DNA of 49,164 bases from Parcubacteria group bacterium Greene0416_36 (GTDB lineage Bacteria > Patescibacteriota > Patescibacteriia > VMEV01): assembly GCA_007375725.1 (NCBI GenBank), contig VMEV01000010.1, positions 1 through 49,164 of the forward strand, in the 5' to 3' direction. The position numbers and the translations under genes were made by a program. Position 1 is the first letter of the stretch, and every line of letters begins with the position of its first letter. Positions 1 through 49,164 of this stretch are shown one piece after another. The notes below the pieces were generated by a model. It saw only the letters and a program-made list of their open reading frames with translations. It made no database searches and was not told the origin of the DNA.

Positions 1-156
1 GTTATTCTTTTTCATAGGAAGGATGATTTTAATGGTTACTAAACATTTCCATTATCTCATCCCTTCTTTTTTATTTACACACTTTTAGTTTACAGTACCC
101 CGATTGACGAACAAAGCCGCACCGAAAAAGAACCTTTTGAACCGGTAGCTGTACAA

Positions 157-771
157 TTGGCGGAATACGAAGAGAACGACAAGCGAGTCCATATCATACC
201 TGTGTATGATGGATATACTTGGACGCATGGACTGAATGTCGGCCTCAATGCCATTCGCCAAAATACAGTTAGAAGAATCCAAGGGAAGCCTACCTACGAT
301 TTCATATTCCCTAATTCAACCGAAACCGAATTCACGAAAAACCATCTGAATGCCATGCTAAAAGAATTTGAAAACCCTGAGGTTGTTATGGTAGGAACAA
401 CTTTTGCAGGTAAAACTCCAGATGGAACACCTGTCTCATTGGGCAATTCATACAACAATCCTAGGAATACAGGATTGTTGATCAGGACCGCACTATTTGA
501 TGAACATCTCTTTAGAAGCGGATGGGATCCTTATACCGACAAAATAGGAGGACAAGAAGACTACCACATGAAATTAACCATAGAGATCTTCACATCTCTT
601 CAGATGGTCATGTTAGATCTGAAGGTCCCTCTCATTGTCGGAGTCAATTACGACCAAACCAAAAAAGAAAGGGATGAACAATTAGCAATGCAAAAAATCA
701 ATGACAGAATGAAAGGCTGGTCAACCCAAATTAGACTTATGTTCGGTATGATCGAATTTCCAAAAAGTTAG
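157..771 (+). CDS. Glycosyltransferase family 2-like protein, 5' end uncertain
   Basis: The product has segments typical of nucleotide-sugar-binding GT-A enzymes: an N-terminal strand region (HIIPVYDGYTWTHGLN), an NTGLLIRTALFDE segment, and a GGQEDYHMKLTIE segment that resembles the acidic motif near the GT2 active site. It probably transfers a sugar to a surface glycan. The only start codon in this frame is TTG at 157. The frame stays open back to position 43 and encodes a plausible extra strand (LLVYSTPIDEQ), so the real protein seems to begin earlier. An ATG at 23 or 32 in another frame would join it if one base were gained in the T-run at 67-72. The gene is therefore either frameshifted, wrongly assembled there, or starts at an unusual codon. 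It converges on rpoC and ends in a shared terminator. The GT2 call is moderate and the start is weak. Confidence 0.5.
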   Translation: MAEYEENDKRVHIIPVYDGYTWTHGLNVGLNAIRQNTVRRIQGKPTYDFIFPNSTETEFTKNHLNAMLKEFENPEVVMVGTTFAGKTPDGTPVSLGNSYNNPRNTGLLIRTALFDEHLFRSGWDPYTDKIGGQEDYHMKLTIEIFTSLQMVMLDLKVPLIVGVNYDQTKKERDEQLAMQKINDRMKGWSTQIRLMFGMIEFPKS

Positions 772-852
772 ACTCCAAATAGATAGAGAACCAAGTCCTG
801 TTTATCTATCCCCACTAATCCAAGGAATCAATTTTCTTGGATTGTTTATTTC

Positions 853-891
853 AACAAAACACAGCCCGCTAGAGACGGGCTGTGTTTTGTT
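853..891. terminator. Bidirectional terminator between the glycosyltransferase gene and rpoC
   Basis: Perfect 16-bp arms (853-868 and 876-891) with a 7-nt loop lie between two convergent genes. The arms are A/T-rich outside and G/C-rich inside, so the hairpin can act on either strand. It lies 35 bp past the rpoC stop. Confidence 0.8.
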
Positions 892-898
892 ATTTACC

Positions 899-922
899 CC
901 CTGTCAAGGGGGAATGAAGGGG
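899..922. repeat. Dispersed repeat fragment (TGTCAAGGGGG family)
   Basis: The CCCCCTGTCAAGGGGG core is a small palindrome. Related TTGACAAGGGGG or TTGTCAAGGGGA sequences occur at 28.9-29.0, 39.3-39.4 and 47.9-48.0 kb. Confidence 0.5.
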
Positions 923-925
923 AGT

Positions 926-3900
926 TTACACCTCCTTCGGGGCGGTCGAAATTTCGTGCTTTTTTTCAAAGCCTTTGCCCACGGGGATAAGGCGGCCGAT
1001 GATGACGTTTTCCTTGAGGCCTTCGAGATAATCAATTTTGCCGGAAAGCGACGCATTGATGAGCACCTTGGGGGTTTCCTGAAAGGACGCGGCGGAGAGA
1101 AAACTGCTCGTGGTGAGCGCCACCTTTGTGACACCCATGATCAGCTTCTCGCCCTTGGCCAATTCGCGGCCGGCTTTCTTGGCTACCACATTGGCTTCCT
1201 CAAAATCTCCCCATTCCATGACATCGCCGGGGAGCAGTTCGGTTTCTCCGGCATCCTTGATGGAGATACGCGAGAAGAGCTGGCGGATGATGATTTCAAT
1301 ATGCTTATCATTGAGCTTCTGACCCTGAGAAGAATAGATATGCTGAATATCCTTGATGATATATTTCTGCACATTCTCTTCTCCGGCTAGGCGGTAAGAT
1401 TCCGCGAGATCCCATGATCCTTCAGTCAGAGCCATGCCTTTGGCGACCAAATCGCCGTCCTTGACCCAGACCTTGAATCCTACAGGAATGAAGTATTCGG
1501 CCATCTTGTCAGCTTCCACACGGACGCCAACATAGCCGTCACCCATGGTGACCATGCCTCCCCGGGTAGAGACCACCTCTTTGCCGGAAGAATCAATCAT
1601 AATGATATTGCCAGCGCCGATATTCTCTCCGGCTTTAACCTTAATGGATGTTTTGGCTCCCTCTTTCTTGCTCTTGGGAGTGGAATAGAAATATTTATCT
1701 TCTTCGACGTCGCGGTACTTAATGCGCACCACTTTCTGTTTGACCAAGGCCGCGCCTTTCTTGGCTCCGGGAGCCTCAACATCAGCCTCTTCCACCTTGG
1801 CCACGCCGCCCACTTCAGACAAAACAGATTTATGCTTGGGCGGACGCACTTCGAATAATTCTTCCACGCGAGGCAACCCTTGCGTGATATCCGATCCGGC
1901 CACGCCACCCGTATGAAAAGTTCTCATCGTGAGCTGGGTGCCAGGTTCACCGATACTCTGCGCGGCAATAATGCCTACTGCGGTTCCCATCTTAACCACG
2001 GTATTGCTTCCCAAATCCCATCCGTAACATTTCTGACATACGCCTCGAGTGCTGGAACATTTGAGTACCGATCGGACGGTAATAGTTTCGAGATCCAATG
2101 GTTCAAGCTCTTTGAAAACCTGGGTATCAATCAGGGTATTGACCGGGAACAATTCTTTCTTCCCCTTGGCATCCATAATCGGAGCGGCAATGTAGCGGCC
2201 CAAGACTCGGTCCATGATGTTTTTCTTGCCCATTTCCAGACTTTCTTTCTTGGTAATGGTCCAGCCTTCTTTGGTGCCGCAATCCACCTCGCGGATGATG
2301 ACATCCTGAGACACATCCACCAGACGGCGAGTCAGATAACCCGAATTAGCAGTTCGAAGGGCGGTATCGGCGAGACCTTTTCGGGCTCCATGAGTGGAGA
2401 TGAAATACTCGAGCACTCCGATGCCTTCCTTGAAGTTTCCTCGGACAGGAAGTTCGATAATTTCACCAGCCGGGTTATTCACAAGACCCTTCATCCCCAC
2501 GATCTGAATCAGCTGGCTCATGGAACCTCTGGCTCCGGAGTTCACCATGGAAGCCACCGATCCATCGGGATTGAGCGCTTTTTTGCTCAGATCCACGATC
2601 TTTTCCTTGGCCTCGGTCCAAATTTCGATGACCTTGGCATAACGTTCGCTTTGAGTCAGGAGGCCCATTTCATATTGAGCCTGGCACTCGTCCACGCGGC
2701 GGTCGGATTCCACGAACACAGCTTGTTTCTCTGGAAGACTTGGCACATCATCGAGTCCCCACGAGAGGCCAGAGCGAGTGATCCATTTATAGCCAAACTC
2801 TTTGATTTCATCGAGAAATTCTGCGGTTCTCTCGATTCCATATTGTTCAAAAAATATTCCCAATAATTTTTCCACTTCCTTCTTTCCCATAATATCGTTC
2901 TGGAAAGGAATTTCCTTGGGCAAAATCTGGTTGAAAAAAATGCGGCCGACGGTAGTGACAGCAATCCGCTCTCCCTTGGCCGATAACTTATCCAGACGCA
3001 CATTCACTTTCTGGCGAAGACCCAATTTTCCAAGATTGTACTGAATAATGGCTTCCGATTCGTTCAATAATCCGGGACGCACTTCAAGCTGAGTCAATGT
3101 CGGAACCGAAGTCACGTAAAAACAACCCCACACCATATCCTTTGAAGGAGTGGTAATCGGTTCGCCGCGAGCCGGAGAAAGAAGATTCTTTGAGGCCAAC
3201 ATCAGATTGGCCGCTTCCCACTTGGCTTCTTCGGTCAGCGGCACATGAACGGCCATCTGGTCGCCGTCGAAATCAGCGTTAAAAGCCGCGCACACGAGCG
3301 GATGAATCTGAATGGCTTTTCCTTCGATAAGAATGGGCCGGAAAGCCTGAATACCCAGACGATGCAAGGTCGGAGCGCGGTTGAGAAGGACATGAGCGTC
3401 CTTGATGATGTCTTCGAGAATATCCCATACCTCGCTTTTATCCGATTCGATATAACGGGAACCGCTCCTGACATTATGAACGATCCCTGCGGCAATCAGG
3501 CGGCTGATAATAAAAGGCTTGAATAATTCCAGAGCCATTTTCTTTGGCAGACCGCACTGATGGAGCTTGAGATGAGGACCCACCACGATAACGGAACGTC
3601 CGGAATAGTCTGTGCGTTTACCCAGCAAGTTGGCGCGGAATCGGCCCTGCTTGCCTTTGAGCATATCCGCCAGCGACTTGAGCATGCGCTTCTGGCCCGT
3701 GGAGGCCTGCACGGTTTTGGCGTGACGGGCTCCATTGTCGATCAAAGCATCCACCGCTTCCTGGAGCATGCGCTTCTCATTCCTCGTGATGACTTCCGGA
3801 GCTTTGAGTTCCTGCAGCTGTTTCAATCGGTTATTGCGGTTAATCACGCGACGATAGAGATCATTGAGATCCGAAGTAGCAAAACGACCGCCGTCAAGCG

Positions 3901-4861
3901 GCACCATGGGACGCAGATCGGGCGGGATTACAGGCAATACGGAAAGCACCATCCATTCCGGACGTATATTATTCTTGCGGAGATTCCGGAGGAGCTGCAG
4001 ACGGCGGAGAGTCTTATCTTTCTTGGCCACCTTGCTCTTTTGGGCCACCTCTTCCAACTCGGCGATCAGCGGACCAAGCTCGACACGAGACAAAAGCGAC
4101 CGAATCGCTTCCGCACCAATGCCGGCTTCAAAAATATGACTGTATTTGAGAGACAGTTCCTGATAAGAAGCCTCGGAAATAATCTGCATGGGAACCAGTT
4201 CTTTGAGCTCAGCTTCGGTTTCCTCCAAAATGGCATCGAGTTCCGCCATCTTGGCTTCCTGTTCACCTATGGCCACTTTCATAGCTTCAGCCGCATCATC
4301 CTTGTTCAATTCTTTTGCCTCTACTTTAGAATCCATCCGTTTAATTTTTTGATCATACTCAGCCAAAATATTCTTCTTTTTCATTTCATACTCATTTTTA
4401 ATTTCCGCCACTACCGCCATTTTGGCATCTTCATTAACCTTGGTAATGATAAAAGAAGCGAAATAAATCACTTTTTCCAAATTGAGCACCGACAAATCCA
4501 AAATGAGGCCAATTTTGGAGGGCACATTTCGCAAAAACCAAATATGAGAAACGGGAACTGCTAAATCAATATGTCCCATGCGCTCGCGGCGGACAATCGA
4601 ACGGGTGACTTCCACCCCGCACTTGTCGCAAACTATGCCTTTGTAGCGAATTTTCTTGTATTTGCCGCAATAGCATTCCCAATCCTTCGAAGGTCCAAAA
4701 ATCTTCTCACAGAATAAGCCATCCTTTTCAGGGCGCTGGGTGCGATAGTTAATCGTTTCCGGCTTAGTCACTTCTCCAAAAGACCAGGCGTGCATCACGT
4801 CCGGGGAAGCCAATTTCAGGCGTATCGAGCTGAAATCGGTTGTTTTTATGGGCGTAAACAT
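926..4861 (-). CDS. rpoC: DNA-directed RNA polymerase subunit beta'
   Basis: This is the largest catalytic subunit of bacterial RNA polymerase. The N-terminal zinc ribbon is visible (C63, C65, C78, C81). The catalytic Mg-binding loop NADFDGDQ is present near residue 525-533. The second zinc-binding cluster ([11 protein letters not shown]) and the trigger-loop/bridge region ([16 protein letters not shown]) follow. At 1311 aa it is in the compact range of the family. A charged coiled-coil-like stretch (about residues 140-230) lies between the zinc domain and the clamp. The gene follows rpoB by 73 bp with no obvious promoter in between, so the two are probably co-transcribed. ATG at 4861 gives the usual short N-terminus. 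Confidence 0.99.
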
Positions 4862-4934
4862 AAATAAGTAAAAAGTTAGAAGGCAAAAGTCACAAGTTTA
4901 AAACTTTAAAACGAGGCGTCTCTGGCGCAAAAAA

Positions 4935-7900
4935 CTACTTTTTCTTTTTAGCTTTGCCCGTGCGTTCATCATCGGACAATTCATGAGTCTGATCATCTAC
5001 TTTGGCGCTGGCAGAATCCAAAAGCTCCACATCCAAACACAAACCCTTGAGTTCGCGGACGAGCACATTAAACGATTCCGGCACATTGAGCTTCCTGATC
5101 GGTTCATTTTTAATAATGGATTCATAGGCTTTGGCGCGGCCCGGCACATCATCGGATTTGATGGTCAGAATTTCCTGAAGCATATGAGCAGCGCCGTAGG
5201 CTTCCAAAGCCCAGACTTCCATTTCTCCAAAACGCTGGCCTCCGAACTGCGCTTTTCCTCCCAAAGGCTGTTGGGTAATGAGGGAGTAAGGACCGATGGA
5301 ACGCTGGTGGATCTTGTCTTCCACCATATGGTTGAGTTTGAGCATATACTTAATTCCAACCGTGATTTTATTATCAAAAGCATCACCGGTTCGGCCGTCA
5401 TACAGCACCATCTGGCCGTCCCGTGTATATCCGGCTTTTTCGAGCTCATCGCGCACCTGTCCTTCCGTGACTCCGGCAATCGGAGGAGTCGCCACCGTAT
5501 ACCCCAGCTTGGTTGCGGCAAGCCCTAAATACGTTTCAAAAAGCTGGCCCAGATTCATACGAGAAATAACACCCAAAGGACTGAGAATGATGTCCACAGG
5601 TTTGCCATCCGCCATAAACGGCATATCTTCCACATTCACAATGCGAGAAATAACACCTTTGTTTCCGTGGCGTCCTGCCATTTTGTCGCCTACCTGAATC
5701 TTTCGGAGCTGGGCAATGGAGACCTGGATGGTTTTGATGACCCCCGAGGGAAGCTTATCTCCCGATTCACGGGAAAACACCTTGATGTCTACCACTTTTC
5801 CATGCTCGCCGTGTTCGAGATACATGGAACTGTCCCGCACATCCTTAGCTTTTTCGCCAAAAATCACACGGAGCAATTTTTCTTCCGGAGACAGTTCAGT
5901 TTCCCCTTTCGGAGTGATTTTGCCCACCAAAATATTGCCCGAAGAAACTTCGGCGCCAATGCGGATAATGCCCTGTTCATCAAGATCCTTGAGCTTCTCT
6001 TCTCCAATATTTGGAATATCGGAAGTCACAATTTCAGGACCGAGCTTGGTGTCTCGGACATCGATGGAATAATCTTCGATATGAATGGATGTATATAAAT
6101 CACGGTGCACCACTTTTTCGGAAATCAAAATAGCGTCTTCATAGTTGCCTCCTTCCCAAGACATAAACGCAACCATGATATTCTGGCCCAAAGCCAATTC
6201 ACCGCCATCGGTGGAGGCGCCATCGCAAAGAGTATCTCCTTTTTTTACCTTATCTCCACGATTGATGATCACCCGCTGATTGAGACACGTCGAAGCATTG
6301 GAACGAGAGAATTTTCGCAAGCGATATTCATGGCGCACCCCTTTAGCAGCTTCGAGCACGATTTTATCACCGGATAATTCCACAATTTTACCGTCTTCCG
6401 GAGCGGTGATTACATGGCCAGAATGGTAGGCCACGGCCGACTCTATGCCCGTGCCGATCACAGGAGCCGACGGATTGATGCAGCAGACAGCCTGGCGCTG
6501 CATATTCGTGCCCATCAGAGCGCGGTTAGCGTCATCGTGTTCGACAAAAGGGATGAGCGACGTGGCAATGGAAAAAATCTGCATGGTCGAGACATCCACA
6601 TAATCAATCTGATCGATAGTCACCACCGACGGCCGGCCATGGTATCGAACCTCGGCTTTCTCAGTGACAAAATAGCCATTATCATCTACCGGAGTGGTCG
6701 CAGGAGTGCTCACATGCCGCTCCTCAGTAAAAGCATCGAGATACACCACGTCATGGGTCACGCGGGGCCGCACAGGAATTTCCACAAGAGTTGTCTTTGC
6801 CAATTTTACGGCTAAATCCTTAGTGATTTTCTCGCCGTCTTTAGCAATAATTTTATCATTAGCAGGATTCTTGATATTCCCCCTTACAATCTCTCCCTCG
6901 GCAGATTGAGGAGCATTAACCACACTTTTAACTACTTTTCTAAATGGGGTCTCAATAAATCCATACTCATTGAGCTTGGCATAGGACGCGATATGGCCAA
7001 CCAGACCAATGTTCGGGCCTTCGGGAGTCGCGATCGGACAGATGCGGCCGTAATGAGTCGTATGCACGTCGCGAACTTCAAAACCCGCGCGGTCTCGAGA
7101 CAGACCTCCGGGACCCATGGCTGAGAGACGACGCTTGTGTTCGAGTTCGGAGAGATGATTGGTCTGATCCATGAACTGGGACAATTGGCTGGACATGAAG
7201 AATTCCTTCACCACGCCCATAACCGGCCGGGCATTGACCAAGCGGGCAGGAGTCAGAGTGGCGATATCATAAGTACTCATGCGGTCGCGCACGATTCTTT
7301 CCATACGAGAAAGACCGATCCTGAATTTATTCTGCACCAGTTCTCCGATGGCACGAACGCGGCGATTGCCCAAATGATCGATATCATCGGCTTCTCGCTG
7401 AGTGATATTGAGATCAATGATTTCCTTAACCACAGCGAGCAAATCCTCGCGGCGCAAAATACGATTCTCCGGAATATTGGAAACCTCAAAATTAAAGCGG
7501 CGGTTGATTTTGTAGCGTCCCACGCGGCCAAAATCATAGCGGTCAAAATTGAAAAACATCGAATGGATGAGAGATTTCGCATTATCCCCGGTGGCCAAAT
7601 CTCCGGGACGAATACGCTTATACACCTCCTTGAGCCCCTCTTCTTCGGTATGGGAGGTATCCTTAGCAATAGAATTTTTGATATAGGAAATTTCAGGATG
7701 CACATCCACGTCAGCAAAGGCAGCCAAAAGCTCATCATTAGTTCCAAAACCAAAAGCGCGGAGAAGGGCAGTAATAGACACCTTGCGCTTCCTATCAATC
7801 TTGGCCCAGATCACGTGATTGGAATCGGTTTCGATCTCAATCCAAGCCCCGCGATTGGGGATAATTTTTGCGCCATAAAATCGGCGGCCACGAAACAGGG

Positions 7901-8330
7901 TAGATGTAAAAAAAATACCCGCGCTGCGAATCAGCTGCGAGACCACGACTCTTTCGATGCCGTTGATAATAAAGGTACCCCGTCCGGTCATGAGAGGAAA
8001 ATCCCCCATATAGATTTCCTGTTCTTTGACATCATTGGTCTTTTTATTAACCAATCGGGTATTGATCCGCAGAGGCGCTTCATAGGTGATATTTTTTTCT
8101 CGAGAAATGGTTTCGGAAAATTTGGGTTCGTCCAAATAAAAATCGAGAAAGGACAATTCTAAATCACGACCGATAAAATCGCGGATGGGAGAGACTTCAT
8201 CGAAGAGCTCACGGAGGCCTTCGCGCAAAAACCAGCTGTAAGAATCTTTTTGAATTTCAATCAAATCCGGGAGAGGAAAAATAGGCTGAAATTTCGAAAA
8301 ATATTTACGAGGGGGTCTCGATTTTGACAT
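4935..8330 (-). CDS. rpoB: DNA-directed RNA polymerase subunit beta
   Basis: This subunit pairs with RpoC in the catalytic core. Hallmarks visible are the rifampicin-pocket segment (FMDQTNHLSELEHKRRLSA), the downstream RPNIGL-like segment (TPEGPNIGLVGHIASYA), GDKMAGRHGNKGVISRI and the C-terminal GGKAQFGGQRFGEMEVWALEAYGA clamp-binding motif in part. At 1131 aa it is shorter than the proteobacterial form because the lineage-specific insertions are absent. In the rifampicin region the residues DQTNHLSELEHKRR match the usual sensitive pattern, except that N replaces the common N-P at one position. It is the first gene of the rpoBC operon, with its own consensus promoter about 130 bp upstream. Confidence 0.99.
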   Translation of the reverse strand: MSKSRPPRKYFSKFQPIFPLPDLIEIQKDSYSWFLREGLRELFDEVSPIRDFIGRDLELSFLDFYLDEPKFSETISREKNITYEAPLRINTRLVNKKTNDVKEQEIYMGDFPLMTGRGTFIINGIERVVVSQLIRSAGIFFTSTLFRGRRFYGAKIIPNRGAWIEIETDSNHVIWAKIDRKRKVSITALLRAFGFGTNDELLAAFADVDVHPEISYIKNSIAKDTSHTEEEGLKEVYKRIRPGDLATGDNAKSLIHSMFFNFDRYDFGRVGRYKINRRFNFEVSNIPENRILRREDLLAVVKEIIDLNITQREADDIDHLGNRRVRAIGELVQNKFRIGLSRMERIVRDRMSTYDIATLTPARLVNARPVMGVVKEFFMSSQLSQFMDQTNHLSELEHKRRLSAMGPGGLSRDRAGFEVRDVHTTHYGRICPIATPEGPNIGLVGHIASYAKLNEYGFIETPFRKVVKSVVNAPQSAEGEIVRGNIKNPANDKIIAKDGEKITKDLAVKLAKTTLVEIPVRPRVTHDVVYLDAFTEERHVSTPATTPVDDNGYFVTEKAEVRYHGRPSVVTIDQIDYVDVSTMQIFSIATSLIPFVEHDDANRALMGTNMQRQAVCCINPSAPVIGTGIESAVAYHSGHVITAPEDGKIVELSGDKIVLEAAKGVRHEYRLRKFSRSNASTCLNQRVIINRGDKVKKGDTLCDGASTDGGELALGQNIMVAFMSWEGGNYEDAILISEKVVHRDLYTSIHIEDYSIDVRDTKLGPEIVTSDIPNIGEEKLKDLDEQGIIRIGAEVSSGNILVGKITPKGETELSPEEKLLRVIFGEKAKDVRDSSMYLEHGEHGKVVDIKVFSRESGDKLPSGVIKTIQVSIAQLRKIQVGDKMAGRHGNKGVISRIVNVEDMPFMADGKPVDIILSPLGVISRMNLGQLFETYLGLAATKLGYTVATPPIAGVTEGQVRDELEKAGYTRDGQMVLYDGRTGDAFDNKITVGIKYMLKLNHMVEDKIHQRSIGPYSLITQQPLGGKAQFGGQRFGEMEVWALEAYGAAHMLQEILTIKSDDVPGRAKAYESIIKNEPIRKLNVPESFNVLVRELKGLCLDVELLDSASAKVDDQTHELSDDERTGKAKKKK

Positions 8331-8444
8331 AGAATCAAAAAATTCCCGTTTTCCTTATACTTGTGAAATAAAGAGGGCAAAACGAGTTTTTTAAAAATAA
8401 AATTTATAAAAATTTTTGGACTTTTGGGGAGGACATGCGCAAAA

Positions 8445-8486
8445 ATATTCTTCCCGAAGAATATATTGTTTACTAAGGGGTGTCAA
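8445..8486 (-). promoter_or_regulatory. Sigma-70 promoter of rpoBC with overlapping palindrome
   Basis: On the minus strand a perfect -35 TTGACA (8486-8481) is followed after 17 nt by -10 TATTCT (8463-8458). The palindrome ATATTCTT-cccg-AAGAATAT (8445-8464) covers the -10 box and the likely start site. It could be an operator or a 5' hairpin. The leader to the rpoB ATG is about 120 nt. Confidence 0.75.
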
Positions 8487-8523
8487 ATGAATATAACAGT
8501 AAATTTAAATAACGTCAAATTGA

Positions 8524-8556
8524 CGGTAGGGGTGGGTTTCCAACCCACCCCTACCG
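8524..8556. repeat. GTAGGGG-type hairpin repeat
   Basis: Perfect 15-bp arms (8524-8538, 8542-8556) with a 3-nt loop sit 11 bp past the stop of the baseplate-J-like gene. The CGGTAGGGGTGGG arm is a variant of a hairpin seen at 9.8, 16.35 and 39.46 kb. It may act as a terminator, but there is no strong T-tract. Confidence 0.7.
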
Positions 8557-8566
8557 AGGCAAATAA

Positions 8567-9682
8567 CTACTTCTGCACCACTATATAAATATGGTCATCC
8601 ATAGAGGGAACCGACCGCACCCAGAAAGGTGAAAATTCAACAGTGACTTCGCCAACCCCGGGTTTGGAGGCGAAATAATCAATCAATTCCTGGCGAGATT
8701 TGCCTTTGATCGCCTCTTTATCTACGAGAGCGCTGGTTCCTTTGAGGATGCCTTTGGCGGCCATGGAAATTTTGATTTGAGCAGATTTGGCCACGGGATC
8801 ATATTTCTCCAGCTTAAAAGTCAAACTGTCTGAATTGATACCAATGACTTCCATGTCAGTACCCGCCTGACGATACAATTCCTTTTTTGCTAATTCCGCA
8901 ATTTTAACAGGATTCGAAATCAAAACTTGCACCCTGACCTTCATGGCGACCTCAAAATTGGATTTATTATCTCCCGAAGCAGCTGATACGCTTTCGGATT
9001 CAACCAAAACCCAGGAAGCCTCCCGCAAAATGGACTCCCCTACTTCCAAAGCGGATCCGGCCTGCTGGAAAGCGAGATCCTCCAAATCTTTCTGCAAGGT
9101 CGCTTTGGCGGAGGCAATTTCCTGTTCGGTCACGGAATAGACGAATTTTTTACCTCCGGAAAAAGCCTCGGAGCTTTGGCCATAAATAATATTCTCAAAA
9201 GGCTTGCCTAAGCCAGGGACAGAAAACATCCCGGGGGATACATTCCCCTTCTCTCCCTTGTCATCCGCTACGACTTCGACCTCCACTGTGCCTCCCTTGG
9301 GAACTAGAATACGGCGGTTAGTTCTGAAAATAAGCCCGCCGGAAGAGGCAAATCGAGTTTTGGGAACAAGAATTTGATCAGACGAAGATTTGTTGTAAAC
9401 CGTGAGTGTGCCTGTGGCAAAATCATCCGCCCCCGACCCTCCAGGAGCAGACTCGAATTTCTTGGAATCCGACGAGTTGATTTCCAAAACCCGGCCCGCG
9501 ACTCCCTCTTTCTCGGACAAAGAAACCGTTTCAATAAAATCAACGGATAGTTCCGTTTCTTTGGGACGGATGGTGATGGAGGCGTAAGACACCGAAATAT
9601 ATAAAACCACAACAATCACCACCAGGGTCAACCCCGCGAAAGTCAGAGCCAGCTGGCGGTAAAGAGAGACGGAACGATCCAT
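8567..9682 (-). CDS. Baseplate J/gp47-like single-pass membrane protein
   Basis: The protein has a short cytoplasmic N-terminus, one strong membrane segment (about residues 9-35), and a long extracytoplasmic part. The middle carries the signature common in CPR proteins annotated as baseplate J-like: VYNKSSSDQILVPKTRF, then FRTNRRILVPKGGTVEVEVVAD, then EKGNVSPGMFSVPGLG. The remaining part alternates short strands and helices and ends with a beta-rich domain (VEFSPFWVRSVPSMDD). There is no phage tail operon around it, so a tail role is unlikely. A cell-surface or envelope function is more plausible but unproven. It is flanked by hairpin repeats on one side and HU on the other. ATG at 9682 puts the membrane segment close to the N-terminus, as expected. 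Confidence 0.7.
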   Translation of the reverse strand: MDRSVSLYRQLALTFAGLTLVVIVVVLYISVSYASITIRPKETELSVDFIETVSLSEKEGVAGRVLEINSSDSKKFESAPGGSGADDFATGTLTVYNKSSSDQILVPKTRFASSGGLIFRTNRRILVPKGGTVEVEVVADDKGEKGNVSPGMFSVPGLGKPFENIIYGQSSEAFSGGKKFVYSVTEQEIASAKATLQKDLEDLAFQQAGSALEVGESILREASWVLVESESVSAASGDNKSNFEVAMKVRVQVLISNPVKIAELAKKELYRQAGTDMEVIGINSDSLTFKLEKYDPVAKSAQIKISMAAKGILKGTSALVDKEAIKGKSRQELIDYFASKPGVGEVTVEFSPFWVRSVPSMDDHIYIVVQK

Positions 9683-9791
9683 ATTAAAATAGGATTTAGG
9701 GTTTAGGATTCAGGAAAGAAACACACACCACAACTCAAGATCATTTAAAAATTACATTCATATTATACCAAAAAAACAAAAACAAAAAAAC

Positions 9792-9828
9792 GTAGGGGCG
9801 GTCCAACGTTACATCGGACCGCCCCTGC
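9792..9828. repeat. GTAGGGGCGG hairpin repeat after the HU gene
   Basis: The arms GTAGGGGCGGTCC (9792-9804) and GGACCGCCCCTGC (9816-9828) pair with one wobble. The hairpin lies 20 bp past the HU stop and is followed on the minus strand by a T-run, so it can also serve as the HU terminator. Confidence 0.75.
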
Positions 9829-9848
9829 ATTTATAAAAAAGAATTTCT

Positions 9849-10130
9849 CTAAAGCACCGCATCCTTGCAGGCCTTGGCAACGCGAAATTTGACCACGGTC
9901 TTGGCTGGAATCTGGATCTGGGCGCCGGTGGCGGGATTGCGGCCCATGCGGGCGGCGCGGTCCTTCTTCACGAGCTTACCCAATCCTGGAACCACAAATT
10001 CGCCATTCTTTTTGACCTCAGAATAGGCAATTTCGGTTAAAACACCCAAGAGCATGGCAACATCCTTTTTGGTGTGGCCGGTCTTGGAGGCGACTGCTTC
10101 TAACAACTGAGATTTTGTCATCTTTGACAT
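9849..10130 (-). CDS. hup: HU family DNA-binding protein
   Basis: A 93-residue histone-like protein that bends and compacts DNA. The family pattern is complete: MTKSQLLEAVASKTGHTKKDV at the N-terminus, the central FVVPGLGKLVKKDRAARMGRNPATG with the DNA-binding beta arm, and the QIQIPAKTVVKFRVAKACKDAV end. MSKMTKSQ and MTKSQ are both possible starts and differ by three residues. It has its own promoter and a long leader with a hairpin repeat, so it is probably monocistronic. Confidence 0.97.
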   Translation of the reverse strand: MSKMTKSQLLEAVASKTGHTKKDVAMLLGVLTEIAYSEVKKNGEFVVPGLGKLVKKDRAARMGRNPATGAQIQIPAKTVVKFRVAKACKDAVL

Positions 10131-10174
10131 AACCTTTTATTTTAATTATAAAGTTTTTCGAATTTTATTGGATA

Positions 10175-10224
10175 AGGTATTTTTTGTAAAGACGTGCCAT
10201 GACGCGTCTCTACAAAAAATACCT
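10175..10224. repeat. Inverted repeat in the HU leader
   Basis: Twenty-base arms (10175-10194 and 10205-10224) pair almost perfectly around a 10-nt loop. The arms contain GTAGAGACG-type sequence, which resembles common mobile hairpin repeats. It lies between the HU promoter and its ATG, so it would fold in the 5' leader. Confidence 0.7.
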
Positions 10225-10257
10225 CGTCCGCAAAAATTCTCTACTTTTATACTCCCT

Positions 10258-10285
10258 ATGATACACAATAAAAAAAGGGTTGCAA
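10258..10285 (-). promoter_or_regulatory. Sigma-70 promoter of the HU gene
   Basis: Minus-strand -35 TTGCAA (10285-10280) and -10 TATCAT (10263-10258) are 16 nt apart, about 130 nt upstream of the HU ATG. Confidence 0.55.
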
Positions 10286-10337
10286 GACATTCACTCATCC
10301 ACAGCCCGCCGAAGCTTTAATCTTTTTTTTGGTAAAG

Positions 10338-10598
10338 TCAAATTTTGGCGTCCGTTTCTCCCAAAAAAAGAGACCCAATTTTGCCGTTCAAATCATTGAT
10401 TTGCTTCGTAAAATCAAGGCGGAGCTCTTCTTCTGTACGGACGAAATTCGCGCGCTGATCCACGCTTAAATTTTTATCCGGATCTGCGATCATTGCATCC
10501 AACAAGTCCAATAAGTTTTCCACATAGCGGGACTGTTTTTGGATCTGGCTGTAATAGTAAGAAACGATTTCTTTTTTTTGTTCTTGGGATAAAGCCAT
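10338..10598 (-). CDS. Small helical protein of unknown function
   Basis: I do not recognise this 86-residue protein. From MALSQEQKKE onward it is predicted mostly alpha-helical and charged (YYYSQIQKQSRYVENLLDLLDAM). It has no signal peptide, membrane segment or cysteines. I chose ATG at 10598 rather than 10649, because the longer form would overlap the upstream gene by 47 nt and begins with an unrelated sequence. It is the last gene of a four-gene minus-strand run that starts with the two calcium-repeat proteins, with 4 bp to the gene before it. Confidence 0.6.
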   Translation of the reverse strand: MALSQEQKKEIVSYYYSQIQKQSRYVENLLDLLDAMIADPDKNLSVDQRANFVRTEEELRLDFTKQINDLNGKIGSLFLGETDAKI

Positions 10599-10602
10599 AA
10601 AA

Positions 10603-10821
10603 TTATTGCGCCAATTTTGCTCTAGCGGCACGAGTATCGGCGGCATCAACCTCTCTCATTTTCTCCATGATAACTGAGGGCAAAGGAGAACGTTTCAGCT
10701 CAGCAACCCAGCGGTCCGCCAGAGCGACTTTTTCTTTGTCCGACAAAGTTTCCGGTGTTTCCATCTTTTCTTCTGACGGAGCATCCGCTAATTTTTTTTC
10801 TGTCCTAATCTGTTCAGCCAT
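10603..10821 (-). CDS. Small charged protein of unknown function
   Basis: A 72-residue hydrophilic protein starting MAEQIRTEKK, rich in Lys/Glu/Ala, with a likely disordered N-terminal half and a helical C-terminal half (DRWVAELKRSPLPSVIMEKM). The family is not recognised. ATG at 10821 lies 4 bp from the stop of the upstream gene, which indicates translational coupling. A longer reading from 10872 would overlap that gene and is not supported. Confidence 0.55.
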   Translation of the reverse strand: MAEQIRTEKKLADAPSEEKMETPETLSDKEKVALADRWVAELKRSPLPSVIMEKMREVDAADTRAARAKLAQ

Positions 10822-10825
10822 AAAG

Positions 10826-12262
10826 TTACAATAATAATTTAGCGCGCAAATCTTCCATATCGCTCTTTCCATTGCCGTCCGTGTCTTTTTTGAGGGGAGA
10901 TGTCTTGGAAATATTCACCTCATCCCCGTCATCCAGCCCATCGCCATCAGTATCGTTTTTGACAGGATCCGTTCGCACCGAACACACTTCCTCGAAGTCC
11001 GTTAGGCCATCCTTGTCAAAATCCAATTGGACCATCATTTTTTTCTGAGCATCGTCCAGATCACCACAATTTTTAGTTGCGAATCCTCCTAAAACTTCTC
11101 CATAATTGCCGGCAAAAATAACCGGCAAGTTATAGGATCGGCCGAGAAAAGTCCCTTTGGAGCATTGACCGGAGGATAGAGACAGCTCAAAGAATGCGGT
11201 GGGACAGAGCCCAGCGTCCACATCTTCTTTATCGGTTTTCCCGTTTTGGTTCGTGTCGCGGTCCCCCGGGTTAGATCCGTAATCATTGACTTCAATACCA
11301 TCTGATAAACCGTCACCGTCTTTATCCGTACTCAGCGGATCGGAACCAATGCCCAAAAATTCATCTCCATCACCCAAACCGTCGCCATCGGTATCAAACT
11401 TAGTTGGGTCCGTATTGAACCATAATTCTTTCTCATCCGGAATCCCATCTTTGTCATAATCCAAAATAAATTCCGTATTGCTCAATTTGTACGTACAAAC
11501 CGTCTTGGCGGATTCCAATGGAATCTTGGCACAATCTTTGGCGTCTCGGGCCTCGCGATACTGGACCCAGGAACTATATTGATCAAGGACCGTCTTATTT
11601 TTAATCTGGCCCTCGGCTGGAATATCGGATCGAAGCGCATTGACTAAACATAATTTGGAATATTCGAGAGATGTAATGCCGCCACAGACCGAGACACTCT
11701 CTTTGCCAGCGGCGAGAACCGCGAGATTCAAAGCGAGCACGCGGTCCTTGCACTCTACGGCCTCATGGCTATCGTCCAACGAATCGCAAATCCCCGCCTG
11801 GGCCTTATCAACCGCCATAGAGGCAATGCACCGCTCGCGAAGAGATACCGTAGAAATCATGGCGCATTTTTTCGGATCACCGCTCTCTCTGCCTACACGA
11901 AACAGACAATCATTTCTATAACCATCTTCGTAAATACCCAAGCACTGGTCTATGCTTTTGGCATTACTGATCACTTCTGTATGAATAAATTCGTCGATAC
12001 ACCCCTCTTTGGCATCTCCTTCGGCCAAGCCAACACAGCCTTCTTTGGTTGGAATCAAAGGGGGACTCACCAACCTGCCGCCCTCTTCAAAGACCGTATT
12101 GCCGGGTTCATCCAGCAAACGGCGAAAAGCAGGATCTATGCCGCTGGAATCCGGAATCGTCACATCTCCCTCTCCCACGCTGGAAAAAAACCAGACCCCT
12201 CCGGCTAACAAAATAACCGCAGATAAAGCAATGATGGCCCATTGAAATTTAGATAGATTCAT
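10826..12262 (-). CDS. Membrane-anchored thrombospondin type 3-like calcium-binding repeat protein
   Basis: ATG at 12262 gives MNLSKFQWAIIALSAVILLAGG, a classic short tail plus membrane anchor or uncleaved signal (about residues 7-27). The central part holds regularly spaced cysteines (C-x-GLAEGDAKEGC-like and later pairs). The C-terminal half carries DxDxDG(x)xD repeats such as DYDKDGIPDEKE, DTDGDGLGDGDE and DKDGDGLSDGIE, then a second group (DFDKDGLTDFEE, DTDGDGLDDGDE). These acidic loops bind Ca2+ in the thrombospondin type 3 family and act in extracellular adhesion or assembly. It follows the larger repeat protein by 10 bp in the same operon, so the two probably work together on the cell surface. 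A form starting at 12385 would overlap the upstream gene by about 110 bp. Confidence 0.8.
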   Translation of the reverse strand: MNLSKFQWAIIALSAVILLAGGVWFFSSVGEGDVTIPDSSGIDPAFRRLLDEPGNTVFEEGGRLVSPPLIPTKEGCVGLAEGDAKEGCIDEFIHTEVISNAKSIDQCLGIYEDGYRNDCLFRVGRESGDPKKCAMISTVSLRERCIASMAVDKAQAGICDSLDDSHEAVECKDRVLALNLAVLAAGKESVSVCGGITSLEYSKLCLVNALRSDIPAEGQIKNKTVLDQYSSWVQYREARDAKDCAKIPLESAKTVCTYKLSNTEFILDYDKDGIPDEKELWFNTDPTKFDTDGDGLGDGDEFLGIGSDPLSTDKDGDGLSDGIEVNDYGSNPGDRDTNQNGKTDKEDVDAGLCPTAFFELSLSSGQCSKGTFLGRSYNLPVIFAGNYGEVLGGFATKNCGDLDDAQKKMMVQLDFDKDGLTDFEEVCSVRTDPVKNDTDGDGLDDGDEVNISKTSPLKKDTDGNGKSDMEDLRAKLLL

Positions 12263-12272
12263 AGGGTGTAAA

Positions 12273-15266
12273 TTACAAACAGTAACAAGCGGTTTCGAGC
12301 AAATCGTAGCCATGATAAGCACAAGTGTCCCCAGGATTTTCCTGATAGACGGGTGTCTTGCCTCGGGCATTGTCCAGATTGGCAAATCCGGAACAGGTCG
12401 ACACGCCGGTTACGCCATAAGGTTTGCATAAACCGCAAACATTGCTATTGACATCATTAGGCATTGGAGAATAGATGCTTCCTGCGGTTCTCCAATACGA
12501 ATAAGGATCATTAGCCCGGCAATAGTACTCATATTTATCATAGCCGGTAGAGTAATGGTTGGAATAGCTAGGCTGAATACGATCACCCGTATAATAATCC
12601 ATTCCAAAAAAACTCTTACAATTAGTACTTGCTTGGTTGGCGGACAAATTCATTGAGATAGTCGCTATCCCATTATTATTGCAACCACCAGGAGTTGAGA
12701 AGGCATCATCACGAACATATACACAGGCATTGGTCTTAGGGTTAGTAAATCCAACTCCCACGCAGACCCGATTCGTTTTACCGCAAATATCATCGCATCG
12801 AAATCCCTTCTTAAGCGCCGGAAGGCCTGGACTGAAAGCCACCGGTCCGCTGATGGGAACCAAATCCTCTACTCCCGCGCGCACAATCACAAAAGGCTTG
12901 TCTCCAATGAGGCCATCAGCGAATTCAGCCTTTTGATTGATTTCTTTGGATGCGGGATCGGTGGGTGCGGCACAACAATAGTCATGTATGGCTTTATCAA
13001 AAACGTCTGCGCAAACAAGTTTATTGTTCTGGCAGAGGAAAACTCCTTTTTGGCATTCATCGGGCTCGGTAATTCCAATACCTCCCCCACCGACTCGGAT
13101 TTTATCAACATAACAACCTACTCCCAAAGATTCGCCCTTAGGTCCTTTATTGTTGCAAGGCGAATCTTGTGGGAGGAGCTGACAATCTCTCTTGCAAAGA
13201 GTCAGCCTCGCCTTCCATGTGGCTTCATTGTAATTGGGAGGTTTGGACTCTAGAGGATCGCATTGTTCTATACCGGTCACTCGGCCGTCGCCGCAGGTAT
13301 CCGCGTCACATACATCGCCCAGAGGCGCCCAGCCGAATTCTTTCTCTAGTTGGGCGTCAGTATTAGTCTGAAGCGCATCCGAAATAAAGGGACAAAGGTC
13401 CGCGGCTCCGGAGAAACGGATAGAACAGTCTAGGCTCCCTGTATTAACCGTACATTTTCCATTCTCCTTGGCCGGACAAGCACAGACACCATCACCATCG
13501 ATATCATTGTCCGGATCATAGAAACAGCAGTCGCAGACATCGCCTACTCCGTCGGCATCACGGTCTGATTGATCCGTATTGGAAGAAAGAACGCAATTAT
13601 CCTTGGCTCCGGATTTTTCGGGACTTGAAAAACGGGGCCCCGCACAAACGCCATCGCCATCGGCATCATTAGCAGGATCATCAGGACACCAGTCGCAGAT
13701 ATCACCGTAGGCATCTCCGTCCACATTTAGTTGATCTTCGTTGGCATCGTCCACGCAATTATCAGCAGTGTCAATAACCGTATCCTCATCTTTATCCGAC
13801 AAACAGCCCTCCGCAGCGGAGATAAAAAAACGATTACAAATCCACTGGTCGCAATTATCCTGACATTCGGCATTGGAGGGAGTATTGTCTCTAAAATCAC
13901 AGACTTCAAAGCCCTCTTTCTCTCCATTGCCGCACGTGCCAATATCTCCGGAACACGCGTCGCCCAAAAGAGGCCGGCCAGACTCGATTTCCTGCCGCTC
14001 ATCTGTATTTCTCTGATCAGGATTGGGGGCTAGCGGACAATTATCTTCCCCGCCGCGCTTGGTGCCTCCGGATTCGACGCCGCGGAATACGCCGCCGATG
14101 CAGAGGCCGTCGCGGTCGCGGTCATTTTCAGGGTCTAAGGGGCATTCGTCACAGCCGTCTCCCACGCCGTCACGGTCGCGATCACACTGAGCATTGGTTC
14201 GGCGTTCTGGATCGCCCGACTGAGGCTGATAACAAATTCCGGGACGATTGCGGAGCTGGAAGCAGGTCTCGCCAGGGGCGAGCTGATCCACGGTAACAAA
14301 GGCAAATTTCTGATCCTCGGAGCACGCGATATCGCCGAAGCGGTCGCCGGAGGGACAAATATCTAGAGAATTGGGAATACCGTCGCGATCATTGTCGGTC
14401 GTATCCGCGGTCTTGAAGAAAAAACAGCCGGCCGAATCCAGCGGATTATCCACTACACCCTGCCAAGAACCCTCCCCTTTATATTCAAAATTGGCATACA
14501 GCTCGTAGCTGTCGCCATTTTCCATGGAACGATAGCCGTATACCTGGGCTCCGGTGGGACAAAAAAATTGTTTAGAGCGTTCATTCCAGCAAGTCACGGG
14601 ATCCACGTCCTCAGCGCGGCATCCGAAAAATTTATTCTCCGGATCAATGGGAATATCTTTTCCCAGCTCACGGCCCAAGGTCTCCTGCCAGGAAGGCCAG
14701 ACGGAAAAACTCCAGCCCGTCTGGTAACTGCCGGCTCGAAGATCAGGATACACTTTTTTGCCTTTCTTATAATCTTCCAAAATGCGGCGGAGATCATTGA
14801 TTTCCATCACGCGCCGAAGATCTTCCTGAATGCTTTTTTTCACCAGGCCCTCAGGATCAATTTCTTCCCCAATATTAGAATTAAAACGCCAAGTGCGAAT
14901 GAGCTGGCCTAAAATTTCGAGCACTTCCTGCTGGGCTCCTTCATTGAAAGAAATCAAATAAATATTGGAATAAAGCTTATCCCCCACTTTGTTCACAGCC
15001 GCCACATAAATCGTGCGGCCATCCCGGATAGCCGGATAGCCGTCCACCTCCAGCGCTTCCGGTTCCCCTGGATTAGGCACATTCTCCAAATACCATTCCA
15101 AAGGCGATAATATTCCATTGATATAAGTATGCGGATACTGCGCCAAATCCCCGGCATTCTGAATCACACGCACGCCGATCACATTTTGAATGGCAGATGC
15201 CTTGTCAGGTAAAGACAGCTCAAAGATAATAAAAAAAGATAAAATTAAGAGAAGCCGACGGAGCAT
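12273..15266 (-). CDS. Secreted cysteine-rich thrombospondin type 3 repeat protein
   Basis: A 997-residue protein with a cleavable-type signal peptide (hydrophobic residues 4-18, then a DKASA-like site near 24-26). The first about 280 residues look globular. From about residue 285 to 680 there are many acidic repeats with paired cysteines, for example DNDRDGIPNSLDICP, DRDRDGVGDGCDECP and DADGVGDVCDCC. This is the DxDxDGxxDxxDxCP pattern of thrombospondin type 3 repeats. CGNGEKEGFEVCD and CGDGRVTGIEQCD segments resemble Myxococcus-type cysteine-rich repeats. The C-terminal about 250 residues are also Cys-rich. Expected role: a Ca2+- and disulfide-stabilised surface or matrix protein. It is the first gene of the operon. 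Confidence 0.85.
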   Translation of the reverse strand: MLRRLLLILSFFIIFELSLPDKASAIQNVIGVRVIQNAGDLAQYPHTYINGILSPLEWYLENVPNPGEPEALEVDGYPAIRDGRTIYVAAVNKVGDKLYSNIYLISFNEGAQQEVLEILGQLIRTWRFNSNIGEEIDPEGLVKKSIQEDLRRVMEINDLRRILEDYKKGKKVYPDLRAGSYQTGWSFSVWPSWQETLGRELGKDIPIDPENKFFGCRAEDVDPVTCWNERSKQFFCPTGAQVYGYRSMENGDSYELYANFEYKGEGSWQGVVDNPLDSAGCFFFKTADTTDNDRDGIPNSLDICPSGDRFGDIACSEDQKFAFVTVDQLAPGETCFQLRNRPGICYQPQSGDPERRTNAQCDRDRDGVGDGCDECPLDPENDRDRDGLCIGGVFRGVESGGTKRGGEDNCPLAPNPDQRNTDERQEIESGRPLLGDACSGDIGTCGNGEKEGFEVCDFRDNTPSNAECQDNCDQWICNRFFISAAEGCLSDKDEDTVIDTADNCVDDANEDQLNVDGDAYGDICDWCPDDPANDADGDGVCAGPRFSSPEKSGAKDNCVLSSNTDQSDRDADGVGDVCDCCFYDPDNDIDGDGVCACPAKENGKCTVNTGSLDCSIRFSGAADLCPFISDALQTNTDAQLEKEFGWAPLGDVCDADTCGDGRVTGIEQCDPLESKPPNYNEATWKARLTLCKRDCQLLPQDSPCNNKGPKGESLGVGCYVDKIRVGGGGIGITEPDECQKGVFLCQNNKLVCADVFDKAIHDYCCAAPTDPASKEINQKAEFADGLIGDKPFVIVRAGVEDLVPISGPVAFSPGLPALKKGFRCDDICGKTNRVCVGVGFTNPKTNACVYVRDDAFSTPGGCNNNGIATISMNLSANQASTNCKSFFGMDYYTGDRIQPSYSNHYSTGYDKYEYYCRANDPYSYWRTAGSIYSPMPNDVNSNVCGLCKPYGVTGVSTCSGFANLDNARGKTPVYQENPGDTCAYHGYDLLETACYCL

Positions 15267-15271
15267 AAAAC

Positions 15272-15351
15272 AATTACGAATTACGAATGACGAATTACGA
15301 ATGGATCAGCCAGTTGTTCAATTCGTAATTCGTAATTTCTAATTCGTAATT
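15272..15351. repeat. Palindromic ATTCGTAATT repeat
   Basis: Runs of ATTACGAATT-type sequence (15272-15302) face their inverse (15320-15351) across a 17-nt spacer, forming a long A/T-rich hairpin. The same motif recurs at 29.01-29.07 and 45.15-45.18 kb, and a related TTAAGAATTAAG motif at 36.0, 43.2, 43.6 and 46.5 kb. Confidence 0.75.
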
Positions 15352-15368
15352 AAATTATATCCCATCCA

Positions 15369-15397
15369 TTGATTTTTAAAAAACAATTATTTAGAAT
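15369..15397 (+). promoter_or_regulatory. Sigma-70 promoter of the pyrophosphatase gene
   Basis: -35 TTGATT (15369-15374), 17-nt spacer, -10 TAGAAT (15392-15397). The ATG at 15433 is 36 nt downstream. Confidence 0.6.
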
Positions 15398-15432
15398 AGT
15401 GGTGATTTTACTTGATTAATAGAGATAAAAAT

Positions 15433-16335
15433 ATGATTTTCATTGGACATAAAAATCCGGACACGGATGCGGTATGCGCCGCAATCGGAGCCGCTTCCCT
15501 CTGGGACGGAAAAGCCGCGCGGGCGGGAGAATTCAACAAAGAAACAGAATTTATTTTTAATTATTTCAAAATTCCGATTCCTGAAATCATCACGGATTTC
15601 AAAGGCGAAGCCGTAGGACTTGTGGATCACAATGAAAAAAGCCAATATCCGGAGGGATTGGAAACCGGAAAACTCAAAAAAGTAGTGGATCATCATCTGA
15701 TCAATCTGACCACCAGCGAACCGATTGAAATCATCATGCGACCTTGGGGATCAACCTCGACGGTGATTGCCAATGAATTTGTCCTGGCAAAAAAAGCCAT
15801 CCCCGAAGATGCGGCCAAAGCCATGCTTGCCGGCATTCTCTCAGACACTCTGGCTTTGCAAGGTCCCACAACTACGGAAAAAGACAAAGAAATGGTCATG
15901 ATCCTCCTCCCGCTGACCGGTATCAAGGACTACAAAACCTTTGCCAAAGAAATGTTCATGGCAAAATCCAATCTGGGAAATCTGTCTGCCAAAGAAATTT
16001 TAAATCTTGATTATAAAGTATTTGAACTGGGCGGGAAGAAAATAGGATTTGGCGTGGCTGAAACGGTAGCTCCGGAACAATTACTCGCGAGAAAAATAGA
16101 ATTGCTGGAAGCCATGGGCGTGCAGAAAAACACAGAAAAATTAGATGGACTATTCTTCGCCATCGTGGATGTTCTGGCTAGCCACAGCGACCTCTTGGTC
16201 TTGAGTGATGCTGAAAAAATGATCGCCGAAAAAGCATTTGGTGCTATGGCCAAAGACAATCTGCTCGATATCGAGAAACGAGTATCACGAAAAAAAGAAA
16301 TGATTCCGGCGATATCAGAAGCGATAGGGAAATAA
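15433..16335 (+). CDS. ppaC: Manganese-dependent inorganic pyrophosphatase (family II)
   Basis: This DHH-family enzyme hydrolyses pyrophosphate to two phosphates in the cytoplasm and drives biosynthetic reactions forward. The metal-binding GHKNPDTDAV motif (H6, D10, D12) is at the N-terminus. A second acidic site (LVDHNEKSQ) and the family-defining VVDHH (about residues 84-88) follow. The C-terminal substrate-binding part contains SRKKEMIPAI, with the Arg-Lys-Lys signature. At 300 aa it has the usual length. I chose ATG at 15433 over TTG at 15412, since GHKNPD normally begins within ten residues. It is a stand-alone gene with its own promoter and terminator. Confidence 0.95.
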   Translation: MIFIGHKNPDTDAVCAAIGAASLWDGKAARAGEFNKETEFIFNYFKIPIPEIITDFKGEAVGLVDHNEKSQYPEGLETGKLKKVVDHHLINLTTSEPIEIIMRPWGSTSTVIANEFVLAKKAIPEDAAKAMLAGILSDTLALQGPTTTEKDKEMVMILLPLTGIKDYKTFAKEMFMAKSNLGNLSAKEILNLDYKVFELGGKKIGFGVAETVAPEQLLARKIELLEAMGVQKNTEKLDGLFFAIVDVLASHSDLLVLSDAEKMIAEKAFGAMAKDNLLDIEKRVSRKKEMIPAISEAIGK

Positions 16336-16341
16336 ATAATC

Positions 16342-16382
16342 AAAAAAGTAGGGGCGCACACACTGATGCTCCCCTACTTTTT
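16342..16382. terminator. Terminator hairpin between ppaC and the antitoxin gene
   Basis: The AAAAAAGTAGGGG arm pairs with CCCCTACTTTTTT, with A- and T-runs on both outer ends. It suits both converging genes and belongs to the GTAGGGGC repeat family. Confidence 0.8.
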
Positions 16383-16401
16383 TTTCTGAATTTCAAAGAA
16401 A

Positions 16402-16782
16402 CTACCCTCTCATGGACACAGCTTCCCGATATTCGCTAGGGACTGCCATCTTCTCCCCTTTCACTTTTTTGGGAATATCGACGATTTTGATCGTCTTATC
16501 TAGGGCATGCAGGTATTTCATGAAAGTGCTGAGGCGAAAATCCACACGACCATTCTCAATACGAGACAAAAAACTTTTCTTAAATCCAGCTTTTTCTGCA
16601 AAGTCTGATTGAGTCATACCAGAATTTTCTCTTATCTCTAACATGTCTGAAATATACGAATGAATTAAACCTAATTTTTCAACATCTCTTTCCATTTTCA
16701 ACCTTCCTTTTGGATCATTAGCATATACTTCAGCCACATAAGATTCAAAAGAGGTATCTTCATTTTTATTATAGTTATGCAT
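16402..16782 (-). CDS. XRE-family antitoxin (HigA-like)
   Basis: A 126-residue protein with a central helix-turn-helix (GMTQSDFAEKAGFKKSFLSRIENGRV), the Cro/C1 type that follows HigB/Gp49-like toxins. The part before it (ERDVEKLGLIHSYISDMLEIRENS) is the usual linker helix of this antitoxin group. It lies 7 bp after the toxin gene in toxin-first order. The expected role is to bind and neutralise the toxin and repress the operon. Confidence 0.85.
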   Translation of the reverse strand: MHNYNKNEDTSFESYVAEVYANDPKGRLKMERDVEKLGLIHSYISDMLEIRENSGMTQSDFAEKAGFKKSFLSRIENGRVDFRLSTFMKYLHALDKTIKIVDIPKKVKGEKMAVPSEYREAVSMRG

Positions 16783-16789
16783 ATTTTTT

Positions 16790-17047
16790 TTATTCTATTT
16801 TAAGATTTTTTATAAAATCCATGTAGTAACCTTCAGCGAGTTCAATTTCCTGAAGTGGAATCTTATTCGATTTTTTTGCAAAAGCATGAAGCAATATAAT
16901 CTGCCTTGGATGATACAATATATAAAAAATTCTATAATTTATTCCATGGATCTCATCTCTTAGTGCCCAAACTTTAACAGGTATCTGGCCATTTGTTTTC
17001 TTATAAAAACAAAGACGCCAAGAATCTTCTAAAGGAATCATACACAT
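16790..17047 (-). CDS. Gp49/HigB-like toxin with an internal deletion
   Basis: Gp49-like RelE-superfamily toxins run about 105-120 aa and cleave mRNA on the ribosome. Here both ends match: WRLCFYKKTNGQIPV at the start, and VWALRDEIHGINYRIFYIL plus IILLHAFAKKSNKIPLQEIE at the end. The segment that normally joins them (roughly 35-40 residues: helices and part of the sheet) is missing between residues 25 and 26, without a frame change. The protein is 85 aa. It may be inactive while still pairing with the antitoxin. ATG at 17047 or 17041 are equally possible, and no clear ribosome site is seen. Confidence 0.7.
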   Translation of the reverse strand: MCMIPLEDSWRLCFYKKTNGQIPVKVWALRDEIHGINYRIFYILYHPRQIILLHAFAKKSNKIPLQEIELAEGYYMDFIKNLKIE

Positions 17048-17076
17048 AATATTAACTCATTAGTTAATTTTAGTCA

Positions 17077-17122
17077 AAAAAAAGACAAGTCTTCATCCCA
17101 TGTAGGTGAGGGCTTGTCTTTT
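17077..17122 (-). terminator. Terminator of efp
   Basis: AAAAGACAAG (17080-17089) pairs with CTTGTCTTTT (17113-17122). On the minus strand the hairpin is followed by a run of seven T, 28 bp past the efp stop. Confidence 0.8.
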
Positions 17123-17149
17123 AAAAAAGGAATTTGTTTGATTGTTTGT

Positions 17150-17713
17150 TTATTTCTCCTCCTGCTCACGTCCGACGTATTCCCGATTCTCGGTATTGAT
17201 GATCACGACTTCGCCTTCTTTGATGAAGAGCGGCACATTAATGGTGGCTCCGGTTTCGAGCTCGGCCTGCTTCATGACGGCTCCGGCGCTGTCTCCTTTG
17301 ACCCCGGGAGCGGTATTGACCACTTTGAGCGATACTTTCTTGGGAAGAGAAATGGTCACCAAATCATCCCCCAAAAAGAGTCCGTCCACCTTGGCTTCGG
17401 CCACGAGAAACTGGCCGTCTTCGCCTACCGCTTCGGTGCTAACCTGAAACTGCTCAAAATTGTCGTCCATGAAATAATAATTCGTGGCGTCTTTGTAAGT
17501 GAATTGCATGGCACGGCGAGTCACATCCGCCTCCTGTACGACTTCGTCCGATCGGAAGGTAACTTCGAGCGTCTTGCCATTTTTGACATTGCGCATCTTG
17601 ATGCGGCACATCATGCGGCGCTGAGCCATTTTGGAACGGTTCACCTCGGAAACGATCCAAGGATCATTCTCGTACATCATGGCCATTCCTTTGTGAAAAT
17701 CTCCGGCAGTCAT
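17150..17713 (-). CDS. efp: Elongation factor P with a non-canonical tip loop
   Basis: EF-P relieves ribosome stalling at polyproline. The three-domain length (187 aa) and landmarks are normal: MTAGDFHKGMAMMYENDPW in the N-domain, FRSDEVVQEADV, FLVAEAKVDGLFLGD, and the C-terminal APGVKGDSAGAVMKQAELETGATINVPLF. The tip loop is not: the usual PGKGxAF with modified Lys34 is replaced by KMAQRRMMCR. In an ungapped alignment Gln31 sits where the modified Lys or Arg normally is. No lysyl (EpmA) or rhamnosyl (EarP) modification would be possible there. It is monocistronic, with a terminator downstream. Confidence 0.93.
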   Translation of the reverse strand: MTAGDFHKGMAMMYENDPWIVSEVNRSKMAQRRMMCRIKMRNVKNGKTLEVTFRSDEVVQEADVTRRAMQFTYKDATNYYFMDDNFEQFQVSTEAVGEDGQFLVAEAKVDGLFLGDDLVTISLPKKVSLKVVNTAPGVKGDSAGAVMKQAELETGATINVPLFIKEGEVVIINTENREYVGREQEEK

Positions 17714-17828
17714 AAATTAGGCTATTAGGCATTAGCTTCTTAGCTTTTTAGAAGACAAAGTAACTAATCCGAAATGGATATAAAAAATAAAAATCTACTT
17801 ATAAACCTATATAATTAAGACCAAATTA

Positions 17829-18880
17829 GCCTTTTTGGGAGGAAAAAGCAAATCCTCGAGAGGAAGTTTCCAATCGAGGATATATTTCGCCAAATAGATT
17901 TGGCATAAACAAAAATTCGAATTAAAGCGCAAAATATTAGTAAACAAGAAAGAAATTTGTTATAAAACTTCGCGAGAAAATTCTCGCCTCAAAACTAATT
18001 CAACGCATTATAATCTGCAGAAATTCGAAATATAGTGAGGGATAGTACGTCGATACATTAAAGAGTACTGCCTATTCGAGACCTAAAAAAAAGTCTCCAG
18101 TAACTTAAAAGGCTACAATTAAATCTACGCTACTGGACCGTAGTCCGGTAGGGATATCATCATCCGTCCTTTATAAAAGGACCAGAACCATAATCTAATA
18201 AAAAACAAGACGTTCAACATAAATCCGTAGAAAACATGCCGAGCTTCGAAAAGCTCCTAGGCATTAAAACAGGGTGAAACACGGCAAAGGGACCTACAGA
18301 ACACTGATCCAAAATCCCACAACTTTCATGTCTATTATGACCAGACACCTTAAACGAACAATAATGTGCGGCAACACAATCCGAACTACGACACTTAACT
18401 TGGATATCCGAGCAAAAATGCTCCTGAAAAGTAGAGAAATCTGAAACAGTGAACAGGACCCTAGGGGACCAAAATACACTACACATCCGTCCGAAGAATT
18501 CGGACCAATAATAAACCGCAGACTGCAGGAAACAAATATAGGACATCTCGCAGGACATTGATTTCGCCCTTGATAAAAGGGCCAGAAGAACAATTTATCT
18601 TACTTTAAGATAAGATAATTTAATAAATTACAAGGCAAATAAATACATACCGAGCCAATGAAGGCTCCTTGGCACTACAATAAACTAAAGTAAAACAGAC
18701 CATAGTAATCTAAAGGACGCCACTCCATCCGCGAGCAAAGACTCGCCAAAAATCTAAATGACCGCAAGCTAAACCAAGGGAAATAAAACCAATAAGCCCA
18801 AAGGCAAACAATCCGAGAACGAAAAGCTCTCCTATGCAATATTCTTCCTAAACAAACAGAAAGGCCTTTTCAAAGAACAG
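17829..18880. repeat. Hairpin array 1, about 80-bp period, no gene seen
   Basis: This 1.05-kb A-rich stretch between efp and the helicase gene carries short perfect or near-perfect hairpins that differ in sequence but share a design: Y-C-[G...C]-C, meaning a G-C closing pair with C on both outer sides. Left-arm starts are 17889, 17972, 18078, 18166, 18241, 18329, 18410, 18489, 18566, 18652, 18731 and 18815, so steps are mostly 75-88 bp. An extra one is at 18130-18151. Two (18236-18264 and 18648-18674) share CCGAG...CTCCTWGGCA. Further stems are at 17829-17849 and 17852-17881. I see no convincing coding sequence. Confidence 0.65.
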
Positions 18881-18941
18881 CAACCCAATAAATCTAGTCT
18901 AATAGCCAAAGAATGTCAATCCTCCCAACGAAAAAACAGCT

Positions 18942-18975
18942 TATTTTGTTCAATAAGCTGTTTTCTGTTTCTTCT
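18942..18975. terminator. Bidirectional terminator after the helicase gene
   Basis: AAAACAGCTTATT and AATAAGCTGTTTT pair around a TTGTTC loop. The minus strand ends in a T6 run and the plus strand in TTTTCTGTTTCTT. It lies about 30 bp past the helicase stop and separates it from hairpin array 1. Confidence 0.8.
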
Positions 18976-18996
18976 AAAAAACAAAAAGTAATATAG

Positions 18997-21030
18997 TTAT
19001 TTCTTCAAAAACGCACGGGCATCCAGACAACAATCTGCAAAGGTTTTGCCAGATATATAAGAGGTTCTTAGCTTTTCAGGGAGGGCGTAATAGACAAGCC
19101 CCTTAAATCTCTGATCATAACAGATCGTAACGGATTTGATTTTCCCGTCGCGTTCCGTACGGCCGCGGGCTTGCTTGATACGGATCTTGACCAGCCATTG
19201 ATGGATAGCGAAAGCGCCGTTTTTGCCGAACTTGCGATTCTCGAACTTCGACTCGGGAGAATTCGGATCAGGGTATCCAGGACGAAGGGTGATCACTACT
19301 TGAGCCAGACCATCCGGCAAGTCAATCCCTTCGGAAAAATTCTGCTCCGTACCGAGTAAAACCATGCCTTTGCCACCGCGAAACAATTCCACAGCTTCTT
19401 TGGGAGTTTTCGGCATAGTACCCAGCATCGCATCCGATCTCGGACTATTCGAACTGCGACCTCGGGAATAAGTGATGACATCGAGATTTTCTTTGTCCGG
19501 AGAGGAATAGAATAAGAACTTATCCAACTCTTGATGCGATCCAACCAGAACTAAAACACGAATCCCTTCGGCGTTAAAAAGTTTGCATTCCTTAACAATA
19601 CTTTCCAGGCTCTTGGCAGGTTCTCTATCCGAACGCACACTGTAAGCCAGACTCGGAGTGTCGCTCGGCATATAAATACGGGTGTTCTCAGCCGGGAAAC
19701 CGGATTCGAGAAAAAGATACTGAGGAAAATCAATGCCGGAAATATACCCAAAAACAGTACGGTCGCCAATGGTGGCGGACATCGCCAAAGTTCGGGACAA
19801 AAGCACTTTCTTACGAATCAGAGGCCTCACATGATGGGACTGGATGGTAAGGCGATTGATGACTTTTGGCCCCCTTCCTCCGTATTCTTCTTCTGGAATG
19901 GGTTCAGACACAAAATAACTGAATACATAGTTGAGTGCCATGTGCTTGATTTCATCATTTTCTTCCTTGGGAATAGCATAACGAAGGGACTGGATGTACC
20001 TCCAAAGATTGAAAAGAAGATTCTGCACCTCATTGAGAGCTTCGCGCCCTCCTTCCGCTTGGCTCGCCATTTTCTCCAATTCATTTTTTTTGGATTCCAA
20101 AGGAGAAGTGTCAATGGCTTCCAAGGCTTTGATGAGTTTTTTGATTTCATCATCTTCCAAGACGATTTTGGTGAAAGGAGGCTTATTCCTAGATACGATT
20201 TTCTTGAACACAACGAGAAATTTCTTGAGAGAGACGGACACACTTTCGTCCACTTTCTCCACGACCTCAATCGCGCGTTCTAAATGCCAGTCAGTAATAT
20301 CGTAAGAGAGGACATTGCGCACCAGTGGCGTGATATTGTGAACTTCATCCAGGACCACCGCGTCATGATCTTCCCAAACCCCTTTCTCGCTTTTAAAAAG
20401 CCTCATGATCAAATAAAAGGCATACGTGGTCACAACAATTCCCTCGTACTGCTTAGCCGCATATTTATGAGCATAATACGGACAGGGAACCGCCCCTTCT
20501 TCAAGAGTTTTTCCAGTCGCCTGATCCACCCGATGACCGCAGCTTCGCAGTATCGCACAAGGAATTTCATTGGCTTTCCACGCCGGCTTTTGATCCGGAT
20601 AATAAAGACAATCATGAGACTCTCTGCCTTCGAGCACAAATACCATATCCGAAAAACGCTTAGCGATTTGTTTGGCTTGAGCCAAATTGGGCACCACGTA
20701 GAAAATTCGTTTATAGCCATGCAATTTCCGAAGAACTGAAAGCCACACGATACCAATGAGAGACTTGCCGACGCCAGTTTCTCCCTCCAATAAAACTTGA
20801 TCATGGCCTTGGGATAGAAAACGAAAAGCCTTGAGCTGAGCCTCTCTCATTCGGAAATAACGCGGAATATGCCAAGGAAAACACTCCACATAAGGAGCCA
20901 ATGCCGGATTGGCAGCGACTTCCACAGCAAGCATTTCTCTTGTATACCCTTCCTGAGGCGATTCTTGTACGATCGGAATAGGGGAAGGTGTATCTGCAAT
21001 TGAACCCAATAATAATTGATCCGCCATCAT
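18997..21030 (-). CDS. XPD/DinG-like superfamily 2 helicase with Fe-S cysteines
   Basis: Walker A is GETGVGKS (residues 83-90). The Walker B/motif II is LDEVH (227-231), a DEVH variant. Motif VI is QARGRTERDG near the C-terminus, and SATIGDRTVFG looks like motif III. Four cysteines (C141, C158, C164, C183) lie between motifs Ia and II, where XPD and DinG hold a [4Fe-4S] cluster. A family helicase moves 5'-3' on single-stranded DNA. Length is 677 aa. The insert from about residue 240 to 380 is highly charged, like the Arch domain. RBS GAAAGGAAAAAATG supports the start at 21030. It follows the RAMP-like gene in the same direction with a 156-bp gap. Confidence 0.88.
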   Translation of the reverse strand: MMADQLLLGSIADTPSPIPIVQESPQEGYTREMLAVEVAANPALAPYVECFPWHIPRYFRMREAQLKAFRFLSQGHDQVLLEGETGVGKSLIGIVWLSVLRKLHGYKRIFYVVPNLAQAKQIAKRFSDMVFVLEGRESHDCLYYPDQKPAWKANEIPCAILRSCGHRVDQATGKTLEEGAVPCPYYAHKYAAKQYEGIVVTTYAFYLIMRLFKSEKGVWEDHDAVVLDEVHNITPLVRNVLSYDITDWHLERAIEVVEKVDESVSVSLKKFLVVFKKIVSRNKPPFTKIVLEDDEIKKLIKALEAIDTSPLESKKNELEKMASQAEGGREALNEVQNLLFNLWRYIQSLRYAIPKEENDEIKHMALNYVFSYFVSEPIPEEEYGGRGPKVINRLTIQSHHVRPLIRKKVLLSRTLAMSATIGDRTVFGYISGIDFPQYLFLESGFPAENTRIYMPSDTPSLAYSVRSDREPAKSLESIVKECKLFNAEGIRVLVLVGSHQELDKFLFYSSPDKENLDVITYSRGRSSNSPRSDAMLGTMPKTPKEAVELFRGGKGMVLLGTEQNFSEGIDLPDGLAQVVITLRPGYPDPNSPESKFENRKFGKNGAFAIHQWLVKIRIKQARGRTERDGKIKSVTICYDQRFKGLVYYALPEKLRTSYISGKTFADCCLDARAFLKK

Positions 21031-21186
21031 TTTTTCCTTTCAGGAAAATTAATAAGAAACAAACTAAAACACGAACAGGTTCATTCAATCAGAAAACCCA
21101 TAATTTGTAAAGACTCGTCCAATAAAAAAACACTCTCTTGGCGAGAATGTTTTAATTGTCCAATATTTCACTATAAAATCTATCGA

Positions 21187-22053
21187 TTATGTTTTTCCGG
21201 AATTCGCAGGAAGAGAAACTCCTTCCTTCACTTCTTCCTCTTCCATTTTATACGGAAGCGAAATGTATTCATAATCGTCTTCTTTCAAGAGTTCTTTCTT
21301 TACTTCTTGCACACGAACAATCTTGAAGGTACCGTTGGTGCCGTTACAGTTTACACGATAGGACCCGATTCCATAGATCACACCGCCGTTTTTGAGGCAT
21401 TGAAGCGCGATATCGATAGTCTTGGGACCCAAACGATCTTTGACTTCGCAGAGGAATTTGATCTGGGTGCCTTCGGGGTATTCGGGACGCACAATGCGGC
21501 AAGTGATTTCAGCTTTTGGAATAACACCGCGGTCTTCATTGACACGGAATTTTTCCTTTCCGACAATGCACATTTCCTGATCCACAAATTCGGCAGTATA
21601 CCCCAAAATCCTGAAAAAAGAACCGATAATGCTTCCGCTGGTCTTGGTGGAAACTTTCTTGCGATTGCCCAAATCCACATCACATCCCCCGCAACGAGTA
21701 GCCGCATAAATCCACTTGGCAGGCACGCCCGATTTACCAGAATCAGGATCGATCCACACTTTTTTCCTGGCAATTTCTATGCCCGGAAGCCCTTTTACCT
21801 TAACTTTCTTATCAGCAGAATCGATTTCCAATAATTTCTCTGGAGTCATCGGATCGCCCAAAAGTGGAGAGGTCGTTTGGATCGTGATTTCCAAAATGGT
21901 GATATATTTGGTTCCATACGAAACAGGAGAGGAACCTTTCTTTTCCTTTTTCTTCCCCTTTTCAGCGCTCGCCGCACTATCAGCAACGGTTTCAACCACG
22001 GGAATCGGTTCAGTCGCGACAGCAGAGGAACTATCATTTTTTTGTCTAGCCAT
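21187..22053 (-). CDS. Unknown protein with RAMP/Cas7-like features
   Basis: I cannot name this family. After a charged, disordered N-terminus (Ser/Ala/Lys-rich, residues 1-45) comes YITILEITIQTTSPLLGD, which resembles the first strand of RAMP (Cas7-type) and phage 'SPLLxG' proteins. Next is a GVPAKWIYAATRCGGC segment, like the invariant loop before the central helix. Near the C-terminus lies GVIYGIGSYRV followed by GTNGTFKIVRV, a glycine-rich pattern like the RAMP G-loop. An acidic tail ends the protein (MEEEEVKEG). Start ATG 22053 has AAGGAG upstream and avoids a longer hydrophobic N-terminus from 22110. The neighbours are the XPD-like helicase and hairpin arrays. RAMP membership is my inference and needs structural comparison. 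Confidence 0.45.
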   Translation of the reverse strand: MARQKNDSSSAVATEPIPVVETVADSAASAEKGKKKEKKGSSPVSYGTKYITILEITIQTTSPLLGDPMTPEKLLEIDSADKKVKVKGLPGIEIARKKVWIDPDSGKSGVPAKWIYAATRCGGCDVDLGNRKKVSTKTSGSIIGSFFRILGYTAEFVDQEMCIVGKEKFRVNEDRGVIPKAEITCRIVRPEYPEGTQIKFLCEVKDRLGPKTIDIALQCLKNGGVIYGIGSYRVNCNGTNGTFKIVRVQEVKKELLKEDDYEYISLPYKMEEEEVKEGVSLPANSGKT

Positions 22054-22403
22054 GCTAGATCTCCTTAAAAACAAAATACTCAATCTACACAAAACACTAA
22101 AAAATAACAATCGAGGTTCAAAGACCCCCTTTACAATACACTACTTAAAAATAAACAGATGAAAAATGAAGGAACATACTCTATTTCGAGGTTAAAACCT
22201 CCAAAACATTAACTTACGAAACAACAAATTAATTAACACCGTTTTAAAGAAATCAATAAAACAGTATATACCGCCCGCATAATGCAGGCCTAAACCTCAC
22301 AGGGATTGACGCAAATCCGCGCAATTATACTCAGAGGTAATCTGCAGGAAAATTGTCGTTCTAATTGTAAAGAACGTGTTCATCCAAGCATAACCCCAAA
22401 TAC
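22054..22403. repeat. Hairpin array 2, no gene seen
   Basis: Hairpins begin at 22188 (GAGGTT..AACCTC), 22273 (GCCcGCA..TGCaGGC) and 22358 (GTTCT..AGAAC), exactly 85 bp apart. The first two carry the C-[G...C]-C frame seen in array 1. The rest is A/T-rich and non-coding. It lies between the divergent RAMP-like gene and the first RNB-like gene. Confidence 0.5.
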
Positions 22404-22432
22404 TTGTCAAATCTTCCAGGATATGCTTCAAT
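22404..22432 (+). promoter_or_regulatory. Promoter of RNB-like gene 1, shared with its paralogue
   Basis: -35 TTGTCA (22404-22409), 17-nt spacer, -10 TTCAAT (22427-22432). The 14 bases GGATATGCTTCAAT are identical at 24021-24034, in front of the second RNB-like gene, with the same spacing. Confidence 0.55.
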
Positions 22433-22499
22433 GATGAGTCCAATGTAATTTCAGACCGAGAGACTATAAAACAAATTCCAATCAAAACAGGAGAAACAA

Positions 22500-23489
22500 A
22501 TGAACGATATCGCAACAAGACCAGTACGCGAAAAGAGTCCATGGACCGTGGCCTTTGAAAACAGAAAACATCTCGGAGATTTTTCTACCCCAGCTTGGAA
22601 ACAGGCATATGGTATTATCAATAAAGATTTTTCCAGATTCGAAATACTCGACTGCCCAAATAAAGCGGGACTTACCATTGACTGCGGGCACGCCAGAATC
22701 AAAAACCAAGCAATCGGGATAGAAGGAAACACCTTAATGGTGCACATCTCCGATGTCGCAAGCTTCATTCCCAAAGACAGCCCTCTGGATGTCGAAATGC
22801 AGAGCCGAGTCATATCCATACAAAATTCCAGGATTCTCCCCTTCCGGTTAGCAAAGGAACAGTTCTCGCTGGAACAGAATCAGAAAACCAAATGCCTCAC
22901 GTTCCAATGGGCATTCGATGAATACGGAGAAATCAATCAGTTGCGACGAAAAATATACCATTCCAATGTCGAGGTCCCGATATCGATTTCATTTGAACAA
23001 GCCGATGGCATCCTCGAGGATCCTCTACACAAATACCACCCAGTCATACGAAGCCTCAAATCGATCGGAGAACATCTGGTCGACCTGCGCATCCGCAATG
23101 AGTGGACATTCACGCGCGAACGAAAAAAAACATGGGTGGAAAAAAACGGACAATGGATTTTCACAGACTATATCGACGGGTCTCAATCCCCCAATGACTG
23201 GATCATGCAGGAGGTCATGATTCTAGTGAATTACACCGTGGCATCCCTGTTAGACCAATTGGGTATCCATGGATGCTACACCGATCCCTATCGCTCTCCC
23301 AATGGTATCCGCTATTGCCAAGCCACAGCCCCCATGCATAATTTGGAAGATCTTGTAAATCAAAGGATTCTATTGGCATTATTATCACTCGGGAAAATTC
23401 CTATACCCTATACCCTGGAAGAAATGGAGGAAATCAAAACCAAAACCAATCGCATGTACTTCGCCCGATCTTCGGGAGGGAAAAAATAA
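22500..23489 (+). CDS. RNase II/RNB-like protein lacking catalytic aspartates (paralogue 1)
   Basis: The protein covers the RNB exonuclease domain: VHISDVASFIPKDSPLDVEM, RILPFRLAKEQFSLEQN, a LTFQWAFDEYGEIN strand pair, QEVMILVNYTVASLL and a C-terminal ATAPMHNLEDLVNQR. They match in order the RNase II/R segments HIADVSxYVxPxSPLDxEA, VIPMLP...CSLN, ECMILAN and TSPIRRYPDL. The catalytic cluster is not kept. D61 fits D201 of E. coli RNase II, but I67, N69 and Q70 replace D207, D209 and D210. The TSPIRR arginines are also gone. No cold-shock or S1 domains are present. A binding rather than cutting role is likely. ATG at 22500 has a weak AGGAGA RBS. A related gene follows. Confidence 0.75.
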   Translation: MNDIATRPVREKSPWTVAFENRKHLGDFSTPAWKQAYGIINKDFSRFEILDCPNKAGLTIDCGHARIKNQAIGIEGNTLMVHISDVASFIPKDSPLDVEMQSRVISIQNSRILPFRLAKEQFSLEQNQKTKCLTFQWAFDEYGEINQLRRKIYHSNVEVPISISFEQADGILEDPLHKYHPVIRSLKSIGEHLVDLRIRNEWTFTRERKKTWVEKNGQWIFTDYIDGSQSPNDWIMQEVMILVNYTVASLLDQLGIHGCYTDPYRSPNGIRYCQATAPMHNLEDLVNQRILLALLSLGKIPIPYTLEEMEEIKTKTNRMYFARSSGGKK

Positions 23490-24005
23490 AAAACAAACAA
23501 TTCTGTCCTGTCTATTTGCCTAGATCAAAACAAACTAAATTTGAATTTAGGTCCTTTATAATAAAGGACGAAAAAATTTCACATTATTCACGTCAAACAA
23601 ACCTAATTCACGTGGACTTAATTTCATTCCTGTTCGTCTCTGAGCCTCTCTAATCGAGGCTGGAAATCAAAAAGTAGCTTCTTCTCAAATTTCAGAAAAA
23701 GCTACTTTTATTTTTTTCAGCCCCCAGAGAGGGCTCTTGAATATACTATAATTTAGAGTGCCTGAAAGAACAGAACAATAAGGCACGGAAAAGCAAACCG
23801 CGTTTTTAGAAAAACGCCAACACTTAACTCTTGATCGAAATAAAATAATACACAGGAATAAACTATAATAGAACAGCATCCGAGTATGGTGAGTACTCCT
23901 AGAATTGAATGGAATTTACAACAAAGGACAATGATGAGCACCAATCTACAGTAAAAGTACCCAATGAAACTAGCAATTGGATAGAGGGATGTCAAGAGCA
24001 AGCCC
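23490..24005. repeat. Hairpin array 3, no gene seen
   Basis: Hairpins lie at 23551-23569 (8-bp perfect), 23643-23661, 23800-23817 (GCGTTTTT..AAAAACGC) and 23882-23898 (GAGTA..TACTC, flanked by ATCC and CTAG as in array 1). Spacing is about 80-90 bp. A terminator at 23669-23717 sits inside. Confidence 0.5.
23669..23717. terminator. Terminator after RNB-like gene 1
   Basis: AAAAAGTAGC (23669-23678) pairs with GCTACTTTT (from 23701), followed by TATTTTTTT. The terminator after paralogue 2 uses nearly the same sequence. Confidence 0.75.
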
Positions 24006-24034
24006 TTGTACAATCGATCCGGATATGCTTCAAT
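24006..24034 (+). promoter_or_regulatory. Promoter of RNB-like gene 2
   Basis: -35 TTGTAC (24006-24011), 17-nt spacer, -10 TTCAAT (24029-24034). It is a near copy of the promoter at 22404-22432. Confidence 0.5.
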
Positions 24035-24081
24035 ACTCTCGATTTTCAGTATATTTATCTCTCATTTTAAGGAGTCCAAAA

Positions 24082-25029
24082 ATGGCTAAAAATGGCCAAA
24101 AAAAGAAGATCAACTGGAAAGAGTATTTTGAAAAAAGACAGAATTCGTATCTGTCGGATGCGTCACGCGAAGAATTCGTCAAACATCTGCATTCTGCAGC
24201 ATCCGAAAATAAAAAAATAGAAAGGACAATAATCACCAGCATCACATTCGACAAGGAAATCTATATGAATGAGGCGATACTGATCGAATATCCCTATATT
24301 CATATCAGCGTCCCGGATATAGTCAGTCTCGTTACTCCCAAGAAGACACTGGATAAAGAATTGTACGAGAGAGCCTCTTCCGTTAAAGATAACCCTCTTT
24401 TTCCGGAAGATCTCATCAACCTTCGATCCTCTTTCAAGCATGATGAACTTCGAAATGCTTATACTCTCTCTTGGAAATTTGGCGATGCCGGAGAAATTCA
24501 AGAACCCAAATTTTATCCCAGCCAAATTCTATCAATTGGATATATCCAACCTTCGCCAAGCGCTGAAGCTAAAGACTATCCCAAGAACTTGGAACAAATC
24601 GGACTAAAACTCATTGATCGCAGAATCAAAACGTTTCAGCTCTTCAAGAAAGAGGAAAAATTGCCAGTTGCAGAGAAAGAAGGCTATAAAATTTTCGAAT
24701 GCTACCTCAGAAACTCCACCATGAGCTGGGTTGAAAAAGAACTTGCCATCTTTGCCAATATCCAAGCTGGGGAACTATTTCATCAGAAAGGCATAGCCGC
24801 ATGTTTTGCCTCTCCCTATGGTTCTCCCTGTGAAACCCACTATGCTCCCATCATGCGGCCGCTGGATTCCTATCGAGATCTCATCAATCAGCGAGCACTC
24901 TTGTCAATTTTCACCGGACTCAAAAAGGATTTCCCCTATACTCCCGCGCAGATAGCGAAAATAAATGAAAGGATTCAAACACGGTACAGCGCGTGGAAAA
25001 ATCTAGAAAAGAAAAATTCTAATCTATGA
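24082..25029 (+). CDS. RNase II/RNB-like protein lacking catalytic aspartates (paralogue 2)
   Basis: A 315-residue protein related to the preceding one. Matching segments are IHISVPDIVSLVTPKKTLDKE, LFPEDLINLRSSFKHDEL, AYTLSWKFGDAGEIQ, MSWVEKELAIFANIQAGELF and PLDSYRDLINQRALLSIF. It is more degenerate: at the positions of RNase II D201, D207, D209 and D210 it has T55, Y61, N63 and E64, so none remain. The N-terminal 45 residues are Lys-rich. ATG at 24082 follows a strong AAGGAGTCC site; an extension to 23977 would start upstream of the promoter -35. The gene is bracketed by hairpin arrays 3 and 4 and ends in its own terminator. Confidence 0.7.
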   Translation: MAKNGQKKKINWKEYFEKRQNSYLSDASREEFVKHLHSAASENKKIERTIITSITFDKEIYMNEAILIEYPYIHISVPDIVSLVTPKKTLDKELYERASSVKDNPLFPEDLINLRSSFKHDELRNAYTLSWKFGDAGEIQEPKFYPSQILSIGYIQPSPSAEAKDYPKNLEQIGLKLIDRRIKTFQLFKKEEKLPVAEKEGYKIFECYLRNSTMSWVEKELAIFANIQAGELFHQKGIAACFASPYGSPCETHYAPIMRPLDSYRDLINQRALLSIFTGLKKDFPYTPAQIAKINERIQTRYSAWKNLEKKNSNL

Positions 25030-25056
25030 AATTGATCGGTTTCCAAAAAAACCATC

Positions 25057-25100
25057 AAAAAAGTAGCCGATATTTAACCATCAGGCTACTTTTATTTTTT
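25057..25100. terminator. Bidirectional terminator after RNB-like gene 2
   Basis: AAAAAAGTAGCC (25057-25068) pairs with GGCTACTTTT (25084-25093), with T6 on the plus strand and T6 on the minus strand after the stem. Confidence 0.8.
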
Positions 25101-25102
25101 CC

Positions 25103-25456
25103 GTGGATTGAATCCACCTGCACACAAATTGATTATGGCTTGAGTCAAGGCAATCCGAAATAATATAGAGAAATCTACGATAATTCAAAAAACAGAACAG
25201 CAATCCGCGCTCTTTTCTAAAAGCGCCTTAAATTTACATTAAATCAATGTAAGTTACACCGGTCGAGACTAAAGAGGTACAATTCGCCTGATAAGTCAGG
25301 CCAGCGATAAAAACCAACTCAAACTACATAAATCTGATATACGTAAATATGACGAAACCATTCGCGTCTGAAAAGACGCCTAGACAAGAAAGCAACGAAA
25401 TCAACACTAAGCCAAATAACAGAACAATAATCCGCGCCCCATTCAATGAGCGCCTA
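25103..25456. repeat. Hairpin array 4, no gene seen
   Basis: Hairpins start at 25103 (GTGGAT..ATCCAC), 25207 (GCGCT..AGCGC), 25286 (GCCTGA..TCAGGC), 25364 (GCGTCT..AGACGC) and 25434 (GCGC..GCGC). Each has C directly before and after the stem. The last three steps are 79, 78 and 70 bp. AACAGAACARYAATCCGCG precedes the hairpins at 25207 and 25434. Confidence 0.6.
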
Positions 25457-25526
25457 CAATAAAAACAAGATTAAATAGAAAACACAACAAATTAAGAACT
25501 CATCAAACTTATACAATCAATCAATG

Positions 25527-25606
25527 ATTGTCAAGGGTGTGTCGCAAAAACATAATAATGTCTTTGCGACAAAATTCTTGACAATTGATTTTAGAAAATT
25601 TATAAT
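25527..25606 (+). promoter_or_regulatory. Palindromic operator and consensus promoter of the mazEF-like operon
   Basis: An inverted repeat (25527-25552 against 25560-25585) has outer ATTGTCAAG/CTTGACAAT and inner GTCGCAAARACA/TGTYTTTGCGAC matches. Its right end supplies -35 TTGACA (25578-25583); 17 nt on is a perfect TATAAT (25601-25606). The left end gives TTGACA on the minus strand (25534-25529) with TATAAG 15 nt away. A sister element is at 34364-34417. Confidence 0.8.
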
Positions 25607-25629
25607 ACACACAAATAATGTGTAAAGAT

Positions 25630-25890
25630 ATGTCAACTATCACACTCTCACCCAATACGAAAGAACGCATCAATGTCATGCTTCCACGACGGATCATCCG
25701 TTCGATCGGCCGTCTATCGAAAAATAGAAAACGAAGCCAATTCATCGCAACCGCGGTCGATTTTTATATTGATTCAATGCAAAACAAAAAACTCAAATCT
25801 CTTCTACAAGAAGGAGCGCAAAAAAGATCCGAAAGAGATCAGATAATCACCGAAGAAATGGGCCTCATCGATACGGTTTATGAAAAATAA
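25630..25890 (+). CDS. Antitoxin of a MazEF/PemIK-type pair (ribbon-helix-helix)
   Basis: An 86-residue protein beginning MSTITLSPNTKERINVMLPRR. The first 45 residues fit a ribbon-helix-helix DNA-binding domain (SQFIATAVDFYID is helix B). The C-terminal tail (KLKSLLQEGAQKRSERDQ) would wrap the toxin. It overlaps the toxin gene by 11 bp. ATG at 25630 leaves about 18 nt of leader from the predicted start site; ATG at 25618 would be nearly leaderless and cannot be excluded. It probably represses the promoter, perhaps through the palindrome upstream. Confidence 0.8.
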   Translation: MSTITLSPNTKERINVMLPRRIIRSIGRLSKNRKRSQFIATAVDFYIDSMQNKKLKSLLQEGAQKRSERDQIITEEMGLIDTVYEK

Positions 25891-26248
25891 GACCCTTTTC
25901 CCAAAGCGAGGCGAAATATATCTCGTCAATTTTGATCCTACAGTAGGAGCGGAGATGAAAAAAACACGGCCGGCTCTCATTTTACAAAATGATATTGCAA
26001 ACAAATATAGCGCCATAACCATCATCGCAGCAATCACCTCTCAATTCGAACTGCCTCTCTACCCTACTGAAGTTTTATTGGACTCTTCCGCATGCCGGCT
26101 AGACAAAGAATCAGTCATAGTACTCAATCAAATCCGATCCATCGACAAAACACGCCTGATCAAAAAAATCGGAGAAATTCCAGCGAAGTCATTACAGCAA
26201 ATAGAAATAGCACTAAAAATAAGCCTGGGTCTTATAAAGATAGAATAA
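25880..26248 (+). CDS. MazF/PemK-family mRNA interferase
   Basis: The 122-residue toxin carries the full family core: RGEIYLVNFDPTVGAEMKKTR (with R30 in the catalytic loop), PALILQNDIAN, ITIIAAITSQ, and SVIVLNQIRSIDKTRLIKKIG. MazF enzymes cut single-stranded mRNA at short motifs and slow growth. It overlaps the antitoxin by 11 bp, so translation is coupled. A terminator follows at once. The length is normal and no active-site residue looks altered. Confidence 0.92.
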   Translation: MKNKTLFPKRGEIYLVNFDPTVGAEMKKTRPALILQNDIANKYSAITIIAAITSQFELPLYPTEVLLDSSACRLDKESVIVLNQIRSIDKTRLIKKIGEIPAKSLQQIEIALKISLGLIKIE

Positions 26249-26280
26249 AATCCTCCTCGATTTCGGGAGGGTTTTGTTTT
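26247..26280 (+). terminator. Terminator of the mazEF-like operon
   Basis: AAAATCCTCC (26247-26256) pairs with GGAGGGTTTT (26266-26275), one mismatch, followed by GTTTT. It overlaps the toxin stop codon. Confidence 0.75.
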
Positions 26281-26361
26281 CATCCCCCTTGCCAGCCTCC
26301 CTCCCTTTCCACTAATCTAAACCCAGAATCGGAGACCCCCCTAATAAGCTAAAGCCTAGTT

Positions 26362-28950
26362 ATGTCCGAACCCACACCCATGCTACGCCAGTATTTTGAG
26401 ATCAAGCGCCAGCATCCGGACTCGATCGTGATGTTTCGATTGGGGGATTTTTATGAGATGTTTGGGGAGGACGCGAAGGTGGCGTCGAGGATTTTGGGGA
26501 TCACCCTCACGGCTCGTGGACGCGGGACGGAGAATGAGATCGCCATGTGCGGCATCCCCCAGCATAATATCACCGTGCATGTGGGGAAACTCACAACCGC
26601 CGGAAAATCCGTGGCGATCTGCGACCAGACCAGTGATCCGAATCTGCCGGGAATAGTGGAGAGGAACGTGACAAGAGTGGTCACGCCAGGAACCACGCTC
26701 GACTCGAGCAATCTGGACGAGAAAAAAAATAATTATATCGTGGCGATCATAGCCCAAAAAGGACGATACGGTTTGGCCCTCGCGGATCTGGGAACCGGAC
26801 ACTTTCAGGCAACAGAAATTGACGGCGGAGAAGAGCTGACCCAACAAATACAAAAACTCCGCCCCAGCGAGGTACTTCATGACGGGGAGCCTCTCTCCGG
26901 ATCTTTTTTCCAGAAAGAATTCCATCTGCCGGACTGGGAAGGACCCAAGACACTATTTGCGGCGCAGTTTGGCAGGCCCGATCTCTCAGGATTCGGCTTT
27001 ATCAATATGCCTTTGGCCGAAGAGGCGGCGGCGATTCTGCTTTATTATCTCAAAAATACCCAAAAAACCGCGCTCTCCCATATCGACTCCATTTCTCGCT
27101 ATGTCTGGGAAGACAAAATGATTCTGGATGCCTCGACCATCCGCAATCTAGAATTGTTTGAAAATAATTACGACCGGAGCCGGAATAATACCCTGTTCTC
27201 AATTTTGGATTTCACGGCCACCTCGATGGGGGCTAGAGTTTTACGAAACTGGATCACCTTGCCCCTCGGAGACAAAGACCGAATAGAAGAGCGCTCCGAA
27301 GGAGTCGAGTGGCTCTCTAAAAACAAAGAAGCAAGAACCGCGGTCAAAGAGCATCTGGACAAAATAGCGGACATCGAAAGAATCTCCGGGCGTATCGGAT
27401 GCCTGCGCGCCGGGCCCAAGGATCTGATTGCCATGGCTCACTCTCTTCGAGAAATTCCAGAGATTAAAGAAATACTCAAACCCTCCCAAGAATCAGCGAA
27501 TTCAATATTAAATAAGCTGGAAAAAGAATTGGATCCAATAGAACCGGTGGGCGAACTTATCGCCAAAAGTATTGCGGAGGAGCCTCCTGCGCTCGTTTCG
27601 GACGGCGGAGTGATCCGCAATGGATACAATCCAGATCTTGACCTACTCCGGTCCATTTCCAAAGGCGGCAAGGACTGGATCGGGGAATTTGAGACACGGG
27701 AAATCGAAAAAACAAAAATTTCGTCGCTCAAGGTACGGTACAACCGTGTCTTCGGGTATTATATCGAAATTTCAAAAACCAATTTGGACCGCGTCCCGCC
27801 CCATTATATCCGGAGGCAAACCCTCTCCAATGCTGAACGCTTCACGGTCGAAGAGCTCAAGAATTACGAAGACAAAATATTGGGAGCCGAGGCGAAAATT
27901 TTGTCGCTGGAAAATGAACTATGGAATCAAATAATCGGACAAATTTCCAAATATTTGGGAGAGATCAAAAAACAATCGCATTTGCTGGCTGAGATCGACG
28001 CCCTCTATTCCCTGGCGGAATGCGCCTACCAGCGGAATTATACCAAACCCGAATTCGTGGAATCCGACGAAATTCGGATTGAAGAAGGACGCCACCCGGT
28101 CATCGAGACCTTACTTCCAGCGGGCACCTACATCCCAAATGACACTCTTTTGAATAACCAAACCCACCAATTCATTTTGCTCACTGGCCCCAATATGGCC
28201 GGTAAATCCAGCTATCTTCGGCAAGTGGCTCTCATCTTGCTCCTCTCCCACATCGGCAGTTTTGTGCCGGCTAAAAAAGCCGCGGTCTCAATCACCGACC
28301 GTATTTTCACGCGCGTTGGAGCCGAGGACCGCCTCTCGGAAGGGCAGTCCACCTTCATGGTGGAAATGCAGGAGGCCTCCAATATCATTCATAACGCGAC
28401 TGGAAACAGCCTTATTTTGCTCGACGAGCTGGGTCGCGGCACCAGCACTTACGATGGAGTGTCTTTGGCCTGGGCCATCTCGGAATACATCCACAATCAT
28501 CTCAAAGCCAAAACCATTTTTGCGACCCACTATCATGAACTCATCGAGTTCGCGAATTCTCTTCCTCGCGCGAAAAATTATTCCGTGGCCGTGTCGGAAC
28601 ATAAAGGAGGCGTGGTATTTCTCCGAAAAATTATTCCTGGCGGGATCAATAAAAGCTACGGCATTGCCGTAGCCGCGCTCGCCGGGCTCCCCAAACAAAT
28701 CCTCGAGCGAGCCCATGAACTACTGGCGGATCTAGAAGGACAAATCCATCTGGGAAGCAAACCCAAATCCAATCAAACCGCCCTCCCCTTTTTCGCTCCC
28801 CCGCCCAAATCCGATCCAGCAGTAGAAACGGTCCTTCTCGAAATCAAAAACATCGATATCAACCAAACCACGCCGATGGAGGCGATGAGGAAATTGGAGG
28901 AGTGGAAAAATAAGCTAACAAACAACAAATCCCCCTTAATCCCCCTTTGA
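26362..28950 (+). CDS. mutS: DNA mismatch repair protein MutS
   Basis: MutS recognises mismatches and starts repair. The N-terminal mismatch-reading motif GDFYEMF (Phe-x-Glu) is present near residue 30. The lever and clamp regions follow, then the ATPase: Walker A GPNMAGKSS (about residues 608-616), the LDELGRGTSTYDG Walker B/D-loop and the TIFATHYHEL switch. At 862 aa it is full length. The last dozen residues (NNKSPLIPL) are encoded by a dispersed repeat that begins inside the gene, so its original C-terminus may have been replaced. No MutL is seen nearby. Confidence 0.98.
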   Translation: MSEPTPMLRQYFEIKRQHPDSIVMFRLGDFYEMFGEDAKVASRILGITLTARGRGTENEIAMCGIPQHNITVHVGKLTTAGKSVAICDQTSDPNLPGIVERNVTRVVTPGTTLDSSNLDEKKNNYIVAIIAQKGRYGLALADLGTGHFQATEIDGGEELTQQIQKLRPSEVLHDGEPLSGSFFQKEFHLPDWEGPKTLFAAQFGRPDLSGFGFINMPLAEEAAAILLYYLKNTQKTALSHIDSISRYVWEDKMILDASTIRNLELFENNYDRSRNNTLFSILDFTATSMGARVLRNWITLPLGDKDRIEERSEGVEWLSKNKEARTAVKEHLDKIADIERISGRIGCLRAGPKDLIAMAHSLREIPEIKEILKPSQESANSILNKLEKELDPIEPVGELIAKSIAEEPPALVSDGGVIRNGYNPDLDLLRSISKGGKDWIGEFETREIEKTKISSLKVRYNRVFGYYIEISKTNLDRVPPHYIRRQTLSNAERFTVEELKNYEDKILGAEAKILSLENELWNQIIGQISKYLGEIKKQSHLLAEIDALYSLAECAYQRNYTKPEFVESDEIRIEEGRHPVIETLLPAGTYIPNDTLLNNQTHQFILLTGPNMAGKSSYLRQVALILLLSHIGSFVPAKKAAVSITDRIFTRVGAEDRLSEGQSTFMVEMQEASNIIHNATGNSLILLDELGRGTSTYDGVSLAWAISEYIHNHLKAKTIFATHYHELIEFANSLPRAKNYSVAVSEHKGGVVFLRKIIPGGINKSYGIAVAALAGLPKQILERAHELLADLEGQIHLGSKPKSNQTALPFFAPPPKSDPAVETVLLEIKNIDINQTTPMEAMRKLEEWKNKLTNNKSPLIPL

Positions 28951-29062
28951 CAAGGGGGAAACTGCTCCCTCCCTTGTCAAAGGGAGGGCTGGGGAGGGAT
29001 TTGTTGTTCATTCGTCATTCGTCCTCCTTCGCCTTTCAGCTTCGGCGGGACAAGTAATTCGT
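28921..29062. repeat. Composite dispersed repeat between mutS and a membrane protein gene
   Basis: ACAACAAATCCCCCTTAATC and its inverse GGAGGGATTTGTTGTT flank a GACAAGGGGGAAACTGC centre. ATTCGTCATTCG-type runs follow. It supplies the 3' coding ends of both converging genes. A close copy lies at 39323-39396. Confidence 0.75.
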
Positions 29063-29435
29063 CATTCGTAATTTTCCTCGCCCCTCCCAACACAAAAAAC
29101 AAAGCCAGCGGAGCACCCCAATTGGCCCAACGCTCAATGAAGTCCCAGATCGGAAGACCCACTAATGGGCGGAGAAGCGCAGTCCATAGCCCCCAAAATG
29201 CAGCCCAAAGAAGAATGGTACGATTGGGGCGAATGAGAATCCAAAAGGCCGCAATAATATCGAAAATACCAATCCAAAATAAAAATCTGGTCGCTAATTC
29301 AATATCCGCCCCAGTGAATTGCTGAATCCAGAGTACCCAATCTGATTTGCCACGAATGGCAAACACTCCATGCCCCACAAACTCCCCCCACACCGCGATG
29401 CGGAGGATCCACTCGATTTTTTTGTCTAGTATCAT
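28977..29435 (-). CDS. Small integral membrane protein of unknown function
   Basis: ATG at 29435 gives a 152-residue protein with four likely membrane helices: WILRIAVWGEFVGHGVFAI, FLFWIGIFDIIAAFWILI, TILLWAAFWGLWTALL and WGAPLALFFVLGG. I do not recognise the family. The last about 33 residues (from ITNDELLVPPK) are encoded by the dispersed repeat shared with mutS and are probably an add-on. A start 12 codons upstream would begin inside the AT-rich hairpin and is less likely. Confidence 0.65.
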   Translation of the reverse strand: MILDKKIEWILRIAVWGEFVGHGVFAIRGKSDWVLWIQQFTGADIELATRFLFWIGIFDIIAAFWILIRPNRTILLWAAFWGLWTALLRPLVGLPIWDFIERWANWGAPLALFFVLGGARKITNDELLVPPKLKGEGGRMTNEQQIPPQPSL

Positions 29436-29436
29436 A

Positions 29437-29467
29437 AAATGCAAATATTTTTTATATTTGCATTTTA
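29437..29467. promoter_or_regulatory. A/T-rich inverted repeat before the membrane protein gene
   Basis: AAAATGCAAATAT and ATATTTGCATTTT pair around a T5 loop. It lies directly upstream of the ATG at 29435 and 10 bp past the stop of the next gene. It may be a terminator for that gene or an operator. Confidence 0.6.
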
Positions 29468-29477
29468 ACATGTTTCG

Positions 29478-30272
29478 TTAGAGAAGTCGGCGACCAGAAC
29501 GTGGAGAATGGGCCGGGACAGTTATAGGTTTAGGATATGAAGCTAACCCCTCGCGGATCCCTTCATTGCGGATACGGAGGGCAGTCCAAATTTCAACCGA
29601 ACTATGATTGGCGCGCAAAATGAGAAAAACCCATTTTTTCGCCTCCATACGATCCAAATGCTCTTCTTTATAACAAGTAAGAGAGGGCATATGAAGAAGA
29701 CACCTGTTTTTATTGAGGAACAAAAATAATTTTTCATGTCCTATGTTCCAATTTTTGGCTTTCTTAGCAACTCCCTCATGGACAATCAGACAGTAATCTT
29801 GGCATCCCAACTGAACCGCTGGCTTATAGAAATAAGCTCCGGTGCGCAGTTCCGGAACGAAGGGTGTTATTGCCGGAGCCAATAATTCGGCATGGTTAGT
29901 TCTTGTATTCTCCATGCGAGCAGGAGTCCAAATGCGTAGCTTATAGTGATCAAGTTCATTGACCAACACCCAGTCATTTTTTTTCAGAATCGCTAGCTTT
30001 TCTGGAGTAAAAATGATTCGATGCATACCCGAAGTGGCGACCATTTGTGTAAAAAAAGGTCTACGGCGAATCAGCCTGAGCACTAAATTTGGAAATAGCA
30101 ATAAGATTTCCGAAGTATATTTATCTTCCAACTCACTGAATTGCCCGACCAGATAGTTTTTTCTATCCGCGATGCTTTTCATGCCCGAGGCTCGCTCTGC
30201 GATACCACGATGAACAATGCACAGCGGATACTTCAAAGATACTTCATAAATCATTTGGCCTTGTCGAGTCAT
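29478..30272 (-). CDS. Unknown protein with an internal duplication
   Basis: A 264-residue protein of no known family. Its two halves align: CIVHRGIAERASG with LIVHEGVAKKAKN, and EKLAILKKNDWVLVNELDHYKLRIWTPARMEN with EHLDRMEAKKWVFLILRANHSSVEIWTALRIRN. Each half also holds a long helix and a His/Cys-containing strand. The protein is basic, has no signal peptide, and ends in a Pro/Arg-rich tail. A strong AAAGGAGTC site precedes the ATG at 30272, the same type used by the neighbouring accessory genes, so it probably belongs to that block. Confidence 0.6.
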   Translation of the reverse strand: MTRQGQMIYEVSLKYPLCIVHRGIAERASGMKSIADRKNYLVGQFSELEDKYTSEILLLFPNLVLRLIRRRPFFTQMVATSGMHRIIFTPEKLAILKKNDWVLVNELDHYKLRIWTPARMENTRTNHAELLAPAITPFVPELRTGAYFYKPAVQLGCQDYCLIVHEGVAKKAKNWNIGHEKLFLFLNKNRCLLHMPSLTCYKEEHLDRMEAKKWVFLILRANHSSVEIWTALRIRNEGIREGLASYPKPITVPAHSPRSGRRLL

Positions 30273-30368
30273 AAAAGACTCCTTTATAAAGAACGTTTAC
30301 AATTTATTTTCACCTATCCATTTTCTATCACATTTCCATAGAAAACGAATATCCGAAAATAAAGAGAA

Positions 30369-30404
30369 CTCTCGACAATAGATATTTTTATCTATTGTCG
30401 AGAG
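30369..30404. repeat. Perfect 16-bp inverted repeat
   Basis: CTCTCGACAATAGATA (30369-30384) and its exact inverse (30389-30404) flank a T4 loop. It lies about 100 bp upstream of the duplicated unknown gene. It may be a terminator without a T-tract, an operator, or the first stem of the structured region that follows. Confidence 0.7.
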
Positions 30405-31016
30405 CCTATTTGCGTGGTGTTATTGATTTTCCTTTCCCTTTTTGGACAATCCAGATAGAGCGACAAACCCGATACCACACCAATCGAGCTAGCCACTATG
30501 GGAATGCACACCGTATAGGGAATCAGAATATTCGACACAATAGACTATTCTGAAATTTACTCCCCCATCCCCTGCCAACGGGAAGTTTTTAATCTCGCCT
30601 TATCAAGATGGCAAATACTGTCCATTACCACCGAGGTAATGGTTATTTTTTAATTCCATTGCCAAAATCAGCCTAGGGCTGAATAAACCATCCAAAAAAG
30701 AACGCAATGGAATGAGAATTCATGATGAGTAAGGCATCATGTCCGTTCGGGAACCTTAAATAAAGGGTTCAACATAAACGGAACAACTCCCGAATTAATA
30801 AAAAGAACATTTTACCCGAAGAGCTGTTGGGATTTTAACAGCTGATCTTTCAGTTTCCTGAAAGTCTACCCATTCGGACACCTTTCTGTGTGAGGCATGT
30901 TTACTCGACAACCGAGCAGCTATTCCGTGATCATGCCTCACTTATATACGGAAGAGCTTTCGTACTTAATGAAAGTGAGATCAGCAAGGATATGTGCTTT
31001 TCACTTTCTTTTTTAG
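30405..31016 (+). ncRNA. Strongly structured non-coding region, possible RNA gene
   Basis: No gene is seen in about 800 bp, but perfect stems are dense: TCAGAATA/TATTCTGA (about 30525-30553), CCATTACC/GGTAATGG (about 30623-30643, followed by TTATTTTTT), ATTCCATTGC/GCAATGGAAT (about 30654-30714, with CAGCC/GGCTG inside), CATGATG/CATCATG (30721-30741), TCCGTT/AACGGA around GAACC/GGGTTC, AGCTGTT/AACAGCT, CTTTCAG/CTGAAAG, GTGAGGCATG/CATGCCTCAC (about 30891-30942) and GAAAGTGA/TCACTTTC followed by T6 (30970-31014). The T-tracts favour plus-strand transcripts. I do not recognise tmRNA, RNase P RNA, 6S or a known riboswitch. Confidence 0.4.
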
Positions 31017-31093
31017 CTACCCTCATTTTTCTAAGGAGTATGTTGTAAATAAGATGAAACTCCTCCTTTACTTCAGTCTCATCTCGGCATTTC

Positions 31094-32812
31094 TTATGGC
31101 TGCGGCCTCACTTGAGGGGGTAGGAGGCGACGACTATTGGTGAATTCGATCGCGAGCTGGCTCATTTTTAGAAAGGCCGCCTCGTCGCGACTCGGAATAT
31201 AGTCTTCTACAGCGTTTTTCAGTATTTCAGTTGTTAATTTTTGCGTAGGTGTTTCTTCGGCAAACTGTTTAGCTCGAAGAAGAACCGCTTCCAGCTGAGC
31301 ACCGGTCCAATTATCACTCTGGTCAAGAGCAAAAGAAAAGTCAAGGCTCGCGGCATCGATTTGGTATTTCGTGCACAGAGCCTCAAGAATTTTTTTGCGT
31401 GTTTCTCGATCAGGAACAAGCAATGGAACACGCTTGTCCATGCGACCTTCACGGAGAATGGCAGGAGGTAGACGGTTGGGGTAATTGGTCGCCAAAATGA
31501 AAAATAATTTCCCACGGTTAGCGTCATCACCCATGACATTTTGTAGCATGCCTCGCACACGATTACCCACGCCTGAGTCGCCGGCATATTCTTCACCAGA
31601 ACCGATGGCTTCAGCCGCTTCATCGACAAAAAGAATTGTAGGCGCCATAGCGGCGGCAATATCCATAGCCAGACGCATATTGCGTTCCGAGTCTCCAACA
31701 AATTTGGAGAAGATATTGCCGAGCATCAAAAAATTGACGCCGGACTCTTTTGCCAGGGCTTCAGCGATAATGGTTTTGCCAGTTCCCGGAGGACCCATGA
31801 GGATCCATCCTTTGTCCGTAGTTTTGGACCCGGTGCGAAGTTTGGCAACCTGCACACGGAGGGCTTCTTTGATATATTCAAGTCCTCCAATGGATTCGAA
31901 GCCATGTTTTGGGCGAACAACACGCAAGACTCCCCCGCTTTGTTTTTCGATAAGTTCCATTTTTTTCTGCCAAATAAACCGTTCGTCCAGTTCTTTTCGG
32001 GTAGTTTTGGCAACCAAACAGAAATCATCGAAATCCTTGCAACGAAGACCAGCCATGAGATTAGCAACCATAGGCGCATTCAAACCTGAACCAAATTTCA
32101 CGACATGAGCTTTAGTCGCCCATCTCAAAAACTTCTGATGCTCATCGCGATTAGGCCGTGGAATATGAATCCCCACAACATTGGAGTCATCATGTTTGAC
32201 CGCGGAACTAACACGTTCTGGATTGCGCTCAATGAGAATAACCGGATTGCCCGTTCCTCGGAGTGGAGAGTCAAGGCTAGCCCAGCGCTGGAGAGTCACC
32301 GATGGAACCGAGACATAGTCATTCTCCGAAAGAATGGACTCGGCATATTCCAATATAAGCGCGGCTTTTTTCTCAGTAAGTTTGCCGGTGGAGATAAGTT
32401 TCTCAAGAAGCTGAAATGACCGCTCAGGATCCGTCGGTAAGTCCGTTGCATTACCCAACCCGCCCAAGCTCGCAAGCAAAGAGCTGGAAGAAGTGGAAGA
32501 CGAACTAGGAGCAGCATCGCCCGTAATGAGCGATTTGAATTTCTCACGCATTATGGAAGGACGAGGCCGTCCTGTGGACGGTTCTTGAAGAGACTTGATG
32601 ATTTCATCTCCAAAAGTAAAACCCGCCGCTTTGTCCCAAAAAACTACGATTTCACGACCTGAAAGCTGAGTCGCCACAAATTCTTTGAGAGTCAGAAATG
32701 TTTCATTTAAAGGAAAAAGGTCGGAAATATTTCCGGAAATGAGAAATACATATCCCAACTCCGCTTCGTATGCTTGACGAAGTTTATCCCACCACGTATG
32801 TGCTGTATGCAT
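31094..32812 (-). CDS. Ycf46-like AAA+ ATPase
   Basis: The C-terminal half is a complete AAA+ module: Walker A MGPPGTGKT (339-347), Walker B ILFVDEAAEA (393-402) and a sensor/arginine-finger stretch REGRMDKR (454-461). The N-terminal about 290 residues form a degenerate ATPase-like domain (NIS-DLFP, VVFWDKA, VILIERNP), with a low-complexity Ser linker (103-112). This layout of a divergent N-domain, a linker (KKMELIEKQSG) and an active AAA+ domain starting at GGLEYIKEAL is that of plastid/cyanobacterial Ycf46. The role of Ycf46 is not established. It is the last gene of the operon after the radical SAM gene, with an SD of the GGGG type 8 nt before ATG 32812. Confidence 0.75.
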   Translation of the reverse strand: MHTAHTWWDKLRQAYEAELGYVFLISGNISDLFPLNETFLTLKEFVATQLSGREIVVFWDKAAGFTFGDEIIKSLQEPSTGRPRPSIMREKFKSLITGDAAPSSSSTSSSSLLASLGGLGNATDLPTDPERSFQLLEKLISTGKLTEKKAALILEYAESILSENDYVSVPSVTLQRWASLDSPLRGTGNPVILIERNPERVSSAVKHDDSNVVGIHIPRPNRDEHQKFLRWATKAHVVKFGSGLNAPMVANLMAGLRCKDFDDFCLVAKTTRKELDERFIWQKKMELIEKQSGGVLRVVRPKHGFESIGGLEYIKEALRVQVAKLRTGSKTTDKGWILMGPPGTGKTIIAEALAKESGVNFLMLGNIFSKFVGDSERNMRLAMDIAAAMAPTILFVDEAAEAIGSGEEYAGDSGVGNRVRGMLQNVMGDDANRGKLFFILATNYPNRLPPAILREGRMDKRVPLLVPDRETRKKILEALCTKYQIDAASLDFSFALDQSDNWTGAQLEAVLLRAKQFAEETPTQKLTTEILKNAVEDYIPSRDEAAFLKMSQLAIEFTNSRRLLPPQVRPQP

Positions 32813-32941
32813 GATTGGCCCCTTTTTGTTATTTTAATTTTTCAAAATTCGAAGAACATTCAAAATAAATGTCCTAACGGTATCGACAATCAGTACGATT
32901 CCAAATACGGTTAGGACGGTGAATTTTTTCACCGTTGCCTC

Positions 32942-33601
32942 TTATTTTTTAAGCAACTCGCTGACTTTTTTCCAGACCTGTTCATTTGTCAGAAATTCTG
33001 GAAAACCCGTGTGTGTCACATGGCCAGACAAGTCGAGTGCTGCCGAATATTGCTGGGTTCCCAATAACTCTTCCCTAGAAATGCCGTTGGAAAGAATGAC
33101 GATTTCTTGATTGGCCGATCCCAATAAATTCGACCGATTCGATTTTTGGGACAAAAGATACGGTCCTGCAACCAAGGCATCGGTCCATTTCAAGAGGTCA
33201 GCACTTCCGGAAGGAGCCTTGGAGCTCATCAAAAATTCGTAAGTATAGCCCGTAAAAATAAGTAAACTCAAATTCAATGATTCACGGATTTTACGAGCAA
33301 GAAACGAAAGAGCCCTGGCTTGTTGAAAAGGTTCTCCACCGGAGAAAGTCACGCCCTGGATCGAATTTTTGAGAAGAGATCCATTTATCATCTCCACAAT
33401 CGAATCCAATGTAGAGGATGTGCCTTTTCCGGGGTCCCACGTATGCGAGTTCCAGCATCCCGGACAGTTCCGAGTGGCGCCATTCGGCTGAGGAACCCCA
33501 ATGCAACCTTGCAACCATAGAACAAACCGTTTACCGGGACCATTGACCGTATTGCATGGCAAAAAGCGATGAATACGGAGGGTGCGTGTGTCTTCCCTCA
33601 T
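32942..33601 (-). CDS. Radical SAM 4Fe-4S activase-like protein (NrdG/Ycf-cluster type)
   Basis: A 219-residue protein of the short radical SAM type. The Fe-S cysteines are C33, C46 and C49, a C-X12-C-X2-C pattern; the common C-X3-C-X2-C loop is extended by about nine residues (GVPQPNGATR). The GGEPF motif (SAM amino-group binding), an IFTGYTYE strand typical of glycyl-radical activases, and DALVAGPYLL are present. Such proteins use SAM to make a radical on a partner. No glycyl-radical enzyme is in the window, so its substrate may be a product of this operon. ATG at 33601 lies 2 bp from the upstream stop and has an AAGGA site; a start at 33658 would overlap that gene. Confidence 0.8.
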   Translation of the reverse strand: MREDTRTLRIHRFLPCNTVNGPGKRFVLWLQGCIGVPQPNGATRNCPGCWNSHTWDPGKGTSSTLDSIVEMINGSLLKNSIQGVTFSGGEPFQQARALSFLARKIRESLNLSLLIFTGYTYEFLMSSKAPSGSADLLKWTDALVAGPYLLSQKSNRSNLLGSANQEIVILSNGISREELLGTQQYSAALDLSGHVTHTGFPEFLTNEQVWKKVSELLKK

Positions 33602-33603
33602 CG

Positions 33604-33822
33604 TCAATTCCTTTTTTCGTAGATGATTTGCTGTTCTTTTACCACCGATTGCGGACAAGATGTGTCTTTGTGAACCAGGTTGGTAATTTCGGATTTGATG
33701 CCCAAAGCTTCAAACTGTCTGGCCAGTTCCGCAGCGTGTTTGAGGCAAGCTTTGCCTACAAAACCTGACAGATTGCTGGTGATTTCGCCCTTGCTGTTGA
33801 GAACGATTTTTTCACTAGGCAT
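33604..33822 (-). CDS. DUF2997-like small protein
   Basis: A 72-residue protein: a two-strand start (EKIVLNSKGEITSNLSG), then GFVGKACLKHAAELARQFEALG, which is the conserved Gly-x-x-Gly-Lys-x-Cys helix of DUF2997, and a variable tail. DUF2997 genes commonly lie with DUF1257 and Ycf46-like genes, which is the case here. No function is known. SD AAGGGA precedes the ATG at 33822. Confidence 0.65.
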   Translation of the reverse strand: MPSEKIVLNSKGEITSNLSGFVGKACLKHAAELARQFEALGIKSEITNLVHKDTSCPQSVVKEQQIIYEKRN

Positions 33823-33842
33823 GTTTGGTCCCTTAACTAAAA

Positions 33843-34289
33843 TTAGATTTCGACCAAAAGTTCCAATTGTTTATCTGAATTGACAGTCAGCGAAAATTTT
33901 TGCTGCTGTTTTTCAGCGATAAACATGCGTGCTGCCAGGCAACAAGCACCACCGAGCAGATTCTCTACCTTTTGACGAAGAACCTCGGCTCGACTTTGCT
34001 GGTCCGGAGAATAAAAATCCCCCATAATAGCCAATTGCCCGAGCTTGTCCACGCCCAATCCCATTCCAGGAAATAAGGCAGAATTGCTTGCCGCACCCTT
34101 GGCATCTAGCCCCGAGACAATGGACATACCCTGAAAGGTTGTCACTTGCTTGCCTGCCCAGTCTAGAATATATGGAGTAACCAAAATTCCTTCCAATTCC
34201 AACATTTTGGAAAGAACCTTAATGCCCTCAGTCAAAATAGCAGGATGAATTCCCGCACAGCTGACTTTTTCTGTTTTTATGTGTGACAT
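33843..34289 (-). CDS. DUF1257/Ycf35-like protein
   Basis: The 148-residue product begins MSHIKTEKVSCAGIHPAILTEGIKVL and has the small alpha-beta pattern of Ycf35 (DUF1257): a helix, then a set of strands (AIMGDFYSPDQQSRAEVLRQKVENLL), a cysteine-containing helix (GACCLAARMFIAEKQQQ) and a last strand pair. Ycf35 is found in plastids and cyanobacteria and its role is unknown. It is first in an operon with DUF2997-like, radical SAM and Ycf46-like genes. SD GAGGA lies before the ATG. Its promoter is one side of the palindrome at 34364-34417. Confidence 0.65.
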   Translation of the reverse strand: MSHIKTEKVSCAGIHPAILTEGIKVLSKMLELEGILVTPYILDWAGKQVTTFQGMSIVSGLDAKGAASNSALFPGMGLGVDKLGQLAIMGDFYSPDQQSRAEVLRQKVENLLGGACCLAARMFIAEKQQQKFSLTVNSDKQLELLVEI

Positions 34290-34340
34290 TTGTCCTCACT
34301 TCTATTGTGTTTAAAGAACACTTAGCAAAAACGTAAAGTT

Positions 34341-34439
34341 AATCTAGCAGACTTGATTTTTTTTGTCAAGAATTTGTCGCAAGGACAGGATCGTATCCTT
34401 GCGACAAATTCTTGACATTTTCAAAAAACATGCTAAATT
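34341..34439. promoter_or_regulatory. Divergent promoters around a 22-bp-arm palindrome
   Basis: Perfect arms (34364-34385 and 34396-34417) enclose a 10-nt spacer. The outer ends are -35 boxes TTGACA on both strands. Plus: TTGACA 34412-34417, 16 nt, TAAATT 34434-34439. Minus: TTGACA 34369-34364, 17 nt, TAGATT 34346-34341. The inner part is TTGTCGCAAGGA with its inverse. One regulator could control both the Ycf-type operon and the gene at 34493. The element resembles the one at 25527-25585. Confidence 0.85.
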
Positions 34440-34492
34440 GTTTTGTTCTTTAACAATTTGTCATCCACTCTCCTTTTTAAGGAGTCCTATTT

Positions 34493-34918
34493 ATGGACTG
34501 TGAGCAAATCATGGACACTTTAATGAAAACCCAAGAAACACAAGAACCCTTAAACAATGAAGAAAACAAAAAAATACTCATTCATTGTGCGGAGTGCCAA
34601 GAATGCAATCTTTTTATGGGTTTTTGTAACCTCAGCCCGGACAGAATCAAGAAAAAAGTGAGAAATAAATGTGCCTATTTCTTGGTACATGCATACACTC
34701 CTTTTGCTAAGTTAGAAGACTTACAGGAATTCTACCTACACACAACGCATTGCTCAAAATGCGCTCAAATCTCTTTCGACCATTTCTCCGAAGAAGCCAG
34801 AAACTCCCCTATATCAGAAGAAGAGGAAAAGGCAATCATCAAAAAGCTTGACAAGCTACGAATTCAAGAAAACATAGCTTGGTATATCAAGCTATTCACC
34901 GGAAAAATAAAATTATAA
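34493..34918 (+). CDS. Protein with two HX3CX2C (anti-sigma-like) motifs
   Basis: A 141-residue protein of unknown family. Two motifs of the anti-sigma zinc-finger type are present: H31-X3-C35-X2-C38 and H83-X3-C87-X2-C90. Further cysteines are C32, C45 and C60. In anti-sigma factors one such motif binds zinc and can sense redox state. There is no membrane segment. The C-terminal part is helical and basic (IIKKLDKLRIQENIAWYIKLF). SD AAGGAGTCC precedes the ATG. It is transcribed divergently from the Ycf35/Ycf46 operon across one palindrome, so a regulatory link is plausible but not shown. A Rho-independent terminator follows. Confidence 0.6.
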   Translation: MDCEQIMDTLMKTQETQEPLNNEENKKILIHCAECQECNLFMGFCNLSPDRIKKKVRNKCAYFLVHAYTPFAKLEDLQEFYLHTTHCSKCAQISFDHFSEEARNSPISEEEEKAIIKKLDKLRIQENIAWYIKLFTGKIKL

Positions 34919-34925
34919 AAAATAA

Positions 34926-34957
34926 TAAAAAAACAGATCCTATACGGTCTGTTTTTT
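34926..34957 (+). terminator. Terminator after the HX3CX2C gene
   Basis: AAAAACAGATCC pairs with GGTCTGTTTTTTT around a TATAC loop, with a T7 run on the plus strand. Confidence 0.85.
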
Positions 34958-35071
34958 TGATATAAAATTTCAAAAATACTCCAATCAATATTTCAATACA
35001 AGTATCAAATTCATAAAAATAATAAAGGTGTGTTAAAATATATAAACTTATTATACCCTCACCTGAATCCT

Positions 35072-35101
35072 TCCGCCAAAGGCGGATCCGCCTTTGGCGG
35101 A
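35072..35101. repeat. Perfect 15-bp inverted repeat TCCGCCAAAGGCGGA
   Basis: Two abutting 15-bp units are exact inverses, and each is itself a hairpin. CCTGAATCC lies on both sides. This looks like a mobile hairpin repeat. Confidence 0.7.
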
Positions 35102-35128
35102 AAATCCTAGTTCCTGAATCCTAGACTT

Positions 35129-36028
35129 ATGAATCGCATTCAAAATTCACTCGTCAATATCGTCCGAGCCTGGACTGGAGTACAGGACTTGTCCTTGCTT
35201 CCCAAGGGCCACCCTGCCCGTTTTTTTCTCGAGCGGAGCCTGGATGATCTGGAGTCGAGTCACTATCAAGATCTCCTCTCCATGCTCGACGAAATAGGCG
35301 CTGCTTATTGGGAAGAAGTGGAAAAAATGATTCCAGCTGCGCGCGAAGAATTTTCCAGCCCCAAAGAACAGGATCATTTTTTTGACGCCCTCCGCCCCAA
35401 GGTCCCTTTCATGCAGAGATTCCGCTATGAATTCCTCAGTTCGCAGATCATCGAAATCATCCATATCAAAAATGAAATCATGGAAACGTACGGACAAAAA
35501 ATAGGCAAAAATGCAGGAGCCATCGGGCTCAAAATCACTCTCTTGACCTTAGCGCTCATCCTCCTAGCATGGGCCGTGGTCAAACAATTCGAAAAAAAAG
35601 CGGTAGTTGACGAAGACGAAGCGCGGAGAGTTAATCTCATCCACGCCATGGAAGGAATCGGTAAATATTTCATTACCACACGAGAAAAAGATCCCTCCCA
35701 AAGCACTTATCCCCATATTACGGACCGAGAAAATGGCTGGGAGCAACTGCACCGACAAGTCAGCACCCTGGTGCCGAATTTCCTCGAGAATCCTCCGGGA
35801 GAAAAATGGTATTACTACATCTCCAATGGCCCTCAGATTGGAGCCCCAGGTACCTGTTTTGCCATTGACGTACGACTGGAAAATAAAGATCAAGAAGCCA
35901 ATACCCCTTCCGGGTTCCTCGAATCCGGCTGTGACACCAACAATAATCTCGACTGTTTTTTCAAAGCCGGCGTCTACGAAACCCCGAGTGGCACGAAATA
36001 TTTCAGATTAGTGGGGGGGGGATGCTGA
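35129..36028 (+). CDS. Single-pass membrane protein with pilin-like C-terminal domain
   Basis: A 299-residue protein. The N-terminal 128 residues are helical and charged and have no signal. A membrane helix follows (about 130-150, GAIGLKITLLTLALILLAWAV). After it comes a domain that resembles the C-terminal part of type II pseudopilins: a helical start (RRVNLIHAMEGIGKYF), the segment TYPHITDRENGWEQL, then YYYISNGPQIGAPGTCFAIDV and cysteines (C near TCF, CDTNNNLDC, terminal GGC) that could form disulfides. The pilin comparison is inference. The last codons lie in a run of nine G (36013-36021), where a slip would change the C-terminus. No operon partner is clear; dnaG starts 166 bp later after a repeat. 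Confidence 0.55.
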   Translation: MNRIQNSLVNIVRAWTGVQDLSLLPKGHPARFFLERSLDDLESSHYQDLLSMLDEIGAAYWEEVEKMIPAAREEFSSPKEQDHFFDALRPKVPFMQRFRYEFLSSQIIEIIHIKNEIMETYGQKIGKNAGAIGLKITLLTLALILLAWAVVKQFEKKAVVDEDEARRVNLIHAMEGIGKYFITTREKDPSQSTYPHITDRENGWEQLHRQVSTLVPNFLENPPGEKWYYYISNGPQIGAPGTCFAIDVRLENKDQEANTPSGFLESGCDTNNNLDCFFKAGVYETPSGTKYFRLVGGGC

Positions 36029-36031
36029 AAA

Positions 36032-36128
36032 AATTAAGAATTTCAGAATTAAGAATGAAGAATTAAACAGCCCTGCTTTATTTGCTGTTTGTTGCTCATT
36101 CTTAATTATTCATTCTTAATTTTTAATT
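36032..36128. repeat. Palindromic TTAAGAATTAAG repeat before dnaG
   Basis: ATTAAGAATT-type sequence (36032-36065) faces its inverse TTCTTAATTATTCATTCTTA (36099-36118) across a spacer with CAGCC..TTTGCTG. It is the same family as the repeats beside the four-helix gene. Confidence 0.7.
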
Positions 36129-36194
36129 AATTTAACTCTTCCCCACCTTATACACTTCCCCAAGCCATACCTACGGAGTTAATCTGGTACCGAT

Positions 36195-37997
36195 ATGGCG
36201 AATTTAGATCTCATCAAACAGCGCATTGATATTGTGGAACTGGTAGGACAATACGTGCAGCTCAAAAAAGCGGGGACGAACTGGAAGGGACTGTGCCCTT
36301 TCCACAATGAAAAAAGTCCGTCTTTCATGGTCAGCGAGACTAAACAGATGTTTCACTGCTTCGGCTGCAGCGCGGGCGGAGATATTTTTGAATTCATCAA
36401 AAAAATGGAAGGCGTGGAATTCAAAGAAGCCATGATACTTCTGGCCAAAAAAGCCGGAATCACCCTCGAATACCAGTCCCCGGGACAAGAAAACCGAAAG
36501 AATCGTCTCTACGACATATTGGAAGAGTCCACACAGTTTTTCGAAAATGCCCTGCGACAAAATAATGCGGGGGCGGATTTTGCCAGAAATTATATCGCCA
36601 CAAAAAGAGGACTGACTGACCAAACCACGAGACACTTTCGAATCGGCTATGCCCCAGACTCTTGGAGTGATCTTTGCGATTTTCTAGCCACGAAGAAATT
36701 CTCGGCCGAAGAAATACTCGAATCCGGCATGGGCGCCTGCTCGGAAAAAACCGGCCGAGTGTATGACCGATTCCGCAACCGCGTCGCCTTCCCTATTTTC
36801 AATCCCTTCGGCAATATCATCGGATTTTCAGCGCGAGTACTTAATCCCGAACGCGACAAAATGGGCAAGTACATCAATAGCCCGGAAACTCCGACCTTTC
36901 ACAAAGGCTCGGTCCTTTATGGGCTCTTTCAAGCCAAAGACGCAATCAAGGAAAAAAAGAGCGCGATTCTGGTCGAAGGCCAGGTGGATGTCATTGCCTG
37001 CCATCAGGCAGGATTCCGCAATGTCGTTGCGGCCTCAGGCACAGCCCTGACGCAAGACCACCTCAAAATTTTGGCGAGATACACTGACACGCTCTATCTC
37101 TGCTTTGATTCGGATAAAGCGGGTCAAATGGCGCTCCTGCGTTCGGCAAAAATCGTCCTCCCCGGCACTCTGGCGGCGAAAGTCATCACTCTGCCCGCGG
37201 GCAAGGATCCGGATGAGCTCATCCAAAAAAATCCGGCCCTTTTCCAAGAAGGCGTCACCGCCGCGAAATCTCTGCTCGATCACTATTTTCACGCCATCAC
37301 GACTAGAGCGGATTTTGGCAATGCCGCGGCCAAAGAAAAATCGATCCGATTTTTACTCAAGATCTTGACTCTCTCCTCCAGCGCCATCCAGAAAGAATAT
37401 TATCTGGAAAAAATATCACATGCCTTTGGCATTTCTGGAAAATCTCTGAATGAAGAATCGAAAAAAATAAATGCGGGACCCAAAATTAAACCCTCCGTCA
37501 CGCCGCCAGCCGCGGCTGCAGTCTCTCCTCAAAAAATCACGCCCCAAGAAAAAAAAACGAGTGATCTCCTAGACCGCGTTCTGGGACTGTGGCTCTCGGA
37601 CTGGCTCGAAACACCTCGCCCCCCGCTCCCGGAAGAGTATTTGAAGTTCGATTTCTACCCCAAAACCTCGCTTTACAAGCGGATATCCGATTGGTATAGT
37701 GCACATAATTCAAACAATTTAGCTGATTTTACCAAAACTCTTCCACCCGAAGAGCATTCTATTTTTCAAAAACTCACCTTTCTGGGTGATGAATATTACG
37801 GACATTTTCAAAACGACTCGCGCTCCAAAGAATGGCAATTCCTCTCTACGGAGATCAAAAAAATCGCGCTCTCCAGAGAATTAGATACCACGAGTAAACA
37901 ATTATTTGTCGCCGAAGCGCAAAAAGACGCCGAAAAAATACAACAATTGCTTGTGGCTATGAATGGCCTCCACAAACAAATGTCCTCTCTCAAATAA
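36195..37997 (+). CDS. dnaG: DNA primase
   Basis: DnaG makes RNA primers for replication. The CHC2 zinc motif is C34, H37, C55, C58. A catalytic core follows with a TOPRIM domain: [16 protein letters not shown] (an EGQVD variant of EGYMD) and [11 protein letters not shown]. The C-terminal helicase-binding part (about 420-600) is poorly conserved and contains a Pro/Ala linker ([10 protein letters not shown]). Length is 600 aa. The gene precedes rpoD by 11 bp, the usual order in bacteria, so both are likely co-transcribed. Confidence 0.97.
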
Positions 37998-38008
37998 TCA
38001 CCTCGACT

Positions 38009-39271
38009 ATGCCCCCAAAAATTATTGCAAAAAAAACACTCTTCAAGGGCGGGAAAAAATTCGCGGTACCCGCCAAAAAAGGACAACCTTCTAGAGGCAA
38101 AGGAAAATCTCCCGCAGCAGAAGAAATAATCCCTCACGTGACCGTTCCCCCCTTCAATGAGTCGGAGCTCGACGCCTTGGTCAATAAAGGAATGGTACGC
38201 CGCTTCATCACCGAAGCCGAACTCATGCAGGCCTTCCCAGAGGTCGAAGAATACATCGACCAGTATGAAGATTTCCTCGAACGCCTCGACTCCGAAGGCA
38301 TCCCCATCGTGGAGCCCCGAGGCGGATTCCTAACCAGCAAAACCCAGCAGTCTCAGACCCTCAAGACTCTAGGAATAGACATTGAAAAAGAGAAAGAAAA
38401 AGCCCGCGAAGCCGACAAAAAACTCTCGGAACTCGCCGAGGAACTCTCGGCCGATTCAATCCAGATGTATCTCCGAGAAATCGGAAAAGTGCCGCTTCTT
38501 AAAGGCGAAGAAGAAATCGCCCTGGCCAAGCGCAAAGAAAAAAATGATAAAGAAGCTGAAAAAAAGCTTATTGAAGCTAACTTGCGCCTCGTGGTTTCGA
38601 TTGCCAAAAAATTCACAGGCAAAAGCTTATCACTTCTGGATTTGATTCAAGAAGGAAATATCGGACTCTTCCGCGCGGTCGAAAAATTCGAGTATCGAAA
38701 AGGGTTTAAATTCTCGACTTATGCCACCTGGTGGATTCGCCAGGCCATCACGCGGGCTCTCGCTGATCAGTCCCGCACCATCCGCATTCCCGTCCACATG
38801 GTCGAAACCATCAATAAATTCCAGCAGGTGGAACGCCAATTGATTCAGGATCTCGGACGCGAACCCCTCCCCGAGGAAATCGCGGCCGAGATGGGCGAAG
38901 ACGTGGAGAAAATCCGGCAGATCATCAAGATCTCCCAGGACACCGTGTCCCTCGGCACTCCCGTGGGCGATGACGAGGAAGACGGCTCGACTCTCGAAGA
39001 ATTCATCGAGGACGTCAAAAACCTCACCCCCGACCGCGCAGCCGCTCTCGAACTCCTCAAAGATTACGTCAAAAAGATCATTCATCACCTGACTCCCCGC
39101 GAACAGAAAATCCTCGAGATGCGCTTCGGACTCGAGGATGGAGTGCAGCATACCCTCGAAGAAGTCGGCAAAGAATTCGACGTGACACGCGAACGTATTC
39201 GCCAAATTGAGGCGAAGGCCCTCGAGAAACTGATGACTCTGGAGGGGATAGAGAAATTGAAGGATTACTAA
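38009..39271 (+). CDS. rpoD: Primary sigma factor RpoD (sigma-70)
   Basis: Regions visible: a short N-terminal region 1.1 with a basic Lys-rich start; region 1.2 ([21 protein letters not shown]); region 2 with the -10 recognition helix ([39 protein letters not shown]); region 3; and region 4.2 with the -35 reading helix ([25 protein letters not shown]). At 420 aa it lacks the long non-conserved insert. It matches the consensus TTGACA/TATAAT promoters in this window. The gene is the second of a dnaG-rpoD pair. Confidence 0.97.
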
Positions 39272-39322
39272 TACCCAATTTAAATAACCCATTATCAATT
39301 AAAAGCCTTTTGAAAATAGCCT

Positions 39323-39396
39323 AACAACAAATCCCCCTTAGTCCCCCTTTGACAAGGGGGAAACAGCGCGAGGGTTGGGGAGGGATTTGTTGCTGG
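39323..39396. repeat. Dispersed repeat, close copy of the mutS-end repeat
   Basis: AACAACAAATCCCCCTTAG and GGGATTTGTTG flank a GACAAGGGGGAAACAGC centre. It parallels 28921-29010. Confidence 0.75.
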
Positions 39397-39456
39397 AGCA
39401 TTCAGATGTTTTTGATAATTGACTAATTGAATTTGGTATAAAGAGATATCGCAATA

Positions 39457-39497
39457 AAAAGTAGGAGCTGACGCACAGGTCAGCCCCTGCTTTTTTA
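39457..39497. terminator. Hairpin of GTAGGRGCTGAC type, terminator for the gene at 39495
   Basis: AAAAAGTAGGAGCTGAC pairs with GTCAGCCCCTGCTTTTTT. On the minus strand it follows the stop of the hypothetical gene and has a T5 run. Confidence 0.6.
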
Positions 39498-40385
39498 TTC
39501 CTTCTGGCCAAACTGGACTCTGGCAAAAAAAGGAATCTCGCCTATTCTTCCCATTATCTTTTTTACTCCTCCGGATATTTTTTTGGGGAAAGAAAGATTA
39601 TCTTTAAGGTTATATTTCTCTTGCAGAAATTCTATTTTCTCGCGGTGTGCCGGTAAATTTCCCACAAAAAACTCCAGACTCAAGACCTCCTTGGCTAAAT
39701 CCTTCTCCAATTTATCTTTCATTTTTAAAAGCAAGGTATTTTTCGATTCCACTGCTTTTGGATCATTAGGGGAGGGAGCAAATAATTTCGCCGAACCCGG
39801 TAGCATATTGCCAGTCACAATGACCTCTTTTTTATCAAAATCAACATCGACAAAATCTCCAGAAACCGCGCTCTCAATGCTTCCCAGAATAGGAGAAAAT
39901 AAATTAGCACCTAATTTATCCTTCTTCGTGATTTTTCCACTGGAATCTCTGGCAAACCGGCGGCCCATTGAATCAATATTTACAAAAGGGGGCTCTCCTT
40001 TTTGATACCGAATGGTAGAAGCGGCAAATGCGACTATCTCTCCCGCCTTATTATTCACGATATGGGTCAGATGAGACTGTGCACTCCCATCAGGATTGGC
40101 AATGATGGTATTATGATATTTGCTCCAAGCCCGCTCCACCTCAACGCGCTTTTTATGATCGCTCTTTCTTCCATAATAAACGGCGAAAGCGTCCATCCAC
40201 AAATCCACCACTTCTTTCAATTCTTCGGCATTCGCCTCTGAACAGGGCAAATCAAATTCAACCTTTCCTGTTTCAGGTTCGGGACGCTGACCCGGCTCAC
40301 TGATTTCTCCGATCTTCTGACGAATATCTGATATCTTTTCTTGTTCAGAAATGATTCCAACTGCGCTCGGCATTGCCTCTGGCAT
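39495..40385 (-). CDS. Hypothetical protein, possible GNAT-like fold
   Basis: A 296-residue protein that I cannot assign. After a Pro/Glu-rich start (residues 1-45) comes NAEELKEVVDLWMDAFAVYYG, which resembles the first helix of GNAT acetyltransferases, then a HLTHIVNNKAGEIVAFAASTIRY strand pair. No clear acetyl-CoA P-loop (QxxGxG/A) can be seen, so the GNAT idea is weak. The C-terminal third is a Lys-rich helical region. It is flanked by repeats and stands alone. Confidence 0.5.
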   Translation of the reverse strand: MPEAMPSAVGIISEQEKISDIRQKIGEISEPGQRPEPETGKVEFDLPCSEANAEELKEVVDLWMDAFAVYYGRKSDHKKRVEVERAWSKYHNTIIANPDGSAQSHLTHIVNNKAGEIVAFAASTIRYQKGEPPFVNIDSMGRRFARDSSGKITKKDKLGANLFSPILGSIESAVSGDFVDVDFDKKEVIVTGNMLPGSAKLFAPSPNDPKAVESKNTLLLKMKDKLEKDLAKEVLSLEFFVGNLPAHREKIEFLQEKYNLKDNLSFPKKISGGVKKIMGRIGEIPFFARVQFGQKE

Positions 40386-40484
40386 ATAATTTCTAATTAA
40401 TATTCAACAGCAAATTCATTATAAAAAAAATTCGTCTTTTTTGACAAAAACGAACTTTTATTTTTGATTTTTCTAGTCTAGATT

Positions 40485-41420
40485 TTAGACTAGATTTTGA
40501 ATGAGAGATTCTGCAACAATCCTTGCAGAATCTCTATGGTATCCTCCGGATAAAACCATAAGGACCGGAATTTGTTTGATTTTGCCAAAATCAAACATCT
40601 TTCTGTCTCTTTCTATAATGCCTTTCCATGAAATTTGCAGGAAACTGAGTGGGTCCAGGCAATAAATATCAGTCCCCGCATTATAAACGATCAAATCAGG
40701 ACCAAAATTGTCAATCTGAGGGAAAATGAACCTATCCATATCCCGTAAATAATCATCATCCCTCAATGGACCCAATCCTATATCAACTTCAATTGATTTT
40801 TTGGCTGCCTCAATTTCCGCAGTATTTGTGTTCGGAAAAAGACGGTAGTCATAAAAATCAATAATTTGAACCTCATTGGAAATGACTTCTCGAGCAAGGG
40901 AACGAGCATTCCCGTCTCCCAAATGAGCATCCAGATCAACAATCGTCACCCGACTGACTTTTTTTTGAGATAAAAGCTCTCGAATCGCAATCGAAATATC
41001 GGGAACAATACAAAATCCGTGCCCATGATCCCATCGCGCATGATGGAATCCCCCGCCGAGATTTACCGCAACCCCCTCCTCTAAAGCCAAATTCGCGGCT
41101 AGAATGGTACCGCAACTAGCAAGTATCATGCGATCCACCACACCCCGTTTCAATAGACTATAAGGCAAGTATCCCAAAATCGGCACTTCTAAAGCATTCG
41201 CCACAAAATGAGAATTGCGCAATTTTTCTCGATACTCCGGATCAAGATAACTCCAAATCAATTCACGATTCATCCGTGGAGTCACAAAAGCATCCTTAAA
41301 TTTTCCCGACAGATCTAGCATTTTCTTGATCCGCTTATACTTATTGGAAGGAAAAGGATGTAATTTCTCAAGTCCCCATAATGAAATATTATAATCCGGA
41401 TGATAAACAATTTTACTCAT
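40485..41420 (-). CDS. Histone deacetylase-like (class IV/AcuC-type) amidohydrolase
   Basis: The 311-residue product follows the arginase-deacetylase fold. The catalytic histidine pair is in GGGFHHA (H126, H127). Zinc ligands are D164 and H166 (VDLDAHLGDG) and D251 (NAGTDIY). The C-terminal GGYHRDS loop is also present. The overall pattern (VVDRMILASCGTILAANLAL, FPNTNTAEIEA) fits HDAC11-like bacterial enzymes. Substrates are probably acetyl-lysine or acetyl-polyamines, not histones. It stands alone and has an AAAGGTC site before ATG 41420. Confidence 0.9.
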   Translation of the reverse strand: MSKIVYHPDYNISLWGLEKLHPFPSNKYKRIKKMLDLSGKFKDAFVTPRMNRELIWSYLDPEYREKLRNSHFVANALEVPILGYLPYSLLKRGVVDRMILASCGTILAANLALEEGVAVNLGGGFHHARWDHGHGFCIVPDISIAIRELLSQKKVSRVTIVDLDAHLGDGNARSLAREVISNEVQIIDFYDYRLFPNTNTAEIEAAKKSIEVDIGLGPLRDDDYLRDMDRFIFPQIDNFGPDLIVYNAGTDIYCLDPLSFLQISWKGIIERDRKMFDFGKIKQIPVLMVLSGGYHRDSARIVAESLIQNLV

Positions 41421-41510
41421 AATAAGACCTTTCTGTGTATTTTATATAAGGAACGCGAAAACAACATATGTTTATATCAGTAGAGCAAAATTAAGTCAAA
41501 AAGAAGCCAC

Positions 41511-41539
41511 TTGATATTTTGCCAAAAGTTGTGTATGCT
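41511..41539 (+). promoter_or_regulatory. Sigma-70 promoter of the vapBC operon
   Basis: -35 TTGATA (41511-41516), 17-nt spacer, -10 TATGCT (41534-41539), with ATG 25 nt later. Confidence 0.65.
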
Positions 41540-41564
41540 ACATGTGTATTAAATTCAAAAAAAT

Positions 41565-41795
41565 ATGAACCGAACTCAAATCATCCTCGACTCCGAAACA
41601 AAGATAGAATTACAGCGTTATGCCTACCAGACTGACCAATCCATATCGGAACTCATTCGCACGGGAATGAAAGAGTTTCTAGAGAAGAATAAAAAAAATA
41701 ACCGCGGCGTACAAGGCCTCAAGCACCTCGCGAGGATTTCCAGAAAAGGCGGTCCCACAAATCTATCGGCAACGATTGATAAGATTTTATATTAA
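41565..41795 (+). CDS. vapB: VapB-like antitoxin (ribbon-helix-helix)
   Basis: A 76-residue protein: RTQIILDSETKIELQRYAYQTDQSISELIRTGMKEFLEKN is a CopG/RHH DNA-binding start, and the tail (GVQGLKHLARISRKGGPTNLSATIDK) would bind the toxin. It precedes the PIN toxin by 12 bp. It probably autoregulates the operon. Confidence 0.85.
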   Translation: MNRTQIILDSETKIELQRYAYQTDQSISELIRTGMKEFLEKNKKNNRGVQGLKHLARISRKGGPTNLSATIDKILY

Positions 41796-41807
41796 TCTGA
41801 AAAGCCT

Positions 41808-42212
41808 ATGAGAATATTCGTGGACACCAGCTTTTATATTGCTCTCTTGAGGCAAGACGACACCCAGCACAAAAAGGCTACTGCCATTTTGGATAAGCTC
41901 GATCACACCGATGCGATTTTGTACACTTCCCACTTCGTCATAGACGAAACGGTGACCGTGCTTTCCATGAGGGTTTCCAAAAAAGAAGCCAATAAATTTC
42001 TGGACACCGTCCTACAAAAAGATTTCCCGATGATTTTGGATATGGATTCCGCACTCCGAAAAACATCACATGATTTTTTTCGTTCTCTCAAAAATAAAAA
42101 TATCAGCATGATCGACTGCCACTCCGTCATTCTCATGAACCATAAAAATATCGAATACTGCCTCACTTTTGACGATCATTTCAAAAAAATGGGATTCAAA
42201 GTTTGGGGATAA
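41808..42212 (+). CDS. vapC: VapC-like PIN-domain ribonuclease toxin
   Basis: A 134-residue PIN domain with all acidic metal ligands: D6 (FVDTSFYIALL), E47 (VIDETV), D103 (MIDCHSVILM) and D122 (TFDDHFKKMGF). VapC toxins cut tRNA or rRNA. Normal length, intact residues, paired with the RHH antitoxin just upstream. Confidence 0.92.
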   Translation: MRIFVDTSFYIALLRQDDTQHKKATAILDKLDHTDAILYTSHFVIDETVTVLSMRVSKKEANKFLDTVLQKDFPMILDMDSALRKTSHDFFRSLKNKNISMIDCHSVILMNHKNIEYCLTFDDHFKKMGFKVWG

Positions 42213-42230
42213 CTTTTTAAAATCCCATTC

Positions 42231-42267
42231 TACGCTAAAATTAAAAACCCCATTCACTTTTAGCGTA
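42231..42267. repeat. Inverted repeat TACGCTAAAA after vapC
   Basis: TACGCTAAAA (42231-42240) and TTTTAGCGTA (42258-42267) are exact inverses around a 17-nt loop. It has no T-tract and may act in mRNA stability. Confidence 0.6.
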
Positions 42268-42323
42268 AACCGCGGTTTCATGCCCATTTTCACAAGTGCT
42301 AAAACTATGCCGTATTCCAGAAT

Positions 42324-42367
42324 AAAAAAACCGCGTCGATTATTGTTCTCGAACGCGTTTTTTTTAT
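42324..42367. terminator. Bidirectional terminator between vapC and the 42.4-kb gene
   Basis: AAAAAAACCGCGT and ACGCGTTTTTTTT pair, with T-runs on both strands. Confidence 0.8.
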
Positions 42368-42843
42368 TTTCCTTTTAAAACGATCTTATCAAAAATTGGT
42401 TTAAAATTCCGAACTTCTTGATCTACACCTGCACAACCAATACAATTTTTTGTTGCAGATAAAATAAACTCACGATCAGACCAAGGATTTTTATGATGAT
42501 CGATTACAAACCCCAATTTTTCCAATTCCTTTATAAAAAAATTAATGCCTTTCAGTTCCTTGATAAAGGAAGGAAGTCCGCCATCCTTACTAAAATAACA
42601 AGAAAAATTGAAAGTCATAAAAAAAGAATCTATATTTTCACAAGTAACTCCCAAGAGTATACGAAACCCAAAGTGGGAAAACGACTTACCGGAAAAACGG
42701 CAAAAAACATATTGATCAGATGAACCAAATGGCATCTCAATACATACCTTTTGCGTTGGAAAATTATTTTTCAATAATTTAGCAATACTATCCAGTTTTT
42801 CTCTGGATATTTTTTTAATTTTTTTCAATTCTGAAGATAACAC
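42364..42843 (-). CDS. Hypothetical protein
   Basis: A 159-residue protein of unknown family. It has a Lys-rich N-terminal helix, then strands with many aromatic residues (YVFCRFSGKSFSHFGFRILLG) and a C-terminal CIGCAG segment. No membrane helix or signal is seen. It lies alone between the VapBC pair and sufU. A short AT-rich gap separates it from the suf genes, so it is unlikely to belong to that operon. Confidence 0.5.
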   Translation of the reverse strand: MLSSELKKIKKISREKLDSIAKLLKNNFPTQKVCIEMPFGSSDQYVFCRFSGKSFSHFGFRILLGVTCENIDSFFMTFNFSCYFSKDGGLPSFIKELKGINFFIKELEKLGFVIDHHKNPWSDREFILSATKNCIGCAGVDQEVRNFKPIFDKIVLKGK

Positions 42844-42870
42844 ATCAATCTCCTAAAAATTGTCAAACAA

Positions 42871-43230
42871 CTAAGGCTTCAACATCTCCCTCACCCCCGT
42901 CCACGCCAATAGCGCGCATTTGAGGCGGCCGGCATTGATGGAGGTGCACAACATTTCTAGTATACCTTCTTTAGATATGTCAAGTACTTCCTCAATTGTC
43001 TTCCCTTTGATGACCTCAGTCAGCATCGATGCCGCTGCCATGGAGATAGCGCAGCCGGAACCGGTGAAGGACACGTCAACGACTCGATTTTCGTCCAGTT
43101 TCATGTATAAAACAAGTCTGTCCCCGCATGTCGGATTATACTCCGCGCGCACCAAAGAATACCCCTTCATTTCTCCATAGTTGGAGGGGGTTTTGTAGTG
43201 GTCGATGATGTTTTGGTGGTAGAGATCCAT
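42871..43230 (-). CDS. sufU: Fe-S cluster assembly scaffold SufU
   Basis: SufU takes sulfur from SufS in Gram-positive-type SUF systems. The three cysteines are C35 (NPTCGDR, with D37), C60 (GSGCAIS) and C105 (RLKCALL), and they fit the Zn/sulfur-acceptor site. At 119 aa it is shorter than Bacillus SufU (about 147 aa) but has all key residues. I chose ATG at 43230 (MDLYHQNIIDHYK). An upstream start at 43272 would add 14 residues encoded by a dispersed repeat. It is the last gene of the suf run, separated from sufS by the inserted four-helix gene. Confidence 0.9.
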   Translation of the reverse strand: MDLYHQNIIDHYKTPSNYGEMKGYSLVRAEYNPTCGDRLVLYMKLDENRVVDVSFTGSGCAISMAAASMLTEVIKGKTIEEVLDISKEGILEMLCTSINAGRLKCALLAWTGVREMLKP

Positions 43231-43266
43231 AACAGAATTAAGAATGAAAAATGAAGAATTAAGAAT
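43231..43266. repeat. TTAAGAATGAAAAATG repeat, one side of the four-helix gene
   Basis: An AAGAATGAAAAATGAAGAAT run borders the 3' end of the four-helix-bundle gene. Its inverse is at 43631-43670 beyond the 5' end. Confidence 0.7.
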
Positions 43267-43624
43267 TATCACGATCTTCTTTTTTTGAAGTCTTTAAAAT
43301 AGTGACTATAATACTCAAAATTTCATTTATTGCATTTAGAAAATAAACAGATAGTTTTTCATTTAAATAGCCGGAATCTTTCAAAAGCCTGATCCAATAG
43401 AGAGTTTCTCTTGCTTCTTTATAAGCAATTGTCATTTTGGCAACAAAATCTCTTTTTGATTGTGCGCCCTGTGCCTCTTCAACATTTGCGCCAATAGAAG
43501 TCCCACTTCTCAAAACCTGCCGCGATAAAACGAATTCTTTATCTTTCGCCACTAATTGCTGAGCTAGCTTCACAATCTGGATTGCAAAATAATAACTTTT
43601 TTCTTGAATAATATTTTCTTTCAT
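43259..43624 (-). CDS. Four-helix-bundle (S23 / IVP-like) protein
   Basis: The 121-residue protein from ATG 43624 matches the pattern of proteins once found in rRNA intervening sequences: MKENIIQEKSYYFAIQIVK, then LSRQVLRSGTSIGANVEEA and KRDFVAKMTIAYKEARETLYWIRLL. These form a small four-helix bundle. Members such as Avd of diversity-generating retroelements bind nucleic acids or partner proteins; most have no known role. It interrupts sufS and sufU and has facing inverted repeats at both ends. A start at 43636 would add MNSS from that repeat. Confidence 0.88.
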   Translation of the reverse strand: MKENIIQEKSYYFAIQIVKLAQQLVAKDKEFVLSRQVLRSGTSIGANVEEAQGAQSKRDFVAKMTIAYKEARETLYWIRLLKDSGYLNEKLSVYFLNAINEILSIIVTILKTSKKEDRDNS

Positions 43625-43630
43625 ACTGCT

Positions 43631-43670
43631 GTTCATTCTTAATTCTTCATTTTTAATTCTTAATTTGAAA
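43631..43670. repeat. TTCTTCATTTTTAATTCTTA repeat, other side of the four-helix gene
   Basis: It is the inverse of 43231-43266. Together the two form inverted ends around the inserted gene. It touches the sufS stop codon. Confidence 0.7.
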
Positions 43671-44888
43671 CACCCTCTTCACTTTCCCAATCGCCTTTAT
43701 CAACTCATCCACATCTTTCTCCGTATTATAAATATAAAACGACACGCGCGCCGTGGCCTCGGTCTTCCATACCCCCATCATGGACTGAGAGCAGTGGTGG
43801 CCAGCGCGGATGGCTATTCCGAAAGTATCGCAGATGGTGGCGATGTCATGAGGGTGCACGCCGCGAATGCCAAAAGAAATAATGCCTCCGCGACTGATCA
43901 TGTCCATGGGGCCGTAAATTTCGACGCCTGAAATTTTCTGGATCTCCCCCAAAGCATACTCGGTCAATTGTTTTTCATGTTCAAAAACCGCGCCCATGCC
44001 AATGGCCGACAAATAATCCACGGCAACGCCAAGAGCCACGGCCTCGGCAATCGGCGGGGTGCCGGCTTCGAAGCGCTCGGGAACATCGGCCCAAGTGGAC
44101 TCAGTCAGATGCACTTCTCGGATCATGCCTCCCCCTCCCTGATACGGTTCCATTTGAAGGAGCAGGTCCTTCTTGCCCCATACGACTCCGATTCCCGTGG
44201 GCCCCAGCATTTTGTGGCCGGAAAAAACGAGAAAATCGCATCCGAGACGCGCAACAGAAACCGGCATATGTGGCACACTCTGCGCGCCATCTAAAATTAA
44301 CAAGGCCTTTTTCTCTCGAATCCAAGGTACTATTTTCTCGACCGGATGAATCACTCCGGAAGAATTCGAGGCATGCGCCACAGACACGATTTTAACCGGA
44401 AGGGTCTTTATTTTATTTTGAAAATCCCCCAGATCCCAGCGTCCCTCTACTGTCATTTTCACCGCCTCCACAGTAAAGCCAAAAATCTGCGAGGCCAATT
44501 GCCATGGAACTAAATTAGAGTGATGCTCGCCTCCCGAAACCAAAACCACATCGCCTTTCTTCAGGAATGTTTTCCCCAGTGAAAAAGCCAAAAGATTCAG
44601 GCCCTCGGTCGCATTTTTAGTGAAAATAATTTCTTTGGCATCTTTAGCTCCAATAAACCGAACTACTTTTTCTTTCGCCTCTTCGTATTTCGCAGTCGCC
44701 TGTTCGGACAAAGAGTAAACCCCGCGATGCACATTGGCATTATCTTTCCTATAAAAATTCGAAATCGACTCAATCACCGCCTTCGGCTTCTGCGTGGTGG
44801 ACGCATTATCCAGATAAACCAAAGAATAACCATTGGATTTGGTTTTTAAGATTGGGAAGTTGGATTTTATGTGTTTTGTGTCAAGCAT
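43653..44888 (-). CDS. sufS: Cysteine desulfurase SufS
   Basis: SufS frees sulfur from cysteine with pyridoxal phosphate and passes it to SufU. The PLP lysine is K226 (FSGHKMLGPTGIG). The substrate-binding EHHSNLVPWQ and the catalytic C366 (RAGHHC) are in place. Length 411 aa is normal for group II desulfurases. The last residues (RVFQIKN) come from the repeat that borders the four-helix gene. It follows sufD after a 213-bp gap filled by another repeat pair. Confidence 0.97.
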   Translation of the reverse strand: MLDTKHIKSNFPILKTKSNGYSLVYLDNASTTQKPKAVIESISNFYRKDNANVHRGVYSLSEQATAKYEEAKEKVVRFIGAKDAKEIIFTKNATEGLNLLAFSLGKTFLKKGDVVLVSGGEHHSNLVPWQLASQIFGFTVEAVKMTVEGRWDLGDFQNKIKTLPVKIVSVAHASNSSGVIHPVEKIVPWIREKKALLILDGAQSVPHMPVSVARLGCDFLVFSGHKMLGPTGIGVVWGKKDLLLQMEPYQGGGGMIREVHLTESTWADVPERFEAGTPPIAEAVALGVAVDYLSAIGMGAVFEHEKQLTEYALGEIQKISGVEIYGPMDMISRGGIISFGIRGVHPHDIATICDTFGIAIRAGHHCSQSMMGVWKTEATARVSFYIYNTEKDVDELIKAIGKVKRVFQIKN

Positions 44889-45130
44889 AGTAATCGTCCG
44901 TCATCCCCGAGAAGCCTCGTCCCGCCATAAGCGGGATACGAGGCTGGATCGGGGATCCAGACCCTTCATATGTAAAAAAAATTATACTTGTCAGACCTTT
45001 TTATCTAGTAGAAAAAACAACCCATTCCTCGCAACAACTATTTTAGTATGACCAAATCCGATGCCTCTAAATAGAGTCGTTGCCTGGATCCCCGATCCGC
45101 CCTACGGGGCTCTCGGGGATGACGGAGAGG
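44889..45130. repeat. Inverted pair of GTCATCCCCGAG repeats between sufD and sufS
   Basis: GTCATCCCCGAG...GGATCGGGGATCCAG (about 44900-44961) and its inverse CTGGATCCCCGATCCGCC...CTCGGGGATGAC (about 45079-45122) bracket about 120 bp of A/T-rich unrelated DNA. The type is a widely spread intergenic repeat in bacterial genomes. It may be a MITE-like element. Confidence 0.7.
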
Positions 45131-46346
45131 GCACATGGATCTGCCGAATTCGTAATTCGTCATTCGTAATTCGTAATTTATTCTGTAGCAGCTCCCTCAC
45201 ATCCTCATTCGGACACGCGTCGATGATCTCGCCCAGGAATCCGCCGATCAGCACCGAACGAGCCTCGTCTCTCTCAAGTCCGCGACTCTGGAGATAGAAT
45301 AACCGGTCGGCGTCAAGCTGGGTAGTCGAAGACCCATGCTTGGCTCCCACGTCATTGGTATGCACGCGAAGAATCGGCAGGGATCGCTTCTTGGCAGAAG
45401 CCGACAATTGTAATCCTGATTCCACCAGATGCGCATTGGAAAGTTTCGCGTCTTTGGAAAGTTCCAAATCCCCCACAAAATCGATGAAAGCTGATCCGTC
45501 GAGAGTGCCTTTGACCACAATATCAGAAGTGGACCTCTCGGCCATGTGATGAGCATTGGCAATAATGGAAATTTCATCCGTACCTCCCGCGCGATACAAA
45601 CCGCGGTAAGAATACTCCGCCTTCTCCCCCGCCAAATACGCCTGATTGAAGATGCGCGCGGCCGGACAATTGAAAGAGGCGCCCCAGACTCGGCAGGAAG
45701 CATTGGCCTCCAAGAAAATCTCGCGCGTGAAAAAAGACTTGGCCTGGCACTCATTATAAAAATTAGAAATCTCGAGTGCCACTCCCTCGCCCACAAAGAC
45801 ACGGTCCAGGCCAAAAGACATCGGCAACTCTTTCGGCTCGGCTCCGGAAGACACGGTGATTTGGGCGGCCACACCCGATTCGACCACCCAGGCCACGACA
45901 AATCCCAGAGGCGCGCTTTGATGGTAATGCATAAAAAAATGGCGCGTCTCGTGCTCGGCGGAAACCAATACCAAACCGCCCGAAGAAAAGACGGCCAAGT
46001 TGGCTAGGACCATGATATCCGAGTCTTGCGAAATATTATGAAAGATATAATTCGAAAAAAATTCCAGATTCTTCTCCAGTTCCGTGTACTCCAAAAAATT
46101 CATGTCGATGTTTCCAGCCGCGGAATCAATGCTCACAACCTCGCCAGCGCTGATCTCCAGAGGCTCGCTCAATTTTTCTTCTTTTCCCAACAACATTTCC
46201 AAAGCGGCCAACTGTTCCTTGGTGAATTTTTTCTCTTTCAAAAGTGAGAACGCAAAATCACGGCCTTCTTTGATAAAGCGAGGCTCGCGGCGTGTTTGAT
46301 TGAGATTATCTTTAATAATTTTGATTTGAGAAATGATGTGTTGCAT
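45102..46346 (-). CDS. sufD: Fe-S cluster assembly protein SufD
   Basis: SufD pairs with SufB and SufC to build Fe-S clusters. The beta-helix core is visible (AEHETRHFFMHYHQSAPLG, a run of short strands, then HTNDVGAKHGSSTTQLDADRLFYLQSRGLERDEA). The last part is the SufB/D C-terminal helix signature. His in VGAKHGSS fits the conserved SufD position. Length 414 aa is normal. The final about 20 residues (from ITNDELRIRQ) come from a dispersed repeat. It follows sufB in the operon. Confidence 0.93.
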   Translation of the reverse strand: MQHIISQIKIIKDNLNQTRREPRFIKEGRDFAFSLLKEKKFTKEQLAALEMLLGKEEKLSEPLEISAGEVVSIDSAAGNIDMNFLEYTELEKNLEFFSNYIFHNISQDSDIMVLANLAVFSSGGLVLVSAEHETRHFFMHYHQSAPLGFVVAWVVESGVAAQITVSSGAEPKELPMSFGLDRVFVGEGVALEISNFYNECQAKSFFTREIFLEANASCRVWGASFNCPAARIFNQAYLAGEKAEYSYRGLYRAGGTDEISIIANAHHMAERSTSDIVVKGTLDGSAFIDFVGDLELSKDAKLSNAHLVESGLQLSASAKKRSLPILRVHTNDVGAKHGSSTTQLDADRLFYLQSRGLERDEARSVLIGGFLGEIIDACPNEDVRELLQNKLRITNDELRIRQIHVPSPSSPRAP

Positions 46347-46349
46347 AAA

Positions 46350-46550
46350 AATGTATCAGTGTCATTGCGAGCGATTTCGAACCGATAAAGTCATTTAAAA
46401 AAATGACGGCTGAAGAGAAGAGTGTGGCAATCTCGTGATCACACTATCCCCTTCGACACGAGATTGCTTCATCCCCGCTAAGACGCGTGTCTTCGCAATG
46501 ACAGTAACTCCGCAGGCTGTTCATTCTTAATTCTTAATTTTTAATTTTGC
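46350..46550. repeat. Repeat cluster between sufB and sufD
   Basis: GTCATTGCGAGCGATTTCG, CAATCTCGTG and CGAGATTGCTTCATCC segments form an extended inverted structure (46358-46502), then TTCATTCTTAATTCTTAATT follows (46519-46538). The GTCATTGCGA core recurs at 48833. Confidence 0.65.
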
Positions 46551-46559
46551 ATTTGTTGC

Positions 46560-47921
46560 CTACCCCACCCACCCGCCCTCATCTATCTCCATCTGAATGA
46601 GGCGGTTCATCTCAACCGCGTATTCGAGGGGGATTTCTTTCATGATGGGTTCGATGAAGCCATTGATGATAAGCGAGACGGCTTGGTTTTCGGAAAGACC
46701 GCGGCTTTTGAGGTAAAAAATCTGGTCCGGGCTGATTTTGCCGGTGGCGGCTTCGTGGACGCACTCAGACGTGTCATTGTCGACTTTGATATAAGGAAAA
46801 GTATCGGATCCGGAAATGGGATCGAGGAGGAGAGCGTCACAGCGAACGGAACATTTCGCATTCGCGGCACCAGGAAGAATATTGACGAGTCCTCGATAGT
46901 GGCTTTTGCCGCCGTCTTTGGCCAGGCCTTTTGCCATGATGTGAGACGAAGTATTCCTGCCGATATGAATCACCTTGGCGCCCACGTCTTGGATCTGATT
47001 TTCCCCGGCAAACGCGACCGAGAGATGCTCGGCTTTCGATCCGTCGCCTTTGAGGACGGAACAGGGATACACCATGGAAATGCAGGAACCCAAGTTGCCC
47101 GTCACCCACTCGATCACACCTTTTTCCTCGACCATGGCGCGCTTGGTATTGAGATTGTGCACGTCAATGCTCCAGTTCTCAATGCTCGAGTACCGGCACC
47201 GCGCGTTTTTGCCGACAAATACCTCCACTCCTCCGGCATGAAGCGCGGTCGAGTCATACCGCGGAGCACTGCACCCTTCGATATAATGCGCCACCGCGTC
47301 ATCTTCCACCACGATCAGGGTATGTTCGAACTGGCCAAGTCCCGGAGTATTCATACGAAAATACGACTGGACAGGCATATCGAGCTTGACTCCTTTTGGA
47401 ATATAGAGAAAAGTCCCGCCGCTCCAGAAAGCATAGTGAAGCGCCATGTATTTGTGCTCGGCAAGAGACAAACATTTTGAAAAATATTTTCGGACAATGT
47501 CTTCGTGGTCAACCAGAGCCACGCTCAAATCTTCGTATAAAATCCCCATTTCTTTCCATTTGGATTTGAGATTGTGATACACGACTTCAGACTCATATTG
47601 CGCGCCCACGCCAGCCAGAGCCTTGCGCTCGGCTTCGGGAATGCCCAGTTTATCGAAAGTTTTCTTGATTTCTTCCGGAACATCTTCCCATTTTTTGGCA
47701 TTGCGGATCTCTCCGGGAGACGCGTAATAGACAATTTTCTCCAAATCCAAACCTGAGAGAGATGGTCCGAATCCCGGCATTTGTTTGTCTGTAAAAATTT
47801 TATAGGCCTTGAGGCGTAATTCCAGCATCCAAACAGGCTCTTTCTTATCCGCGGATAATCGGCGAACCAGATCTTCGGACACGCCCGGTTTGAGGCCGGT
47901 TAGGTGGTCGGTGTGAATCAT
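46560..47921 (-). CDS. sufB: Fe-S cluster assembly protein SufB
   Basis: SufB is the main scaffold of the SufBCD complex. The family sequence is complete: GVQYE-like AGVGAQYESEVVYHN, FWSGGTFLYIPKGVKLDMPVQSYFR, EGCSAPRYDSTALHAGGVEV (in parts), NLGSCISMVYPCSVL and LYLKSRGL-like IFYLKSRGLSENQA. Length 453 aa fits. It starts 2 bp after the sufC stop, so translation is coupled. Confidence 0.97.
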   Translation of the reverse strand: MIHTDHLTGLKPGVSEDLVRRLSADKKEPVWMLELRLKAYKIFTDKQMPGFGPSLSGLDLEKIVYYASPGEIRNAKKWEDVPEEIKKTFDKLGIPEAERKALAGVGAQYESEVVYHNLKSKWKEMGILYEDLSVALVDHEDIVRKYFSKCLSLAEHKYMALHYAFWSGGTFLYIPKGVKLDMPVQSYFRMNTPGLGQFEHTLIVVEDDAVAHYIEGCSAPRYDSTALHAGGVEVFVGKNARCRYSSIENWSIDVHNLNTKRAMVEEKGVIEWVTGNLGSCISMVYPCSVLKGDGSKAEHLSVAFAGENQIQDVGAKVIHIGRNTSSHIMAKGLAKDGGKSHYRGLVNILPGAANAKCSVRCDALLLDPISGSDTFPYIKVDNDTSECVHEAATGKISPDQIFYLKSRGLSENQAVSLIINGFIEPIMKEIPLEYAVEMNRLIQMEIDEGGWVG

Positions 47922-47923
47922 AT

Positions 47924-48739
47924 TTATTTCGCCATTTTCAATTTCTTTTTTGCTGACTGTTCTCCCTCCATTGTCAAGGGGAGGGCTGGGGTGGGGTTGA
48001 ACCCCTCCTCCTCGAGCTGATCCACCAATTCCATGCCTCCGGACTTCACGATCTTTCCCTCTTTGAGAATATGAACGGCATCGGCTTTGATGTATTCGAG
48101 AATGCGTTTGTAATGGGTGATGAGCAGAATACTCGATCCCTTGGAAATAAGCACATTGATTCCTGAAGCGACGGTTCGGAGAGCATCGACATCGAGACCG
48201 GAGTCGATTTCATCGATAATAGCCAATTTCGGTTCCAGAAGTAACATTTGCAAAACCTCCGCCTTCTTCTTCTCCCCCCCGGAAAATCCCTGATTCAAAT
48301 AACGGTCAAGAAAGGACCGGTCCATATTCAGCTCCTTCATTTTCTCTAGGAGAATTTTTCGAAAATCCATGCTTTTTAGATCCACGGATTCAGAATTTGC
48401 CACTTTCATTTTGGAATTATAGGCCAAACGCAAAAATTCAGGGAAGGACACGCCGTCAATTTCCACGGGATTCTGAAAAGATAAAAAGATACCTTTTTGT
48501 GCGATTTCAGAAGGATCCATTTCAGAAATCTTCTCTTTTCCAAATAAAATCTCACCGCCGGTCATCTGGTACTGCGGATTCTTGGCAATCACATGTGCCA
48601 GCGAACTTTTCCCCGAGCCATTGGGACCCATCACGACATGCACCTCCCCCGCTGGAATCTCCAGATCCACCCCGCGAAGCACTTCCTTGTCCGTCTCAAT
48701 GATTTTGGCCTTTAAATTGTGTATCGATAAATTGGGCAT
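47924..48739 (-). CDS. sufC: Fe-S assembly ABC ATPase SufC
   Basis: SufC powers the SufBCD complex. Walker A is GPNGSGKSS, the ABC signature is FSGGEKKKAEVLQ, Walker B is LAIIDEIDSGLD, and the switch His is in LLITHYKRIL. I chose ATG at 48739 (MPNLSIHNLKAK); the longer form from 48787 would start beyond the promoter -10. The C-terminal 22 residues (GFNPTPALPLTMEG...) are encoded by a dispersed repeat. It is the first suf gene, behind an IscR-like operator. Confidence 0.96.
   Translation of the reverse strand: MPNLSIHNLKAKIIETDKEVLRGVDLEIPAGEVHVVMGPNGSGKSSLAHVIAKNPQYQMTGGEILFGKEKISEMDPSEIAQKGIFLSFQNPVEIDGVSFPEFLRLAYNSKMKVANSESVDLKSMDFRKILLEKMKELNMDRSFLDRYLNQGFSGGEKKKAEVLQMLLLEPKLAIIDEIDSGLDVDALRTVASGINVLISKGSSILLITHYKRILEYIKADAVHILKEGKIVKSGGMELVDQLEEEGFNPTPALPLTMEGEQSAKKKLKMAK
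47950..48006. repeat. TTGTCAAGGGGAGGGCTGGGG repeat inside the sufC 3' end
   Basis: CCTCCATTGTCAAGGGGAGG and GGGGTTGAACCCCTCCTCC are of the same family as 28.96 and 39.35 kb. It is read in frame as the SufC tail. Confidence 0.7.
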
Positions 48740-48748
48740 AAATAAAAT

Positions 48749-48795
48749 ACTATGACTAATTGAGTCATAGTAATGCAAAACGAACAAAAAATCAA
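48749..48795 (-). promoter_or_regulatory. suf promoter with IscR/Rrf2-type operator
   Basis: Minus-strand -35 TTGATT (48795-48790), 17 nt, -10 TACTAT (48772-48767). A perfect palindrome ACTATGACT-N5-AGTCATAGT (48749-48771) covers the -10 and start site. GACT-N5-AGTC with A/T flanks agrees with type 1 sites of the IscR (Rrf2) family. No Rrf2 gene is in this window. Confidence 0.75.
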
Positions 48796-48832
48796 GTCTT
48801 TATACCATTTCTTGCTAACCACTTTGCAAGCT

Positions 48833-48885
48833 GTCATTGCGAAGACGCCGTAGCGGATGAAGCAATCGCATGGCAGAATAGTGGT
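48833..48885. repeat. GTCATTGCGAAGACGCCGTAG repeat
   Basis: GTCATTGCGAAGACG followed by GATGAAGCAATCGCATGG is a common intergenic repeat, related to that at 46358-46502. Confidence 0.65.
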
Positions 48886-48900
48886 TATTTGGATTTGGTA

Positions 48901-49014
48901 TTACTCTTCTATCCCGAAATGCTTCTCCATAAATTCAGCACGATTGATCTTATACTGTAAATCCCTTGCCATTTTCTTAGCCTTACGATAACGAAAATGA
49001 TTCCAGATCCCCAT
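48901..49014 (-). CDS. Very small basic ORF (37 aa), possible gene
   Basis: A 37-residue ORF starts ATG at 49014 (MGIWNHFRYRKAKKMARDLQ) and ends GIEE-TAA. Its Lys/Arg-rich helical content and ordered codon use look more protein-like than chance, and CPR genomes do encode such peptides. No SD is seen, and the upstream part is a tandem repeat, so it could also be a degraded gene end. No family is recognised. Confidence 0.3.
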   Translation of the reverse strand: MGIWNHFRYRKAKKMARDLQYKINRAEFMEKHFGIEE

Positions 49015-49062
49015 TGCCAATCTTGCCAATCTTGTCAACCCTGTCAACCTTGTCAAATAGAC
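49010..49062. repeat. Tandem 9-bp repeat (TGCCAATCT / TGTCAACCT)
   Basis: About five units in a row: two TGCCAATCT and three TGTCAACCx-like. The type is a short slippage-prone tandem repeat. It ends with TTGTCAAATAGACAAG. Confidence 0.7.
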
Positions 49063-49164
49063 AAGCACCGAAAGTTAGGTTTGAAAAGCACCGATAGGAA
49101 GATTAAGGTGGAAAATATGATGATAAAAAAAACACGCTCACCTCAACGATAGCGAACGGGATGA

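Follow-up and report, generated by a model that had tools for sequence, protein, structure and literature searches.

A four-gene locus with Ycf46-type AAA+ ATPase, DUF1257-like, DUF2997-like and NrdG-like radical SAM proteins in a Parcubacteria genome

Background

The plastid genomes of many algae (PMC5940233), and cyanobacteria as well, carry ycf35 and ycf46 as conserved genes. Relatives of both genes were found beside genes for a DUF2997-like protein and a radical SAM enzyme in Parcubacteria group bacterium Greene0416_36, raising the question of whether the four act together and, if so, on what. The window, which is the whole stretch of DNA analysed (49,164 nucleotides, contig VMEV01000010.1), is one of the 25 contigs of a 100 % complete genome of 1.03 Mb, and the class-mates listed have genomes of 0.7-1.2 Mb, in agreement with the CPR-like organism with few genes that had been proposed in a first-pass annotation. 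The same annotation described the role of ycf35 and ycf46 as not known, which holds for their biochemistry, but loss of Ycf46 affects CO2 use in Synechocystis according to Jiang 2015, as cited in PMC7496141. In phages and minimal bacteria, both ycf families appear to share compact operons with DUF2997 and a dedicated NrdG-like radical SAM enzyme, and the module offers a small, reconstitutable system for their study.

Organization of the locus

The four genes lie on the minus strand at 31094-34289 (Table 1). A purine-rich stretch precedes all four ATG codons and the ribosome-binding sites noted by the first-pass annotation are plausible. The radical SAM gene was assigned an ATG start with AGGA just upstream, giving 219 amino acids, in place of the TTG at 33658 at which the mechanical open reading frame begins. 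The intergenic gaps are 20, 2 and 129 nt, and their earlier description as short applies to the first two and not to the third, which holds a strong hairpin (-37.7 kcal/mol, z -4.87, reached by 0 of 200 shuffles). An Rfam search found no RNA family at the locus, and the spacer hairpins possibly serve RNA processing or attenuation.

Table 1 Features of the four-gene locus (positions of the window)
Feature	Position	Strand	Basis
148-aa divergent DUF1257/Ycf35-like protein, MSHI start	33843..34289	-	Profile links via G333
72-aa DUF2997-like protein, invariant Cys (GFVGKAC)	33604..33822	-	Profile-profile comparison
219-aa NrdG-like radical SAM enzyme, CX12CX2C, GGEP	32942..33601	-	Fer4_12
572-aa AAA+ ATPase, Ycf46-type N-terminal domain	31094..32812	-	AAA model and N-domain profile
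129-nt spacer with strong RNA hairpins between radical SAM and AAA genes	32813..32941	-	Folding versus shuffles
Candidate promoter TTGACA-17-TAGATT, TG ahead of second hexamer, upstream of first gene	34341..34369	-	Consensus match only

Family assignment of the four proteins

The family labels of the first-pass annotation stood up directly for two proteins: the radical SAM enzyme matches Pfam Fer4_12 (1.6e-29) and the ATPase matches AAA (6.6e-27). DUF2997 was recovered by profile-profile comparison only, and DUF1257 only through an intermediate sequence, so that a plain Pfam search misses DUF1257 and leaves DUF2997 under its cut-off, while profiles built from relatives recover both.

The ATPase retains its Walker A (GPPGTGKT) and Walker B (FVDEA) motifs and the arginine-finger region, whereas the Walker A of its counterpart in the class-mate genome G333 is altered (GPPRTSKT). 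Its N-terminal domain matches that of Ycf46-type proteins (profile E 2.4e-9), and a Ycf46-type two-domain layout is thereby indicated. The protein lies outside the Ycf46 clade: a 19-row Ycf46-type set (support 99/100) excludes it, in a tree of which some branches are very long; the earlier label of Ycf46-like is thus retained for the layout and not for the clade. Outside three small genomes, its closest full-length relatives are AAA ATPases of the GNIxD type, encoded on plasmids of Aneurinibacillus and Paenibacillus (L006, L007; 25-27 % identity, BLAST E 1e-54 to 1e-57), which differ in that DUF1257, DUF2997 and radical SAM genes were not detected beside them.

The 72-aa protein scores 13.5 bits on Pfam DUF2997 (PF11211), under the cut-off of 24.1, and its homologue in the metagenome-assembled genome L004 (MAG BP7.bin39) scores 23.2. 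Profile-profile comparison with plasmid DUF2997 proteins (E 2.5e-6) gives good grounds for assigning it to the family. A cysteine is invariant in 53 of 53 distinct DUF2997 open reading frames, and is the single cysteine in most members seen. A glycine lies three residues N-terminal of it in 33 and is absent in 20. The resulting GxxC is present in the window protein, and glycine and cysteine are both found in the radical-SAM-bearing loci listed.

Neither the 148-aa window protein nor its L004 homologue matches Pfam DUF1257 (PF06868, cut-off 22.2 bits), and the Pfam model also finds none in 19 relatives. A profile of these two proteins retrieves a protein of G333, from the same class (E 1e-5), the N-terminal part of which is the end of contig C60 and the C-terminal part the start of contig C50; the two parts were joined across the break by a 6-base overlap, the join being inferred. 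The joined protein scores 21.5 bits on a hidden Markov model built from 22 DUF1257 proteins, a score reached by 0 of 1968 shuffles (highest shuffle 9.4). The three-member profile matches DUF1257 in profile-profile comparison better than 200 of 200 column shuffles. A Ycf35 query served as a probe only, and conclusions rest on the database sequences fetched with it. In predicted structures, the order of elements in the window protein (strand-helix-strands-long helix-two strands; pLDDT 87) agrees with that in a canonical DUF1257 model (pLDDT 88), and the MSHI start is present. Foldseek did not link the two models in a library with one clear DUF1257, nor did the 148-aa model give anything significant against viral and PDB libraries, and searches of phages and plasmids with the sequence returned no credible match. 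The protein is indirectly indicated to be a highly divergent DUF1257 missed by Pfam, since its homology to the family runs through the intermediate from G333.

Recurrence and distribution of the module

The four families co-occur far beyond this genome, in L004, G333, phages and plasmids, which bears out their earlier description as one functional unit. All four genes are present in the same order in two further bacteria with small genomes, in L004 (47, 38, 40 and 67 % identity, the first value being that of the 148-aa protein) and in G333, where their starts overlap (contig C50: DUF2997 136-357, radical SAM 341-931, AAA 928-2700). The neighbouring window gene at 29478-30272, considered as a possible fifth member, has a weak homologue that follows AAA in L004 as well, and none was noticed on the short G333 contig.

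In Bacillales phages and phage-plasmids (plasmid L014 of Paenibacillus urinalis, viral contigs L082-L089) the four families likewise lie within about 5 kb of each other, but the gene order is different, the AAA belongs to the Ycf46 clade, the cluster motif is CX7CX2C and extra small genes lie between. When viral contigs were fetched with the AAA alone, 8 of 8 also carried radical SAM, DUF1257 and DUF2997 genes; these are large phage or phage-plasmid contigs and include two near-copies (P. urinalis and B. licheniformis records), and contigs in IMG/VR may represent plasmids or islands instead of viruses. Among viral contigs, no close relative was found of either the window AAA or the Ycf35-like protein.

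From its occurrence in a genome with few genes, the first-pass annotation had seen in the locus a useful, self-contained module. The 148-aa family, however, occurs in 2 of 381 genomes of the class and, because it is so sporadic, the module looks like horizontally acquired mobile cargo rather than a core module that was retained.

Such a distribution would also suit an anti-phage or counter-defence system on mobile elements, with the radical SAM enzyme and the AAA ring producing or loading an effector. Its carriers are mostly phages, phage-plasmids and plasmids, it is sporadic in the class, and in locus L035 an MkoA-like helicase (PADLOC 5.8e-76) has AAA on one side and DUF2997, DUF1257 and the radical SAM gene on the other. 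PADLOC, however, gave no family match for the four window proteins apart from generic AAA similarity, chiefly to IetA; large phages are rich in metabolic genes, and the retention of ycf35 and ycf46 in plastids fits defence poorly. A defensive role is therefore considered unlikely.

Relationship of the radical SAM enzyme to NrdG

The enzyme carries GGEP and a cluster motif with an insert (CX12CX2C versus the usual CX3CX2C). Its best curated match is the NrdG model TIGR02491, at 97.9 bits below the curated cut-off of 126.1, and its best PHROG is the anaerobic ribonucleotide reductase small subunit. Three other module members score 84-116 bits, and all four tested are thus below the cut-off. Of the 22 NrdGs in the tree, 21 group in a single clade (99/98) with no module enzyme inside; the remaining one, L116, sits on a long branch among the module enzymes and has NrdD beside its gene.

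The window enzyme is the only Fer4_12 protein of its genome, in which, at 100 % completeness, no NrdD and no Gly_radical match was found. G333 carries an NrdD and NrdG2 pair on another contig in addition to the module. Searching viral contigs with the radical SAM protein yielded 65 loci, of which 47 had NrdD, 12 had DUF1257, 6 had neither and none had both (Fisher p 9e-13, uncorrected for relatedness among the 65 loci). Most of the 12 DUF1257-bearing loci also carry DUF2997 and/or AAA. As the NrdD and module neighbourhoods are mutually exclusive, the module stands where the target of the activase is normally found. The module enzyme shares with the NrdG/NrdD pair the radical SAM fold, the GPG and CPGC[WF]N motifs, small size and a dedicated neighbour, but differs in lacking NrdD, in its sub-cut-off scores, in its separate tree branches and, in the window enzyme, in an enlarged cysteine loop. 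These comparisons identify it as a sister of NrdG that is not itself NrdG, which is new here, and some phage genes that databases would label "anaerobic ribonucleotide reductase activase" encode another enzyme, whose partner differs too.

That the enzyme is a plain NrdG activating anaerobic ribonucleotide reductase, with the other genes as bystanders, would account for its best curated and PHROG matches. It is contradicted by the sub-cut-off scores in 4 of 4 members, the absent NrdD, the separate pair in G333 and the 0 of 65 mixed viral loci, and is judged very improbable. Mere bystanders among the neighbours are ruled out by the recurrence of the gene set.

Production of a QueE-like small molecule for the module, with no protein modified, has in its favour a weak QueE-like PHROG similarity and the enlarged cluster loop (CX12CX2C, CX7CX2C), a feature also of some QueE enzymes. 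NrdG is nevertheless a far better match and its family acts on proteins, and no genes of a small-molecule pathway were seen beside the module, which together make this reading improbable.

Proposed function of the module

The gene set, its order and its recurrence, the separation of NrdG/NrdD loci from module loci, the intact motifs and the invariant cysteine form the basis of our preferred reading, which is held tentatively: the two-domain AAA+ ATPase, DUF1257, DUF2997 and the NrdG-kind activase would act as one functional module, in which the radical SAM enzyme modifies a small partner and the AAA remodels. With SAM and a [4Fe-4S] cluster, the enzyme would act on this partner as NrdG does on NrdD. 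The target is probably among the module proteins, because the neighbours replace NrdD, the usual target of the activase; DUF2997 is the best candidate because it is small and because of its conserved cysteine, which would be the preferred site together with the glycine three residues before it where present. DUF1257 may be an adaptor for the AAA ring, which would remodel the complex and in doing so either offer the site to the enzyme or apply the modified partner to a client. From the sequences we infer the physical complex, the identity of the substrate, the chemistry and the purpose alike. The module yields a concrete prediction, namely that one specified small protein undergoes a radical modification.

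Modification of a small protein at a cysteine or glycine had been proposed in the first-pass annotation; the idea gains from an NrdG-like enzyme whose neighbours appear to replace NrdD, and the glycine proves less conserved than the cysteine. Two points count against DUF2997 as the radical SAM substrate, namely the cyanobacterial proteins that have the cysteine and no enzyme, and the glycine missing from 20 of 53 members.

A bolder version, which we think rather unlikely, is that of a new radical-activated machine, in which the NrdG-like enzyme places a stable radical or cross-link on the 70-residue DUF2997 protein for use by the AAA+ ring and DUF1257; phages would have spread it, and plastid ycf35 and ycf46 would be its remnants, a ferredoxin having replaced the radical enzyme. 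The component families were already known; what appears to be new is the four-family module, the non-NrdG activase and its exclusion from NrdD loci, none of which, nor an occurrence in minimal genomes, was found described in the open-licence literature.

Cyanobacterial and plastid counterparts

On cyanobacterial chromosomes, DUF2997, ycf35 and fed7 form a cluster (PMC4284462), and ycf35, ssl1263 and fed7 are under common SigD control (PMC8875361). Fed7, a 4Fe-4S ferredoxin, is required under iron limitation and under oxidative and metal stress (PMC4284462), and the ycf46 (slr0374) operon responds to iron, sulfur and oxidative stress (PMC7496141). Phenotypes in the open-licence literature were found for cyanobacterial Ycf46 and Fed7 only. 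The cluster resembles the window locus in that DUF2997 adjoins DUF1257, an Fe-S protein lies alongside and the Ycf46 AAA has the two-domain layout, but a ferredoxin takes the position of the radical SAM enzyme there, ycf46 lies in another operon, and the window AAA falls outside the Ycf46 clade.

This cluster, its common regulation, the need for Fed7 under stress and the stress response of the ycf46 operon speak in favour of a chaperone or maturase for an Fe-S protein, formed by AAA, DUF1257 and DUF2997, with the radical SAM enzyme as its client here and Fed7 as its client in cyanobacteria. What stays constant across lineages is an Fe-S partner, a part that a radical SAM enzyme does not fill in every case. 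Against this, the module radical SAM lineages replace NrdD neighbourhoods, which is more like an activase and its target than a generic client, and most DUF2997 proteins seen have a single cysteine, which would not suffice to bind a cluster by itself. We regard it as a doubtful but serious competitor; an Fe-S partner is the core feature common to it and to the preferred modification of a small partner.

Among mobile elements of cyanobacteria, plasmids of Trichormus, Nostoc, Anabaena, Pseudanabaena and Planktothrix carry AAA, DUF1257 and DUF2997 with no radical SAM gene within the stretch read, and in cyanophage contigs fetched with DUF1257 (n = 46) DUF2997 lies close beside it in nearly all. 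The same cysteine is kept in these plasmids and cyanophages with no radical SAM gene in reach, and it is therefore not conserved solely as a radical SAM substrate. Rhizobium phage L338C also carries AAA, DUF1257 and DUF2997 without a nearby radical SAM gene, and on one Nostoc plasmid (L020) DUF1257 and DUF2997 are apparently fused.

Variants of the module proteins

The DUF1257 proteins of L026, L028, L102, L103, L106 and L110, all compared loci with module families, start with MSA instead of MSH, and every one of these loci has a radical SAM gene; MSH-start DUF1257 proteins are found in loci both with and without that gene. The Nostoc plasmid pC052_F encodes a single 188-aa protein that appears to be a fusion of DUF1257 and DUF2997. 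The DUF1257 gene of the Treponema succinifaciens plasmid pTRESU01 is located within a contractile phage-tail-like gene cluster.

In L028, Walker B (VIFIDEIEKA) of the AAA protein is placed ahead of Walker A (GIPGTSKS), and the Pfam AAA match is divided into three pieces that are out of order; from its sequence, the AAA domain looks circularly permuted. In L035, another compared locus, further genes separate the AAA gene from those for DUF2997, DUF1257 and the radical SAM protein.

Surroundings of the module

Strong hairpins were predicted by folding (z -4.87) in the spacer between the radical SAM and AAA genes of the window, and are possibly an attenuator or a processing site setting the level of the ATPase. 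The product of the gene lying downstream of the window's AAA gene is weakly related (E about 3e-6, two-sequence test) to a protein encoded at the equivalent place in MAG BP7.bin39 (L004). Three ORFs adjoining the module of G333, a class-mate of the window genome, resemble by eye a diversity-generating retroelement. The SUF-like genes of the window are 9 kb from the module.

Features of the window and compared loci
Sequence	Position	Strand	Feature
Window	25618-26248 and 41565-42212		Two pairs of small genes, toxin-antitoxin-like (MazEF-type and PIN-domain, by eye)
Window	29478-30272		Uncharacterised protein, two related halves
Window	32813-32941	minus	Radical SAM-AAA spacer
Window	42871-48787	minus	SUF iron-sulfur assembly operon-like genes: SufU, SufS, SufD, SufB, SufC (by eye)
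L004	10425-10772		Gene downstream of AAA
L092 (G333 contig C60)	2691-5444		Reverse-transcriptase-like ORF, Avd-like small ORF, 424-aa ORF
L028	1684-3249		AAA gene
L035	2121-9111		MkoA-like (Mokosh) helicase, 556-aa protein, 722-aa protein
L020 (pC052_F)	4501-5067		188-aa protein
L013 (pTRESU01)	4501-4908		DUF1257
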